Assembly (NCBI RefSeq): GCF_002287235.1
Contig: NZ_LMVP01000046.1
Span: 1-49,306 of the forward strand
Direction: 5' to 3'
DNA length: 49,306 nt
Source: Methanosarcina spelaei
GTDB lineage: Archaea; Halobacteriota; Methanosarcinia; Methanosarcinales; Methanosarcinaceae
Positions within the stretch are counted from its first letter, which is position 1. Every line of letters begins with the position of its first letter. Below are positions 1 to 49,306 of this stretch, piece after piece. The position numbers and the translations under genes are program-made. The notes under the pieces were generated by a model, which was given only the letters and a program-made list of their open reading frames with translations, did not search any database and had not been told where the DNA came from.

Positions 1-158
1 AGGAAATGCTAACATTCAGGTGTTTTAAAACATCAATCGGATAAAAATGGATTATCCAACTTTCTCTGTTCTCGTTATTTTCAACTTTCCCTTTTCTCGT
101 TATTTTCAATTATCTCTTTTTTCATTGTTCTCAGCCTTTTCTACTTACAATTTTTCAT

Positions 159-737
159 TCAATCCTTATCTCTGTTATTCTGGATAAGTTCCAGAACCTC
201 ACAGAGTTTTTTTGCAGTTTCGGAAACAGTCTGCATACCAATGGAGTCCTCTTCTACCGGGTTCAAGGTTATTCCACCGAAATGAGAATTATCGCCAACT
301 GCAATCATACCGTGAATATGCATCCAATCGTGGATTGACTGAATGGTTTTTTCCTGACCCCCGTTTCTTGAACCTCCAACTGAAAGAGCTGCTCCAACTT
401 TGTTTTTAAGTGTAAAGTTATTGCGGCGAAGAAGGACACTTCTGTCAAACAGGGCTTTAAGCTGGGCAGGATAATTCCCCATATATACTGGCGATGCAAC
501 AATTATACCGTCTGCAGCTTTCATTTTCTCATAAACTTCCTCCATACTGTCCTCAATAACGCAGGAAGCTTTCTCTATGCAAGCTCCGCATACTTTACAG
601 GGGGCAATTTTTTCTTTTGAGAGGAAAACAGTATCGGTTTCAAAGCCTCTCTCTTTTGCAATTTCGAGAGCAGCTGCAATCATTTTCTCACAGTTCTGAC
701 CTTTTCGAGGGCTACCTGAAATTCCAAGTATCTTCAT
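159..737 (-). CDS. isf: Iron-sulfur flavoprotein (Isf family)
   Basis: FMN- and [4Fe-4S]-containing electron carrier of the NADPH-dependent FMN reductase/flavodoxin-like fold. In Methanosarcina, Isf is known to accept electrons from ferredoxin and has been linked to O2/H2O2 reduction. The N-terminal GISGSPRKGQN matches the flavin phosphate-binding loop. The compact cysteine motif CKVCGACIEKASC places Cys at 47, 50, 53 and 59, the spacing known for Methanosarcina Isf. ASPVYMGNYPAQLKALFDR is the second flavin-contact region. Length (192 aa) is normal. I start at the ATG giving MKILGIS because GGA lies 9 nt before it; an ATG three codons upstream (746) has no such site. It is divergent from pta, with about 250 bp between. 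Confidence 0.9.
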   Translation of the reverse strand: MKILGISGSPRKGQNCEKMIAAALEIAKERGFETDTVFLSKEKIAPCKVCGACIEKASCVIEDSMEEVYEKMKAADGIIVASPVYMGNYPAQLKALFDRSVLLRRNNFTLKNKVGAALSVGGSRNGGQEKTIQSIHDWMHIHGMIAVGDNSHFGGITLNPVEEDSIGMQTVSETAKKLCEVLELIQNNRDKD

Positions 738-929
738 TGAAATCATTCCGGAACTCTTTTATATTAATTTATCATTGATATTCAGTAATATTGTCTTAAG
801 TCTTACGGATCTGATATAAAATTAGTCCAGATCATTAAATATCTCAAGATAAAAACTTGCACTTAAAACGGCGCTGGGTGTTTTAAATATATATTTTTCA
901 TTTTTATATATATCTCTATCCATTTTACG

Positions 930-944
930 TAAATTTATATATTA
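930..944 (+). promoter_or_regulatory. TATA-like promoter of pta
   Basis: The AT-rich motif ATTTATATATTA lies about 50 bp before the pta start, so initiation roughly 25 bp downstream would give a leader of about 30 nt carrying the Shine-Dalgarno AGGAGG (978–983). A second TATA-like run sits at 902–911. Inferred from spacing only. Confidence 0.5.
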
Positions 945-991
945 AGACCCAGCTAACTTAAACTACTCCAATTATATAGGAGGTTGGTTGA

Positions 992-1996
<1,005 letters not shown>

Positions 1997-2000
1997 TCTC

Positions 2001-2026
2001 AAACGTTTCTATATTTATGAACGTTT
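2001..2026 (+). other. Hairpin in pta–ack spacer
   Basis: AAACGTT and AACGTTT form a 7-bp stem around a 12-nt loop just after the pta stop. There is no tight U-run after it, so it may be a processing or attenuation element in the pta–ack transcript rather than a full terminator. Confidence 0.4.
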
Positions 2027-2117
2027 TAGGAAGCTTTTTATTGACTTTCATATATAAAATATTTTATTGTATATATAAAACGTAAATTAAAAGCAATCTA
2101 TGAATTGGGGTTTAGAC

Positions 2118-3344
2118 ATGAAGGTATTGGTAATAAACGCAGGAAGCTCATCCCTGAAATATCAATTAATTGATATGACCAATGAGTCCCCTCTTGCAGT
2201 CGGTCTCTGCGAAAGGGTTGGAATCGATAACTCGATCATTACTCAGAAGAGGTTTGATGGCAAGAAGCTGGAAAAGCAGATTGACTTGCCAACCCACAAA
2301 GTAGCTCTTGAAGAAGTTGTCAAGGCTCTTACGGACCCGGAATTTGGTGTCATCGAAGATATGGGTGAAATCAACGCGGTCGGGCACAGGGTTGTACACG
2401 GTGGAGAGAAGTTCACAACATCTGCTTTGTTTGATGAGGGTGTAGAAACGGCTATCAAAGATTGTTTTGAACTGGCACCCCTTCACAATCCTCCAAACAT
2501 GATGGGAATCTCAGCCTGTGCAGAAATTATGCCTGGAACGCCTATGGTTATTGTTTTCGACACTGCATTCCATCAAACCATGCCTGCATATGCATACATG
2601 TATGCTTTGCCATATGATCTGTATGAAAAGCACGCAATACGAAAATACGGTTTCCACGGGACTTCTCACAAGTACGTTGCCGGAAGAGCTGCCCTTATGC
2701 TCGGAAAGCCTATAGAAGATACCAAAGTTATCACCTGTCACCTTGGAAATGGTTCAAGTATTGCAGCAGTGGAAGGCGGAAAATCTGTTGATACAAGCAT
2801 GGGCTTTACTCCTCTTGAAGGGGTTGCAATGGGTACCAGATGCGGTTCCATTGACCCGGCAGTCGTTCCCTTCGTTATGGATAAAGAAGGCCTCTCAAGC
2901 AGAGAAGTTGACACTCTCATGAACAAGAAGTCCGGTGTACTTGGAGTTTCCGGGATCAGCAATGACTTCAGGGACCTTGATGAGGCAGCATCTCACGGTA
3001 ACGAGAGGGCCGAGCTTGCCCTTGAAGTTTTTGCATATAAGGTTAAGAAGGTTATTGGTGAGTATTTGGCTGCTCTCAATGGTGCAGATGCGGTGGTCTT
3101 TACTGCTGGTATCGGAGAAAACAGCGCAAGCATTAGAAAGAGAATCCTTGCCGGCCTTGATGGTCTTGGTATAAAAATCGATGAGGAAAAGAACAAGATC
3201 AGAGGCCAGGAAATCGATATCAGTACCCCTGATTCAAAGGTAAGGGTCTTTGTCATCCCAACCAATGAAGAACTTGCCATTGCAAGGGAAACAAAGGAAA
3301 TTGTTGAGACCGAAACTAAACTGCGTAGTTCGGTACCTGTTTGA
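2118..3344 (+). CDS. ackA: Acetate kinase
   Basis: Phosphorylates acetate with ATP to acetyl phosphate, feeding Pta; the first committed step of growth on acetate in Methanosarcina. At 408 aa it has the exact family length. Motifs: [15 protein letters not shown] at the N-terminus (Asn7 region), [10 protein letters not shown] (Arg91 region), [10 protein letters not shown] (Asp148 region), [13 protein letters not shown] (His180 region), GTRCGSIDP (Arg241 region), [13 protein letters not shown], and [11 protein letters not shown] with the catalytic Glu near residue 384. I choose the ATG at 2118 (MKVLVIN), preceded by GGGG at 2107–2110, over the ATG at 2100, which would add six residues not found in the family. 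A good terminator follows directly. Confidence 0.97.
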
Positions 3345-3346
3345 TA

Positions 3347-3380
3347 GTAAAGGGGAACTCTCCTTTACTTTTTCTATTTT
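3347..3380 (+). terminator. Terminator after ackA
   Basis: GTAAAGG (3347–3353) and CCTTTAC (3362–3368) form a perfect 7-bp stem with an 8-nt loop, followed at once by TTTTT and a second T-rich run. It lies 2 nt after the ack stop codon. Confidence 0.75.
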
Positions 3381-3462
3381 TAACTTTTAGTCTCATTAAA
3401 AGCTTAAGCTGTACTTTTTTGTTGAACTTGCTTTGATGTAGGGTTTGCTGTTACGAACTCAA

Positions 3463-3595
3463 TTTCTGCTGTTTTTGTTCTTCCGTTTCTACTGCTTTTG
3501 TCCTTCTGTTTCCACTGTTTTTGTTCTTCTGCTTCCACTGATTTTGTTCTTCTGCTTCCACTGATTTTGTTCTTCTTTCACTGTTTTTTCTTCTA
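3463..3595 (+). repeat. 23-bp tandem array, about five units
   Basis: Units begin at 3463, 3486, 3509, 3532 and 3555 and read like TTTCCACTG followed by TTTTTGTTCTTCTG, with single-base differences and a shorter sixth unit. The array fills most of the 350-bp gap between ack and the ATP-grasp gene; nothing else is visible there besides the terminator and an AT-rich promoter-like stretch at about 3652–3668. Confidence 0.85.
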
Positions 3596-3698
3596 CCACT
3601 TTTTCTGATTTTTGAAAAATAATTTTTTACCTTCGAGAGTTGTAGTTTTTATTGTCATAATATTAATACCCAAAGAATAACTGTCCTTGAGCTGTCAT

Positions 3699-4454
3699 AT
3701 GATTATGAAACAGGTGGATCTTTTCCCTCAAACACCCAAACCAGATCGGATATTGGTAGCCAGGATTTTTGAGACTGCCAGAGAAAAGAACCGGTACATA
3801 CTGGGCCTTGAAGCTTTTGACATTCTGAAAGCTTACGGCATTCCTGTAGTAAATACTATATTTGCAAAAACTGTAGAAGAAACTGTAATTGCCGCAGAAG
3901 AGATAGGTTATCCGCTTGTAATGAAGGTTGTTTCTCCGCAGATTTCTCATAAATCCGATATTGGAGGAATCAAACTTTCCCTTAGAAATGCTGCTGAAGT
4001 AAAAGCTGCCTATCAGGACATAATGGATAACATCTCAAAGAAATTACTGGACGCATCCCTTAAAGGTATACAGCTTCAGCCAATGCTCTCAGGCGGCAAA
4101 GAAGTAACTCTAGGAATGGTTCACGACCCCACTTTTGGGCCAATGATGATGTTCGGTCTTGGTGGAATATATATAGAAATTCTTAAAGATATCCGGTTTG
4201 CGATAGCCCCTTTTGACGAAAGAGAAGCCAGAGATATGATCACAGGGATTAAAACCTATCCACTCCTTGCCGGAATCAGAGGGGAAAAGCCTTCTGACAT
4301 TGATGCGCTTGTAGACATAATTCTCAGAGTTTCAAGCCTGGTTTGCGATTTTCCGGAGATTGAAGAGTTTGAGATAAACCCTATGATGGTTTTTGAAAAA
4401 GGAAAAGGCGCACTTTCTGTGGACTTGAGGTTAATACTCAAGAATGACCTGTGA
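3699..4454 (+). CDS. ATP-grasp (beta) subunit of ADP-forming acyl-CoA synthetase
   Basis: Stand-alone ATP-grasp_5 domain, the beta-type half of ADP-forming acetyl/acyl-CoA synthetase, which in the complete enzyme moves phosphate between acyl phosphate and ADP. The segment [18 protein letters not shown] contains the His of the HKSD-GG motif, the conserved phosphohistidine-relay residue of the beta subunit. [21 protein letters not shown] and FEINPMMVF are ATP-grasp core motifs. At about 251 aa it is the length of a free beta subunit, and no CoA-binding alpha half lies next to it. The start is uncertain: ATG 3699 or 3705, or TTG 3687; none has a clear Shine-Dalgarno, and a TATA-like stretch about 40 bp upstream makes a nearly leaderless mRNA possible. 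Its place after pta–ack suggests a link to acyl-CoA metabolism, which is inference. Confidence 0.85.
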
Positions 4455-4749
4455 CTTTTCTAGGTCAACCGTTGACCCGAAACTGTTGACCCGAAACCGT
4501 TGCGCCGGTTTATCACGCCTATAGGGTTAGGGGATAAGTTTTTCAAACCCAAACGTTACTGGAGTTTTCGCTCAAGCCTTTTTTTAAAAGGGTTGCAGGT
4601 AGATTTTCTGTTTTTCCCAAATCCTTCTCAAAAATCTTTTCGCTATCGAATGGCTGTGGTTGCAGAATTCTGAGACGTTTCGGGCCTGGTCATAGTAAAA
4701 TTATAACATTTGTTTCGTACATACTGGGAGTAGTAAATGAGGTGGTAAG
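4455..4749 (+). other. Intergenic region with short direct repeat and promoter-like site
   Basis: No gene seen. GTTGACCCGAAAC occurs twice at a 14-bp period (4471–4498). A TATA-like AAAATTATAACA at about 4697–4708 would suit the operon that follows. Confidence 0.4.
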
Positions 4750-4773
4750 ACGGCCCAGGAACGGAAAAGACTC

Positions 4774-5382
4774 ATGCTGGCTGTGGGTATCCTGCTTATT
4801 TCGAGCACTATAGCTATTAATCTCCTCCTTGAGGATTCACCAGTGGTAATCCAGCTTGAAGGGGATACGTTCAAGGTTGTGGATATCCCGTATGTGTATA
4901 CCGTAAAAGAAGCGTATATTCTTCTTTTTTCCGGATTTTTTGGAGGTCTGGCGCTAGCTCAGGTTCTACTGTACCTGGGGGTTCAGGGTTCTGAGCTTTC
5001 AGTAACCGGACAGGCAGCACAGATAGCGGCTCTCAACGTTATCGCAGAGAAATCTCCTGAGAAAGTTTTTGAGTTAGAGCTTGAAAATTCTGCTGTTGAG
5101 GAAACTTTGCCCAGGGCTAACATCGACCCTACAGATGTCCTTCTTCGAGCTCTTGAAGGGGATGAGAGGAAAGCCATTGAACTGATTGCAGCAAAAGGAG
5201 GAAGAATTCTCCAGAATGAACTCGTAAATTCTCTTGACTTTTCCAAAGCCAAAGTTTCTCGAGTTCTCATGAACCTGGAAAAGAGAGGCATAATAACAAA
5301 GAAAAAATATGGGCTTACAAACTGCATTTCGATAGCTGATGAGCTTAAAGATAACGTGGGGCTGAGGGGTGAAATGAAATGA
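4774..5382 (+). CDS. Membrane-anchored winged-helix regulator
   Basis: Two hydrophobic segments (residues about 2–19 and 46–69) enclose an exposed loop of about 27 residues. They are followed by a cytoplasmic linker and a C-terminal winged helix (about 130–195): KAIELIAAKGGRILQNELV, then the recognition-helix region DFSKAKVSRVLMNLEKRGII and wing KKKYGLTN, as in MarR/DUF7343-like regulators of archaea. It probably senses an envelope signal and controls transcription; target unknown. The first standard start is ATG 4774 with no ribosome site close by. A strong GAGGTG (4739–4744) sits 5 nt before an in-frame ACG (4750), which would give xAQERKRLMLAVG, a typical basic N-terminus for a membrane protein, so the real or ancestral start may be there. 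The stop overlaps the next start by 4 nt. Confidence 0.75.
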   Translation: MLAVGILLISSTIAINLLLEDSPVVIQLEGDTFKVVDIPYVYTVKEAYILLFSGFFGGLALAQVLLYLGVQGSELSVTGQAAQIAALNVIAEKSPEKVFELELENSAVEETLPRANIDPTDVLLRALEGDERKAIELIAAKGGRILQNELVNSLDFSKAKVSRVLMNLEKRGIITKKKYGLTNCISIADELKDNVGLRGEMK

Positions 5383-6227
5383 AGAAAAGTGCTCTTATTT
5401 CGGTTTCAGTTGTTTTATTGGCTCTGGTTCTGGGAGGGTCATGGTACTATGGAGATGGGGCCGATGTAAAAATTACTGATATGTATGCTTCTCCTTTTGG
5501 GGCAGGTGACCTTGGAAAACTGAACATAACGCTTCAAAATAACGGTTTAAAGCCAGTGGATGTGTGGCTTGAGATTGAGAACGCTTTTGTGGATGAAAAT
5601 GGGGTGAGTTACTCAACACCAAGGCTGATAATCTCCAATAATTCAACAAATCCATGGGATGAAGGATCAGCTTCTCTTCAGAAGCCGATAAAGCTTGTTC
5701 CAGGAAATAATTCGGTCAAAGTATGGCTTGGGTATAAGCTTCCAGGGGAGTACCCTGTGAAGGTTAGGGTCGTTCAGAATAGCAGGCTTCTGGATGAAGA
5801 AACGTATCCTGTAAATATCCCGTTTCCAGAAATTCACCTTAAGCTGGAATACGAAATGGAAAGCAAAAACAATTCTGATGTTTACAGGATCTATGGCTAT
5901 ATTATTAACAAAGGGCTTAGCAATGCGAGGAACGTGTCAACAAACCTTACAGTAACAAACGAGAGAACCGGAGAACTGGTGCTTACATCTTCCGAATTTT
6001 ATGATGCAGGAGAAAAAGATAAAAGTCCTCTGTGGACCTGGCCCGACTATCCCTATGCAATTGTGGAAATTGCACATAGCAAACCTTCGGGAAAATCTTA
6101 CATGCCTGTCAAGAACGTGGTGATAGGGAGCAGCGAGGACCGCTTCAAGGTTAATGTAACGGCCAAATGGCAGAATCAGGTGGCTTTTGCCGAACTATTA
6201 ATCCCTCCAAAGGAGGAGACCAGGTGA
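5379..6227 (+). CDS. Exported or membrane-anchored protein, unknown family
   Basis: I do not recognise a named family. The N-terminus MKKSALISVSVVLLALVLGG is a signal peptide or signal anchor. The rest (282 aa total) looks like two beta-sandwich, CARDB-like modules: LGKLNITLQNNGLKPVDVWLEI at about 47–68 and IYGYIINKGLSNARNVSTNLTV at about 171–192. It holds several N-glycosylation sequons (NIT, NNS, NNSD, NVS, NLT). It is the middle gene of a three-gene operon: its ATG overlaps the preceding stop (ATGA) and its own TGA overlaps the next ATG. The start is supported by GAGGGGTG upstream. It likely acts outside the membrane with the lipoprotein that follows; inference from context. Confidence 0.75.
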   Translation: MKKSALISVSVVLLALVLGGSWYYGDGADVKITDMYASPFGAGDLGKLNITLQNNGLKPVDVWLEIENAFVDENGVSYSTPRLIISNNSTNPWDEGSASLQKPIKLVPGNNSVKVWLGYKLPGEYPVKVRVVQNSRLLDEETYPVNIPFPEIHLKLEYEMESKNNSDVYRIYGYIINKGLSNARNVSTNLTVTNERTGELVLTSSEFYDAGEKDKSPLWTWPDYPYAIVEIAHSKPSGKSYMPVKNVVIGSSEDRFKVNVTAKWQNQVAFAELLIPPKEETR

Positions 6228-7708
6228 TGCATATGAAAAAGCGAAGTCAATTTTGCAGCAGCAGATATGCAAAACTCTTGCTTCTCTTAGTTTTGCTTTC
6301 CAGTATATGTGCTGGGTGTCTTGGCCAGGATCCTCTTAAAACCAGAGCAGAGAAATTAGTTGGAAGTCTAGGGGATAAAGATAAGGAGGTTGCTTCAGCT
6401 TCGACTAATGCACTTATTGATATTGGGGAACCTGCAGTTTCATCACTTATTGAAGCTTTAAAAGATGAAAATCCGCAGGTACGCAGTTATGCTGCTCTTG
6501 CCCTTGGAGAAATAAGAGATAAAAAAGCTGTGGAACCTCTGATGGAAATCCTCGATGATCCCTCTCCTGAGGTTCGTAGGAATGCAGCTTATTCACTTGG
6601 AGAAATTGGAGACATAAAGGCTGTTGAACCCCTTATTGAACTATTAAAGGACGAAGACGTGGAAGTAGTTCGCTTTACAGTAATTGCGCTTGGGTTATTG
6701 AAGGACCCCAGGGCAACTGAGCCGATTTGTGAAGTTATGGATCGTGATGATGCTAGAACACAGCATGAAGGTAATCCCGATATACGCCATCAAGCTATAT
6801 ATGCCCTTGAAGAAATCGGAGATCCGGCTTGTACAGATACTCTTCTGGATCTGTTGGGTGATAAAGAACTCGGATGTTCGGCTGCCAATACGCTTGGCAG
6901 CTTTAAAAGTGAAGATGTATTTGAAAAAGTAGCTAAAAAGCTGCGGAACAGTAACCCCACAGTTCGGACTAATGCCATAACTGTGTTTGAATCTAACCGT
7001 GACCCTGCTGCTGTTCCTCTCTTGATTAAAATGCTGAATGATGAGGTTCCAGAGGTTCGAAAAGAAGCCATTCGTAGTCTGAGTTCTTTTGAAGAGCCTG
7101 AACAGGTTGCCATGAGCGAACAGCTCATGATTAATGCTCTTGGGGATAGTAAATCCGAGGTACAGGAAGAAGCTGCTCGCTCTCTTGGAAGGTTAGGAAG
7201 CAGGGAGGCAATACCTTCTCTTGAAGGGCTCCTCCAGTCAAAGAACAAAAATCTCCAGAGTGCTGCTATTACGGCTTTGGGAGATATTGGAGACCCTGAG
7301 GCTGTAGACGTTCTTATTGCCACTCTTGCAGACAAAGATTGGTTAGTACGAGAAAATATTGTGAATTCTCTGGTTGAGATAGGAGACTCTCGAGCGATTG
7401 AACCTTTGATTTCCTTACTTGAAGATGAAAGCTATAGAGTGAGGAAAAGTGCTGCAGAAGGCCTTGGGAAATTTGGAGATCGGAAAGCTGTTGAACCTCT
7501 CCTCAAGGCTCTTGAGACCGAAAGAGAACAAGAAGTCAGAGTTTCTGAGGTTAGAGCTCTTGGGATACTGGGAGGACAACAAGCAATGGAAGGCTTGAAC
7601 CGGATAAGCACGGACCCAGATGAGTACGGGTTTGTAAGGACTGCTGCAGAGGAGTCACTGGAAAAACTCAAGAGAGGAGAGACAGGAAATACCTCTTCTC
7701 CTTCTTAA
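6227..7708 (+). CDS. HEAT-repeat lipoprotein
   Basis: 493-residue solenoid built from about a dozen HEAT/PBS-lyase-type repeats of roughly 30 residues, for example EPAVSSLIEALKDENPQVR, then AALALGEIRDKKAVEPLMEI and AVEPLIELLKDEDVEVVRF. Such repeats form protein-binding scaffolds. The N-terminus has basic residues, a Leu-rich core (LLLLLVLLSS) and ICAGC, a plausible lipobox (Cys at +1, though -3 is Cys rather than Leu), so it is probably anchored outside the cell. Start: ATG 6227 lies 8 nt after GGAGGAG (6212–6218) and overlaps the previous stop (TGATG); ATG 6233 is too far. It ends the regulator–exported protein–lipoprotein operon and is followed by a terminator. Confidence 0.85.
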   Translation: MHMKKRSQFCSSRYAKLLLLLVLLSSICAGCLGQDPLKTRAEKLVGSLGDKDKEVASASTNALIDIGEPAVSSLIEALKDENPQVRSYAALALGEIRDKKAVEPLMEILDDPSPEVRRNAAYSLGEIGDIKAVEPLIELLKDEDVEVVRFTVIALGLLKDPRATEPICEVMDRDDARTQHEGNPDIRHQAIYALEEIGDPACTDTLLDLLGDKELGCSAANTLGSFKSEDVFEKVAKKLRNSNPTVRTNAITVFESNRDPAAVPLLIKMLNDEVPEVRKEAIRSLSSFEEPEQVAMSEQLMINALGDSKSEVQEEAARSLGRLGSREAIPSLEGLLQSKNKNLQSAAITALGDIGDPEAVDVLIATLADKDWLVRENIVNSLVEIGDSRAIEPLISLLEDESYRVRKSAAEGLGKFGDRKAVEPLLKALETEREQEVRVSEVRALGILGGQQAMEGLNRISTDPDEYGFVRTAAEESLEKLKRGETGNTSSPS

Positions 7709-7709
7709 A

Positions 7710-7745
7710 CAGTCCATCTGGACTGCAAGACTGAAGTTTTTATTA
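7710..7745 (+). terminator. Terminator of the HEAT-lipoprotein operon
   Basis: CAGTCC (7710–7715), loop ATCT, GGACTG (7720–7725), then TTTTTATT from 7737. It starts 2 nt after the stop codon. Confidence 0.65.
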
Positions 7746-7862
7746 ATCTAGCAACAATTGCGAAAATTTAGGAGTCCGGAAAGAGCTCTTACATTTTCCA
7801 GGTTTTTGATCGACAGTGATCAACTATTAGCCGAGGCTATGCTAGATTTTTCAATATTTGAA

Positions 7863-7970
7863 ATGTGAAGTGAAAAGTAAAGTGAAAAGTAAAGTGAAAA
7901 GTAAAGTGAAAAGTGAAGTGAAAAGTGAAGTGAAAAGTGAAGTGAAAGTGAAGTGAAATGTGAAGTGTTT
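7863..7970 (+). repeat. 12-bp tandem array before the S-layer-like gene
   Basis: About eight or nine units of AAGTGAAAAGT plus A or G in the last position (12 bp), purine-only on this strand. The unit changes from A- to G-ended along the array. The array ends about 40 bp before the start codon at 8008, in what should be promoter or leader DNA. The reverse-strand reading frames through it are artefacts of the repeat. Confidence 0.9.
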
Positions 7971-8007
7971 AGAAAGTATCTGCAAAAATAAGGAGGAAAA
8001 ATAACAA

Positions 8008-9417
8008 ATGAAGAACCATACAGCAATTTTACTGGCTGCTCTTGTTGTCTTAACTGTGTTTGCAGCAGGCACTGCAAGCGCAACAGACACCGCTAGCAGT
8101 AATAACAGTACTTACAATGTTGTTTATGCGGATTATAAGTGCGAGAGCTGGTCTGACGAACAATACCCTGTAATCGATCTGTTTGGAGACAAATATGTTC
8201 CGCTGTTCAATGATAGCGAAAATATACGGGACTTACATGTTAACAAGCTTGCCAGACTCGTTCTTGACAGCAATGAAACTTATACCTTCAAAAACAATGA
8301 AAAATTAAATCTCGGAAATGGTTATGCTCTTGAAGCCAAGAAAATCGATATTGACAATGAAACTGTCTGGCTAGAATTCACTAAAGATGGAAAATTTGTA
8401 GCGAGTCAAAATATCTCAGTTAATACCGGGGAAAATAACAAGACATGGAATGTCACTCTTGACAATGTTGAGGGTGAAAACAATATTGTTGTCATGAAAG
8501 TGTATGTCAACCAATTGTTTGCAGGTGTAGAAAACAATATTGTTCGGATCGACGGAGTTTGGCTTATTGACTATGCAAATGCCAGAACACTCAATATTGG
8601 GGACAAATTGGGAGATTTTACACTTAAGGAAATCACGAGCGGAGTAGATAAATCTAATCTGAGAGGTCTTGTTTTCAAAAATGACATGAATAATTCTTCT
8701 GTAACCTGTAATATTGTCGGTACAAATTATAAATGCTCTAGCTGGTCTAATGAACAGTACCCATTAATTAGGTTATTTGAAGAGAACTATGTTCCATTGT
8801 TTGCAAATAATAGCTCAATCTGGCAGTCCAATATTGACAAGCTTGCTAAGCTCGTTCTTGATAGTAACGAAACTTATACCCTCGAACCCAAAGAAAACCT
8901 GGATCTTGGCCATGGATACGCTCTTGAAGCTAAAAAGATTGATATTGTCAATGAAACTGTTTTGCTCGAACTCACCAGGAACGGGCAACATGTTGCGGAA
9001 AAAAATATCTCAATAAGTTCCGAAGACAACAAGACATGGAATATTGCCCTTGACAATGTTCAGGGTGAGAACGATACTGTTGTTATGAAAGTTCACGTCA
9101 AACAGTTATTCGTGGGTACAGAAAAAAGTATTGTTTGGATCGATGGAATCTGGCTTATTGACTATGCAAATGCCAGAACACTCAATATTGGGGACAAACT
9201 AGAGGGATTCACGCTTGAGAAAATCATTGGTGGAGTGGATGAAGCTGATCCGGGTAGTCTGACTTTCGAAAGTGTTCCGGCTTCTAATTGTTCCGCACCC
9301 TCTGATTCCGAAAAGGTATCAGCAAAGTTCACTAATAAAAGTATGGAATCATCCATCTTATGGTGCAAGGAATTTTGGGGATATATCTCAATGAAAAGCA
9401 AACAAACTTTTTGCTGA
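8008..9417 (+). CDS. S-layer-like (DUF1608) exported protein lacking a C-terminal anchor
   Basis: 469 residues with a clear signal peptide (cleavage likely after GTASA, about residue 25) and two tandem S-layer units, about 38–225 and 240–430. Each runs from a W/S-x-E-QYP segment and PLF to WLIDYANARTLNIGDKL, the same core as the canonical S-layer protein at 37.8 kb. Each unit lacks the leading RG..TWTPDNFAGFFYD part and the trailing ADS-LRF part, so they are shortened DUF1608 domains. Each repeat carries one Cys (KCESW, KCSSW). NET, NNT and NIS sequons are common. The protein ends in a polar tail with no hydrophobic anchor. It is probably secreted or bound to the lattice. The start is set by AGGAGG at 7991–7996. 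Confidence 0.85.
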   Translation: MKNHTAILLAALVVLTVFAAGTASATDTASSNNSTYNVVYADYKCESWSDEQYPVIDLFGDKYVPLFNDSENIRDLHVNKLARLVLDSNETYTFKNNEKLNLGNGYALEAKKIDIDNETVWLEFTKDGKFVASQNISVNTGENNKTWNVTLDNVEGENNIVVMKVYVNQLFAGVENNIVRIDGVWLIDYANARTLNIGDKLGDFTLKEITSGVDKSNLRGLVFKNDMNNSSVTCNIVGTNYKCSSWSNEQYPLIRLFEENYVPLFANNSSIWQSNIDKLAKLVLDSNETYTLEPKENLDLGHGYALEAKKIDIVNETVLLELTRNGQHVAEKNISISSEDNKTWNIALDNVQGENDTVVMKVHVKQLFVGTEKSIVWIDGIWLIDYANARTLNIGDKLEGFTLEKIIGGVDEADPGSLTFESVPASNCSAPSDSEKVSAKFTNKSMESSILWCKEFWGYISMKSKQTFC

Positions 9418-9788
9418 AAATAATAAAAAGATCACGTCAAAGGGAACGGGGTATCTCAAGCTCAGACAACATAATAAGAATGAATGTCCTGTCTCACAAA
9501 GTTTTGCACTATTTGTTGACTCGATGTTAACGTGATATTGACTATTTGTTGACCTGAGCATCTTACTTTGTGAAATTGAAATCGAAAAAAAGCAATAAAG
9601 CTGAGTCTGCTTAGAGGAATCTTTCGACATGGATCGAGTATGAATGGAAGTGATTGAAACATTTGAAGGTTTGATCTTTAATTTTCAAAAGAAATTGAAC
9701 GAAATGAAAAGAAATGGATAATCAGATAATATCAGGCAATTTTCGTCATAAAGTAATTTACAAATAAATAAGCTTGGATGGGGTTCTA
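9418..9788 (+). other. Intergenic region with short repeats
   Basis: No gene seen. ACTATTTGTTGAC occurs twice (9508–9520, 9541–9553), and CACAAAGT/ACTTTGTG form an 8-bp inverted repeat about 70 nt apart. No clear terminator for the upstream gene. Confidence 0.4.
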
Positions 9789-11540
9789 ATGTTAAAAAGT
9801 ATATTGATTATGATGTTATTATTACTTTCTGCCAGTGTAACATTCGGCTCAGTATCAGAAGATCAAAATTCTAGTGTTACACAGCTTAGCGATACACACA
9901 ATACGCAGCTTAACAATACACAGTTTAACAATACGCAGTTTAACAACACACAGTTTAACAACACACAGTTTAACAACACACAGCTTAACAATACACAGCT
10001 TAACAATAATACACAGTTTAAAGTTATACAGTTTGAAGATATTCTTCCGAAAGAAAAAGGATTCTCAGTAAGTTATACAGCATGGAGCCCTGATGGACGA
10101 TACTTACTGGTTACCTCTTCCAAATCGATTTCCTTTTCAAATAATATTCACAGGCAATATCTATTAGATACGAAATCCCATACATTCGGAGAAATCGATT
10201 ATGGAGTAAAAGAATTAAACAGTTATTCTATACCCGGAGCAGAGTGGTCTCCATCCGGAGATAAGATGTATTTCCAAATCTCAAGATTTGCTGGCCCAAA
10301 AAACTCTGGAAATTGTTTCATAATTTGCAATCCCAATGGTACTGATTTGAAGAGTGTAGGGACCAACTATAATGACATTTCAGACATATTAGAAAACATT
10401 GGGAATATTGGTTTTCAGAGAAATCTTGAGTGGAGCCCTGATTCCAGTAAAATCACATTTGAATGGGATAATCCCGAAAACCACTCAACTAAAGTCTACA
10501 TTGCAAGCAAAAACGGGACAAATGCCAGCGAAATTTCTTCAGATACATATCCACAGCCCGATTGGTATGATTCTGACAAAATCTTCATTACTACAGATGA
10601 AGGAACTGTAAATCTTATCAACGAGAGTGGAGACTTGATTCGGACTTTCCAGCCCGAGAATAAAAATAAAAAGTATTGCAAGTTTTCGCTCAGTCCTGAC
10701 AGAAAAAAAATAATCCTGGTTTCGGGTTTACCAGGGAGCTTCAATTTGCAAACCTATATATCTAATACTGACGGTTCGGAATTGAAAGGAAACATTTCTT
10801 ATTACGATGGTAGTGAACAACGTATCTTGACAAAAGAATACTGGCAGCCAAATGGTTCACTTCTTCTGGTGAATCAGAAAGATAATCTCTATATCGTGGA
10901 AGGAAAAGAGAACAATAAGCGCCTTTTGTATGAAGGCAATGCTAGTGAACCTAAATGGTTCCCTGATGGAAAGAAAATATTATTCGTTGAAGATAAAAAT
11001 AAGCTGTATTCAATCGATACCGATGGAACCAATTTGACCTTTATAACCAGCTTCGGACTTACATCTTCTTATTTCTGGAATTTATTCTGTGACCCTCTTG
11101 AAAAGGTTAAACAATTTTCAATAAGTCCGTCTGGAGATATGATAGTGTTCACATCTGCCCTTTATCCTGATACCGGAAAGATCATTGAAAATGAACCAGG
11201 CCCTTCAAAATGTCAAAATGTAGCTGCTCCTTTATTCGTTGTTAATTCTAACGGTTCTAATCTCACTCAGATAACGCCTACAATAAAAGGTAGACATGAT
11301 ATCTTTAGAGAGTGGAGCCCCAATGGAGAACAGCTCATTATAGGGTCTATTCAGTTTTCTTCAGATATTGACTGGGAGTATAAAGAAAACTCTCTTGTAG
11401 AATTCAACACGACGAATATCTCTTCTAACTCCTCTTCTAACTCCTCTTCTATCTGGAAAAATATATATGTGAAGGAAATTGTGGGGAGCGAAGAGTCCAG
11501 TACTGTTGATAAAGTCCAAGAGACAAATCCAGCTCCATAA
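9789..11540 (+). CDS. Exported TolB/WD40-like beta-propeller protein with NNT repeats
   Basis: 583 residues: signal peptide (ILIMMLLLLSASVTFGSVS), a low-complexity stretch of Q(F/L)NNT pentads at about 37–75, then a TolB-like beta-propeller. Blades are recognised by repeated W-SPDG/W-SPSG/W-SPDS motifs (AWSPDGRYLL, EWSPSGDKMYF, EWSPDSSKITF, WFPDGKKILF, SISPSGDMIVF, EWSPNGEQLII). Propellers of this type bind other proteins or glycans; the specific role is unknown. A Ser/Asn-rich segment occurs near the C-terminus and no anchor is seen. I choose ATG 9789 over TTG 9774 because GGATGGGG lies 5–6 nt before it. Every pentad holds an N-x-T sequon, so this region could be heavily glycosylated. Confidence 0.85.
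   Translation: MLKSILIMMLLLLSASVTFGSVSEDQNSSVTQLSDTHNTQLNNTQFNNTQFNNTQFNNTQFNNTQLNNTQLNNNTQFKVIQFEDILPKEKGFSVSYTAWSPDGRYLLVTSSKSISFSNNIHRQYLLDTKSHTFGEIDYGVKELNSYSIPGAEWSPSGDKMYFQISRFAGPKNSGNCFIICNPNGTDLKSVGTNYNDISDILENIGNIGFQRNLEWSPDSSKITFEWDNPENHSTKVYIASKNGTNASEISSDTYPQPDWYDSDKIFITTDEGTVNLINESGDLIRTFQPENKNKKYCKFSLSPDRKKIILVSGLPGSFNLQTYISNTDGSELKGNISYYDGSEQRILTKEYWQPNGSLLLVNQKDNLYIVEGKENNKRLLYEGNASEPKWFPDGKKILFVEDKNKLYSIDTDGTNLTFITSFGLTSSYFWNLFCDPLEKVKQFSISPSGDMIVFTSALYPDTGKIIENEPGPSKCQNVAAPLFVVNSNGSNLTQITPTIKGRHDIFREWSPNGEQLIIGSIQFSSDIDWEYKENSLVEFNTTNISSNSSSNSSSIWKNIYVKEIVGSEESSTVDKVQETNPAP
9899..10020 (+). repeat. 15-bp in-frame coding repeat (QFNNT/QLNNT)
   Basis: Seven or eight 15-bp units of the CAGTTTAACAACACA type with T/C wobble, inside the propeller gene near its N-terminus; one unit has an extra Asn codon. 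The period is a multiple of three, so copy-number changes keep the frame. Confidence 0.9.
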
Positions 11541-11565
11541 ACACCTGACAGGTTACTGAGAATAA

Positions 11566-11600
11566 GGAAAAAGCAAGAAATCTCCTTGCTTTTTCTTCTT
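11566..11600. terminator. Bidirectional terminator between convergent genes
   Basis: GAAAAAGCAAG (11567–11577) and CTTGCTTTTTC (11585–11595) form a perfect 11-bp stem with a 7-nt loop. T-rich DNA follows on the plus strand. It lies 26 nt after the propeller gene stop and faces the ferredoxin gene on the other strand. Confidence 0.75.
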
Positions 11601-11746
11601 ACATTTTTTGCCTGTACCTTGATGAACCAGCAAACGGTATCGTTCCTCAGGGCACAGATGATAGGTATCCTGGCAGATTTGAACCTGAGCAAAAGAATGA
11701 CTTTTTTCTGGTGTCCCTGCGGAGGATTCTCAGGAGATTACTCAGC

Positions 11747-11941
11747 TCAATCTTCAACAAGTTCGATAGCATTTTCCGGACAGGCTTCCACACACTGATA
11801 ACACTCTATGCAATTTTCCGGGCGGGCTACAACTGCTCTTTTTACTCGATCAATTTCTTCAATATCAAAAACTTCTGCAGGGCAAACTTCGTAGCAAGCA
11901 AGAGCCCCGGTACACTCTTTATAGTCGATTACTGGATGCAT
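11747..11941 (-). CDS. Small ferredoxin with an incomplete first cluster motif
   Basis: 64-residue bacterial-type two-cluster ferredoxin fold. The second motif is complete (CIECYQCVEACP, Cys 42, 45, 48, 52). The first reads CTGALACYEVCP: Cys 10, 16 and 20 are present but the usual second Cys (position 13) is Ala. In this fold cluster I is bound by the first three Cys of motif one plus the last of motif two, so cluster I here has three Cys ligands and may be [3Fe-4S] or a site-differentiated [4Fe-4S]; cluster II should be normal. Start ATG 11941 is preceded by GGAAGGA. It is a single gene with no visible redox partner adjacent. Confidence 0.85.
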   Translation of the reverse strand: MHPVIDYKECTGALACYEVCPAEVFDIEEIDRVKRAVVARPENCIECYQCVEACPENAIELVED

Positions 11942-12029
11942 TTTCCTTCCACCGTGTTCTTTCCAGGTTAAAAGTTCAATTTGCAGTAGCTAATACTAAT
12001 ATCGATACGATCTTGTTATTTGCCTTTTT

Positions 12030-12225
12030 ACTGAATTTCAAGTTTACAGTTTTTTTTACCGAATTTCAAGTTTACAGTTTCTTTTACCGAATTTCAAGTT
12101 TACAGTTTCTTTTACCGAATTTCAAGTTTACAGTTTCTTTTACCGAATTTCAAGTTTACAGTTTCTTTTACTGAATTCCAACGCCTGGATATCTTTTACT
12201 GAATTTCAACATTGACAGTTTCTGA
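12030..12225 (+). repeat. 28-bp tandem array derived from the hsp20 3' end
   Basis: Units start at 12030, 12058, 12086, 12114, 12142 and 12170 (degenerate), and a seventh at 12198 is the last codons and stop of the Hsp20 gene itself. The consensus plus-strand unit is ACCGAATTTCAAGTTTACAG plus TTTCTTTT. Reversed, it reads GAAACTGTAAACTTGAAATT, nearly the same as the gene end GAAACTGTCAATGTTGAAAT. The array lies directly downstream of the gene (on its strand). Confidence 0.9.
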
Positions 12226-12492
12226 GCTTTCTCTATAGGGCACTATCACGAACAGTTTTCCATCGCAGTATCTCGCAACTGCCTTTTGAGAGACAACCCC
12301 ACAGCAGAACGCGTAAGTTCCGGCGTATTCGACTCCGGTTTCTTCTCTTTTCGCTCTTACGAAAAATCCTTCTTCAACCATCTTTAGTTCAATATTCTCT
12401 TTCTTTACTCCAGGCAGATTAATCTGGATTTCCAGGTTTCCCTTGTCATCAGAACACGAAAATACATCAGGAGACATTTTCACCATAGCCAT
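12196..12492 (-). CDS. Small Hsp20/alpha-crystallin-like protein
   Basis: 98-residue protein that is essentially one alpha-crystallin domain: LEIQINLPGVKKENIELKMVEEGFF matches the start of the sHSP core (compare LPGIDKEDVELNL in the Hsp20 at 20.6 kb), and KLFVIVPYRESSETVNVEI matches its last strand. It lacks the long N-terminal arm and the C-terminal I-x-I tail, so oligomer formation may be limited. Cys residues at a CC pair are unusual for the family. Likely an ATP-independent holdase. GGGAGGGG is 4–5 nt before the ATG at 12492. Its stop lies inside the last unit of a 28-bp tandem array. Confidence 0.75.
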   Translation of the reverse strand: MAMVKMSPDVFSCSDDKGNLEIQINLPGVKKENIELKMVEEGFFVRAKREETGVEYAGTYAFCCGVVSQKAVARYCDGKLFVIVPYRESSETVNVEIQ

Positions 12493-12914
12493 ACTACCCC
12501 TCCCGAAGAGTCTTTCCCCGGTAAGCTATATAAGATAATAAATTTCATCCGTATATCCGGGAATTTGGTGTAAGGTGTTAAGGCATCCACGTCTTGGATC
12601 TCATTTTGGAACATAGATGTTTCGACATCAGATACTTGAATATTAGATGTTACGGCACAAGATTTGAATCTTAGACGTTACGAGACTAGATATCAGAGTC
12701 TTAAATTTACGACATTAGATATCGATTTTTATTCAAATTCTTGTTCCTAACCGCCACACAAACCCCAATAATAAAGTAAAAATCTCGATATTTATAATTT
12801 GTGAATGGATATATCGATTCATAGACCGTTTGGACCTGTATCATTCTAATTTAGAAAGATCAGATAAGCGGGTAATAAAGCTTTACTACGGATTCCTGAA
12901 GTGGTGACATTCAA
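12493..12914 (+). other. Intergenic, AT-rich; promoter DNA for hsp20-like gene
   Basis: No gene seen. AT-rich DNA at 12520–12545 could hold the promoter of the gene at 12492. Imperfect short repeats around TTAGATGTTACGGCA and related motifs occur at 12600–12720. Confidence 0.35.
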
Positions 12915-13070
12915 GCTTGTAACTCTGTGGCTAACTTTATGGCTTGTAATTCTATGGTTTGTAACTCTATGGCTTGTAACTCTATGGTTTGTAACTCTAT
13001 GGTTTGTAACTCTATGACGGTAACTCTATGACGGTAACTCTATGACGGTAACTCTATGACGGTAACTCTA
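12915..13070 (+). repeat. 15-bp then 14-bp tandem array
   Basis: Five or six units of TTGTAACTCTATGG with a 1-nt joint (15 bp), then four exact 14-bp units ACGGTAACTCTATG (13017–13070). The unit length changes within one array. It lies downstream of the uracil-DNA glycosylase gene on its strand. Confidence 0.85.
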
Positions 13071-13126
13071 TAGCTGGTAAACTTCTGTTACTTTGCTTGC
13101 AATGGCATGGCTGTCTTCAGGGACAT

Positions 13127-13669
13127 TCAACTCCATAGGTCACGATTTTTGTCAATGAAAGCACGTTGGATCTCCTTTTTTGAGGAGGTGTAAATCAGGG
13201 CTGCAGGATGGTAAAGTTTCAGGATCATTCTTCCTTCATGTTCCACAGGGACTCCCCATTCGAGTTTTCTCCCAGGGCAAAAGGACTTCTCGGCTGTATT
13301 ACCAAGAAGGATTATGATTTTCGGGTTAAGCAGGATTATCTGAGAAAGCAGGAAGGGTTTACAGCACTCGATCTCGTTTGTCCTGGGCTTCCGGTTTTCG
13401 GGCGGGTGACATTTAACCGTATTTGTTACCATCCAGTCTTCTTCGGAAAGCCTCATGTACTCGATCATTTTATCCAGTTCTTTTCCTGCCCTGCCATAGA
13501 ATGGAATCCCTGTTTCATTTTCGCTTTTCCCGGGAGCTTCTCCTATAAAGAAAACTTTCGGATTACAGGACCCTTTTCCTATGACTCTTCGGATTGCGCT
13601 TTTGTGGAGCGGACACCGGGTGCATTTAATTATCTCCCTTGCAACAGTTTCGTATCCGGCTTCCACCAT
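13127..13669 (-). CDS. Family-4 uracil-DNA glycosylase (Fe-S)
   Basis: Removes uracil from DNA, starting base-excision repair. Features: CTRCPLHK (first two Fe-S cysteines), FIGEAPGKSENETGIPFYGRAG (motif 1), TNTVKCHPPENRKP and ECCKPFL (third and fourth cysteines), and LYHPAAL (motif 2). The first standard start is ATG 13669 (180 aa). The frame stays open upstream to an ATA codon (13721–13723) placed 5 nt after a perfect AAAGGAGGT (13729–13737); this would add TTYEKDNRIDFEERIRI and bring the length to 198, typical for the family. No ATG, GTG or TTG lies in frame in between. So the original start may be lost or ATA may be used. An out-of-frame ATG at 13713 stops after six codons. Confidence 0.9.
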   Translation of the reverse strand: MVEAGYETVAREIIKCTRCPLHKSAIRRVIGKGSCNPKVFFIGEAPGKSENETGIPFYGRAGKELDKMIEYMRLSEEDWMVTNTVKCHPPENRKPRTNEIECCKPFLLSQIILLNPKIIILLGNTAEKSFCPGRKLEWGVPVEHEGRMILKLYHPAALIYTSSKKEIQRAFIDKNRDLWS

Positions 13670-13913
13670 TATTCTGATTCTCTCTTCAAAATCTATACGG
13701 TTATCCTTTTCATATGTCGTTATCTTCTACCTCCTTTAGTATTTTTTTCTGTAATCCGATATATTCTTAAATTGTTGCCAGTTTTTGATTCTGACTTTTA
13801 TATAAAACTCGTAATCCATTTCATGAGACCTGCACGCAAACAAACTTATTTATGGAAAAAATTCCATGACAAACATAACCACTATTTGATGATAAAAAAT
13901 TCTCTAAAATTTA

Positions 13914-14103
13914 TTCATTTGTATTCGGTTAAGGATTTTGAGCTGCTGATCTCGATTTCGACGGAAAAACTCAAACCCAAATGTTTAGTGTTTAAATTGA
14001 AATCGATATCAGATTCCAGTTTTGCATTTGATGAATAATTTAATAAATTTTATGAAAATCAATGCAATTGATAACGATTTTTCCTTAACCGATGACCAAT
14101 GAA
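13914..14103 (+). mobile_element. MITE-A copy 1 (190 bp)
   Basis: Ends are inverted repeats: TTCATTTGTATTCGGTTAAGG at the left and the complement of TTCATTGGTCATCGGTTAAGG at the right (18 of 21 match). It is flanked by a perfect 6-bp direct repeat AATTTA (13908–13913 and 14104–14109). By eye it is identical to 24627–24816 in opposite orientation. No gene inside. It lies in the pgk promoter region, about 20 bp before the TATA-like box. Confidence 0.9.
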
Positions 14104-14126
14104 AATTTATTATTAAACTTTATTTT

Positions 14127-14142
14127 CTATATATAAAATCTC
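14127..14142 (+). promoter_or_regulatory. TATA-like promoter of pgk
   Basis: CTATATATAAAATC centred about 30 bp before the pgk start; transcription would begin close to the ATG, giving a very short leader. Inferred from motif and spacing. Confidence 0.5.
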
Positions 14143-14164
14143 ATTCACAAAGGTGCGCTGAGGT

Positions 14165-15403
14165 ATGACTTCTAGAAACTTTCTTACAATAGATGATTTT
14201 GACACGCACGGAAAGACAATTCTTGTAAGGGTTGACCTGAACTCCCCTATGGATCCACAGGGTAATATTCTGGACGATATGCGGATCCGAAGCCATATTG
14301 CCACCTTGAAGGATCTTGAGGACGCAAAAGTTGTTTTGCTTGCACACCAGAGCAGGCCAGGAAAAAAAGACTTCACCACAATGAAGCCTCATGCTAACCT
14401 GATGTCCAAATATCTGGGAAAGCAGGTTCTCTATGTAGATGATATCTTTGGAACTTACGCAAAGACCAGGATTGCTTCTATGGAAAATGGGGATGTCATC
14501 CTGCTCGAAAATGTAAGGTTCTATTCCGAAGAAAGCCTCGAAAGATCTCCATCAGAACAGGCAAAAACTTATCCGGTTAAAAAACTGGCACCTTTTGTGG
14601 ATATCTTCCTTAACGATGCCTTTGCCGTATCCCACAGATCTCAACTTTCCGTAGTCGGATTTACTGAAGTTCTCCCTACAGGAGCCGGAAGAGTTATGGA
14701 AAAGGAGCTCACGTCTCTGAATAGGGGGATCAAAGGAGGAGAAAGGCCAACGATTTTCGTGCTCGGTGGAGCTAAAGTCGATGACTCGCTCCGGGTGGCG
14801 GAAAATGTACTTGCAAACGGAGGGGCTGACCGTGTACTCCTGACCGGAGTAGTAGCAAATGTGGCGCTTGCAGCATCAGGTATAGATATCGGAAAAGTAA
14901 ACCTGGACTTTATCAAATCCCAGGGCTATGAAGACCAGATCGAAAAAGCGAAAGGTATACTTGCGAAATTCAAAGATAAAGTTGGTCTTCCCAGGGACGT
15001 GGCTTTAAACGATAATAAGAAGCGGGTCGAATTACCTGTTTCGGAACTTAACTCCGATTCTCTCCCTATAAACGATATTGGGCTTGAAACCATTGTGAAC
15101 TTTACCAGTGAAATCGAAAGTGCAAAAACAGTTGTTTTAAATGGCCCTGCAGGAGTTTCCGAAGTTGCTGATTTTGCCCTTGGAACGCACGAGATTATAA
15201 AAGCTGCTACTAAGTCCGAGTTTTCAATTATTGGCGGTGGACATATTTCGGCAGAAGTCGAGCATCTTGGGCTTGCACACCGTTTCTCTCACATCAGTAC
15301 AGGCGGTGGGGCATTAATTGATTATCTCTCAGGAGTAAAGCTTCCTGGTGTAGAGGCTTTGAAGGCTGCAGCTAAGAGATATGAGGAAGCTAAGAAGATC
15401 TGA
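14165..15403 (+). CDS. pgk: Phosphoglycerate kinase
   Basis: Interconverts 1,3-bisphosphoglycerate/ADP and 3-phosphoglycerate/ATP; mainly gluconeogenic in methanogens. 412 residues, full length. Motifs: KTILVRVDLNSPMD at the N-terminus (substrate-binding VD-N), LAHQSRPG, LLENVRFYSEE, NDAFAVSHRSQLSVVGF, GGAKVDDSLRV, NGPAGVSE and the C-terminal GGGHISAEVE/STGGGALIDYLSG nucleotide-binding loop. The ATG at 14165 follows GAGGT almost directly, so this start may depend more on a short leader than on a Shine-Dalgarno. It is monocistronic, with a terminator downstream. Confidence 0.97.
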   Translation: MTSRNFLTIDDFDTHGKTILVRVDLNSPMDPQGNILDDMRIRSHIATLKDLEDAKVVLLAHQSRPGKKDFTTMKPHANLMSKYLGKQVLYVDDIFGTYAKTRIASMENGDVILLENVRFYSEESLERSPSEQAKTYPVKKLAPFVDIFLNDAFAVSHRSQLSVVGFTEVLPTGAGRVMEKELTSLNRGIKGGERPTIFVLGGAKVDDSLRVAENVLANGGADRVLLTGVVANVALAASGIDIGKVNLDFIKSQGYEDQIEKAKGILAKFKDKVGLPRDVALNDNKKRVELPVSELNSDSLPINDIGLETIVNFTSEIESAKTVVLNGPAGVSEVADFALGTHEIIKAATKSEFSIIGGGHISAEVEHLGLAHRFSHISTGGGALIDYLSGVKLPGVEALKAAAKRYEEAKKI

Positions 15404-15453
15404 TTGTCCTGTTTCCTTCAAGTTCTAGCATTTGTAAAAAATAAGCTTCTATT

Positions 15454-15510
15454 GGGAGTTCCTTTCTGGGAGCTCTCCTTTGCCGAACTCCCTGGCTTTT
15501 CTTTTTTAAA
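15454..15510 (+). terminator. Terminator after pgk
   Basis: GGGAGTTC (15454–15461) pairs with GAACTCCC (15485–15492), with an inner GGGAGCTCTCC able to fold as well; CTTTTCTTTTTT follows. Confidence 0.75.
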
Positions 15511-15641
15511 ATAATCCTTTTCATCTTCCACTTCTTAAAAGTGATATTCAGGAAGTATACTTTACCAGTTCCGATAAACATACTGTTAACTAGCTTTAAC
15601 ATAAATATATCATACTAACTTAGGGTAGATATGCACATCTG

Positions 15642-15719
15642 GCACTTGCAGCTAGTACTGGTATGCTAGTAGCACTTACAGTTGGTACTGGTAATGCTAG
15701 TGCTTCGATTCCAAAATAG
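15642..15719 (+). pseudogene. Signal-peptide remnant of an exported protein
   Basis: This frame reads ALAASTGMLVALTVGTGNAS then ASIPK and a stop: a hydrophobic core and A-x-A cleavage site with nothing behind it. Similar words (ACTTACAGTTGGTACTGGTA) recur at about 15807. It looks like the decayed 5' end of a secreted-protein gene. The rest of the 360-bp gap before 15962 has short repeats of the GGTAATGCTAGTAAC kind and no gene. Confidence 0.4.
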
Positions 15720-15961
15720 ATTCCCTATTTCCTGGAAAAATCCGTGATCTTCGGATCAATTCAAAAGTTAAGTTTTATGAATCTATTTGAGAATCGCAGT
15801 ACTAGATCACTTACAGTTGGTACTGGTAATGGTGGAATTTAAGTTGATAATGGTAATGCTAGTAACATATACGGTTATGCGGTAATGATAATAATGACAT
15901 CTAATGCTGGTTAAGGGTTACAGGAAATAATTCAAAATAAAGTTGAGGTGTTGGTTCAAGT

Positions 15962-16564
15962 ATGCTTACAGATATTGAAGGCAGGGCTGCAGTCAAACTT
16001 GCAAGGAAAACGATCGAATTGTTCCTATCGGAAGAAAGGCTTCCAGAACCTCAGGAACTTGATTTTGAGCTTTCGCCTGTTTTCGGGGAGAAAAGAGGAG
16101 TATTTGTTACACTTACGGAAAGCGGGCTTCTTAGAGGCTGTATAGGGCATCCGTTTTCGGATTCTAGACTTGAGGACGCAATTATGGATTCTGCAATTTC
16201 TGCGGCAACTCGAGACCCGCGTTTTCATTCTGTGAGAAAAGATGAACTGGATGATATAGTTGTTGAGGTAACAGTTCTTACCCAGCCTGAAAAAATTAAT
16301 GCTCCTGCAGAAGAACTTCCTGAACGCATAGAGATCGGAAAACATGGGCTCATTGTAAAGCAGGGCTACTGTCAGGGACTCTTGCTTCCTCAGGTTGCCC
16401 CTGAGTATAATATGGATTCTCTCGAGTTTCTGGGCCATACCTGCCTGAAAGCTGGCCTTTCGCCTGACGCCTGGCTCAAAGGAGCCGAAGTTTCCTGTTT
16501 CGAAGGGCAGATTTTCAAGGAAAAAGAACCAAGTGGCGAGGTAATTGAGGAAAAATTGCAGTAA
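15962..16564 (+). CDS. AMMECR1-domain protein
   Basis: 200-residue protein of the AMMECR1 family, found in archaea, bacteria and eukaryotes; biochemical role not settled. The family signature [10 protein letters not shown] (about 57–66) is present, with VFVTLTESG before it and [20 protein letters not shown] after it. [30 protein letters not shown] is the conserved C-terminal part. GAGGTG at 15945–15950 precedes the ATG by 11 nt, a little long. A 15-bp tandem array follows the stop by 36 nt. Confidence 0.9.
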
Positions 16565-16600
16565 GACCGAAAGTTTTGATTGCCATTATTTGTCATGGCC

Positions 16601-16690
16601 TTAACTTCTGACTTTTTAATTTCTAATTTTTTAACTTCTAATTTTTTAACTTCTAATTTTTTAACTTCTAATTTTTTAACTTCTGATTTT
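16601..16690 (+). repeat. 15-bp tandem array, six units
   Basis: Six units of TTAACTTCTAATTTT (15 bp), the first two and last slightly altered, just downstream of the AMMECR1 gene. Because each unit carries a T run, it could help end transcription; that is inference. Confidence 0.9.
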
Positions 16691-17097
16691 TATCTGGTTC
16701 AAACTCAAAACACACTTATATAGACTTCTATAGACTTCTTTAATTATTCATCCTCTGAAGTGGATAAAAAAATTTATATTGTTAAAAATGTATCTTTTTC
16801 ATACTGTTGGCAGAGTTCCTGAAGGATTTTTACTCAAGTTTCTCAAAAGCTATTTCATTCCTAACCATTAAAGATTTTCAGAATTATTTTCGCGATCATG
16901 ATCTTGATGATTATTCAAGATACGGGTTTAAGAAAAAAATTTTGAATATTGGGATAGGCTTTTAACTAAACTGTATAAAATGCTGCAGGAACTGACAACT
17001 ATTAGACTACAACTTACCACAAACACACCAAGTAATTTTTAGCTAAGTGAGTCAGCCAACATTAGTATTTTTACTTGCAACTAAAGGAGACAGATAA
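16691..17097 (+). other. Leader/intergenic region of the beta-helix protein gene
   Basis: A TATA-like ACTTATATAGACTTCTATAG occurs at about 16713. An open frame at 16807–16965 reads EFLKDFYSSFSKAISF and onward to KKKILNIGIGF and a stop; it has a possible TTG start but no ribosome site, so I do not call it a gene. It may be old insertion-sequence debris. Confidence 0.3.
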
Positions 17098-20040
17098 ATG
17101 AAAAACCGAATATTAATACTTTTTTTTCTTGTGTGCCTTTCTACACTGATAAATATCCCTACTGTTTTATGTATGACCCCCCCAACGGTCTACGTTTCAG
17201 GAGATAGTAGTGGTGATTTTTACTGCGATGGAACAGATGATCACGAACAGATTAATCAGGCTCTGAAGTACGTAACCGAAAATCCTGGTTATACGACTGT
17301 TTATCTCAAAGGGCCATTTACATACGTTATTAATAGTACACTTCTAATCGGTAACAATACTACTCTTGAAGGAGACTCAGATGCTGTTATAAAACTGGCT
17401 GATAATGCAGGCTGGAAAAAAAATGTACCCCTGATTCAACAGAATGACAGTTCAGGAAACCGGAATATTACTATTAAGGACTTCAAAATTGATGGAAACC
17501 GCGAAGAAAACACTAACGTTAATAGCGGAACTGATTATTACAACCTTATCCACTTGAGCAATTGTCAGAACGTCGATGTATACAATATGTATCTTACCAA
17601 TAACCATGGAGACGGTCTAAGAGTTAACAACTGTTCTAACATAGAATTCCATGACAATAAGGTATATTCACTGGGACATGATGTTCTATGTACCATTAAA
17701 TGTTCAGTTGTGGAAGCCTATAATAACAACATAACCTGCAGAATGAACAGTGGACTGAGAACTTACAATACAAACAATGTGAGGTTCTACGGCAATAATA
17801 TCACATCCGAAGGTTATGGAGGTGCAGGAATTCAGATCCAGAAGGAAGGAAACAGTTATAAAATGAATAATATTGAAGTGTATAATAACACGATATACAG
17901 GACTGCGCTTTCTGGAATCTGGATTTTTGGATCCGGAACTTATTCTCCTTCATCAGCAAATGCCTATGTCCACCATAATCAGATCTATGATACAGGAACC
18001 AACACTAACAATGGTAATATTGGGGGAATAGTGTCTGATGGATTCAATGTCACTATTGAGAATAACGTGATTGACGGAACCTATGGAGTAGGCATTGCAC
18101 AGAAAAATGTGTATTCTTCTTCACCTCTGAGCGGCTCAGGATATGTTATCACAGCGAGAAATAACATTATAACAAATATCCAATCATCATTGGCTCAAGG
18201 AAATGGAGTTGGTATGTCTAATTTCCTTAAAGATACACATTCTTTTGTTCTGCAAAACAATTGTTTCTATAATAATTCTGGTGGTAATTACTCAAATGTA
18301 AGTGCAGGATTGGGGGACATACAGTCAGATCCTCAGTATGCAGATAGAAATAACCATGATTACCATTTAAAATCAAAATCAGGGCGATGGAACGGGATCG
18401 AATGGGTAAATGACGGTGTAAGTTCCCCATGCATTGACGCAGGATATCCCTTATCGGACTATTCTAACGAACCGGAACCCAACGGAAAAAGGATTAACAT
18501 AGGCAGGTACGGAAATACGGGAGATGCCTCAAAATCAGAAATAATACTTCCTGTAGCAAACTTCAGTGCCAACAAAACAGAAGGTAAAGCGCCTCTAACT
18601 ATCCAGTTTAATGATAGTTCTGAAAATGCAATTTCTGTAAGCTGGGACTTTGACAATAACTCCGTTATTGATTCCACAGAAAATGATCCAGTTTATGAGT
18701 TCACAACTGTAGGAACTTTTACCGTTAATCTGACAGCAACTAATGAAAATGGTACAAGTTCAAAGTTAGCTACAATAAAAGTTACCGAGAAATCGGTACC
18801 AGTTCTTCCTGTGGCAAACTTCACTGCAAATCTTACTGTGCGGTTCATTGACACATCCATCAACAGTCCAAACAAATGGATATGGGACTTTGGAGATGGG
18901 ACTAATTCAACCGAACAGAATCCTGTACACACATTCAGTAAAGAGGGAACATACAATGTTACCCTGGTTGCAACAAATGATGAAGGTTCCAGTGAGATAA
19001 GATCAATGATTATCACCGTAAAATCCGTACTGACGCCACCGGTTGCAAGCTTCGCTGCAAATATGACAGAAGGAACAGTTCCTCTTACTGTGAAATTCAC
19101 TGACACATCCGCCCGCCGTCCAACAGGGTGGAAATGGAACTTTGGAGACGGTAATACATCAACAGTTCAGAATCCGGTATATACATTCAGTGGTGCAGGA
19201 ACATACAATGTCACCCTGGTTGCAACAAATGGTGACGGTTCAAGTGATGAAAGTTCAATGAATATTAAAGTAAACCGCGTACCAACTCCACCGATTGCAA
19301 GCTTCACAGCAAACCAGACCGTAGGAACAGCTCCTCTTACTGTGAAGTTTACTGATACATCTACAAACAGTCCAACCAGTTGGAAGTGGAGTTTTGGCGA
19401 TGGTCAAACATCAACAGTTCAGAACCCTGAGCATACGTTCAGTGGTGAGGGAACATACAGAGTTACCTTGACTGCAACAAATGGTGATGGTTCAAGTGCT
19501 AAAAAATCAATGGACATTAAAGTAAACCGTGCACCAACACCACCAGATGCCAACTTCACTGTGAATCAGACCGAAGGAACAACTCCTCTTACTGTGAAGT
19601 TTACTGACACATCTACTAATAGTCCAACTGAATGGAAATGGAACTTTGGCGATGGGGTTACCTCTACCGATAAAAGTCCAGTCTATACCTATACTACTGC
19701 AGGAACATTTACTACTACTCTGAACGTAGGCAACAAAGATGGTTATGACACCGCAAGCAAAACAATAACTGTTACTGAAATCCCTCTTGGTTCACCAAAA
19801 GCAAGTTTTACAGCAACCCCTCGGATTGGACATGCGCCTCTCACAGTTAAGTTCACAGAAAAGTCCAGCAATGCAACCTCAGTAAAATGGAACTTCGGCG
19901 ATGGAACTACCTCTACCGAATCTAATCCAACTCATACCTATAAAACTAATAAGGTTATAGAGTTTTACACTGTGACATTAACTGTAACCAATGGAAAAGA
20001 GTCAAGTGTTGCAACTAATTATATATATGTTCTCATATAA
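17098..20040 (+). CDS. Exported parallel beta-helix protein with six PKD domains (disaggregatase-related)
   Basis: 980 residues. A signal peptide (LILFFLVCLSTLINIPTVLC) is followed by a right-handed parallel beta-helix, about 30–480, seen in recurring N-N-I-x-V/F-Y-x-N-x-I rungs such as NNIEVYNNTIYRTALSGIWIF. A DIQSDPQYADRNNHDYHLKS segment marks the helix end. Then come six PKD modules of about 80 residues, each with W-W/F-x-F-GDG or its variant. The second PKD lacks about ten residues of its first strand (FTANLTVRFIDTS). Beta-helix/PKD proteins of Methanosarcina include disaggregatase and related surface proteins acting on cell-wall polysaccharide; whether this one is an active lyase cannot be told. 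No C-terminal anchor. AAAGGAG supports the ATG at 17098. A broken seventh PKD follows the stop. Confidence 0.85.
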   Translation: MKNRILILFFLVCLSTLINIPTVLCMTPPTVYVSGDSSGDFYCDGTDDHEQINQALKYVTENPGYTTVYLKGPFTYVINSTLLIGNNTTLEGDSDAVIKLADNAGWKKNVPLIQQNDSSGNRNITIKDFKIDGNREENTNVNSGTDYYNLIHLSNCQNVDVYNMYLTNNHGDGLRVNNCSNIEFHDNKVYSLGHDVLCTIKCSVVEAYNNNITCRMNSGLRTYNTNNVRFYGNNITSEGYGGAGIQIQKEGNSYKMNNIEVYNNTIYRTALSGIWIFGSGTYSPSSANAYVHHNQIYDTGTNTNNGNIGGIVSDGFNVTIENNVIDGTYGVGIAQKNVYSSSPLSGSGYVITARNNIITNIQSSLAQGNGVGMSNFLKDTHSFVLQNNCFYNNSGGNYSNVSAGLGDIQSDPQYADRNNHDYHLKSKSGRWNGIEWVNDGVSSPCIDAGYPLSDYSNEPEPNGKRINIGRYGNTGDASKSEIILPVANFSANKTEGKAPLTIQFNDSSENAISVSWDFDNNSVIDSTENDPVYEFTTVGTFTVNLTATNENGTSSKLATIKVTEKSVPVLPVANFTANLTVRFIDTSINSPNKWIWDFGDGTNSTEQNPVHTFSKEGTYNVTLVATNDEGSSEIRSMIITVKSVLTPPVASFAANMTEGTVPLTVKFTDTSARRPTGWKWNFGDGNTSTVQNPVYTFSGAGTYNVTLVATNGDGSSDESSMNIKVNRVPTPPIASFTANQTVGTAPLTVKFTDTSTNSPTSWKWSFGDGQTSTVQNPEHTFSGEGTYRVTLTATNGDGSSAKKSMDIKVNRAPTPPDANFTVNQTEGTTPLTVKFTDTSTNSPTEWKWNFGDGVTSTDKSPVYTYTTAGTFTTTLNVGNKDGYDTASKTITVTEIPLGSPKASFTATPRIGHAPLTVKFTEKSSNATSVKWNFGDGTTSTESNPTHTYKTNKVIEFYTVTLTVTNGKESSVATNYIYVLI

Positions 20041-20048
20041 ATCCAGTG

Positions 20049-20218
20049 AAATCCAGCAACGAAGCCTTAATAGTGTGAGATTTTGGCAATGAGAATGCAA
20101 TAGCACCGAGTCGAATCAAGGTCACACCTACAAGGCTGCAGAGAGTTACGCTATGATATTAACTGCAATCAATGGCAAAGAATCAAATATTTCAACCAAA
20201 TTAATAATTGCCGAGTAA
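20049..20218 (+). pseudogene. Decayed seventh PKD repeat
   Basis: Directly after the 980-aa gene the sequence reads KSSNEALIV, stop, DFGNENA, and after a frame change STESNQGHTYKAAESYAMI then LTAINGKESN. This parallels the last intact PKD (EKSSNATSVKWNFGDG, STESNPTHTYKTN, LTVTNGKESS). The Trp of V-W-DFG has become a stop (TGA 20076–20078), and one frameshift lies near 20097–20105. So the protein once had, or the locus once duplicated, one more PKD. Confidence 0.8.
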
Positions 20219-20250
20219 TACTATAAGATATATTTGTGCTAGCAAAAAGC

Positions 20251-20290
20251 AATGGCAGGCAAACCTGCCATTTTATTCTTATTTTATCTA
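20251..20290 (+). terminator. Terminator after the PKD protein locus
   Basis: AATGGCAGG (20251–20259), loop CAAA, CCTGCCATT (20264–20272): a perfect 9-bp stem followed by TTATTCTTATTTTAT. Confidence 0.8.
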
Positions 20291-20639
20291 GACTTTTTAT
20301 CCAGACAATTCTACCATTTTTCTGTAATTCATCTGGATTGGAAATGTTTATACGTAGTGAACTTAGAGCTTATCTGAAAAAATTCTTGCAGATTCTGAAA
20401 ATTCATGGTCTTTGCAAGATTTTACGAGTCTGGAAGCGGATGCTTCGAATAGAAAGGTAAATAAAAGAGTATTTGAGTTTTGTTTTACTGCGGGCAGCCT
20501 GCAGCTTTCAAATTCCTATTCCTTAGCCTGTCCGCAGATGTTTTATGGAGCTTGAGATTTTTTCAGGATAAAATCAAGTTAAAATCCGGTTTATCCGGCT
20601 TATAGTATTGTGGTATCGAGTATTGCCCTGAATACCGGT

Positions 20640-21098
20640 TTATTCAATCTCGATTCTCTTCCCAGCTACAGGTTTTGTTTTCGGTAGCGTAACAGTTAAG
20701 ACACCGTTTTTGAGCTGTGCACTTGATCCTTCTTCTGTTACGCCGTCGGGAAGAGAAATTTCACGGTAGTAACGCATGAAAGACCGCTCTTTTCTAAGGT
20801 AACCTTCTTTTTCAGCCTCTTGTTCTTTTCCTTTCCCTGCGCTGATTACCAGAACATTATCCCTGAGATTTAGTTCAACATCTTCTTTGTCAATTCCAGG
20901 TAGATCGGTTGTCACAACGACTTTCTCGTCTTCTTCAATAACATCAGTCAGCGGAGAGAAAGCTTCGTTTCCGAATCGACCTTCCGTTGCAGGAAAAGCT
21001 CTGAACATATGTTCCATATAGTTCTGCATCCTTCTTATCTCATCAAATGGGTCCCAGCTATACATATCACGGTCTGTTCTTTTTATTGGAAATTTCAT
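20640..21098 (-). CDS. Small heat-shock protein Hsp20
   Basis: 152-residue ATP-independent holdase chaperone. N-terminal arm with WDPFDEIRRMQNYMEHMFRA (amphipathic helix), alpha-crystallin core about 48–140: PLTDVIEEDEKVVVTTDLPG, IDKEDVELNLRDNVLVISA, FMRYYREISLPDGV and LKNGVLTVTLPK (the conserved A-x-x-x-N-GVL-V motif). The C-terminal GKRIEIE carries an I-x-I motif used in oligomer assembly. AAGGAGG lies 9–10 nt before the ATG. An overlapping open frame upstream (21067–21252, minus) is listed separately. It may form a heat-shock pair with the shorter Hsp20 at 12.2 kb, but they are not linked. Confidence 0.95.
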   Translation of the reverse strand: MKFPIKRTDRDMYSWDPFDEIRRMQNYMEHMFRAFPATEGRFGNEAFSPLTDVIEEDEKVVVTTDLPGIDKEDVELNLRDNVLVISAGKGKEQEAEKEGYLRKERSFMRYYREISLPDGVTEEGSSAQLKNGVLTVTLPKTKPVAGKRIEIE

Positions 21099-21252
21099 AT
21101 ACAGATTCCTCCTTATTCAATTCCAGGACTCCTTGATCGTAAGCTTTCCCTATTTCGGATTTCAGGATTGCTTCTCTTTCGGTTTTCCTGGGTTTTATTT
21201 GTCTTACAGTGGTTTTGATCTGTAAATTTAGTCCAGAACAGTTATTATCCAT
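21067..21252 (-). CDS. Possible 61-aa upstream frame overlapping hsp20
   Basis: Encodes a charged 61-residue peptide (…KTEREAILKSEIGKAYDQGV…) and overlaps the first 32 nt of hsp20 in another frame, covering its ribosome site. It could be a coupled leader peptide. Against it: the ATG has GGAGAG immediately adjacent rather than at proper spacing, and I recognise no family. Confidence 0.2.
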   Translation of the reverse strand: MDNNCSGLNLQIKTTVRQIKPRKTEREAILKSEIGKAYDQGVLELNKEESVYEISNKKNRP

Positions 21253-21671
21253 CTCTCCAGAGAACAGCCTGAATTACGGGAAAGAAATAATGACGGAGGT
21301 ACGTTTTTATCTTACCCGTTTTTTACAGGCACGATAATGAGAGTTCAAGACTCCCATACTCTTTAGGAGAAAGGGACAAATCCGTTTTTTGAAGGCGGTA
21401 CAGGTTCGTCTTCGGTCTGTTCGCAGATATTTATTAAGTAACTGAGGGGTAGTACTTACAGTCCTTATTTAATTGTTCTGTATTAAAGATATTATTCCCA
21501 AGTTACTATCTTATAGATAGTAATCTCAATATTTATACTTTTCGCTCAAATCTGCCCAATAACTCGAAAAATAGTTTCTGTTTAGGAAAAGTAACTTTAA
21601 TTTTAGGGAAATTACAAAATTTTCGAGCAAAATTGGTTTTAAACTGGATCTTGGAACTGACTTAAGTTATA
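21253..21671 (+). other. Intergenic DNA upstream of hsp20
   Basis: No gene seen. Holds AT-rich stretches and an inverted repeat ACTATC-TTATA-GATAGT (about 21503–21519). Confidence 0.35.
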
Positions 21672-21889
21672 TAATTTATTTCAGTCGAATACCCCGCTAG
21701 CTTGCTGCGGGGATGGAAACTTCCCCGGTAACCGTTGATAATAATAAAATTTCTCAATTCCATTTTCGATTACTAACTTCTGCTCACACTAAATTGTTTA
21801 GGGTTATTATTTCCTTTAACGGAATTTTGAGCGGTGGCGCGAACATACCCCGTTGCTTGCAGCGGGGTGCGCCAGCGCAACTTTGATTT
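21672..21889 (+). mobile_element. 218-bp hairpin-bounded repeat, copy 1 (IS200/IS605-like non-coding element)
   Basis: By eye identical to 47726–47943, same orientation. It has a hairpin near each end: CCCCGC/GCGGGG (21692–21712) and a stronger one, ACCCCGTTGC-TT-GCAGCGGGGT (21847–21868). Subterminal hairpins without inverted ends resemble IS200/IS605-derived palindrome-associated elements; family assignment is inference. No coding capacity. Confidence 0.75.
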
Positions 21890-21966
21890 ATATATTTTGA
21901 TCTGACATTACATTACAACTATGTAAATTTTTGGAGAATATGCTCATCTGATGATATACCGATTTT

Positions 21967-22398
21967 TTATCGAACCTGTTCCCATTCCATTAAAATCTGT
22001 ACGCAACCTGTATACTCATCAACTTCCTCGCTAGCTGCCACAAACCCACATTTTTTATAAAAGTGAAAAGCACGTTCATTTTCTTTGTAAACTTTGAGGG
22101 ATAACTTTCCTTTCAAGGTTTTTGCATGTTCGAGAAGAGCTCTGCCGATTCCTCGACCCTGCATTTCAGGTGCTATGAAAAGAGCGCAGACGTGTTCCCC
22201 AACAAGGGAGATGAATCCTGAGATCTGCCCTTCTTCTTCGAAAATAAAGTTTTCGGCGAGTGGAAGGTACTTCTCCTTCATTGTACTCTTTTGTGAAGCC
22301 CAGAACGAGGCAGGAATAAAGAAATGGGCAATAACGGAGGCTTCGTACCAGATCCTAACCATTTCTTCAAGATCGGTTTTCTCGTAACTTCGGATCAA
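21967..22398 (-). CDS. GNAT-family N-acetyltransferase (YjaB-like)
   Basis: 143-residue acetyl-CoA-dependent acetyltransferase. The pyrophosphate-binding motif A is LFIAPEMQGRGIGRALLEHAK (Q-GRGIG, about 89–98), followed by LKVYKENERAFHFYKKCGF (motif B). The region VGEHVCALFI before it, and overall length, resemble E. coli YjaB. Substrate unknown. The start is TTG at 22398 (MIRSYEKTDLEEMVRIW), with GGAAAG upstream; no ATG fits better. No operon partner. A non-coding 380-bp gap with two terminator-like hairpins lies upstream. Confidence 0.85.
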   Translation of the reverse strand: MIRSYEKTDLEEMVRIWYEASVIAHFFIPASFWASQKSTMKEKYLPLAENFIFEEEGQISGFISLVGEHVCALFIAPEMQGRGIGRALLEHAKTLKGKLSLKVYKENERAFHFYKKCGFVAASEEVDEYTGCVQILMEWEQVR

Positions 22399-22703
22399 TT
22401 TATCGACTTTCCTTTACATTTTGGACCATTCTATCAACTTTCATTTATTTTTCGGATCAACTTGCTGTTTCCCTGGAATTTCTAACACTTATTGGTTTTC
22501 CTTAACTGAAGATCATTTTACCGCATTTCTGTTCATTAGAGCTTCTTTTACCTATGAAGCTAAAAGAATGCGTTCATAAAATCAAATACTCTAACCTCAA
22601 GAAACCTGAGAATTTCTGAAAACCACTGAGTATAAAAACTGTATAAAAAAAATTCAGGAAAACACAAGTTATATATATAGTGAAAATAGTCTAAAAAATG
22701 CCA

Positions 22704-22726
22704 GACCGAAAGGGCTTCGGCCTGAA
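22704..22726 (-). terminator. Second hairpin terminator after the 56-aa gene
   Basis: On the minus strand CAGGCCGAAG pairs with CTTTCGGTCTG (one mismatch), followed by GCATTTTTTAG. It lies downstream of the terminator at 22747–22770. The rest of 22399–22703 shows no gene. Confidence 0.6.
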
Positions 22727-22746
22727 AAATAACTTTCATAAAATAT

Positions 22747-22770
22747 GTCCGAATCAAAAAAAAGTCGGAC
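22747..22770 (-). terminator. Hairpin terminator of the 56-aa gene
   Basis: GTCCGA and TCGGAC (6 bp) enclose a loop that is a run of nine T on the minus strand; it lies 11 nt after the stop codon at 22782–22784. Confidence 0.55.
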
Positions 22771-22781
22771 TTGCTATTATT

Positions 22782-22952
22782 TCATTCCATTGACTCGATT
22801 TGGCGGATCAAGTCACTGGTATATCTTTCGGAGAACTTCACTTGTGGACTGAATGGAACGATCTTTACCAGTTTCCCATATCTGGAGACGTACATATCAG
22901 GCCCATGTGAAGTTTTCACTTTTGTAAAAGTGTATCCGTTCACAAAGGTCAC
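22782..22952 (-). CDS. Small uncharacterised protein (56 aa)
   Basis: I recognise no family. The frame starts at GTG 22952 with GGAGG (22961–22965) 8 nt upstream, a good ribosome site. The product is basic and aromatic-rich: it begins MTFVNGYTFTKVKTSHGPDM, continues through YVSRYGKLVKIVPFSPQVKF and ends SDLIRQIESME. Alternating hydrophobic and charged residues suggest a small beta-sheet fold with a C-terminal helix; no membrane segment. Two hairpin terminators follow within 80 bp, which supports a real, separate transcript. Confidence 0.6.
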   Translation of the reverse strand: MTFVNGYTFTKVKTSHGPDMYVSRYGKLVKIVPFSPQVKFSERYTSDLIRQIESME

Positions 22953-23357
22953 TATTTTAACCTCCAGTAGTTATTATGTCGGACATTCTATATTAAAATT
23001 TTTTTACCTATTAATCGTTATAGATTATATCTTCTGCAATTGAATTTCTTCCTAATTAATCTCAGTTTAGACACTATTACATATTTAAATTAAAAGGAGA
23101 GTTTTAACACTTTATTAATATAAAGGTCAGCTTTATAACTCCTTTTCTTGGCACCTTTTGATCCTCTTCGTCCCTTCTCAAAGTTCGAGATATATAAATA
23201 AGTCTGCACATCAGGCTTTCAAATTTTTGTACATCAGGTTTTCAAAGCCTGCATCTTTTGCTGCATCTTTTGTCACGCCTATTTCACTCCAGATCCTCTC
23301 TCTTGCTCGTTTTATGTATGCCGTCAAATAGTAAAAGTGTAATAAATTAAGGAAAAC
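22953..23357 (-). other. Intergenic DNA with a possible gene fragment
   Basis: Minus-strand frame 23211–23330 reads YIKRARERIWSEIGVTKDAA then KDAGFENLMYKNLKA and a stop, which looks protein-like, but its upstream part is made of repeat DNA and no start or ribosome site is seen. Direct repeats CATCAGG(C/T)TTTCAAA occur at 23209–23241. Possibly a gene remnant. Confidence 0.3.
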
Positions 23358-23402
23358 GATAGTTAGTAAGAAAATGATAGTTAGTAAGAAAATAATAGTT
23401 GG
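23356..23402 (+). repeat. 18-bp short tandem repeat
   Basis: ATAGTTAGTAAGAAAAT occurs twice, with a third partial unit (ATAGTTGGG). Confidence 0.6.
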
Positions 23403-23437
23403 GCGTGTTCCCAAGTTATCAAACCGAAACTCTAAAC

Positions 23438-23521
23438 GTTAATAATTCCTTTTAACTTCACGTTCGGAACGGTAGCGCAAACATACCAATAAGCAGTAAG
23501 GTGGCGCCAACACAACTTTTA
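23438..23521 (+). mobile_element. Decayed right half of the 218-bp hairpin element
   Basis: GTTAATAATTCCTTTTAAC, CGGTAGCGCAAACATACC and GGTGGCGCCAACACAACTTTT align in order with GTTATTATTTCCTTTAAC, CGGTGGCGCGAACATACC and GGTGCGCCAGCGCAACTTT of the intact copies. The GC-rich right hairpin has decayed and the left half is missing. Confidence 0.65.
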
Positions 23522-23726
23522 TTTCCTGATATGTTATCCGTGATTTTGTCTTCAAGAGTAGTTTCTGGTGAACGGAAAAAGTAGTCAGGTTAACAGAAAC
23601 TCCAGGCAAAAAAACTGAGACGAAAAATAATTTAAAATCAAAAAAATTTGGGAACAGAATCAGTTGGAACAGAAACAATTGGAACAGAAACAATTGGAAT
23701 AAAAACAGTTAGAAGCCAGCCCTAAG

Positions 23727-24149
23727 TTACCGGAATTTTTCTATCATTTTCAGCAGTTCGTCTTCGTCCTTCGCAAGGGCGACTATAGCCATCTCTATCA
23801 TAAGATTGACAATCCCGTCAGAGAGAGACCGAAAGTCAGTTCGAACCCCAATGACAGGCTTTTCCTTTGCATAAGCGTAGCCTATTTCCCAGGCAGTTCC
23901 TGAGTCTACATCCACACCATCAAGGACTGCAACTACAATATCAGAACCGTCCAGACCCTCCACACATTTATTGAATATACACTCTTGATTTTGTTTTTCA
24001 CGTTCATTTATCGTATCCTCTGCATCTTCCTGGGGTAAAAAAACCGAAAAGCCCTTCTTGAGCAGCAAATCCTTTAATTTGCAGTTATATTCAAGTTCCG
24101 CATGGCTGAAGAGTGGACCTGCAAGATAGATTGTCTTCTTCCTGTTCAT
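23727..24149 (-). CDS. Nucleoside 2-deoxyribosyltransferase-like protein
   Basis: 140 residues of the PF05014 fold. KTIYLAGPLFSHAELEYN at the N-terminus is the family YLAGP loop; DIVVAVLDGVDVDSGTAWEIGYAYAKEKPVIGVRTDFR holds the D-x-D-SGTAWEIG-A motif with the catalytic Glu, then the RTD loop; VNLMIEMAI is the C-terminal Asn-Met-Glu-containing helix. Enzymes of this fold either transfer deoxyribose between bases or hydrolyse (deoxy)nucleoside monophosphates (RCL/DNPH1-like). The exact substrate cannot be read from sequence. GGAAG lies about 10 nt before ATG 24149. Single gene. Confidence 0.85.
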   Translation of the reverse strand: MNRKKTIYLAGPLFSHAELEYNCKLKDLLLKKGFSVFLPQEDAEDTINEREKQNQECIFNKCVEGLDGSDIVVAVLDGVDVDSGTAWEIGYAYAKEKPVIGVRTDFRSLSDGIVNLMIEMAIVALAKDEDELLKMIEKFR

Positions 24150-24626
24150 GATTTTTTCTTCCTGACACTTAAGAGGCTATACATAGCAAATTTTCCTATA
24201 ATATGAGAGGTTCCAAAGATAAAATCATTTACCTGTGAACTTCCAATTTCCAGTGCTAAGTGCCTTAGCAATTTCCATTTAGAATATACTTATATATTAA
24301 AAAATTTAAATCTTACTGATTTAAAATTAAAAATATGAATCGTTGAATTACGAACTAAAGGCTGTAAAATTTAACTTCCTAATAATGTGGGAAGTTCCTT
24401 TTATACTTCCTTATGATTAGAGGTCTCTAGCCGGATACCTTGAGCCGGAAAAAATAGACTTCTGATTCTTTATAAAAGTAGGTAATTAACAGTAGGTTTG
24501 GAATCAAGTAGAAGTTTTCAGGAAAAATTCTAGGTTATCAAAGTAGATTTTCCTGGATATTTGCTTATAAAAAAATATGTACAGTTCACTTCGCAATCAG
24601 ATATGAAAGCGAATATCTAATTCATT
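24150..24626 (+). other. Intergenic DNA
   Basis: No gene seen. AT-rich; TATA-like DNA at about 24286–24310. It forms the left part of a 1.1-kb gene-free stretch that also holds MITE-A copy 2 and two tandem arrays. Confidence 0.4.
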
Positions 24627-24816
24627 TTCATTGGTCATCGGTTAAGGAAAAATCGTTATCAATTGCATTGATTTTCATAAAATTTATTAAATTATTCATC
24701 AAATGCAAAACTGGAATCTGATATCGATTTCAATTTAAACACTAAACATTTGGGTTTGAGTTTTTCCGTCGAAATCGAGATCAGCAGCTCAAAATCCTTA
24801 ACCGAATACAAATGAA
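24627..24816 (-). mobile_element. MITE-A copy 2 (190 bp), inverted relative to copy 1
   Basis: By eye identical to 13914–14103 read on the other strand, with the same imperfect 21-bp terminal inverted repeats. Flanked by a perfect 6-bp direct repeat TTCATT (24621–24626 and 24817–24822), different from the AATTTA of copy 1, as expected for independent insertion. Confidence 0.9.
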
Positions 24817-24890
24817 TTCATTTTGTTATTCTATTACGAAAGTTCGTATCTGATTTACTTTACAGTCCGGCTATGAAAAAATATTTACTG

Positions 24891-25075
24891 ATACTGATTA
24901 CGAAGTGATATTCTATTGATACTGATTACGAAGTGATATTCTATTGATACTGATTACGAAGTGATATTCTATTGATACTGATTACGAAGTGATATTCTAT
25001 TGATACTGATTACGAAGTGATATTCTATTGATACTGATTACGAAGTGATATTCTATTGATACTGATTACGAAGTT
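24891..25075 (+). repeat. 28-bp tandem array, six full units plus a partial
   Basis: Units ATACTGATTACGAAGTGATA plus TTCTATTG start at 24891, 24919, 24947, 24975, 25003, 25031 and a partial at 25059. The units look identical, so expansion is recent. Lies 220–400 bp before argC. Confidence 0.95.
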
Positions 25076-25147
25076 GAGATCTCCTTTGAAAATTGCGTTT
25101 GAGAAAAAAGGTATAGCTATGCAGCCGAAATAAATTTTTCGAGCAGA

Positions 25148-25212
25148 CCATCTAATATCAGTTATCGAGTGTATTATCTAATATCAGTTATCGAGTGTAT
25201 CATCTAACATCA
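25148..25212 (+). repeat. 26-bp repeat before argC
   Basis: Two and a half units of ATCTAATATCAGTTATCGAG plus TGTATT; the last unit is altered. It sits 85–150 bp before the argC start. Confidence 0.75.
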
Positions 25213-25295
25213 ATTACAGAAACAGATTTTATATTTGTTTTTTCCAATAACAAATTTAATTATCTTGTATTAGTATTACACAGGCAGTGACACTT

Positions 25296-26309
25296 ATGAT
25301 CAAGGCTGGAATAATAGGAGCTTCGGGATATACGGGAGGAGAACTCCTTCGCTTGCTCGTCAACCATCCCAGTGTCAAGCTGGAGCTGGCAACTTCCCGA
25401 AGCCTTGAAGGGAAACCTGTAACGAGTACTCACAGGCATCTTGAAGGCTTTCTCGACCTGAAGTATGAAAATCCGGATTCTGAAAATATCAGGGAGCGTT
25501 GTGATGTAGTCTTTCTTGCAGTACCTCACGGATCTTCCATGAACTATGTGCCTGAACTGCTTGATGGCAATACTAAGGTTGTTGACCTTAGCGCGGACTA
25601 CAGGCTTGAAACCTCGGAATTTGAGAAAATATACGGGATAAAGCATAAAGACCCGAGGAATGCTGTTTACGGGCTTGTAGAGCTCCACCCTGAAGTTGAA
25701 GAAGAGAATTTCGTGGCAAACACGGGATGTTTTCCTACAGGCGCAACCCTTGCAGCAGCCCCGCTTGCAGCAGCTGGACTTATCGATATTGCGGTTTTTG
25801 ATTCAAAGACAGGAATCTCAGGAGCTGGGATTTCACCTACTCAAAACTCACATTATCCAAACCTGGCGGAAAATATCATCCCGTACAAACTTACAGCACA
25901 CAGGCATAGGGCTGAGATTGTCCAGGAGTTAACAGGGTTTGACGAAGATCTCAGAAACATCAATTTCACTCCTCACGTAATTCCGTCTATTAGAGGGATC
26001 TTTACAACTGCTCACCTCTTTACAAAGGAACCTCTCTCCACGGACGAAGTAAAGACAATTTACGAGGAATTTTACAGGGATAAGCCGTTTATAAGGCTCC
26101 CTTCAGGAGTTCCTTCCTTAACTGCAGTCAGAGGTTCCAACTTCTGTGATATAAGCTTTGAAGCAGATAAGGAAAATAACAGGGTTGTCGTGCTCTCGGC
26201 AATCGATAACCTGGTCAAAGGCGCATCAGGACAGGCTATTCAGAATATGAACCTCATGTTTGGGTTAGACGAGACATGTGGGCTCTGGCTGCCTGCTGCG
26301 GCTCCGTAA
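25296..26309 (+). CDS. argC: N-acetyl-gamma-glutamyl-phosphate reductase
   Basis: NADPH-dependent reduction of N-acetylglutamyl phosphate to the semialdehyde, third step of arginine synthesis. 337 residues. Motifs: IKAGIIGASGYTGGELLRLL (NADP-binding loop), VVFLAVPHGSS, VDLSADYR, NTGCFPTGATLA with catalytic Cys145, SGAGISPTQ, HRHRAEI (catalytic His region) and PSIRGIFTTAHL. I use ATG 25296 (MIKAG) as start; GTG 25287 in frame would add three residues, and neither has a strong ribosome site. It heads a probable argC–CBS–argJ cluster with 77 and 18-bp gaps. Confidence 0.95.
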   Translation: MIKAGIIGASGYTGGELLRLLVNHPSVKLELATSRSLEGKPVTSTHRHLEGFLDLKYENPDSENIRERCDVVFLAVPHGSSMNYVPELLDGNTKVVDLSADYRLETSEFEKIYGIKHKDPRNAVYGLVELHPEVEEENFVANTGCFPTGATLAAAPLAAAGLIDIAVFDSKTGISGAGISPTQNSHYPNLAENIIPYKLTAHRHRAEIVQELTGFDEDLRNINFTPHVIPSIRGIFTTAHLFTKEPLSTDEVKTIYEEFYRDKPFIRLPSGVPSLTAVRGSNFCDISFEADKENNRVVVLSAIDNLVKGASGQAIQNMNLMFGLDETCGLWLPAAAP

Positions 26310-26386
26310 ACATAACCAAAGCAAGAAAATATAACTGGTGACGGATTAAATAAAAGAATATAATTTGTCTCAAGGGGTATAGTCAG

Positions 26387-26851
26387 ATGAAGGTAAAAGA
26401 TGTTATGAATCAGAATGTTGTTTTCTGCAAGCCTGATGATACAGTCCGGGAAGCGGCAAGAGTCTTAAAGGAAAATAATGTAAGTGGAGCACCTATCCTT
26501 GAAGGTGAAGAACTTGTGGGAATTATAAGTGAAGCGGACTTGCTAAAACTGCTGATACTCCCCGAAAGGGGGGAACTCTGGCTTCCAAGCCCCTTTGAGG
26601 TTATAGAGGTTCCTATCAGGGAACTCCTGGGCTGGGAGGAAACAAAGAAGATGCTTTCTGATGTGGGTTCCATAAAGATAGAAGAGATCATGACAAAGGA
26701 TGTGCACACAATCTCTTCCGAGGCATCCATTGAAGAAGCATCCGAGCACATGATAAGGCACAGGATCAACAGGCTTCCTGTAACTGCGGATAACCGCGTG
26801 GTTGGGATCATTACTCGCGGCGATATTATCGAAGGTCTTGCAAAGCTCTGA
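26387..26851 (+). CDS. Two-CBS-domain protein
   Basis: 154 residues made of a CBS (Bateman) pair: KVKDVMNQNVVFCKPDDTVREA, with GAPILEGEELVGIISEADLL (about 1–60), and IEEIMTKDVHTISSEASIEE, with NRLPVTADNRVVGIITRGDI (about 98–150). Such modules bind adenine nucleotides or S-adenosylmethionine and act as sensors. AAGGGG lies 10 nt before ATG 26387, and the stop is 18 bp before argJ, so it is probably co-transcribed with argJ. It may tie arginine synthesis to energy state; that is inference. Confidence 0.9.
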   Translation: MKVKDVMNQNVVFCKPDDTVREAARVLKENNVSGAPILEGEELVGIISEADLLKLLILPERGELWLPSPFEVIEVPIRELLGWEETKKMLSDVGSIKIEEIMTKDVHTISSEASIEEASEHMIRHRINRLPVTADNRVVGIITRGDIIEGLAKL

Positions 26852-26869
26852 TGAAAAAGGAGAGTCTTC

Positions 26870-28057
26870 ATGAAGGAAATCGAAGGTGGAATCTGTGCAG
26901 TAAGGGGTGTATCTGCAAACGGGATTAAAGCCGGAAAAACGGGATTGACTGTCATTCTTGCAGAGGGACCTGCAGCAGGCGTTTTCACAAAAAATAAAGT
27001 CACAGCAGCTCCGGTTATCCTTAGTAAGGGAGTAATCGATACTAAGCACCGTCTTTCGGCTGTAATTGCAAATAGCGGAAACGCTAATGCTTTTACAGGT
27101 GACGACGGGTTTCTGGATGCTATGGAAATGGCAGCCATACTTGCCCAAAAGCTTGGTCTTGAGGCTGACACGGTTGCAGTTGCCTCGACAGGAGTGATTG
27201 GCAGGAGGCTTGACATCTCCTCAATCGCTGACCGTCTTCCTGAAGTCCTTAAAGGGCTTGGCAGTTCTCCTGAGTGCAGCCGTGAAGCCACAAAAGCAAT
27301 TATGACCACGGATAGGGTCGTAAAAGAAGTGGCTATCGAGATGGACTGCGGGATCAGGATAGGAGCCATTGCCAAAGGTTCGGGGATGATCGAGCCGAAT
27401 ATGGGGACTATGCTCTGTTTTGCATATACCGATGCGAAAGTGCCTGCTGATGTCCTGGACGCTGCTCTCAGAGTAGCAGTGGGTAAAACTTTCAATATGA
27501 TCGTGGTGGACGGGGATACAAGCACTAACGACATGGTACTTCTCACTTCCACCTGCAAGTCCGGGATCAAGCCCTGTATGGATTGTCTGGATGACTTTGA
27601 AGAGGGGCTGATTTACGTTTTCACCGAGCTTGCAAAGAAAATGGCAAAGGACGGAGAAGGCGCTACAAAACTTATTGAAGCCAGGGTAATCGGTGCAAAA
27701 ACACATGAAGACGCTAAACTTGCTGCAAAGTCAATTGTACGTTCTCCTCTGGTTAAATCTGCAATTTTCGGAAAAGACCCCAACTGGGGAAGGGTTGTAG
27801 CTGCTGCAGGCTATTCAGGTGCCGAACTTGAACAGGAACGGCTTTCTCTCTCTTTCTCAGGAGGAGGAGAAGAGGTTGAACTTGTAAACTCCGGCGAAAT
27901 TTCCAGTTCTTCGGATCTCGAGCTTTTGAAAAAAATAATGGCAAATGATGAAATTGTCATTACCCTTGACCTTAACCTGGGAAAAGAACAGGCAACAGCC
28001 TGGGGTTGCGACCTGACCTATGACTATGTCAGGATTAACGCCGAATATACAACTTAA
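26870..28057 (+). CDS. argJ: Glutamate N-acetyltransferase / ornithine acetyltransferase
   Basis: Transfers acetyl from N-acetylornithine to glutamate (and possibly from acetyl-CoA), closing the acetyl cycle in arginine synthesis. 395 residues. The self-cleaving junction is GMIEPNMG|TMLCFAYTDA, with Thr180 as the predicted new N-terminus and nucleophile. Other motifs: VIANSGNANAFTG, VASTGVIGR, NMIVVDGDTSTNDM and DPNWGRVVAAAGYSG. GGAG lies about 8 nt upstream of ATG 26870. It follows the CBS gene closely. A 29-bp tandem array starts 42 bp after the stop. Confidence 0.96.
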   Translation: MKEIEGGICAVRGVSANGIKAGKTGLTVILAEGPAAGVFTKNKVTAAPVILSKGVIDTKHRLSAVIANSGNANAFTGDDGFLDAMEMAAILAQKLGLEADTVAVASTGVIGRRLDISSIADRLPEVLKGLGSSPECSREATKAIMTTDRVVKEVAIEMDCGIRIGAIAKGSGMIEPNMGTMLCFAYTDAKVPADVLDAALRVAVGKTFNMIVVDGDTSTNDMVLLTSTCKSGIKPCMDCLDDFEEGLIYVFTELAKKMAKDGEGATKLIEARVIGAKTHEDAKLAAKSIVRSPLVKSAIFGKDPNWGRVVAAAGYSGAELEQERLSLSFSGGGEEVELVNSGEISSSSDLELLKKIMANDEIVITLDLNLGKEQATAWGCDLTYDYVRINAEYTT

Positions 28058-28099
28058 TGCTTAAACGTATCCTAGCTCAGTATTGAGCAGATTTAATGC

Positions 28100-28215
28100 C
28101 GGTATAAGATTTACCGCACTACGAATAACAGTATAAGATTTACCGTACTACGAATAACAGTATAAGATTTACTGCACTACGAATACCAGTATAAGATTTA
28201 CTGCATTACGGGAAT
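28100..28215 (+). repeat. 29-bp tandem array, four units
   Basis: Units of CAGTATAAGATTTACCGCAC plus TACGAATAA start at 28100, 28129, 28158 and 28187, with point differences. Lies just after argJ. The rest of the gap to 28389 has no gene. Confidence 0.9.
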
Positions 28216-28389
28216 AGGAAAACGGGATTAAAATAAAAAATAGGACTGAAAAACAGGTAGAAGGAAATAAAAAATGTAAGCAAGATCAATTCGAAATATA
28301 ATCAGAATTACTTCGGGAAAAATCCGGGTTTCCCCTAGTTACTGAAAATTGTTTCAGGTTCAGATCTATATTTCCAGGGGGTTTATCAA

Positions 28390-29859
28390 GTGGATATACA
28401 AGAATGGGAACAGCGCCACAATGACGCTTTTTACAATGTCAAAAAGGCCCTTCCTTATCTGGAAGGTATGTTTGTAGCTTACAATAGTAATATAGATGCA
28501 ATCAAACACCTTACAGACAAAGAATTGTCCAGACTCATAGGGCTTTTCAACGAGGATGATATTCAGGCAAGAGTTGAGATGTATCCGAGAGAAATAAAAG
28601 AGCCTCTGGATTTCATGGCTCGCTTATTGATTTCCATGCGAGAGGGCAAAGCCGCTGAAATTCCTACCCATACCTCAGATACTCATGAATGGCTGAAAGA
28701 GAACCTGGGTTTTGACTATGCACGCATGGGCGGTCAGGCAGGAATAATTTCCAATCTTCTTGCCCGCCTTGGGATCAAAAAAGTGGTTGCGTACGTTCCC
28801 TGGCTTTCGGAAGAACAGGCAGAATACTTTGTGGCTTCCGAAAACCTTGTGCACCCTAAGGTAGAAGATGGAAAAGTTGTACTTAAACCCCCACGAGAGG
28901 CCTTCAAACCCGGAACCGAATCAAAAGTCAACTGGATTTTTGAATATTCCAGAGGCATGGAAATAACATGTGGTGGAAGCAAATTTCAGATCCCAAGAGA
29001 TAACAGACTTATAATCTCCTCCCGTCCGAAATGGATACGCCTGGATATGAACAGGGAGATCTATGAGCATCTTGACTCAATCTTTCCGATTGACGGAGCA
29101 ATGCTTTCAGGTTATCAGATGATAAAAGAGCAGTACGAGGACGGGTCTACGTATAAGGACTACGTTTCGCATTCCGTTGAAGTTATTGAGAAACTCAAGG
29201 CTTTAAACCCTGAACTCCGTATTCATGTAGAACTTACATCCATTCAGAACCGGGTAATAAGGAAGGCCATACTGACCGAAATCGTTGCCAAGCATGTTCA
29301 CTCCCTGGGTCTTGATACCGTGGAAGTGGCAAATGCCCTGAATGTCCTGGGACATGAAGAGCTTTCTTATTCCGTGATAAGAAAAGAGGAGACCGGAATA
29401 AACTCACTTTATCAGGGAGCTGTTCAGCTTTTAAAGGACCTGTCGCTTGAAAGGGTTCATGTGCATTCTCTTGGCTTTTACATTTGTATCCTTGCAAAAG
29501 GCCATCCTCTTACACTTAAAGAACACAGGGACGCTCTGCTCTTTTCCTCAACCCTGGCCGGTGCCAAAGCCCTTAATGGAAAAATTGAGAACCTTGAGGA
29601 CGCAGAAGCAGGGTTAGATGTCCCGATTTCAAGTAAAGGCATAGAAGACCTTGAGAACTTCAGGGTTTATTGTGTAGGAAAAAAACTCTGTACTCCTGAA
29701 GAATTCGAGTACGGATATCTCTATGGGCCTGACCATGATGCGGTTTTAATTCCTTCCAAGGTGGTAGATAAGCCCAAAGCAACAGTCGGAATAGGTGATG
29801 CGATCTCGGCAGGAGCTTTTGCAGCCATGCTTGCAAGAATGAAGCAAGATCGGGCATGA
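28390..29859 (+). CDS. pfkC: ADP-dependent phosphofructokinase/glucokinase
   Basis: Phosphorylates fructose 6-phosphate (and often glucose) with ADP, giving AMP; used in the modified Embden-Meyerhof pathway of archaea. 489 residues, full length for PF04587. Motifs: FVAYNSNIDAIKHL (substrate-binding N-x-N-x-D), ARMGGQAGIISNLLARLG, VHVELTSIQNR (H-E metal site), ERVHVHSLGFYI and the nucleotide/catalytic TVGIGDAISAGAF with Asp470. Start GTG 28390 follows AGGGGG by 8 nt. Methanosarcinales enzymes are annotated as PFK; the split between PFK and glucokinase activity cannot be settled by eye. A paralogue lies 116 bp downstream. Confidence 0.92.
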   Translation: MDIQEWEQRHNDAFYNVKKALPYLEGMFVAYNSNIDAIKHLTDKELSRLIGLFNEDDIQARVEMYPREIKEPLDFMARLLISMREGKAAEIPTHTSDTHEWLKENLGFDYARMGGQAGIISNLLARLGIKKVVAYVPWLSEEQAEYFVASENLVHPKVEDGKVVLKPPREAFKPGTESKVNWIFEYSRGMEITCGGSKFQIPRDNRLIISSRPKWIRLDMNREIYEHLDSIFPIDGAMLSGYQMIKEQYEDGSTYKDYVSHSVEVIEKLKALNPELRIHVELTSIQNRVIRKAILTEIVAKHVHSLGLDTVEVANALNVLGHEELSYSVIRKEETGINSLYQGAVQLLKDLSLERVHVHSLGFYICILAKGHPLTLKEHRDALLFSSTLAGAKALNGKIENLEDAEAGLDVPISSKGIEDLENFRVYCVGKKLCTPEEFEYGYLYGPDHDAVLIPSKVVDKPKATVGIGDAISAGAFAAMLARMKQDRA

Positions 29860-29975
29860 AAAACTTGCCTTCCATTCATTTACAACTGCACTCACTTGCC
29901 TTCCATTCACTTGCCTTCCATCCACTTCCTTTTGCCTCCACTCGCCTCTATTCCACGGATACAGGAACTGGTTAG

Positions 29976-31406
29976 ATGAACATACTTTGCGGATATAATG
30001 TCAATATAGATTCGGTGTACCGAATTAGCGGGATCGAGATTTCGAAACTGCTGGAAGCCTTCGAAGAGGTTGAAATCCTTAATAAAATCAAGAACCCACC
30101 CGGAAAAATCTTCTCGGAATCGGATTTTGTAGCAGGGCTTGCCTACTGTATGAAAAACGGATATGGAGCCGAGTGGCTTGTTTTTGAGCAGTCCGTTTTC
30201 GAGTTCCTTAAAACCCGCTATTTCGGGAAATCTCTCATAAGAATGGGCGGAAACGCAGGAATAATGGCAAATGCTCTTTCCCAGCTAGGCGCTTCCAGAG
30301 TAATTCCTAATGTTGCAGTGCCCTCAAAAACCCAGCTTTCTCTCTTCTCAAAAAAAGCGATCTACTTTCCGGAAGCTCCTACGCAGATAACGGAAAATGA
30401 AAGGAAAGAGCCTGAAGAAAATAAAGGTGCCTTTTCCAGCAGTCAGGAACCCATACATTTTGTGTTTGATTTCTCCGAGGGAGCGACATTTTCTCTGTAC
30501 GGAACCGAGGTTCGGGTTCCGAGGGAAAATCGCTTCATAGCGACCTGTGATCACTTGAATCTCAGGCTTTTTGTCAATCCTGCGTTTGAGCAGTATGCCC
30601 TCCAACACGCCTGCGAGCTTGATGGTGTCCTTATATCGGGTTTTCATCTTCTGCTTGAGAACTATCGTAACGGTCTCACTTATGAGACAATTCTTGATGA
30701 TACTTTCTCCCAGTTAAAAAACTTGAAAACCAAAAACAATAGGCTTCGTATTCACCTGGAATTCGGACATTTTTCAAGTAAAAAAATTGCAAATTCTGTC
30801 TTTCTGAAGTTTGAAAAACTTTCAGATAGCTTTGGAATGAATGAAGACGAGCTTTCAATGCTTTATAGCTTACACGGAGTTCCCGAAGAAGGACTTCTAC
30901 ATATGGAGGCAGATGCTATATCCAATGCAGCTTTCAGGCTGGCATCAAGGCATGGGCTTAAGAAGCTAATGATTCATACCAGGGAATTTGTACTGGCTGT
31001 GTTTAAAAACGATTTTAATTCGACTCCGGATTCTGAATTTGAAATGGGTGAATCAGAAAATCCAATTTTACAAAGGGCCGTCGGAGAAAAGCTTGAAGCC
31101 TTGAGATTCGGAGTCAAGTGTGCAGGTGCGTATGCAGCTTCAGGCAGGCTTGAAGGGCGGGAATTTGTGGAAAAGGAAGCTGCGAAACTTCAGGAAAGCC
31201 CGTTTGGAAAGAAACGGATTGAAGCTTTCGTTAAGGCTTTTGATGGAAAAACTTTCGGGCAGGGAGCTTATATCTTAAGGGAGAATTATATTATCTGCAT
31301 GTTGCCTACAATGCTTTCCAGATCTCCCATAACCACGGTCGGGTTGGGAGATACGTTAACTGCAGGGACTTTTCTCAGGGGGCTTGAGCTGGACGTACAG
31401 GCTTAA
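29976..31406 (+). CDS. Second ADP-dependent sugar kinase homologue
   Basis: 476-residue PF04587 paralogue of the preceding gene. It keeps LCGYNVNIDSVYRI (N-x-N-x-D), SLIRMGGNAGIMANALSQLG, RIHLEFGHF (H-E-F metal site) and the catalytic TTVGLGDTLTAGTF with Asp459, so it is likely active. It carries an insertion, ITENERKEPEENKGAFSSSQ, around 138–157 and a divergent middle, so its sugar may differ. The gap from the first kinase holds CTTGCCTTCCATTC repeats but no terminator. A weak CAGGAACTGG precedes ATG 29976. Its 3' end overlaps the glycosylase gene by 23 nt. Confidence 0.85.
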   Translation: MNILCGYNVNIDSVYRISGIEISKLLEAFEEVEILNKIKNPPGKIFSESDFVAGLAYCMKNGYGAEWLVFEQSVFEFLKTRYFGKSLIRMGGNAGIMANALSQLGASRVIPNVAVPSKTQLSLFSKKAIYFPEAPTQITENERKEPEENKGAFSSSQEPIHFVFDFSEGATFSLYGTEVRVPRENRFIATCDHLNLRLFVNPAFEQYALQHACELDGVLISGFHLLLENYRNGLTYETILDDTFSQLKNLKTKNNRLRIHLEFGHFSSKKIANSVFLKFEKLSDSFGMNEDELSMLYSLHGVPEEGLLHMEADAISNAAFRLASRHGLKKLMIHTREFVLAVFKNDFNSTPDSEFEMGESENPILQRAVGEKLEALRFGVKCAGAYAASGRLEGREFVEKEAAKLQESPFGKKRIEAFVKAFDGKTFGQGAYILRENYIICMLPTMLSRSPITTVGLGDTLTAGTFLRGLELDVQA

Positions 31407-32235
31407 ACCCGAACTTTTTGATCTCAATTATACACTCGACTGCGGGCAGGTTTTCAGATGGGGACAAGAAGGAGACTGGTGGACAGGCGTTGTCGGAGAT
31501 CATGTTATCCGGCTTTCGCAGGACCAGGATCGACTGATTGTCGATTCAAAGCTTTCGCCTGAGTTTCTTACTCGCTATTTCCGCCTGGACGACAACCTGC
31601 CTTCAATCTATGAAAGCATAAACCGGGACCTGTTGATCGACAGGGCGATCCACAAATATCGGGGCTTGCGGTTGATCAGACAGGACCCCTGGGAATGCCT
31701 TATTTCTTACATGCTCTCGACAGCCTCAAGTATTCCTACAATCCAGAAAAGAATCTTCCTGCTCAGCCAGTTTTTCGGGCAGGAACTCGAGCCAGGTTAT
31801 TTCAGTTTCCCTACCTCTGAAACACTTGCAAATGCCGATCTTGCCGAACTTGATAAATGCAAGCTGGGTTTCAGGACGCAGAACGTAAAAGCCGCAGCTC
31901 AGGCAGCTGCTTCAGGCGAGCTGGACCTTGACGTGCTAATCCGCCTGGAGTACAAATATGCAAGGGAACGCCTTATGAGGCTTCGCGGAGTCGGGGAAAA
32001 GGTTGCCGACTGCGTGCTTCTTTTCGCTTTTGAAAAAATGGAAGCTTTTCCAGTTGATACCCACATCAGGCAGATCATCCAGCATTACCACATAGATGAC
32101 AGCTATTTTGAGACCTGCACAAACATGAGTTGTATGGGGGACTGGGGAAGGGAATATTTCGGTCAATACTGCGGGTATGCCCAGGAGTATTTGTATTATC
32201 AGAAAAGGATGGAAGGGTTTCTATCGCTGTATTAA
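31384..32235 (+). CDS. OGG1-type 8-oxoguanine DNA glycosylase/AP lyase
   Basis: Removes 8-oxoguanine and nicks the abasic site. 283 residues. N-terminal domain FDLNYTLDCGQVFRWGQEGDW is the OGG1-specific fold. The HhH-GPD core is LMRLRGVGEKVADCVLLFAF with catalytic Lys206, followed by AFPVDTHIRQI with the conserved Asp. DPWECLISYMLSTASSI is the first core helix. The best start is TTG 31384 (MSWTYRLKP), inside the preceding kinase gene, next to AGGGGG with very short spacing; in-frame DNA further up reaches a stop at 31357 without a better codon. Translational coupling to the kinase is likely. Confidence 0.9.
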   Translation: MSWTYRLKPELFDLNYTLDCGQVFRWGQEGDWWTGVVGDHVIRLSQDQDRLIVDSKLSPEFLTRYFRLDDNLPSIYESINRDLLIDRAIHKYRGLRLIRQDPWECLISYMLSTASSIPTIQKRIFLLSQFFGQELEPGYFSFPTSETLANADLAELDKCKLGFRTQNVKAAAQAAASGELDLDVLIRLEYKYARERLMRLRGVGEKVADCVLLFAFEKMEAFPVDTHIRQIIQHYHIDDSYFETCTNMSCMGDWGREYFGQYCGYAQEYLYYQKRMEGFLSLY

Positions 32236-32313
32236 ATTCTCTTCATTATTTATTTTTATTAGTTCTTTTTAGAATAACTGCTGGATTAGATATAAGGGAA
32301 CAGGAAAAAAGCT

Positions 32314-33363
32314 ATGAACCGTAAAGACAAGAAGGAGGTCGGACAGGCTTTAAATAAATCCCTGATGGTGAGCGAGATCCGCCGGATGATCGAAGAAACC
32401 CGTTCGGCGGTGGCGACTGCTGTTAATGCCGGGTTGACAATGCTCTACTGGAATATCGGCAAACGCATCCAGGAAGAAATCCTTAGAGGGGGGAGGGCGG
32501 AATACGGACAGGAGATTGTCATTTCACTTGGAAGAGAATTGACTGCTGAGTTTGGTCGGGGATTTGAAGAGAAAAATCTGCGCCGGATGATCCAGTTCGC
32601 AGAAGCTTTTCCGGATGAAGAAATTATCGCTGCACTGAGGCGACAATTAAGCTGGACACATTTCAAGATACTCATACCTATTGAAGATTCTCTCAAACGC
32701 GAGTTCTATGCTGAGATGTGCAGAATCGAAAGGTGGAGCACGCGTACACTTCAGGAACGTATCGATTCTATGCTTTATGAGCGCACCGCGATTTCACGTA
32801 AGCCGGAAGAAGTGATCCGTCACGAACTCTCTGCTCTGAGAGGGCAGGATCAGCTGACACCTGAGTTTGTTTTCCGCGATCCATATGTTCTCGATTTTTT
32901 GGGGCTAATAGACCGTTATCTTGAAAAAGACCTTGAGGACGCCATCCTGCGTGAACTGGAATCTTTTTTGCTTGAATTAGGTGCCGGATTCGCCTTCGTT
33001 GCCAGACAGCGGCATATCCAGATAGATAATGACGATTTTTACCTTGACCTTCTTTTCTACCATCGATCCCTGAACCGGCTGATCGCTATTGACCTGAAGC
33101 TTGGAAATTTCAAAGCCGAATACAAGGGACAGATGGAGCTTTACCTGCGTTGGCTGGATAAATATGAGCGTCAACAGGGAGAAGAGTCGCCTCTTGGAAT
33201 TATCCTCTGCGCTGGAAAAAAACAGGAACAAATCGAGCTGCTGGAGCTGAACCGTTCCGGCATCCATGTGGCTGAGTATCTAACAGAACTACCGTCTCGT
33301 GAACTACTGGCTGAAAGGCTTCACCGCGCCATCAAGACCGCACGGGCCAGGCTGGAAGCATAA
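32314..33363 (+). CDS. DUF1016/YhcG-family PDDEXK nuclease
   Basis: 349 residues. The N-terminal DUF1016 helical region (about 15–160) has LYWNIGKRIQEEI and LSWTHFKILIPIED; the C-terminal PDDEXK nuclease domain has GAGFAFVARQRHIQIDNDDF, then YLDLLFYHRSLNRLIAIDLK. The D-x-K of AIDLKLG and the preceding Asp form the nuclease site. YhcG-type proteins occur beside restriction and defence genes, and are often spread by transfer. Here it stands alone. The codon use (CGC, CTG, GCC) looks richer in GC than its neighbours, consistent with recent acquisition. ATG 32314 has only a weak site (AGGAAAAAAGCT). A 160-bp MITE is inserted 5 nt after the stop codon. Confidence 0.9.
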   Translation: MNRKDKKEVGQALNKSLMVSEIRRMIEETRSAVATAVNAGLTMLYWNIGKRIQEEILRGGRAEYGQEIVISLGRELTAEFGRGFEEKNLRRMIQFAEAFPDEEIIAALRRQLSWTHFKILIPIEDSLKREFYAEMCRIERWSTRTLQERIDSMLYERTAISRKPEEVIRHELSALRGQDQLTPEFVFRDPYVLDFLGLIDRYLEKDLEDAILRELESFLLELGAGFAFVARQRHIQIDNDDFYLDLLFYHRSLNRLIAIDLKLGNFKAEYKGQMELYLRWLDKYERQQGEESPLGIILCAGKKQEQIELLELNRSGIHVAEYLTELPSRELLAERLHRAIKTARARLEA

Positions 33364-33367
33364 TGAT

Positions 33368-33527
33368 CCTAAGTTCCGCATTTTTAGGCGCATAAGTGTC
33401 TCCTGATATCGGAGTATGCGCTTAAGTTTAAGCACATAATATTTGTAGCAGAATTTCAAAATCGCGGTCTTCTGACCTCGCAGATTCTCATTACTACATA
33501 TATGCGCTTAAATTTTGGGAACTAAGG
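33368..33527 (+). mobile_element. MITE-C copy 1 (160 bp)
   Basis: Ends are CCTAAGTTCC and GGAACTAAGG (inverted, 9 of 10). A perfect 6-bp direct repeat AATGAT flanks it (33362–33367 and 33528–33533), partly inside the YhcG stop codon region. Internal GCGCATAAG and ATGCGCTTAA words recur. A diverged inverted copy lies at 37541–37698. Confidence 0.85.
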
Positions 33528-33608
33528 AATGATTGGATGAAGAAATAAAATGAAGTAAAGTCTCAGTTTCAATTGCTTAGAAATAAGATCGCAAAAAGAG
33601 GTTTTAGC

Positions 33609-33748
33609 CTACATTCCGCAGATGTACATAGATGTAGAATTTATTTACCTAATTGCCCAAAATAGTCAATTAAATATTGAGTTAATTTTTAATTTACTGC
33701 CTCATTGAGATAATTGATGGTACTTTTGTGTACATCTGCGGAAAGTGG
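33609..33748 (+). mobile_element. MITE-B copy 1 (140 bp)
   Basis: Terminal inverted repeats CTACATTCCGCAGATGTACA and the complement of CCACTTTCCGCAGATGTACA (18 of 20). Same length, ends and orientation as 35281–35420, with a diverged middle. The flanking direct repeat is imperfect (GTTTTAGC/GGTTTAAA), so this copy is older. Confidence 0.8.
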
Positions 33749-33862
33749 GGTTTAAATTAGCTTTTCAAGAATATTTTCTTTTTCATGCAGGAGCAAATAA
33801 CCCTTTACTTTATTAGCCAATGTTTTTGGCATTTTGGATAATTTATTAATTATCTCAAATTC

Positions 33863-33998
33863 CTAATTCACACTCTGATGCACCTGTTTTCCAAGGGAGC
33901 AGCTCATCAGCCAATCTTCGAAAAACCCTTTTACCGTCGGATACCTGCGCCGGATTTCAAAGACATATTTTCCATTTTCGATATAGACTTCTAACCCT
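33863..33998 (-). pseudogene. Fragment of a CCA-adding enzyme gene (3' end)
   Basis: Minus-strand frame reads GLEVYIENGKYVFEIRRRYP then TVKGFFEDWLMSCSLGKQVH and QSVN, stop. This parallels IENGKYIFEIRRKYPMAKGL and LEDRLMTCSLGKQVQQSV of the intact cca gene at 42.3–43.7 kb. Only about 40 codons remain and the end is truncated by a stop. It abuts the 3' end of the flippase gene. Confidence 0.85.
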
Positions 33999-34017
33999 CA
34001 AATGCTTCTCATTCCGT

Positions 34018-35064
34018 TTAAGCTTCATTTTGGGATTGGTTTAAGTACTTCTTAACCAGATCCGTGTCTTTAAGCAACTTAAAACTCACAAATCCTCCTG
34101 CAATAATGTTCGTATAAAATGTAAAAGTTCTCCATGCTGCCACTGTAATTCCGAGGATATTTGCCGGTACAAAGATTGAAAAGAGGGAAATTGCAGCAAG
34201 TTCAGCCACGCCACTTGCACCCGGAGTCAAGGGCATGACTATAATAATCATGAGCAGAACCTGTACTGCGAAAGAAATAAGTACCGAAGGAGCCTGATTA
34301 AGGCCCATAAGAGTTATCGGGAGCGAGGAAAATTCCACTATCCAGTATATGACTGTGAATATCAGCCCATAATACAGGCCTTTACGCCCTTCTGTCAAAA
34401 ATATATTTATGCTGGAATGAAATTCGTCGATTTCTCTGTCAATTGACTCTGATAATTTATGCAGTTTTTGTTCTGTTTTCTTGCCGCCAAGACGTCCAAT
34501 CCATCTCATAAGACAGTTTATAGTGAACTTAATAAAGCCAGGTTTCACGGTTGCGTATATCATGAGGGCAAAAACAACTATTGAAAGGACTTCTCCTAAT
34601 ATAATCACAGTATCCAGTCTGGAATCTGACAATATGCCATGGAGAAAATACAGTGAAAAAGGCACAGCTAACAGGATCAGTAGAGCGTCCAGTACACGTT
34701 CTCCTAAAATAACTGCAGTAGCCTGTCCAACCGGCATATTTTTCTGTCTAAGGAGATGAATTCTTAAAGGTTCTCCTCCTATTGAAGAAGGCGTAAGCGC
34801 TGCAACAAAAGTTCCGGAAATTACCATTTCCATAGAAGTTTTAAGATCTATTTCATGGCCCAATGCAGATGCCATTGATTTTATGCGCAATCCCCAGATA
34901 TAGAAAGAAAACAGGTGGATAAAAAGCGCAGCTATTACGTATCCAGGCCGAATCTCCCTAACAACTTCAATTGTTGTCTTATCAAAAGTAAAGATAAGAA
35001 CAAAAACTATCGAAATTATACTGATCAAAATTGAGCTTGTTATCCACTTTGTGTAATTTTTCAT
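34018..35064 (-). CDS. Flippase-like integral membrane protein (UPF0104/LPG-synthase TM family)
   Basis: 348 residues, about eight membrane helices. Conserved family segments: FIHLFSFYIWGLRIKSMASA, SGTFVAALTPSSIGGEPLRI and IVMPLTPGASGVAELAAISL (second TP-x-S/A-x-G). This PF03706 family includes the membrane half of MprF and archaeal AglD-type proteins, linked to lipid or polyprenol-sugar handling. It follows the glycosyltransferase and PAP2 genes on the same strand; a 380-bp gap filled by a tandem array and a MITE separates it from them. ATG 35064; upstream ribosome site weak (GGATAG). Confidence 0.88.
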   Translation of the reverse strand: MKNYTKWITSSILISIISIVFVLIFTFDKTTIEVVREIRPGYVIAALFIHLFSFYIWGLRIKSMASALGHEIDLKTSMEMVISGTFVAALTPSSIGGEPLRIHLLRQKNMPVGQATAVILGERVLDALLILLAVPFSLYFLHGILSDSRLDTVIILGEVLSIVVFALMIYATVKPGFIKFTINCLMRWIGRLGGKKTEQKLHKLSESIDREIDEFHSSINIFLTEGRKGLYYGLIFTVIYWIVEFSSLPITLMGLNQAPSVLISFAVQVLLMIIIVMPLTPGASGVAELAAISLFSIFVPANILGITVAAWRTFTFYTNIIAGGFVSFKLLKDTDLVKKYLNQSQNEA

Positions 35065-35109
35065 GAAAGCACTATCCGTTATTTAACCTTCTTCAAAATT
35101 ATTAACTGC

Positions 35110-35269
35110 AATAGTCCATTACAATCCTGATAATAGTCAATTAAAATACTCTGATAATAGTCCATTACAATATCTGATAATAGTCCATTACAATCCTAAT
35201 AATAGTCCATTACAATCCTAATAATAGTCAATTAAAATACTCTGATAATAGTCCATTACAATACCTGAT
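35110..35269 (+). repeat. 22–24-bp tandem array, seven units
   Basis: Units AATAGTCCATTACAATCCTGAT (22), AATAGTCAATTAAAATACTC plus TGAT (24) and a 23-bp type alternate; the 24-bp type occurs twice with the same neighbours, so a multi-unit block was duplicated. It fills the flippase leader region. Confidence 0.85.
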
Positions 35270-35280
35270 AATGGTTCATC

Positions 35281-35420
35281 CTACATTCCGCAGATGTACA
35301 CAGATGTAGAATTTATTTGCCGATTTGCCATATTATCTCATCAAATCCGATTTTAAGTTTTTAGCTTATTGCCGTATTGAGATAATAAGTGGCATTTTTG
35401 TGTACATCTGCGGAAAGTGG
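35281..35420 (+). mobile_element. MITE-B copy 2 (140 bp)
   Basis: Same terminal inverted repeats as copy 1 and a perfect 8-bp direct repeat GGTTCATC on both sides (35273–35280, 35421–35428). It is inserted between the glycosyltransferase stop and the flippase gene and could break their co-transcription. Confidence 0.9.
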
Positions 35421-35443
35421 GGTTCATCATTATAATACCCTAA

Positions 35444-36586
35444 TTATATTTTTTGACTTATCTTACTATTTGATTCAAGGAGTTCTTTGAATGTTGCGGT
35501 AGCATTGAGGTCTTTAGATAAGTTTTTCATAGTTTCAACCTTCTGGTGGATCTTTTCATTCTTTAAAAGCTCTCTTATCGACCGAAGGATCTCTTCCGGA
35601 GACGCGTTGTAATCCAGACGTCTGCCATAACCTTCAAGCTCTATCACAGTAGCGTTACTTTCCTGCTCACTATGGTTCATATCCGGAAATGAAAGCACTG
35701 GAACCCCGAAAGTAAGAGCTTCCATTATAGTGCTATGTCCTCCTGGAGCGATCACAAGATCAGAAGCCTTGAGATAAGGAAACTGGTCATTAATAAAATG
35801 CTCAATTGTAACATTTTCCGGAAGGTTTGAGAAGATTTCAGGATTTAGATTCGGTCCTGAAAGGAGAGTGTAATTTATATTTTTGTCGAGTTTCGCAACT
35901 TCGATGACTTTTCTGAATATGGGTTCTCGATACCCAAACCCTCCTATTAAAGATAATACATGGGGTTTTTGTAAGACTTCAGCTTTTACATCACTAAATT
36001 TCTCAAGGGTAAGAGGCCCGCTGAAAAACAAATTTTTGGAAACCTTTTCTTCAAAAGCAAGATTCAGCCTGCATACGGTATAAGGCATTGGGAAATCCGG
36101 TATTATTATCCTGTCAACTCTTCTGAAAATGCAGTTATAAAACTGCTTAATTACTCCGCCCATTGTTCTTAGGGCAATGCCTCCTTCTTTAAAGAAAGTT
36201 TCCATATTTGACTGATTTACTATAAGGTAAACAGGAATTCCTCTGACTTTAGAGGCAACTATTCCTGTAAAATAACTATCTGAAACTACAATATCAGGTT
36301 TCTTTTCTTTTAATAAGCTCAGAACCTTAAAAACTGCAAAAATATTCCCGTTTTTCAGGGTAGATATAATTGATCTTTTCAGATTCAGGGAACCGGACTC
36401 ACCTACAAGTTTTATTTCCGGGGGTATTTCAACGGTCTTATATCCTTTTCTCTCGATAAACTCCTTTGAATAACCATATGCTCCTAAATAAACTTCGTGG
36501 CCTGCAGCCAACAACTCCCTACCCAATGCGATACAGCGGCTTGTATGACCTAACCCTTCACCGCATATAAAAATGAGTACTTTCAT
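35444..36586 (-). CDS. MurG-like (GT28/GT-B) glycosyltransferase
   Basis: 380 residues with GT-B fold features. The N-terminal domain begins KVLIFICGEGLGHTSRCIAL (G-x-GHxSR acceptor loop). The C-terminal donor site is DLVIAPGGHSTIMEALTFGV and PVLSFPDMNHSEQESNA, typical of UDP-sugar-dependent family-28-like enzymes. Likely adds a sugar to a lipid or surface precursor in the cytoplasm. Its start (ATG 36586) lies inside the 3' end of the PAP2 gene, overlapping by 29 nt, so the two are coupled. Donor and acceptor are not readable from sequence. Confidence 0.9.
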   Translation of the reverse strand: MKVLIFICGEGLGHTSRCIALGRELLAAGHEVYLGAYGYSKEFIERKGYKTVEIPPEIKLVGESGSLNLKRSIISTLKNGNIFAVFKVLSLLKEKKPDIVVSDSYFTGIVASKVRGIPVYLIVNQSNMETFFKEGGIALRTMGGVIKQFYNCIFRRVDRIIIPDFPMPYTVCRLNLAFEEKVSKNLFFSGPLTLEKFSDVKAEVLQKPHVLSLIGGFGYREPIFRKVIEVAKLDKNINYTLLSGPNLNPEIFSNLPENVTIEHFINDQFPYLKASDLVIAPGGHSTIMEALTFGVPVLSFPDMNHSEQESNATVIELEGYGRRLDYNASPEEILRSIRELLKNEKIHQKVETMKNLSKDLNATATFKELLESNSKISQKI

Positions 36587-37388
36587 TTTTGAACCTCTTT
36601 TTAAAAATTCGAGTAGCTACAAGATAAGAAATAAGAGCGAGTATAATTCCGCCAATCATATCCGTGATCCAGTGTATACCAAGATACAGTATTGAAAAAA
36701 GAATGAAAATGGTTGTTCCTACCGCAAAAACCTTGTAACGCCTGAGATCTGTCTTGAAAAGTATAAACATGGTTGCCATTACCGAAAGTGCTGCATGCAG
36801 GCTTGGGAAGCAATTATTAAGACCGGGACTGCAGATGGTTACTATTCCCAGGATGGCCGGATTCAGTTGATATAGCAAAGGGGCCACACCTGGCAACACA
36901 TGCCCGGTTACATCTACCGGGAAAAATATGTAAAAAACGTAAGCTATCAAATATATAAGCGTAAAAGTAATTGCATATTCTTTAAGAGTCTCATCATTCT
37001 GGCTAAACAGGAATAGTATAAATGTAAAGATTAAAAGGAAAGGAAACCCGAGCAGATAAACTACTCCACAAAAATATGTCAGCGTTGGACTGGCCAGGCT
37101 CTGGAAAATACTCACTTTAGTGCCTTCCAGCATCAACATATATTTATCATAATTAAGAGAGGGACTGAGACCCAGGAAATTTGAAATGTATCTTTGTGAA
37201 TCCATAAGTATAAAGATAAGTGTCGCCGAAGCTGCATAAGGTAAAATATCTAAAATTCCAGAGGACTCAAGGTTTCTATAATAATATTTGGGCCGAAGGG
37301 TTTCCGGCACAAAAATATAATAACCTACTGGCACTGAAAATATCAGAGACAGCATTATCATAAAGTCTAGTTTATTTGAGGATATCAT
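36558..37388 (-). CDS. PAP2-family membrane protein (Aur1/inositolphosphotransferase type)
   Basis: 276 residues, about six or seven membrane helices. The C-terminal phosphatase signature is NCFPSLHAALSVMATMF (PSLH motif) and LYLGIHWITDMIGGIILA (H-x3-D motif), as in PAP2_3 proteins that move or remove head-group phosphates on lipids; the Aur1-like layout is inferred. First gene of a PAP2–glycosyltransferase–flippase set, which points to synthesis of a glycolipid or polyprenol carrier. No strong ribosome site is visible before ATG 37388 (GGCGCACATTAA). Confidence 0.85.
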   Translation of the reverse strand: MISSNKLDFMIMLSLIFSVPVGYYIFVPETLRPKYYYRNLESSGILDILPYAASATLIFILMDSQRYISNFLGLSPSLNYDKYMLMLEGTKVSIFQSLASPTLTYFCGVVYLLGFPFLLIFTFILFLFSQNDETLKEYAITFTLIYLIAYVFYIFFPVDVTGHVLPGVAPLLYQLNPAILGIVTICSPGLNNCFPSLHAALSVMATMFILFKTDLRRYKVFAVGTTIFILFSILYLGIHWITDMIGGIILALISYLVATRIFKKRFKNESTHFYMR

Positions 37389-37540
37389 TTAATGTGCGCC
37401 TCAGTGTTTGAATAAATTAATCCGAAGATAGAGATAATTTTGGAATAACTTTCACTGTTATTCGGTTTATTAGGTTTTTTCCATAGAATAAAACAACTAT
37501 ATATTAATTGTGGAGAAAATTGTGGGAAAAGTTACACTTT

Positions 37541-37698
37541 CTAATCCCAAATATAAGCGCACATATGCATAATGAAAATATAAAACTAATAGATCACGAT
37601 TCTAAAATTTACAGGCATGTGCTTAAGTTTAAGCGCATACATTGATATCAACATAAATATCAAGAGACATTTATGTGTCTAAAAATGCAAAATCCGTG
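37541..37698 (-). mobile_element. MITE-C copy 2 (diverged, inverted)
   Basis: Read on the minus strand it has GCATTTTTAGACACATAAAT, GTCTC, TATGCGCTTAAACTTAAGCAC and TGCGCTTATATTTGGGATT, which align in order with copy 1. Ends and target duplications are no longer clear. Confidence 0.65.
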
Positions 37699-37721
37699 TA
37701 CAGCAGTAATTGGGATTTTAG

Positions 37722-37757
37722 TAAAAATTAAAAAAAGAAGGATTAAGAAAATCCTTC
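37722..37757 (-). terminator. Terminator of the S-layer gene
   Basis: On the minus strand GAAGGATT (37757–37750), 5-nt loop, AATCCTTC (37744–37737), then TTTTTTTAATTTTT. It lies 11 nt after the stop codon. A strong terminator fits a highly expressed gene. Confidence 0.85.
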
Positions 37758-37768
37758 ATTCAGATAAT

Positions 37769-39820
37769 TTATCTGTTCTTCCTGACGATGTAGAAGACTG
37801 ACAGCAGTCCGAAGATTGCCGGAACAATCTCAAAGCCAGGAGTATTGTTCTTTGTTTCGGTGGTGTTGTTTGCAGCAGCTGATGTATCTGAAGTTGATGT
37901 AACCGGGGTCTCTGTAGGAGTGCTCGCATTTACATCTTGAGTTTCTTCAGTGCTGTTCTCAACTGGAGTTGGAGTAACACTTGTGTTATCGATACTTGTT
38001 GTGTTATCGATGCTGGTTATGTTACTCGAGGTGGTTGTAGTTGTTTCATTACCAAGGGTCTGCTGAACATATGGGTAGTATCTGAGCTCACTGGAGTCAG
38101 CGACCTTGAAGTACATTCCCTGTCCTATTTCCTGATCAGAGTCTTTAGTCAGGCTGAATGTATCATCGTTGCTGATGGTGATGGTCGGACCGTTGATAGA
38201 AACATCGTTGAGTTTACCGAATTCATCATCAGAGTCGATCTTTATTGCGTTTGCGTAGTCAATGAGCCAGATAGCATCAATCTGTGCAATGCTGTCAACT
38301 GCGCCCTGGAAGACCTGATTGACATGTACCTTCAAGACAGGAACATTGTCTTCACCCTGCACGTCGTCAACTTCGCAAGTCCATGTATGATCGCCAGAGT
38401 CAGTTGAGACGATCTGGTCATCCACATACTGTCCGTCCTTGTCGAATTCAAGCCAGACCTTATCACCGTCAACATCTACCTGCTTGGCCTGGAGAGAGTA
38501 TCCGTCACCGAGGTCAAGAGTGTCGCCGGTCTTGAGAGTTTGCTTGTCATCACTGTCAACAACGAGCTTGGCGAGTTTGCTAGCGTCGTTAGATTTCAGC
38601 GGGACATACTTCTGTGCAAAGAAACCGAGAACAGGGTACGTTCCATTGAATGCATCATCGGCATCATAATCAACCTTGCTTATAGTGGTGCTGTACTTGA
38701 GGCCGTTTTCAGGAATAGTTCTTCCGTCAACACCAGAAACATTCAAAGTTTCGGTTCCAACGTTTTTCTTCAGGTCGTAGAAGAATCCAGCAAAGTTGTC
38801 TGGAGTCCAGGTGTAAGGCTGCGTGCCGGAAACAACGGTTCCTCTTACATCATAGGTTCCAGAAGTTGTTTGCTGCTTATAGGCATAGAACCTGAGAGCA
38901 TCGGAGTCAGCAACCTTGAAGTATAATCCCTGTCCGATTTCCTGATCAGAGTCTCTAGTCAGGCTGAATGTATCATCGTTGCTGATGGTGATGGTCGGAC
39001 CGTTGATAGAAACATCGTTGAGTTTGCCGAACTCGTCGTCAGAGTCGATCTTTATTGCGTTTGCGTAGTCAATGAGCCAGATAGCATCAATCTGTGCAAC
39101 GCTGTCAACTGCGCCCTGGAAGACCTGATTAACATGTACCTTCAAGACAGGAACATCGTCTTCGCCCTGTACGTCATCAACTGTGCAAGTCCATGTATGA
39201 TCGCCAGAGTCAGTTGAGACGATCTGGTCATCCACATACTGTCCGTCCTTGTCGAATTCAAGCCAGACCTTATCACCGTCAACGTCTACCTGCTTGGCCT
39301 GGAGAGAGTATCCATCACCGAGGTCAAGAGTGTCGCCGGTCTTGAGAGTTTGCTTGTCATCACTGTCAACAACGAGTTTGGCGAGCTTGTCAGCACCGTT
39401 GGACTTCAGTGGAATATACTTGTCTGCGAAGAAGCCAATCACGCTGTAGTTGCCCCAGTCGACATCTTTGTTCTCGTATTCGGCTTTTCCGATTGTTGTT
39501 GTATACACTAAACCGTGCTCTCCTATAGTCCTGCCAGAAGTACCGGCAACGTTCTTAATGGAAAGAGACTCGGTTGTTACGTTATCGTCAATATCGTAAT
39601 AGAATGCTGCAAATTTGTTAGCATCCATTGTAATAGCTGTACCGTTACCGTATGCAGTATTTGCAAGGATGTCGGTTAAACTTGAGCCATTGTACACAGG
39701 GCCGCGGATCTCAACTGTACTTGCTGCTGAGGTTGTATTATTATCATCAGCCATTGCGGCGGATGCAAATACAGTCAGAAGCATGAGAGCCGCCAGTGCA
39801 CTGGCTACAAATCTCTTCAT
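37769..39820 (-). CDS. S-layer protein with two DUF1608 domains
   Basis: 683 residues, the layout of the major Methanosarcina S-layer protein. Signal peptide (ALAALMLLTVFASAAMA, cleavage near residue 24), two DUF1608 domains (about 38–305 and 315–575), a Thr/Ser/Pro/Asn-rich stalk (580–655) full of N-x-S/T sequons, then a membrane anchor PGFEIVPAIFGLLSVFYIV and RKNR. Domain marks: TWTPDNFAGFFYDL, WLIDYANAIKIDSDDEFGKL, ADSDALRFYAY. The protein lattice coats the cell and the stalk lifts it off the membrane. The two domains are nearly identical over about 480 bp at DNA level (offset 810 bp). AAATATGGAGGAA sets ATG 39820. Confidence 0.95.
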   Translation of the reverse strand: MKRFVASALAALMLLTVFASAAMADDNNTTSAASTVEIRGPVYNGSSLTDILANTAYGNGTAITMDANKFAAFYYDIDDNVTTESLSIKNVAGTSGRTIGEHGLVYTTTIGKAEYENKDVDWGNYSVIGFFADKYIPLKSNGADKLAKLVVDSDDKQTLKTGDTLDLGDGYSLQAKQVDVDGDKVWLEFDKDGQYVDDQIVSTDSGDHTWTCTVDDVQGEDDVPVLKVHVNQVFQGAVDSVAQIDAIWLIDYANAIKIDSDDEFGKLNDVSINGPTITISNDDTFSLTRDSDQEIGQGLYFKVADSDALRFYAYKQQTTSGTYDVRGTVVSGTQPYTWTPDNFAGFFYDLKKNVGTETLNVSGVDGRTIPENGLKYSTTISKVDYDADDAFNGTYPVLGFFAQKYVPLKSNDASKLAKLVVDSDDKQTLKTGDTLDLGDGYSLQAKQVDVDGDKVWLEFDKDGQYVDDQIVSTDSGDHTWTCEVDDVQGEDNVPVLKVHVNQVFQGAVDSIAQIDAIWLIDYANAIKIDSDDEFGKLNDVSINGPTITISNDDTFSLTKDSDQEIGQGMYFKVADSSELRYYPYVQQTLGNETTTTTSSNITSIDNTTSIDNTSVTPTPVENSTEETQDVNASTPTETPVTSTSDTSAAANNTTETKNNTPGFEIVPAIFGLLSVFYIVRKNR

Positions 39821-39829
39821 TTTGTTGTT

Positions 39830-39892
39830 TCCTCCATATTTGTTAAGACCAATTATGTGTAAGAAGAATTGTCGGGATCAATAATTTAAGGG
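39830..39892 (-). promoter_or_regulatory. S-layer gene leader and TATA-like box
   Basis: GGAGGA (39830–39835) is a good ribosome site. CTTAAATTATTG at about 39879–39890 could be the TATA element, predicting a leader of roughly 40 nt. Inferred from spacing. Confidence 0.4.
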
Positions 39893-40724
39893 GGTTCACC
39901 ATTCTTCATCAATCTGAGCTATTTATTACGTCTATTGTCGAAGATAGTTTCGTTTCTCCTCATCCCGAAAATTGGTTTACAGCGTTTTATAAAATGGTGT
40001 CTTATAAATCTCTTTTGGTTCAAGATTTGATCAATCTGTGGGTTATTTGTAATTTCCAATAAGCTCCGACGTAATTTAAAGATTTAATTTGTCAACAACA
40101 CCGAATATTAATAATTCGAATATTGTACTAATGTTCGACAATTGTACTAATCTTCGAATAATGTACCAGAATCGTTATTATGTCTAACGAAGACTGAAAA
40201 CCGAAGGTTATTGTGGTGAATGATCGGGATCAACACTGCAAAATATTTCGAACCTTCCTCCCTAGGAGAATGTGGCGGAACTTTCTTCCATAGGAGAATG
40301 TGGCGGGTTTTCCAAGTTTCTTCCATGTTTCCCGCCACGATAAATAATTTTAACTTTTGTTAAGCGTAAAAGTTTTCGTCCGTTTTTATCCGGTTGATTC
40401 TTAAGAACATATATTTTAGCTGACATCTTAATGAAATTTGAGCTCACAATTCAATATTTTCTCGCAAGCATACTTTGAATCTGGTGTATAGGTCATCCAC
40501 ATTAACTAACCAGGATGTCTCAATAGAGTTCAAAACCAGGTAATCAGGACTCAGATAACAAGCCTAACCCAAAAACTTTGATCTTCCAGCAATATCTGAC
40601 TGATATTTTCCTCACGTTACCTGTAACATGACTTGTGATTCCGTTTAATGCCATATTGAAAGTTTCTTTAAAAAAGCTGAATTTATCGAAAAAAATACTA
40701 GAAGCTGTATTTCGATTATACTTG
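39893..40724 (-). other. Gene-free stretch upstream of the S-layer gene with possible remnants
   Basis: Holds a near-duplicate TAGGAGAATGTGGCGG (40264–40278, 40291–40306) and an inverted repeat GTGGCGGG/CCCGCCAC (40300–40307, 40331–40338). Two minus frames look partly protein-like (MSAKIYVLKNQPDKNGRKLL near 40424 and FFDKFSFFKETFNMALNGIT near 40690), but neither has a ribosome site or a known family. I read them as possible remnants. TGTACTAATCTTCGA and ACCAGAATC at 40143–40174 recur at 42060–42092. Confidence 0.35.
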
Positions 40725-40925
40725 AATATCAACAAACAACAAATCGTCAAATATCAATAAACGATTAAATCGTCAAATATCAATAAACGATAAATCGTCA
40801 AATATCAATAAACGATAAATCGTCAAATATCAACAAATGATAAATAATCAAATATCAGCAAACGGTAAATAATCAAATATCAGCAAACGGTAAATAATCA
40901 AATATTAATAAACGATAAATAATCA
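40725..40925 (+). repeat. 25-bp tandem array, eight units, abutting a stop codon
   Basis: Eight units such as AATATCAATAAACGATAAAT plus CGTCA (25 bp; one of 26) from 40725 to 40925. The array ends 2 nt from the stop codon (40928–40930) of the regulator gene on the minus strand. Two subtypes (…CGTCA and …AATCA) form separate blocks. Confidence 0.95.
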
Positions 40926-40927
40926 AA

Positions 40928-41452
40928 TCATTTAGAGTTCTTGAATTCCCACATTTCGATAAAACCGTCAACCAGAGTATCAAGAAAGCTTTCTTTGTAG
41001 CATACAAGGAGCTCTGCAATCGCGTGCGGGTCAACGATTGTGAATTTACTTATTCTGCCGTTTTTTTCCTTTTCAATTATTCCGGCTTTTACAAGCTTGT
41101 TCAGGTTCCAGGAAACAGTTGAAGGAGAGAGGCCAACAACCTGAGAGAGTTCTTTGTTATTCAGGTCCGGATTATTGAGAAGCTGAAGAAGGATGTGCCT
41201 GCAACCTGATCTTCTTAAAAAAGACATTATTTTTCTTTCGGTTTCGCTTAAGCTCCTGTCTTTTACGAAATAACGTACGTAATCTCCATCATTCGAGGCT
41301 CTTATCAAATTTTTCTTTTCCAGGCACTGAAGGTGGTACTGCAGGTTGCCAACTACCATCTGCAGCCTCCGCTCAAGTTCCCGGAAGTGAATCCCGGGAG
41401 ATTTTTTTATTTGTTCATAAATTTTTCTTCGTGTCTCGAGTTCAAATTCCAT
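40928..41452 (-). CDS. Winged-helix transcriptional regulator (two HTH domains)
   Basis: 174 residues. First winged helix at about 5–65: TRRKIYEQIKKSPGIHFREL then LQMVVGNLQYHLQCLEKKNLI with wing DGDYVRYF. Second at about 78–140: GCRHILLQLLNNPDLNNKEL, LSPSTVSWNLNKLVKAGIIE with wing NGRISKFTI. A C-terminal helix (LLVCYKESFLDTLVDGFIEM) probably mediates dimers. It is the archaeal ArsR/MarR-like tandem type. It lies 6 nt after a small three-helix membrane protein on the same strand, so the two are an operon and probably one signalling unit. Target genes unknown. Confidence 0.88.
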   Translation of the reverse strand: MEFELETRRKIYEQIKKSPGIHFRELERRLQMVVGNLQYHLQCLEKKNLIRASNDGDYVRYFVKDRSLSETERKIMSFLRRSGCRHILLQLLNNPDLNNKELSQVVGLSPSTVSWNLNKLVKAGIIEKEKNGRISKFTIVDPHAIAELLVCYKESFLDTLVDGFIEMWEFKNSK

Positions 41453-41458
41453 TTTACT

Positions 41459-41728
41459 CTACTCTTTTGTGATCATAGAAAGGAAAAACAATGCAAGGAC
41501 GACAAAATTAAGTAAACTTCCCCAAATTTCGGGGTACTCACCCGCTTGAGGGAAAAAAATATCTGCTGCATCCAGGAAATTCATTGTTGAATAGAAAAAA
41601 AATGCTGAAGATAAAATAAAAAATTTCTTTCTACGCTCTCGACGATATGCAAGATAGGAAATAACAAAAAGGATTAACGCTAATAGACTCGATACGAGTT
41701 GGATTATTTGTTCAGGTTCGGTCAACAT
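41459..41728 (-). CDS. Small membrane protein partnered with the winged-helix regulator
   Basis: 89 residues with three membrane helices: IIQLVSSLLALILFVISYLA, FFILSSAFFFYSTMNFLDAA and LLNFVVLALFFLSMI. A basic loop YRRERRKK follows helix one, so the N-terminus is predicted outside. I do not recognise a named family, but small membrane proteins next to tandem winged-helix regulators recur in archaea. GGAGGT lies 11 nt before ATG 41728. Likely a membrane sensor or tether for the following regulator; inferred from the 6-nt spacing. Confidence 0.75.
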   Translation of the reverse strand: MLTEPEQIIQLVSSLLALILFVISYLAYRRERRKKFFILSSAFFFYSTMNFLDAADIFFPQAGEYPEIWGSLLNFVVLALFFLSMITKE

Positions 41729-41836
41729 GGACTTCAGTTACCTCCTTCAACGCAATACATTAAACGGAGTACATTAGATTAAACATTAAAAATCAAGTTT
41801 TGGGATACGCTCCATAAAAAATAGACTTCTGGCTGT

Positions 41837-41920
41837 TTTGGATGATTTTATTGGTCCTTTGGATGATTTTATTGGTTCTTTGGATGATTTTATTGGTTCT
41901 TTGGATGATTTTATTGGTTC
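41837..41920 (+). repeat. 21-bp tandem array, four units
   Basis: Units of TTTGGATGATTTTATTGGTT plus C starting at 41837, 41858, 41879 and 41900, almost identical. It lies about 110 bp upstream of the small membrane protein gene. The rest of 41729–42292 shows no gene. Confidence 0.9.
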
Positions 41921-42292
41921 TTTATATCTACAAAATAATCTGTCATACCGCAATGAAGTATTTGAAATCTATGCCATGTTATTAATAATGCTCACATAAA
42001 ATAAAAACTTCAGATGAAGTCCTTTCTTAACAGTAGGCTTATTTCTGCCAATTCTTTTACTGTACTAATATTCGAGTGATATACCAGAATCAATATATTA
42101 TTTGTAATTATTTATCCAAATGTGGCTATGTTTTGAATGGATCATTTAAAATATGGCAACAACCATGGGCGAAACAACTGCATACTTATTATTGGTCAAT
42201 TGAAAAAACCCATCAAAAAATTTTTGCGGAAGAATTCCGCTTTGTGTAAAATCAGTTAATTGGTCACTACTTTGTTCACATAAGAATTTCTT

Positions 42293-43657
42293 TTACATCC
42301 ATTTCCTCAAATAAATCCTGAAATCCGGATCTTTTAATCTGCAAATCCCGGCATTTTCTATAATCTTAAAGCCTTCGCTAACGCTCTGCTGAACTTGTTT
42401 TCCAAGAGAGCAGGTCATGAGCCGGTCTTCGAGAAGCCCTTTTGCCATCGGGTACTTGCGCCGGATTTCGAAGATGTATTTTCCATTTTCTATATAACCT
42501 CCGAAAACGCCAGCAGCCACCTGATATTTTTCCTTAAATTTCTCAGCGTGTACTTTAACCCAAACCGGAGGGCCAACGTGCTTTTTCACGTTGGGGAGAA
42601 CGCCTGATATAAGTTCCAGCATAACTGCAGTTTCGGTTTTGCCTGACCATACGCCGGTCTTTATCACTGTAAAATCATATTCTTTCAGAAGGGCAGCAAC
42701 TGCCTGCTCCATTTTATACAGCTGTGGAAAGAGGATATCCTCTACAACGTCCGGAGTTTTGAAAACTATTGCAAGCTGGGTACTTTTTCGGCTTTCAAGC
42801 TTTTCCAGGATTTCGGTATCCCCCAGGGGTAAGAGAGAAGCTGGGAAAAAGAAACTGAGCTCGGGGGTTTTCAGGAATTCCCTGCAGTGGTCTATAAACA
42901 TGCAGAATTTGTCAAGGGAAAGAGCAGCTGCCACATTCCGCCTGGGGTCGGTTGGGTCGACCACTACAAGAGGCTCTTCGTGCTCTATTTCCGAATGATG
43001 CATTATATCGATTTTCTCACCTGGTTTCCAGGTGCAAGCGGCACATACAGTGTTTTCGAAGGAGCCATAGTAGATTATCAGGATCTCGGTCAGGTAACCT
43101 GAAAAACCCTGGGTCTTGAGTTCCGAGCCATAGACTCCACCGCCGCGCATAAACTGCTTCAAAAGCAGGACCTCATCTTCGTGCCCTTTTATGCGAGGTT
43201 TGACAAAATCGTTATGAAAAGGTGTTCTGTCAACTGCAGATTTGATCTGGGAAGCCGAAGCAACCCTGAAGCAGGGGACAAGGTCTACGTCAAAACCTTT
43301 GTATGTAATATTCAGGTAAGGGTGCTCAGCATGGCGGTCTTCGACATGTTCAGCGTGTTTTGCCACATCTCTTGCAACCGCTATACCCAGGGTTTCCAGT
43401 TCCTTTCTGGAGGTTTCTTCAGGAAAGCTTATAAAAATATCAATATCGTGAGTGCCTGAAAGCCAGGTACCTCTGGCAGCAGAGCCCACCATTTTTACAA
43501 GCACGCCTGGTACATCAAGTTTTTTTGCTGCGGCTTTAACTTGCGAGGCGAGCTCTTCCTGGATCACAAGGAGTTTTTCTCTTTCAGGTTCAGTTGGTTT
43601 TATTCTCTTAAGGACTAAAAACTTTAATTCTTCGGGAATGCCTGTATACGTTTCCAT
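42293..43657 (-). CDS. cca: CCA-adding enzyme (tRNA nucleotidyltransferase, archaeal class I)
   Basis: Adds or repairs the 3' CCA of tRNA without a nucleic-acid template. 454 residues, the usual length. The nucleotidyltransferase signature is VGSAARGTWLSGTHDIDIFI (about 56–75) with the two metal-binding Asp, and the third Asp in GFDVDLVPCFRV. LLKQFMRGGGVYGSELKTQG and FSGYLTEILI are the class I core; GKYIFEIRRKYPMAKGL is in the tail domain. ATG 43657; no strong ribosome site seen. A 40-codon copy of its 3' end lies at 33.9 kb. Adjacent genes are unrelated. Confidence 0.96.
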   Translation of the reverse strand: METYTGIPEELKFLVLKRIKPTEPEREKLLVIQEELASQVKAAAKKLDVPGVLVKMVGSAARGTWLSGTHDIDIFISFPEETSRKELETLGIAVARDVAKHAEHVEDRHAEHPYLNITYKGFDVDLVPCFRVASASQIKSAVDRTPFHNDFVKPRIKGHEDEVLLLKQFMRGGGVYGSELKTQGFSGYLTEILIIYYGSFENTVCAACTWKPGEKIDIMHHSEIEHEEPLVVVDPTDPRRNVAAALSLDKFCMFIDHCREFLKTPELSFFFPASLLPLGDTEILEKLESRKSTQLAIVFKTPDVVEDILFPQLYKMEQAVAALLKEYDFTVIKTGVWSGKTETAVMLELISGVLPNVKKHVGPPVWVKVHAEKFKEKYQVAAGVFGGYIENGKYIFEIRRKYPMAKGLLEDRLMTCSLGKQVQQSVSEGFKIIENAGICRLKDPDFRIYLRKWM

Positions 43658-43890
43658 GCCAGGGACGGCTCCATATTTTTTACTCTGTCTTACTCTGCAG
43701 AATGAGTCTTACGAATCTTGTAACGGATCTTATAAATCTCGTAATGGATTTTATGAATCCGATTACGCTGATTTTGCTTATAAGTGTCAGAAATCGCTTC
43801 TTCAAACTTATAATTTGTGTATATCAAATTGACTCTTAAGGGAAAAAAGAGTTTTTGAATTTGTTTTCAAATCTTTATCTAAACATGAAT

Positions 43891-43989
43891 AAAAAGCCTC
43901 TTTTGGATCGGTTTGGTTCTGATAAAAAATCTCTTTTGGATCATTTTGGTTCTGATAAAAAATCTCTTTTGGATTATTTTGGTTCTGAT
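43891..43989 (+). repeat. 33-bp tandem array, three units
   Basis: Units of AAAAAATCTCTTTTGGATCA plus TTTTGGTTCTGAT start at 43891, 43924 and 43957. Since 33 is a multiple of three, the minus strand reads as an 11-residue repeat (FYQNQNDPKEI), but no ribosome site supports a gene. The rest of 43658–44401 holds short inverted words (43704–43770) and AT-rich promoter-like DNA at 44160–44235. Confidence 0.85.
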
Positions 43990-44401
43990 AAAAAGTCACC
44001 TCTAATATAAACGTAACTCTAAGTAAAAACTAGCTGTGGTAAAAATATTTTCTGAGTTTTCCTAATTGTCTTCCTGATAGTAACTACCTGAAACTTACTC
44101 TAGTGTTAAAAAGACGATTGAAAGCAACTTTAAGGTTTTTAAGGCCTCCGATTCCGTCTTTGGCATATTTATTTTTTTTATTCCCGAATTGTAAAAAATA
44201 TTTCGCATAATACCCAAAAATTTTTATTTAATGCCTGAGATATTAGAAAATGCTTATAGTTGAATACGTTTGATATTACTCAGGTATGCGGGGGTATCCT
44301 GTTGGGTGTATTCCGAATGTTCAGGAAACTATTTTCCTATTCTTCTTTTCGGAGGCCTAAAAGTAACGCTCTCGGTTAATACAGTATAAAGGAGGTTTAA
44401 T

Positions 44402-47005
44402 TTGGGGATTAAAAATTATATCAAGATTTTATGCTTACTTCTGGCATGTGGGTTACTGTGTCTAAGTGCAGCTGCCCAGGCTTCAGATTCGACAGGCAAC
44501 CGTATATGGGATGAAAACGCAAATGAGAGCCTTAACTATACATGGACGCCTCAGACTTACTCGGGCTTTTATTATGATCTGGATACCGGAGAAGGTTCCG
44601 AGAATCTAACAGTCCAGCTCAGTAAGGGCAGCCGGACAATTGAAAAGGAAAACCTGCAGTACGAAACAGTACCCATACAGACCGATTTTGAGTATGGAAA
44701 GTGGGGTTCTTATGAGGTTATAGGGTTTATGGCAGAGCGCTACTTTGCAGGGTACACCGCAAACTCAAGCTTTGCAAATAAAGAGATTAGCGTTATCTCG
44801 GGTGGGCAGCTTTCAAAAGTCCTGATGGACACTGATGACAGGAAATCCATGTACACGGGTTCCGCTCTTGTTCTTGAAGAAGGATACTCCCTTAATATGG
44901 TTGAGGTTGATGTTAATGGAAATACAGTCTGGGTACAGCTTGAAAAGGACGGCAAAGTAGTCGATGAAGCTTTCCTATCCTCCAATAGCGACTATGTATA
45001 CAAAGCCGACCTCGGGAGTACCGAAGATGTACCCATAATTGCAGTCCATTTTGCTCAGATCTTCAGCGGCACAGAAACCAACGCGGTTTTCGTTGACGGA
45101 ATTTTCCAGATCTCGGATCAGTATGTGAAAATCCAGAATGGAGATAAGTTTGGGAAGATGGAGGTAAGTTCCACCTCAAGTTCAGGCATAAAAATGAGAA
45201 ATAGTGACTCGATCTCTCTTAGCAAGGGTGACACTATTGACATCATGGGTAAACTTAGTTTTGTCGTGGCCGATGCCAATGAACTTCGTTTTGCTCCAAT
45301 AGTTGAAACCTCCAGGCCCGGAACCTACGAATTAAGGGGAACGGTACACGATGATAAGTTTAATACTATGGTCTGGACGCCTTTTAACTTCGAGGGTTTC
45401 TATTATAACATCGACGAAAATATTTCCACTGAGAGCCTTGTCATTGAAGGGTTCGATGGCAGAACAATTGAGGATGAAGCACTCGTTTATTCTACGAAGC
45501 CTAAAAATGTCAAATTTGAGCACGAGGGTTGGGGAAGTTATGAAGTTGTCGGTTTCATGGCAGAGAAATATTTTGCAGGATATCCTGAAAACACTCTTGG
45601 CAACTCAAAAGGCATAAGTGTGCTTTCGGATAGTGTCCTTTCAAAAGTTTTGATTGACGACAATGACAAAAAGTCCCTGTTTACTGGTTCTTCTTTAGCC
45701 CTGGAGAACGGCTACTCCCTTAAGGCAGCCGAGGTAGATGTTAACGGGAAAAGTGTACTCTTCGAACTTTACAGGAATGGAAAGCTTCTTGACTCGGGAA
45801 TAGTTCCTCAGGGTGGGGACTATATTTACGAAGCCGATATAGGAGGAGCTGAAAATATTCCTATGATTGCGGTCCATGTAAGTACGGTCTTCCGTTCCAC
45901 AGAAACAGATGCAGTGTTTGTGGAGGGAATCTTCCAGATTTCGGATGATTACCTGGAAATTTCTGGGGGAGATTCTTTCGGTGAAATGAAAATAACTTCG
46001 ATTTCCGATTCAGGCATCACAATGAAAAATGAGGACTCAGTCTCCCTTTCAAGGGGTGATGTCATAGACCTTATGGGCAATGTCAAATTCAAAGTTGCCG
46101 ATGCTTCAGTCCTGCGCTTTTATCCTTTTGTCGAGGTCAAGACCGAAGCAGGAGATCAACTGAATCTCGAGATTCCTGAGGCGCTTGTAGTCGGGAAGCC
46201 AACCGAAATCCTGGTAACTGCTAGAAATGTTTCGGTCGGCGGTGTTGAAGTTTCTGTTGGAAACGACAGCATAGGTACTACCGGAGATAACGGAAATCTC
46301 ACTTTCACCCCGGGTAAGGAAGGTAGATTCACTGTAACTGCGAATCGGGATGGTTACGTTTCCGGAACTAAGCGTGTGGATGTCCTTGCACAGGGTGTCC
46401 AGAAACTCCTGGTTTCGGTTTCTCCCGAAACTGTCCGGGAAGGAGACCAGATCAAAATAAGTGTCACGGACTCTGTGGATAACAAGCCTGTTGCAGGGGC
46501 GGATGTTTTCTTCGGCGGGCAGAAAACTGACGCACAGACAGATGAAAAAGGTATCACATCTTATTGGGTTACGACTCCAGGTACGTATGTGGTAAACGCC
46601 ACAAAGACCGGTTATGAAGAAGGAGAAACCCATGTCGAGGTGACGGAAAAAGCCTCACAGTTCTCTTTCTCAAACCTCAAGATACAGCTTGCTTCAGTTG
46701 AAGCCGGAACCCCGGTAAATATCAGTGTGAATGCTATGAACAATGGAAGCGTCACAGGAGAATCCAATGTGGAATTGCTGGTTAATAACGAATCGGTCGA
46801 TTCCGAGAATGTAACCCTCAACCCGGGTGAGAACAAATCAGTTGAATTCTCACACACTGAGGATAATCCAGGGACGTATACTGTTGAAGTAGGAGGCCTG
46901 AGCGAAAATTATGAGGTGACAGAAAAAACTCCTTTCTTCAGTGGGATGGCTACGCTTGGAATACTTGCCATAGCGTTTGTTATTCTGCGGAAGAGAAGAA
47001 GCTAA
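44402..47005 (+). CDS. Large S-layer/surface protein (two DUF1608 domains plus Ig-like modules)
   Basis: 867 residues. Signal peptide (IKILCLLLACGLLCLSAAAQA). Two DUF1608 domains, about 35–300 and 308–578 (YTWTPQTYSGFYYDLDTGEG, GSYEVIGFMAERYFAGY, AVFVDGIFQISDQYVKIQNG, VADANELRFAPIVE; then VWTPFNFEGFYYNIDENIST and so on). Then two carboxypeptidase-regulatory/Ig-like modules (about 590–745), a CARDB-like module (about 750–845), and a C-terminal membrane anchor FFSGMATLGILAIAFVIL followed by RKRRS, of the PGF-CTERM kind. It is a surface protein that could sit in or replace parts of the S-layer. Start is TTG 44402, with AAAGGAGGTT 5–8 nt upstream. Confidence 0.92.
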   Translation: MGIKNYIKILCLLLACGLLCLSAAAQASDSTGNRIWDENANESLNYTWTPQTYSGFYYDLDTGEGSENLTVQLSKGSRTIEKENLQYETVPIQTDFEYGKWGSYEVIGFMAERYFAGYTANSSFANKEISVISGGQLSKVLMDTDDRKSMYTGSALVLEEGYSLNMVEVDVNGNTVWVQLEKDGKVVDEAFLSSNSDYVYKADLGSTEDVPIIAVHFAQIFSGTETNAVFVDGIFQISDQYVKIQNGDKFGKMEVSSTSSSGIKMRNSDSISLSKGDTIDIMGKLSFVVADANELRFAPIVETSRPGTYELRGTVHDDKFNTMVWTPFNFEGFYYNIDENISTESLVIEGFDGRTIEDEALVYSTKPKNVKFEHEGWGSYEVVGFMAEKYFAGYPENTLGNSKGISVLSDSVLSKVLIDDNDKKSLFTGSSLALENGYSLKAAEVDVNGKSVLFELYRNGKLLDSGIVPQGGDYIYEADIGGAENIPMIAVHVSTVFRSTETDAVFVEGIFQISDDYLEISGGDSFGEMKITSISDSGITMKNEDSVSLSRGDVIDLMGNVKFKVADASVLRFYPFVEVKTEAGDQLNLEIPEALVVGKPTEILVTARNVSVGGVEVSVGNDSIGTTGDNGNLTFTPGKEGRFTVTANRDGYVSGTKRVDVLAQGVQKLLVSVSPETVREGDQIKISVTDSVDNKPVAGADVFFGGQKTDAQTDEKGITSYWVTTPGTYVVNATKTGYEEGETHVEVTEKASQFSFSNLKIQLASVEAGTPVNISVNAMNNGSVTGESNVELLVNNESVDSENVTLNPGENKSVEFSHTEDNPGTYTVEVGGLSENYEVTEKTPFFSGMATLGILAIAFVILRKRRS

Positions 47006-47015
47006 TAAACTAATT

Positions 47016-47085
47016 AACGCTTCTGACTTTCGTACTAAAGCTTAATTAACATTTTTAACTTTCGTATTAAAGCTTATATTAAGCT
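47016..47085 (+). repeat. 30-bp imperfect direct repeat after the surface protein gene
   Basis: AACGCTTCTGACTTTCGTAC, TAAAGCTTA and then AACATTTTTAACTTTCGTAT, TAAAGCTTA: two copies with point changes. No clear terminator is present. Confidence 0.6.
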
Positions 47086-47247
47086 GTAAGGGTTTAAACT
47101 GAAAACCGGTCGGTTTAATATAACTTTAATACCTGTGCTGCGGCAGAAGCTGGAAATTACGTTCAGGATTTCCGGCTCTCCACTTTTTTCTCTTATTTGA
47201 TGTTCGAGACGACAGCTTAAAATACTGAACTACAATTGTTGAATAGA

Positions 47248-47703
47248 ATGCTTGAAGCTTTAAGCGCTTTTATTGCCAATTACGGGTACCTGAACCTCTT
47301 TATCCTTAGCTTTCTGGCTTCCACGGTTTTGCCTCTAGGATCAGAAGCACTGGTAGTAGCTCTCATTTATAAGGGCTTTAATCCCTTTGCTGTCGTTCTG
47401 GTGGCGACTTCAGGTAATTATCTCGGATCGTGTACAACGTACTATCTCGGGCTAAAAGGGCGTCCGGTACTTGAGAAGTTTCTTTCTCCTTCTCCTGAGA
47501 AGCTTGAGAAAAGCGAGAAGCTCTTTAAAAAATATGGTCTTTATACTCTTCTTTTTACCTGGGTTCCAGGTATTGGAGACGCAATTACCATGGTTGCCGG
47601 ACTTATGCAGCTTCCTTTCCGATACTTTTCGGTCCTGGTTTTTCTTGGGAAATTCGGGCGTTATTTTGCTATTGCTTATCTAACAGTTTTTTTTAGCAAT
47701 TGA
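47248..47703 (+). CDS. VTT/SNARE-associated (YqaA/DedA-like) membrane protein
   Basis: About 151 residues with four membrane helices. Family marks: NLFILSFLASTVLPLGSEAL, ATSGNYLGSCTTYYLGLKG, KYGLYTLLFTWVPGIGDAIT and FLGKFGRYFAIAYLTV. The pattern F-x-S-S-x-LP-SE and (W)-P-GD resembles E. coli YqaA of the VTT superfamily, whose DedA members act as lipid scramblases or transporters. The start is uncertain: ATG 47248, or TTG 47236/47239; none has a ribosome site. It stands alone between the surface protein gene and a repeat element. Confidence 0.8.
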   Translation: MLEALSAFIANYGYLNLFILSFLASTVLPLGSEALVVALIYKGFNPFAVVLVATSGNYLGSCTTYYLGLKGRPVLEKFLSPSPEKLEKSEKLFKKYGLYTLLFTWVPGIGDAITMVAGLMQLPFRYFSVLVFLGKFGRYFAIAYLTVFFSN

Positions 47704-47725
47704 TTCAGGCTTTTCTAGATAGACC

Positions 47726-47943
47726 TAATTTATTTCAGTCGAATACCCCGCTAGCTTGCTGCGGGGATGGAAACTTCCCCGGTAACCGTTGATAATAATA
47801 AAATTTCTCAATTCCATTTTCGATTACTAACTTCTGCTCACACTAAATTGTTTAGGGTTATTATTTCCTTTAACGGAATTTTGAGCGGTGGCGCGAACAT
47901 ACCCCGTTGCTTGCAGCGGGGTGCGCCAGCGCAACTTTGATTA
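47726..47943 (+). mobile_element. 218-bp hairpin-bounded repeat, copy 2
   Basis: By eye identical to 21672–21889 in the same orientation, with hairpins at 47746–47766 and 47901–47922 (ACCCCGTTGC-TT-GCAGCGGGGT). Flanking DNA differs from copy 1. Starts 23 bp after the VTT gene stop. Confidence 0.75.
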
Positions 47944-48333
47944 TTTTATCAATTTTTATTCCTTTAAACAATTTTTTATTAATTTATTCCGCTAAGTAAT
48001 TCTTTTCTTGTATATGATTTTCCCAGCTAATTGTTCCTCTCGAAGAGACAAACAGATATCTTTATATAATCCATGGTACAATATTTGATTGTCAAAGCAA
48101 ATTTAGTTGATTTTACTGCTTTGACTCATTTTTATTGCCTGTCTTCCAGGCCTCCAAAAACGGGCTCAATATCTAATTATAACCTCCATTTTTAATTTTT
48201 TTCTTTTCTTTTCTTTTTTCGTTTTATACACAATTTAGCTTTACCTGAATTTAGAACATATTCGTAAAGGAACAGATTCTAAAAGGTATGTTTATATTAT
48301 TGATTATTTAAAATTCGGTATCCTCTTCAAATT
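47944..48333 (+). other. Intergenic region before the transposase
   Basis: No gene seen. AT-rich with a pyrimidine run (CTTTTCTTTTCTTTTTTCG, about 48202–48220). It may contain the right end of the insertion sequence; I could not identify its terminal repeat. Confidence 0.35.
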
Positions 48334-48359
48334 GAGTGGAAATCTCTCACTTTCCACTC
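48334..48359 (-). terminator. Hairpin at the transposase stop codon
   Basis: GAGTGGAAA (48334–48342) and TTTCCACTC (48351–48359) form a 9-bp stem with an 8-nt loop; the transposase stop (48347–48349) lies in the loop. No strong T run follows. Confidence 0.45.
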
Positions 48360-49306
48360 ACTGAACTTCTTTCTCTGATTAGTTGAGCTAAAGATGGCAT
48401 CTCAAATATACTGCTGACTCTATCACATATGTACTGATATGCACTTACATCCAGTTTCTTTGCTGTCTGAACAATCGTCATAAATGTGTCGTTTGCCTTT
48501 GTTCCTTCCTCTGTTATAGTTTGAAGGCTGACATCTCTTTTTCTGACCTTTGCTCTTGCTGCCAGTTCCGCTGCATTGTTATGCAGCGGAACCTCTGGCA
48601 AGACCAGAACCTTTAACAGCTGTTCCTTGTTCTCTTTTGTCTTAGCGATTCTTTCATCCAGCTTTTCATATCCTGTTTTGGTAGAAAACAACTGATCAAA
48701 CTTAACGGATAATTGCTCCGCTACCTCTGAATCTGGTTTTATTCTAAACTTAGAAAGCTCACCATAAAAGTTCCAGTAACTGTTCAGAAAAGCTTTCAGC
48801 TTTTCTTTATGATACGGAACTATTGGCCTTAATTTCTTGTAGTTTCTACCGTCATGAATCCAACAAAGAGCATGGTGATATGCAATTTGCCTGAACTGAC
48901 GTGCATCATCACTTAAAAGTGTGGTAACCACAGGTATGTCTTTACTTTGATGATAGGCCGCAATTGCACAGGCTTCAAGGACTTTCTTCTTAGTAGTTTT
49001 ATATCCATTAAGTGAGAAAACACAATCCAGTTTTCGACGCATTTCTTCGTCACTGAATATTTTGTTTTTAAAAGACGAGAGTTTTTCCATCCAACTTTGG
49101 GAAACATTAAACGTTTTCATCAGATTATATGCTTCATCAGTAAAGCAGTATGTTTTTTCTTTTCCACATAAAAGCACGTCTAAAACATTTTCTCTATTTT
49201 TATTGGGAACTGTAAAATAAGCAGTATAATAAGGATTACAAAGAATTTGAGTATAATAATTGACACCATTGACTCTTGCACCTGTATCATCAATCTGCTG
49301 ATAAGG
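48347..49306 (-). CDS. IS66-like transposase, N-terminal part beyond window
   Basis: At least 319 residues; the frame stays open to the window edge, where it reads PYQQIDDTGARVNGVNYYTQ. DDTGARVNG carries the first catalytic Asp, HHALCWIHDGRNYKKLRPI fits the region of the second, and VLPEVPLHNNAAELAARAKV holds the Glu of the DDE set (the N-N-x-AE motif typical of IS66-type enzymes). VRKRDVSLQTITEEGTKAND is the conserved tail. The frame has no stop, so the visible part is intact. The first in-window ATG/TTG (49177) is not the true start. Family assignment to IS66 is by motif; a related group is possible. Confidence 0.85.
   Translation of the reverse strand, partial: PYQQIDDTGARVNGVNYYTQILCNPYYTAYFTVPNKNRENVLDVLLCGKEKTYCFTDEAYNLMKTFNVSQSWMEKLSSFKNKIFSDEEMRRKLDCVFSLNGYKTTKKKVLEACAIAAYHQSKDIPVVTTLLSDDARQFRQIAYHHALCWIHDGRNYKKLRPIVPYHKEKLKAFLNSYWNFYGELSKFRIKPDSEVAEQLSVKFDQLFSTKTGYEKLDERIAKTKENKEQLLKVLVLPEVPLHNNAAELAARAKVRKRDVSLQTITEEGTKANDTFMTIVQTAKKLDVSAYQYICDRVSSIFEMPSLAQLIRERSSVSGK

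Follow-up and report, generated by a model that had tools for sequence, protein, structure and literature searches.

The stretch of Methanosarcina spelaei DNA analyzed here (the window; 49,306 nt, contig NZ_LMVP01000046.1) comes from a 5.09 Mb genome assembly in 559 contigs. Beyond pta (992-1996), ackA (2100-3344), and an ATP-grasp acyl-CoA ligase gene, it carries three co-directional, overlapping genes, referred to below as A, B, and C (Table 1). A first-pass annotation had described them as an operon for a membrane regulator, an exported protein, and a HEAT lipoprotein, and the ORFs, their overlaps, and the domain calls all hold. A and B overlap by the sequence ATGA (5379-5382). At the B/C junction, the TGATG noted earlier is present in the window (6225-6229), but relatives show a 4-nt GTGA or ATGA overlap instead. 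Ka/Ks values of 0.16-0.31 across the three genes indicate purifying selection. The terminator proposed to end the operon is plausible: a hairpin with a U-run is present after gene C, although its fold signal is modest (z -2.1).

On the 3′ side, an S-layer (DUF1608) gene (8008-9417) follows the operon, as it does in some other species; this neighbor is not constant across relatives. Directly 5′ of the S-layer gene, a tandem repeat of GTGAAAAGTAAA/GTGAAAAGTGAA units occupies positions 7868-7962, and positions 9774-11540 encode an exported PD40 beta-propeller protein whose N-terminal part carries a series of NNTQFNNTQ/LNNTQ repeats. The counterparts of the operon genes in M. acetivorans presumably carry the tags MA3599-MA3601; a literature search on these tags returned no relevant paper, and they are not used as evidence here.

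Table 1. Genes and Sequence Features of the A-B-C Locus (Window Coordinates)
Feature	Position	Strand	Basis or comment
Operon: genes A, B, C, co-directional, overlapping	4750-7708	+	All three ORFs present
Palindromic candidate operator GTGGTTGCAGAATTCTGAGACGTT, consensus GTGGTYTYAGAATTCTGAGACGTY	4656..4679	.	Upstream of TATA box; conserved
TATA-like box and CATTTGTTTCGTACATA element	4697..4723	+	Fixed distance downstream of operator; essentially single-copy per genome
Shine-Dalgarno GAGGTGGT of gene A	4739..4746	+	Sequence; kept in relatives
Gene A, membrane-anchored winged-helix regulator	4750..5382	+	210 aa from putative ACG start at 4750; DUF7343
Extracytoplasmic loop of A, residues 28-56, EDSPVVIQLEGDTFKVVDIPYVYTVKEAY	4831..4917	+	Predicted beta-hairpin 32-45
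Gene B, exported protein, N-terminal membrane anchor and two beta-sandwich domains	5379..6227	+	AlphaFold model
Gene C, HEAT-repeat lipoprotein	6224..7708	+	HEAT_2, E=1.2e-107; lipobox
Terminator-like hairpin and U-run	7710..7745	+	Folds at -11.1 kcal/mol, z -2.1; then UUUUUAUU

Gene A Encodes a Two-Helix Winged-Helix Protein with a Conserved Loop

Protein A opens with a short, positively charged N terminus. Two transmembrane (TM) helices follow, separated by a loop of 29 residues, and a variable linker then leads to the winged helix (wHTH) at the C terminus; the model of A shows the same order, with a hairpin between the two TM helices and a disordered linker. The winged helix matches Pfam DUF7343 (PF24034; E=3e-19, 69.1 bits versus a gathering cutoff of 27.6). 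A thus combines a predicted DNA-binding domain with two TM helices, by both sequence and model, as do transmembrane transcription regulators (TTRs), which are common in archaea (PMC10269533).

The first ATG of gene A, at 4774, would give a 202 aa product and is the start that annotators would be expected to choose. Translation nevertheless likely begins at ACG 4750, because homologues have an ATG at exactly the same place and the spacing from the Shine-Dalgarno sequence is optimal. Among 24 homologues from Methanosarcina and close genera, the codon at this position is ACG in 21, ATG in two, and AAG in one, and the conserved charged residues QERKR are translated only with the ACG start. Position 4739, at which the range given in the first-pass annotation begins, is not a start and belongs to the Shine-Dalgarno sequence itself; the frame opens at 4741. 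A conserved non-AUG start would be expected to hold the level of the regulator low.

The loop of A probably faces outside, since with two TM helices both ends have to be inside, in keeping with the positive-inside rule and the DNA-binding domain. AlphaFold places the hairpin at residues 32-45 with low-to-moderate confidence (about 60). Across 25 orthologues, from Methanosarcina to ANME-2, mean conservation of the loop (0.83) is close to that of the wHTH (0.85), with values of 0.66-0.71 for the TM helices and 0.37 for the linker; the earlier proposal that the small loop is important gains support from this. The consensus of the loop is PVVIQ.EGD.FKV.(D/E)IPY.YT, and the recognition region of the wHTH, QNELVN.L.FSKAKVSR.L.NLE..GI, is among the best-conserved parts of the protein. 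A defense role for A was considered and rejected, PADLOC giving only weak HTH matches to Csa3/CARF proteins. In one genome (G062), a stop codon disrupts A, through either decay or an assembly error.

Genes B and C Encode an Exported Beta-Sandwich Protein and a HEAT-Repeat Lipoprotein

In the AlphaFold model of B (pLDDT 85.7), one membrane helix (residues 3-24) is followed by two beta-sandwich domains of the Ig/CARDB-like kind, in agreement with its first description as an exported beta-sandwich protein. In the ranked list of structural matches, Ig-like domains from GH2 enzymes and CARDB come out best; no family in Pfam or NCBIfam scored above cutoff. A frameshift splits B in one genome (G076), which may again reflect decay or an assembly error.

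Gene C has three in-frame start candidates, GTG 6224, ATG 6227, and ATG 6233. GTG 6224 is the more likely start, since most relatives keep the 4-nt overlap with B. The product combines HEAT repeats with a lipobox cysteine, as expected of a HEAT-repeat lipoprotein. Its lipobox, ICAGC (Cys 29 counted from ATG 6233), is conserved in Methanosarcina, reads GC in g4/g7, and is not clear in Methanolobus-type genomes. C is the quickest-changing of the three proteins, ranging from about 440 to 1754 residues among relatives; in Methanolobus-type genomes, the operon HEAT protein has grown to 1128-1754 residues. PADLOC matches to C were generic HEAT matches, and a defense role was rejected for this protein as well.

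A and B Form an Obligate Pair to Which C Is an Optional Addition

We examined the linkage of the three genes in 112 Methanosarcinaceae genomes, reading A-B adjacency from coordinates. B was found in 42 of them, with A directly upstream every time (42/42) and the HEAT gene C directly downstream in 38. In the three ANME-3-type genomes among the remaining four, ThiL and a large S-layer protein take the place of C after A-B; the fourth is G019. In a phylum-wide sample of 393 genomes, B occurred in 35, and an A orthologue accompanied it in each; all 35 belong to the order Methanosarcinales, the ANME-2 families f2 and f3 among them. The ANME-2 units contain A-B and no HEAT gene. B without A was not found in either sample. 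In one case only does an A orthologue stand without B: a metagenome-assembled genome (G094) in which B and C have been deleted retains A as a remnant, frameshifted and truncated.

A-B adjacency is thus beyond chance. A co-occurrence check on the three genes, as had been suggested, shows them linked and not scattered, but the three-gene set does not stand as a unit: the HEAT gene is missing in ANME-2, ANME-3, and G019, which rules out a conserved core of three. Because ANME-2 and ANME-3 relatives keep A-B alone, we conclude that A and B are an obligate pair and the core of the unit, and that C is an optional accessory.

A Candidate Operator Is Nearly Private to the Operon

Alignment of the regions upstream of gene A revealed two conserved blocks at fixed spacing: a palindrome, for which some species have the perfect form GTCTCAGAATTCTGAGAC, and a TATA-like AAATTATAA followed by CATTTGTTTC, which lies about 20 nt beyond it. 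Both blocks are kept in Methanolobus-type, ANME-3, and ANME-2 f2 genomes, though B is only about 33-42% identical there. Upstream of the ANME-2 f3 version of A, which shares 37-43% identity with that of the window, no operator motif was found.

Of ten operon-bearing genomes, nine contain a single match to a strict operator pattern, and none of the three operon-less genomes searched contains any. The tenth genome (G081) has an extra copy, without the TATA element, in a duplication scar of the pta-ackA segment; this partial scar (about 3475-5022 of its locus) contains a second ackA copy, a 3′ fragment of pta, and the orphan operator copy. Relaxing the pattern yielded only isolated extra sites, scattered and about as frequent as control matches, and we therefore claim no wider regulon. 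Conserved, nearly unique within each genome, and absent from the operon-less genomes, the candidate operator makes a strong circumstantial case that the operon may be privately autoregulated.

A-like Proteins with Other Exported Partners Occur across Halobacteriota

Proteins of the same architecture as A, with a recognizably homologous loop, are present in haloarchaea and in other families of the phylum Halobacteriota. Distant A-like proteins that have partners unrelated to B share the loop motif P..V.I..G....EIP..YT with A. Outside A-B, 39 of 47 A-like loci adjoin (within 250 bp) a singly N-anchored exported protein, where 32% would be expected from the other genes in the same loci (binomial p 6e-13, uncorrected for kinship, the genomes being related and so not independent); ORFs in this comparison came from a simple caller and anchors from hydropathy.

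The partner families differ by lineage, with B in Methanosarcinales and others elsewhere. One group of partners, sharing an alpha/beta motif, occurs in family f9, haloarchaea, and others, with hhalign as the one source for their mutual relation (E 1e-5 to 2e-8, f9 group versus most). By the same method, neither B nor the partner of a paralogue of A described below is detectably related to the other A-like partners. Pfam gave no named family for any of ten A-like partner proteins tested; a "PepSY" identity for the wider partners, suggested by eye, was dropped for want of a Pfam match.

The paralogous cassette lies on another contig of the window genome (C87; 1504-2833 of that locus), where a two-TM, short-loop wHTH protein is preceded, with an 8-nt overlap, by an unrelated anchored exported protein of 219 aa; similar pairs are present in other Methanosarcinaceae genomes. 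In haloarchaea and other Halobacteriota, short-loop DUF7343 regulators adjoin anchored exported proteins with the alpha/beta motif, and the haloarchaeal ones often have two exported neighbors, one divergent and one downstream.

A possible reading, which we put forward tentatively, is that A-B belongs, as one of several branches, to an ancient class of co-component sensors in archaea, in which a two-helix wHTH regulator with a short, conserved hairpin loop is paired with a separately encoded, anchored exported partner that can be swapped between lineages. The partners would then be Ig-like in Methanosarcinales, of an unrelated second family in the Methanosarcinaceae paralogue, and of the alpha/beta-motif family in haloarchaea and other Halobacteriota.

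A-B Resembles Bacterial Co-component Systems in Gene Layout but Not in Topology

In bacterial co-component systems (ToxR/ToxS, VtrA/VtrC, TcpP/TcpH), a membrane-tethered HTH regulator makes up a single sensor together with an anchored exported protein encoded next to it (PMC9214523), the two pairing outside the membrane as an obligate heterodimer. A-B has the same gene layout, a tethered HTH regulator adjoining the gene of an N-anchored exported partner, in 42/42 genomes. As in those systems, the partner is singly anchored, the genes are adjacent and, as often there, overlapping, and the partner has no similarity to known domains and is kept only with its regulator. In contrast, the bacterial regulators have an N-terminal OmpR-type wHTH, one TM segment, a folded periplasmic domain, and a lipocalin-like partner, whereas A-B-C has a C-terminal DUF7343/MarR-like wHTH, two TM segments, a 29-residue loop, a partner modeled as a double beta-sandwich, and an added HEAT lipoprotein. 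A lacks the N-terminal OmpR/CadC-type wHTH, single TM, and alpha-beta periplasmic domain of the VtrA/VtrC-ToxR/ToxS superfamily. Since the type and position of the wHTH, the number of TM segments, and the outer domain all differ, A-B would best be read as a functional analogue of co-component systems, with inverted topology, and not as a ToxR/VtrA homologue. The co-component paper (PMC9214523) makes no mention of archaea, and we found such sensors described only in bacteria.

Membrane-bound one-component wHTH regulators are known in archaea from ArnR and ArnR1 of Sulfolobus acidocaldarius (PMC6396743). These resemble A in having two TM segments, an archaeal wHTH, and inverted repeats upstream of TATA/BRE in the target promoter; they differ in their N-terminal HTH and HAMP/sensing domain and in controlling the archaellum and pili, not a partner of their own. 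In Table 1 of a TTR survey (PMC10269533), the associated protein for ArnR is given as "Na," and we found no mention of archaeal partner proteins in that survey. Nor did we find DUF7343 mentioned in the open-licence papers searched. Other DUF7343-type proteins of the window genome have a fused N-terminal exported domain in place of a short loop and a separate partner.

The initial remark that no described system has this set of genes stands in part: our search of open-licence papers found no archaeal membrane-bound regulator with a dedicated exported partner, but bacterial co-component systems are close functional analogues and ArnR is a known archaeal membrane wHTH regulator. Signaling across the single membrane of archaea is poorly known, few membrane-bound regulators having been studied. 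Genetic tools exist for this genus, and the operon, with its defined regulator, partner, loop, and candidate operator, makes archaeal transmembrane gene control directly testable.

Proposed Mechanism and Alternative Explanations

We mildly favor reading the locus as an archaeal "co-component" signaling operon that regulates itself. A would be a regulator tethered by two TM helices, with its short invariant loop outside and its winged helix inside; B would be its dedicated partner, holding two beta-sandwich domains outside on a single N-terminal helix; and C, present beside the pair in most of the Methanosarcinaceae that have A-B, may extend the sensor or serve as a scaffold on the outside. By analogy with the bacterial systems, the outside state of B (with C) would be read through contact of B with the loop, altering the transmembrane pair or dimer of A. 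What is sensed may be the state of the cell surface, as the first-pass annotation proposed. The wHTH would then bind the palindrome that directly precedes the TATA box and, as activator or repressor, set the levels of A, B, and C. That the same gene logic serves as a sensor in bacteria (PMC9214523) may speak for such a function here, and A has decayed where B and C were lost (G094).

Alternatively, A could be a plain one-component sensor whose loop responds directly to the membrane or to a ligand, with B and C as output, structural envelope proteins whose amounts A controls. The operator being private to the operon, B and C are at least likely output, and because the loop motif is conserved also in distant A-like proteins with partners unrelated to B, the loop may respond to something other than B. 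Yet B is never kept without A, A decays once B is lost, and a singly anchored exported neighbor recurs in most other lineages, which is more than mere output needs; we consider this explanation unlikely, if a serious contender to the co-component reading.

It is a good deal less probable that another, unlinked regulator binds the operator, with A serving as a membrane DNA tether or controlling distant genes via a different motif. The failure to find the motif in ANME-2 f3, where A-B persist, would fit such an arrangement, but a strict operator that is essentially single-copy and absent from the three operon-less genomes is what a dedicated local regulator would give. Least probable of all, and hard to credit, is an envelope assembly unit related to the S-layer, in which a degenerate DNA-binding domain is kept solely as a protein interaction module. 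The S-layer gene that follows the operon in some species would suit this idea; however, that neighbor varies among relatives, and the wHTH recognition region is among the most conserved parts of A.
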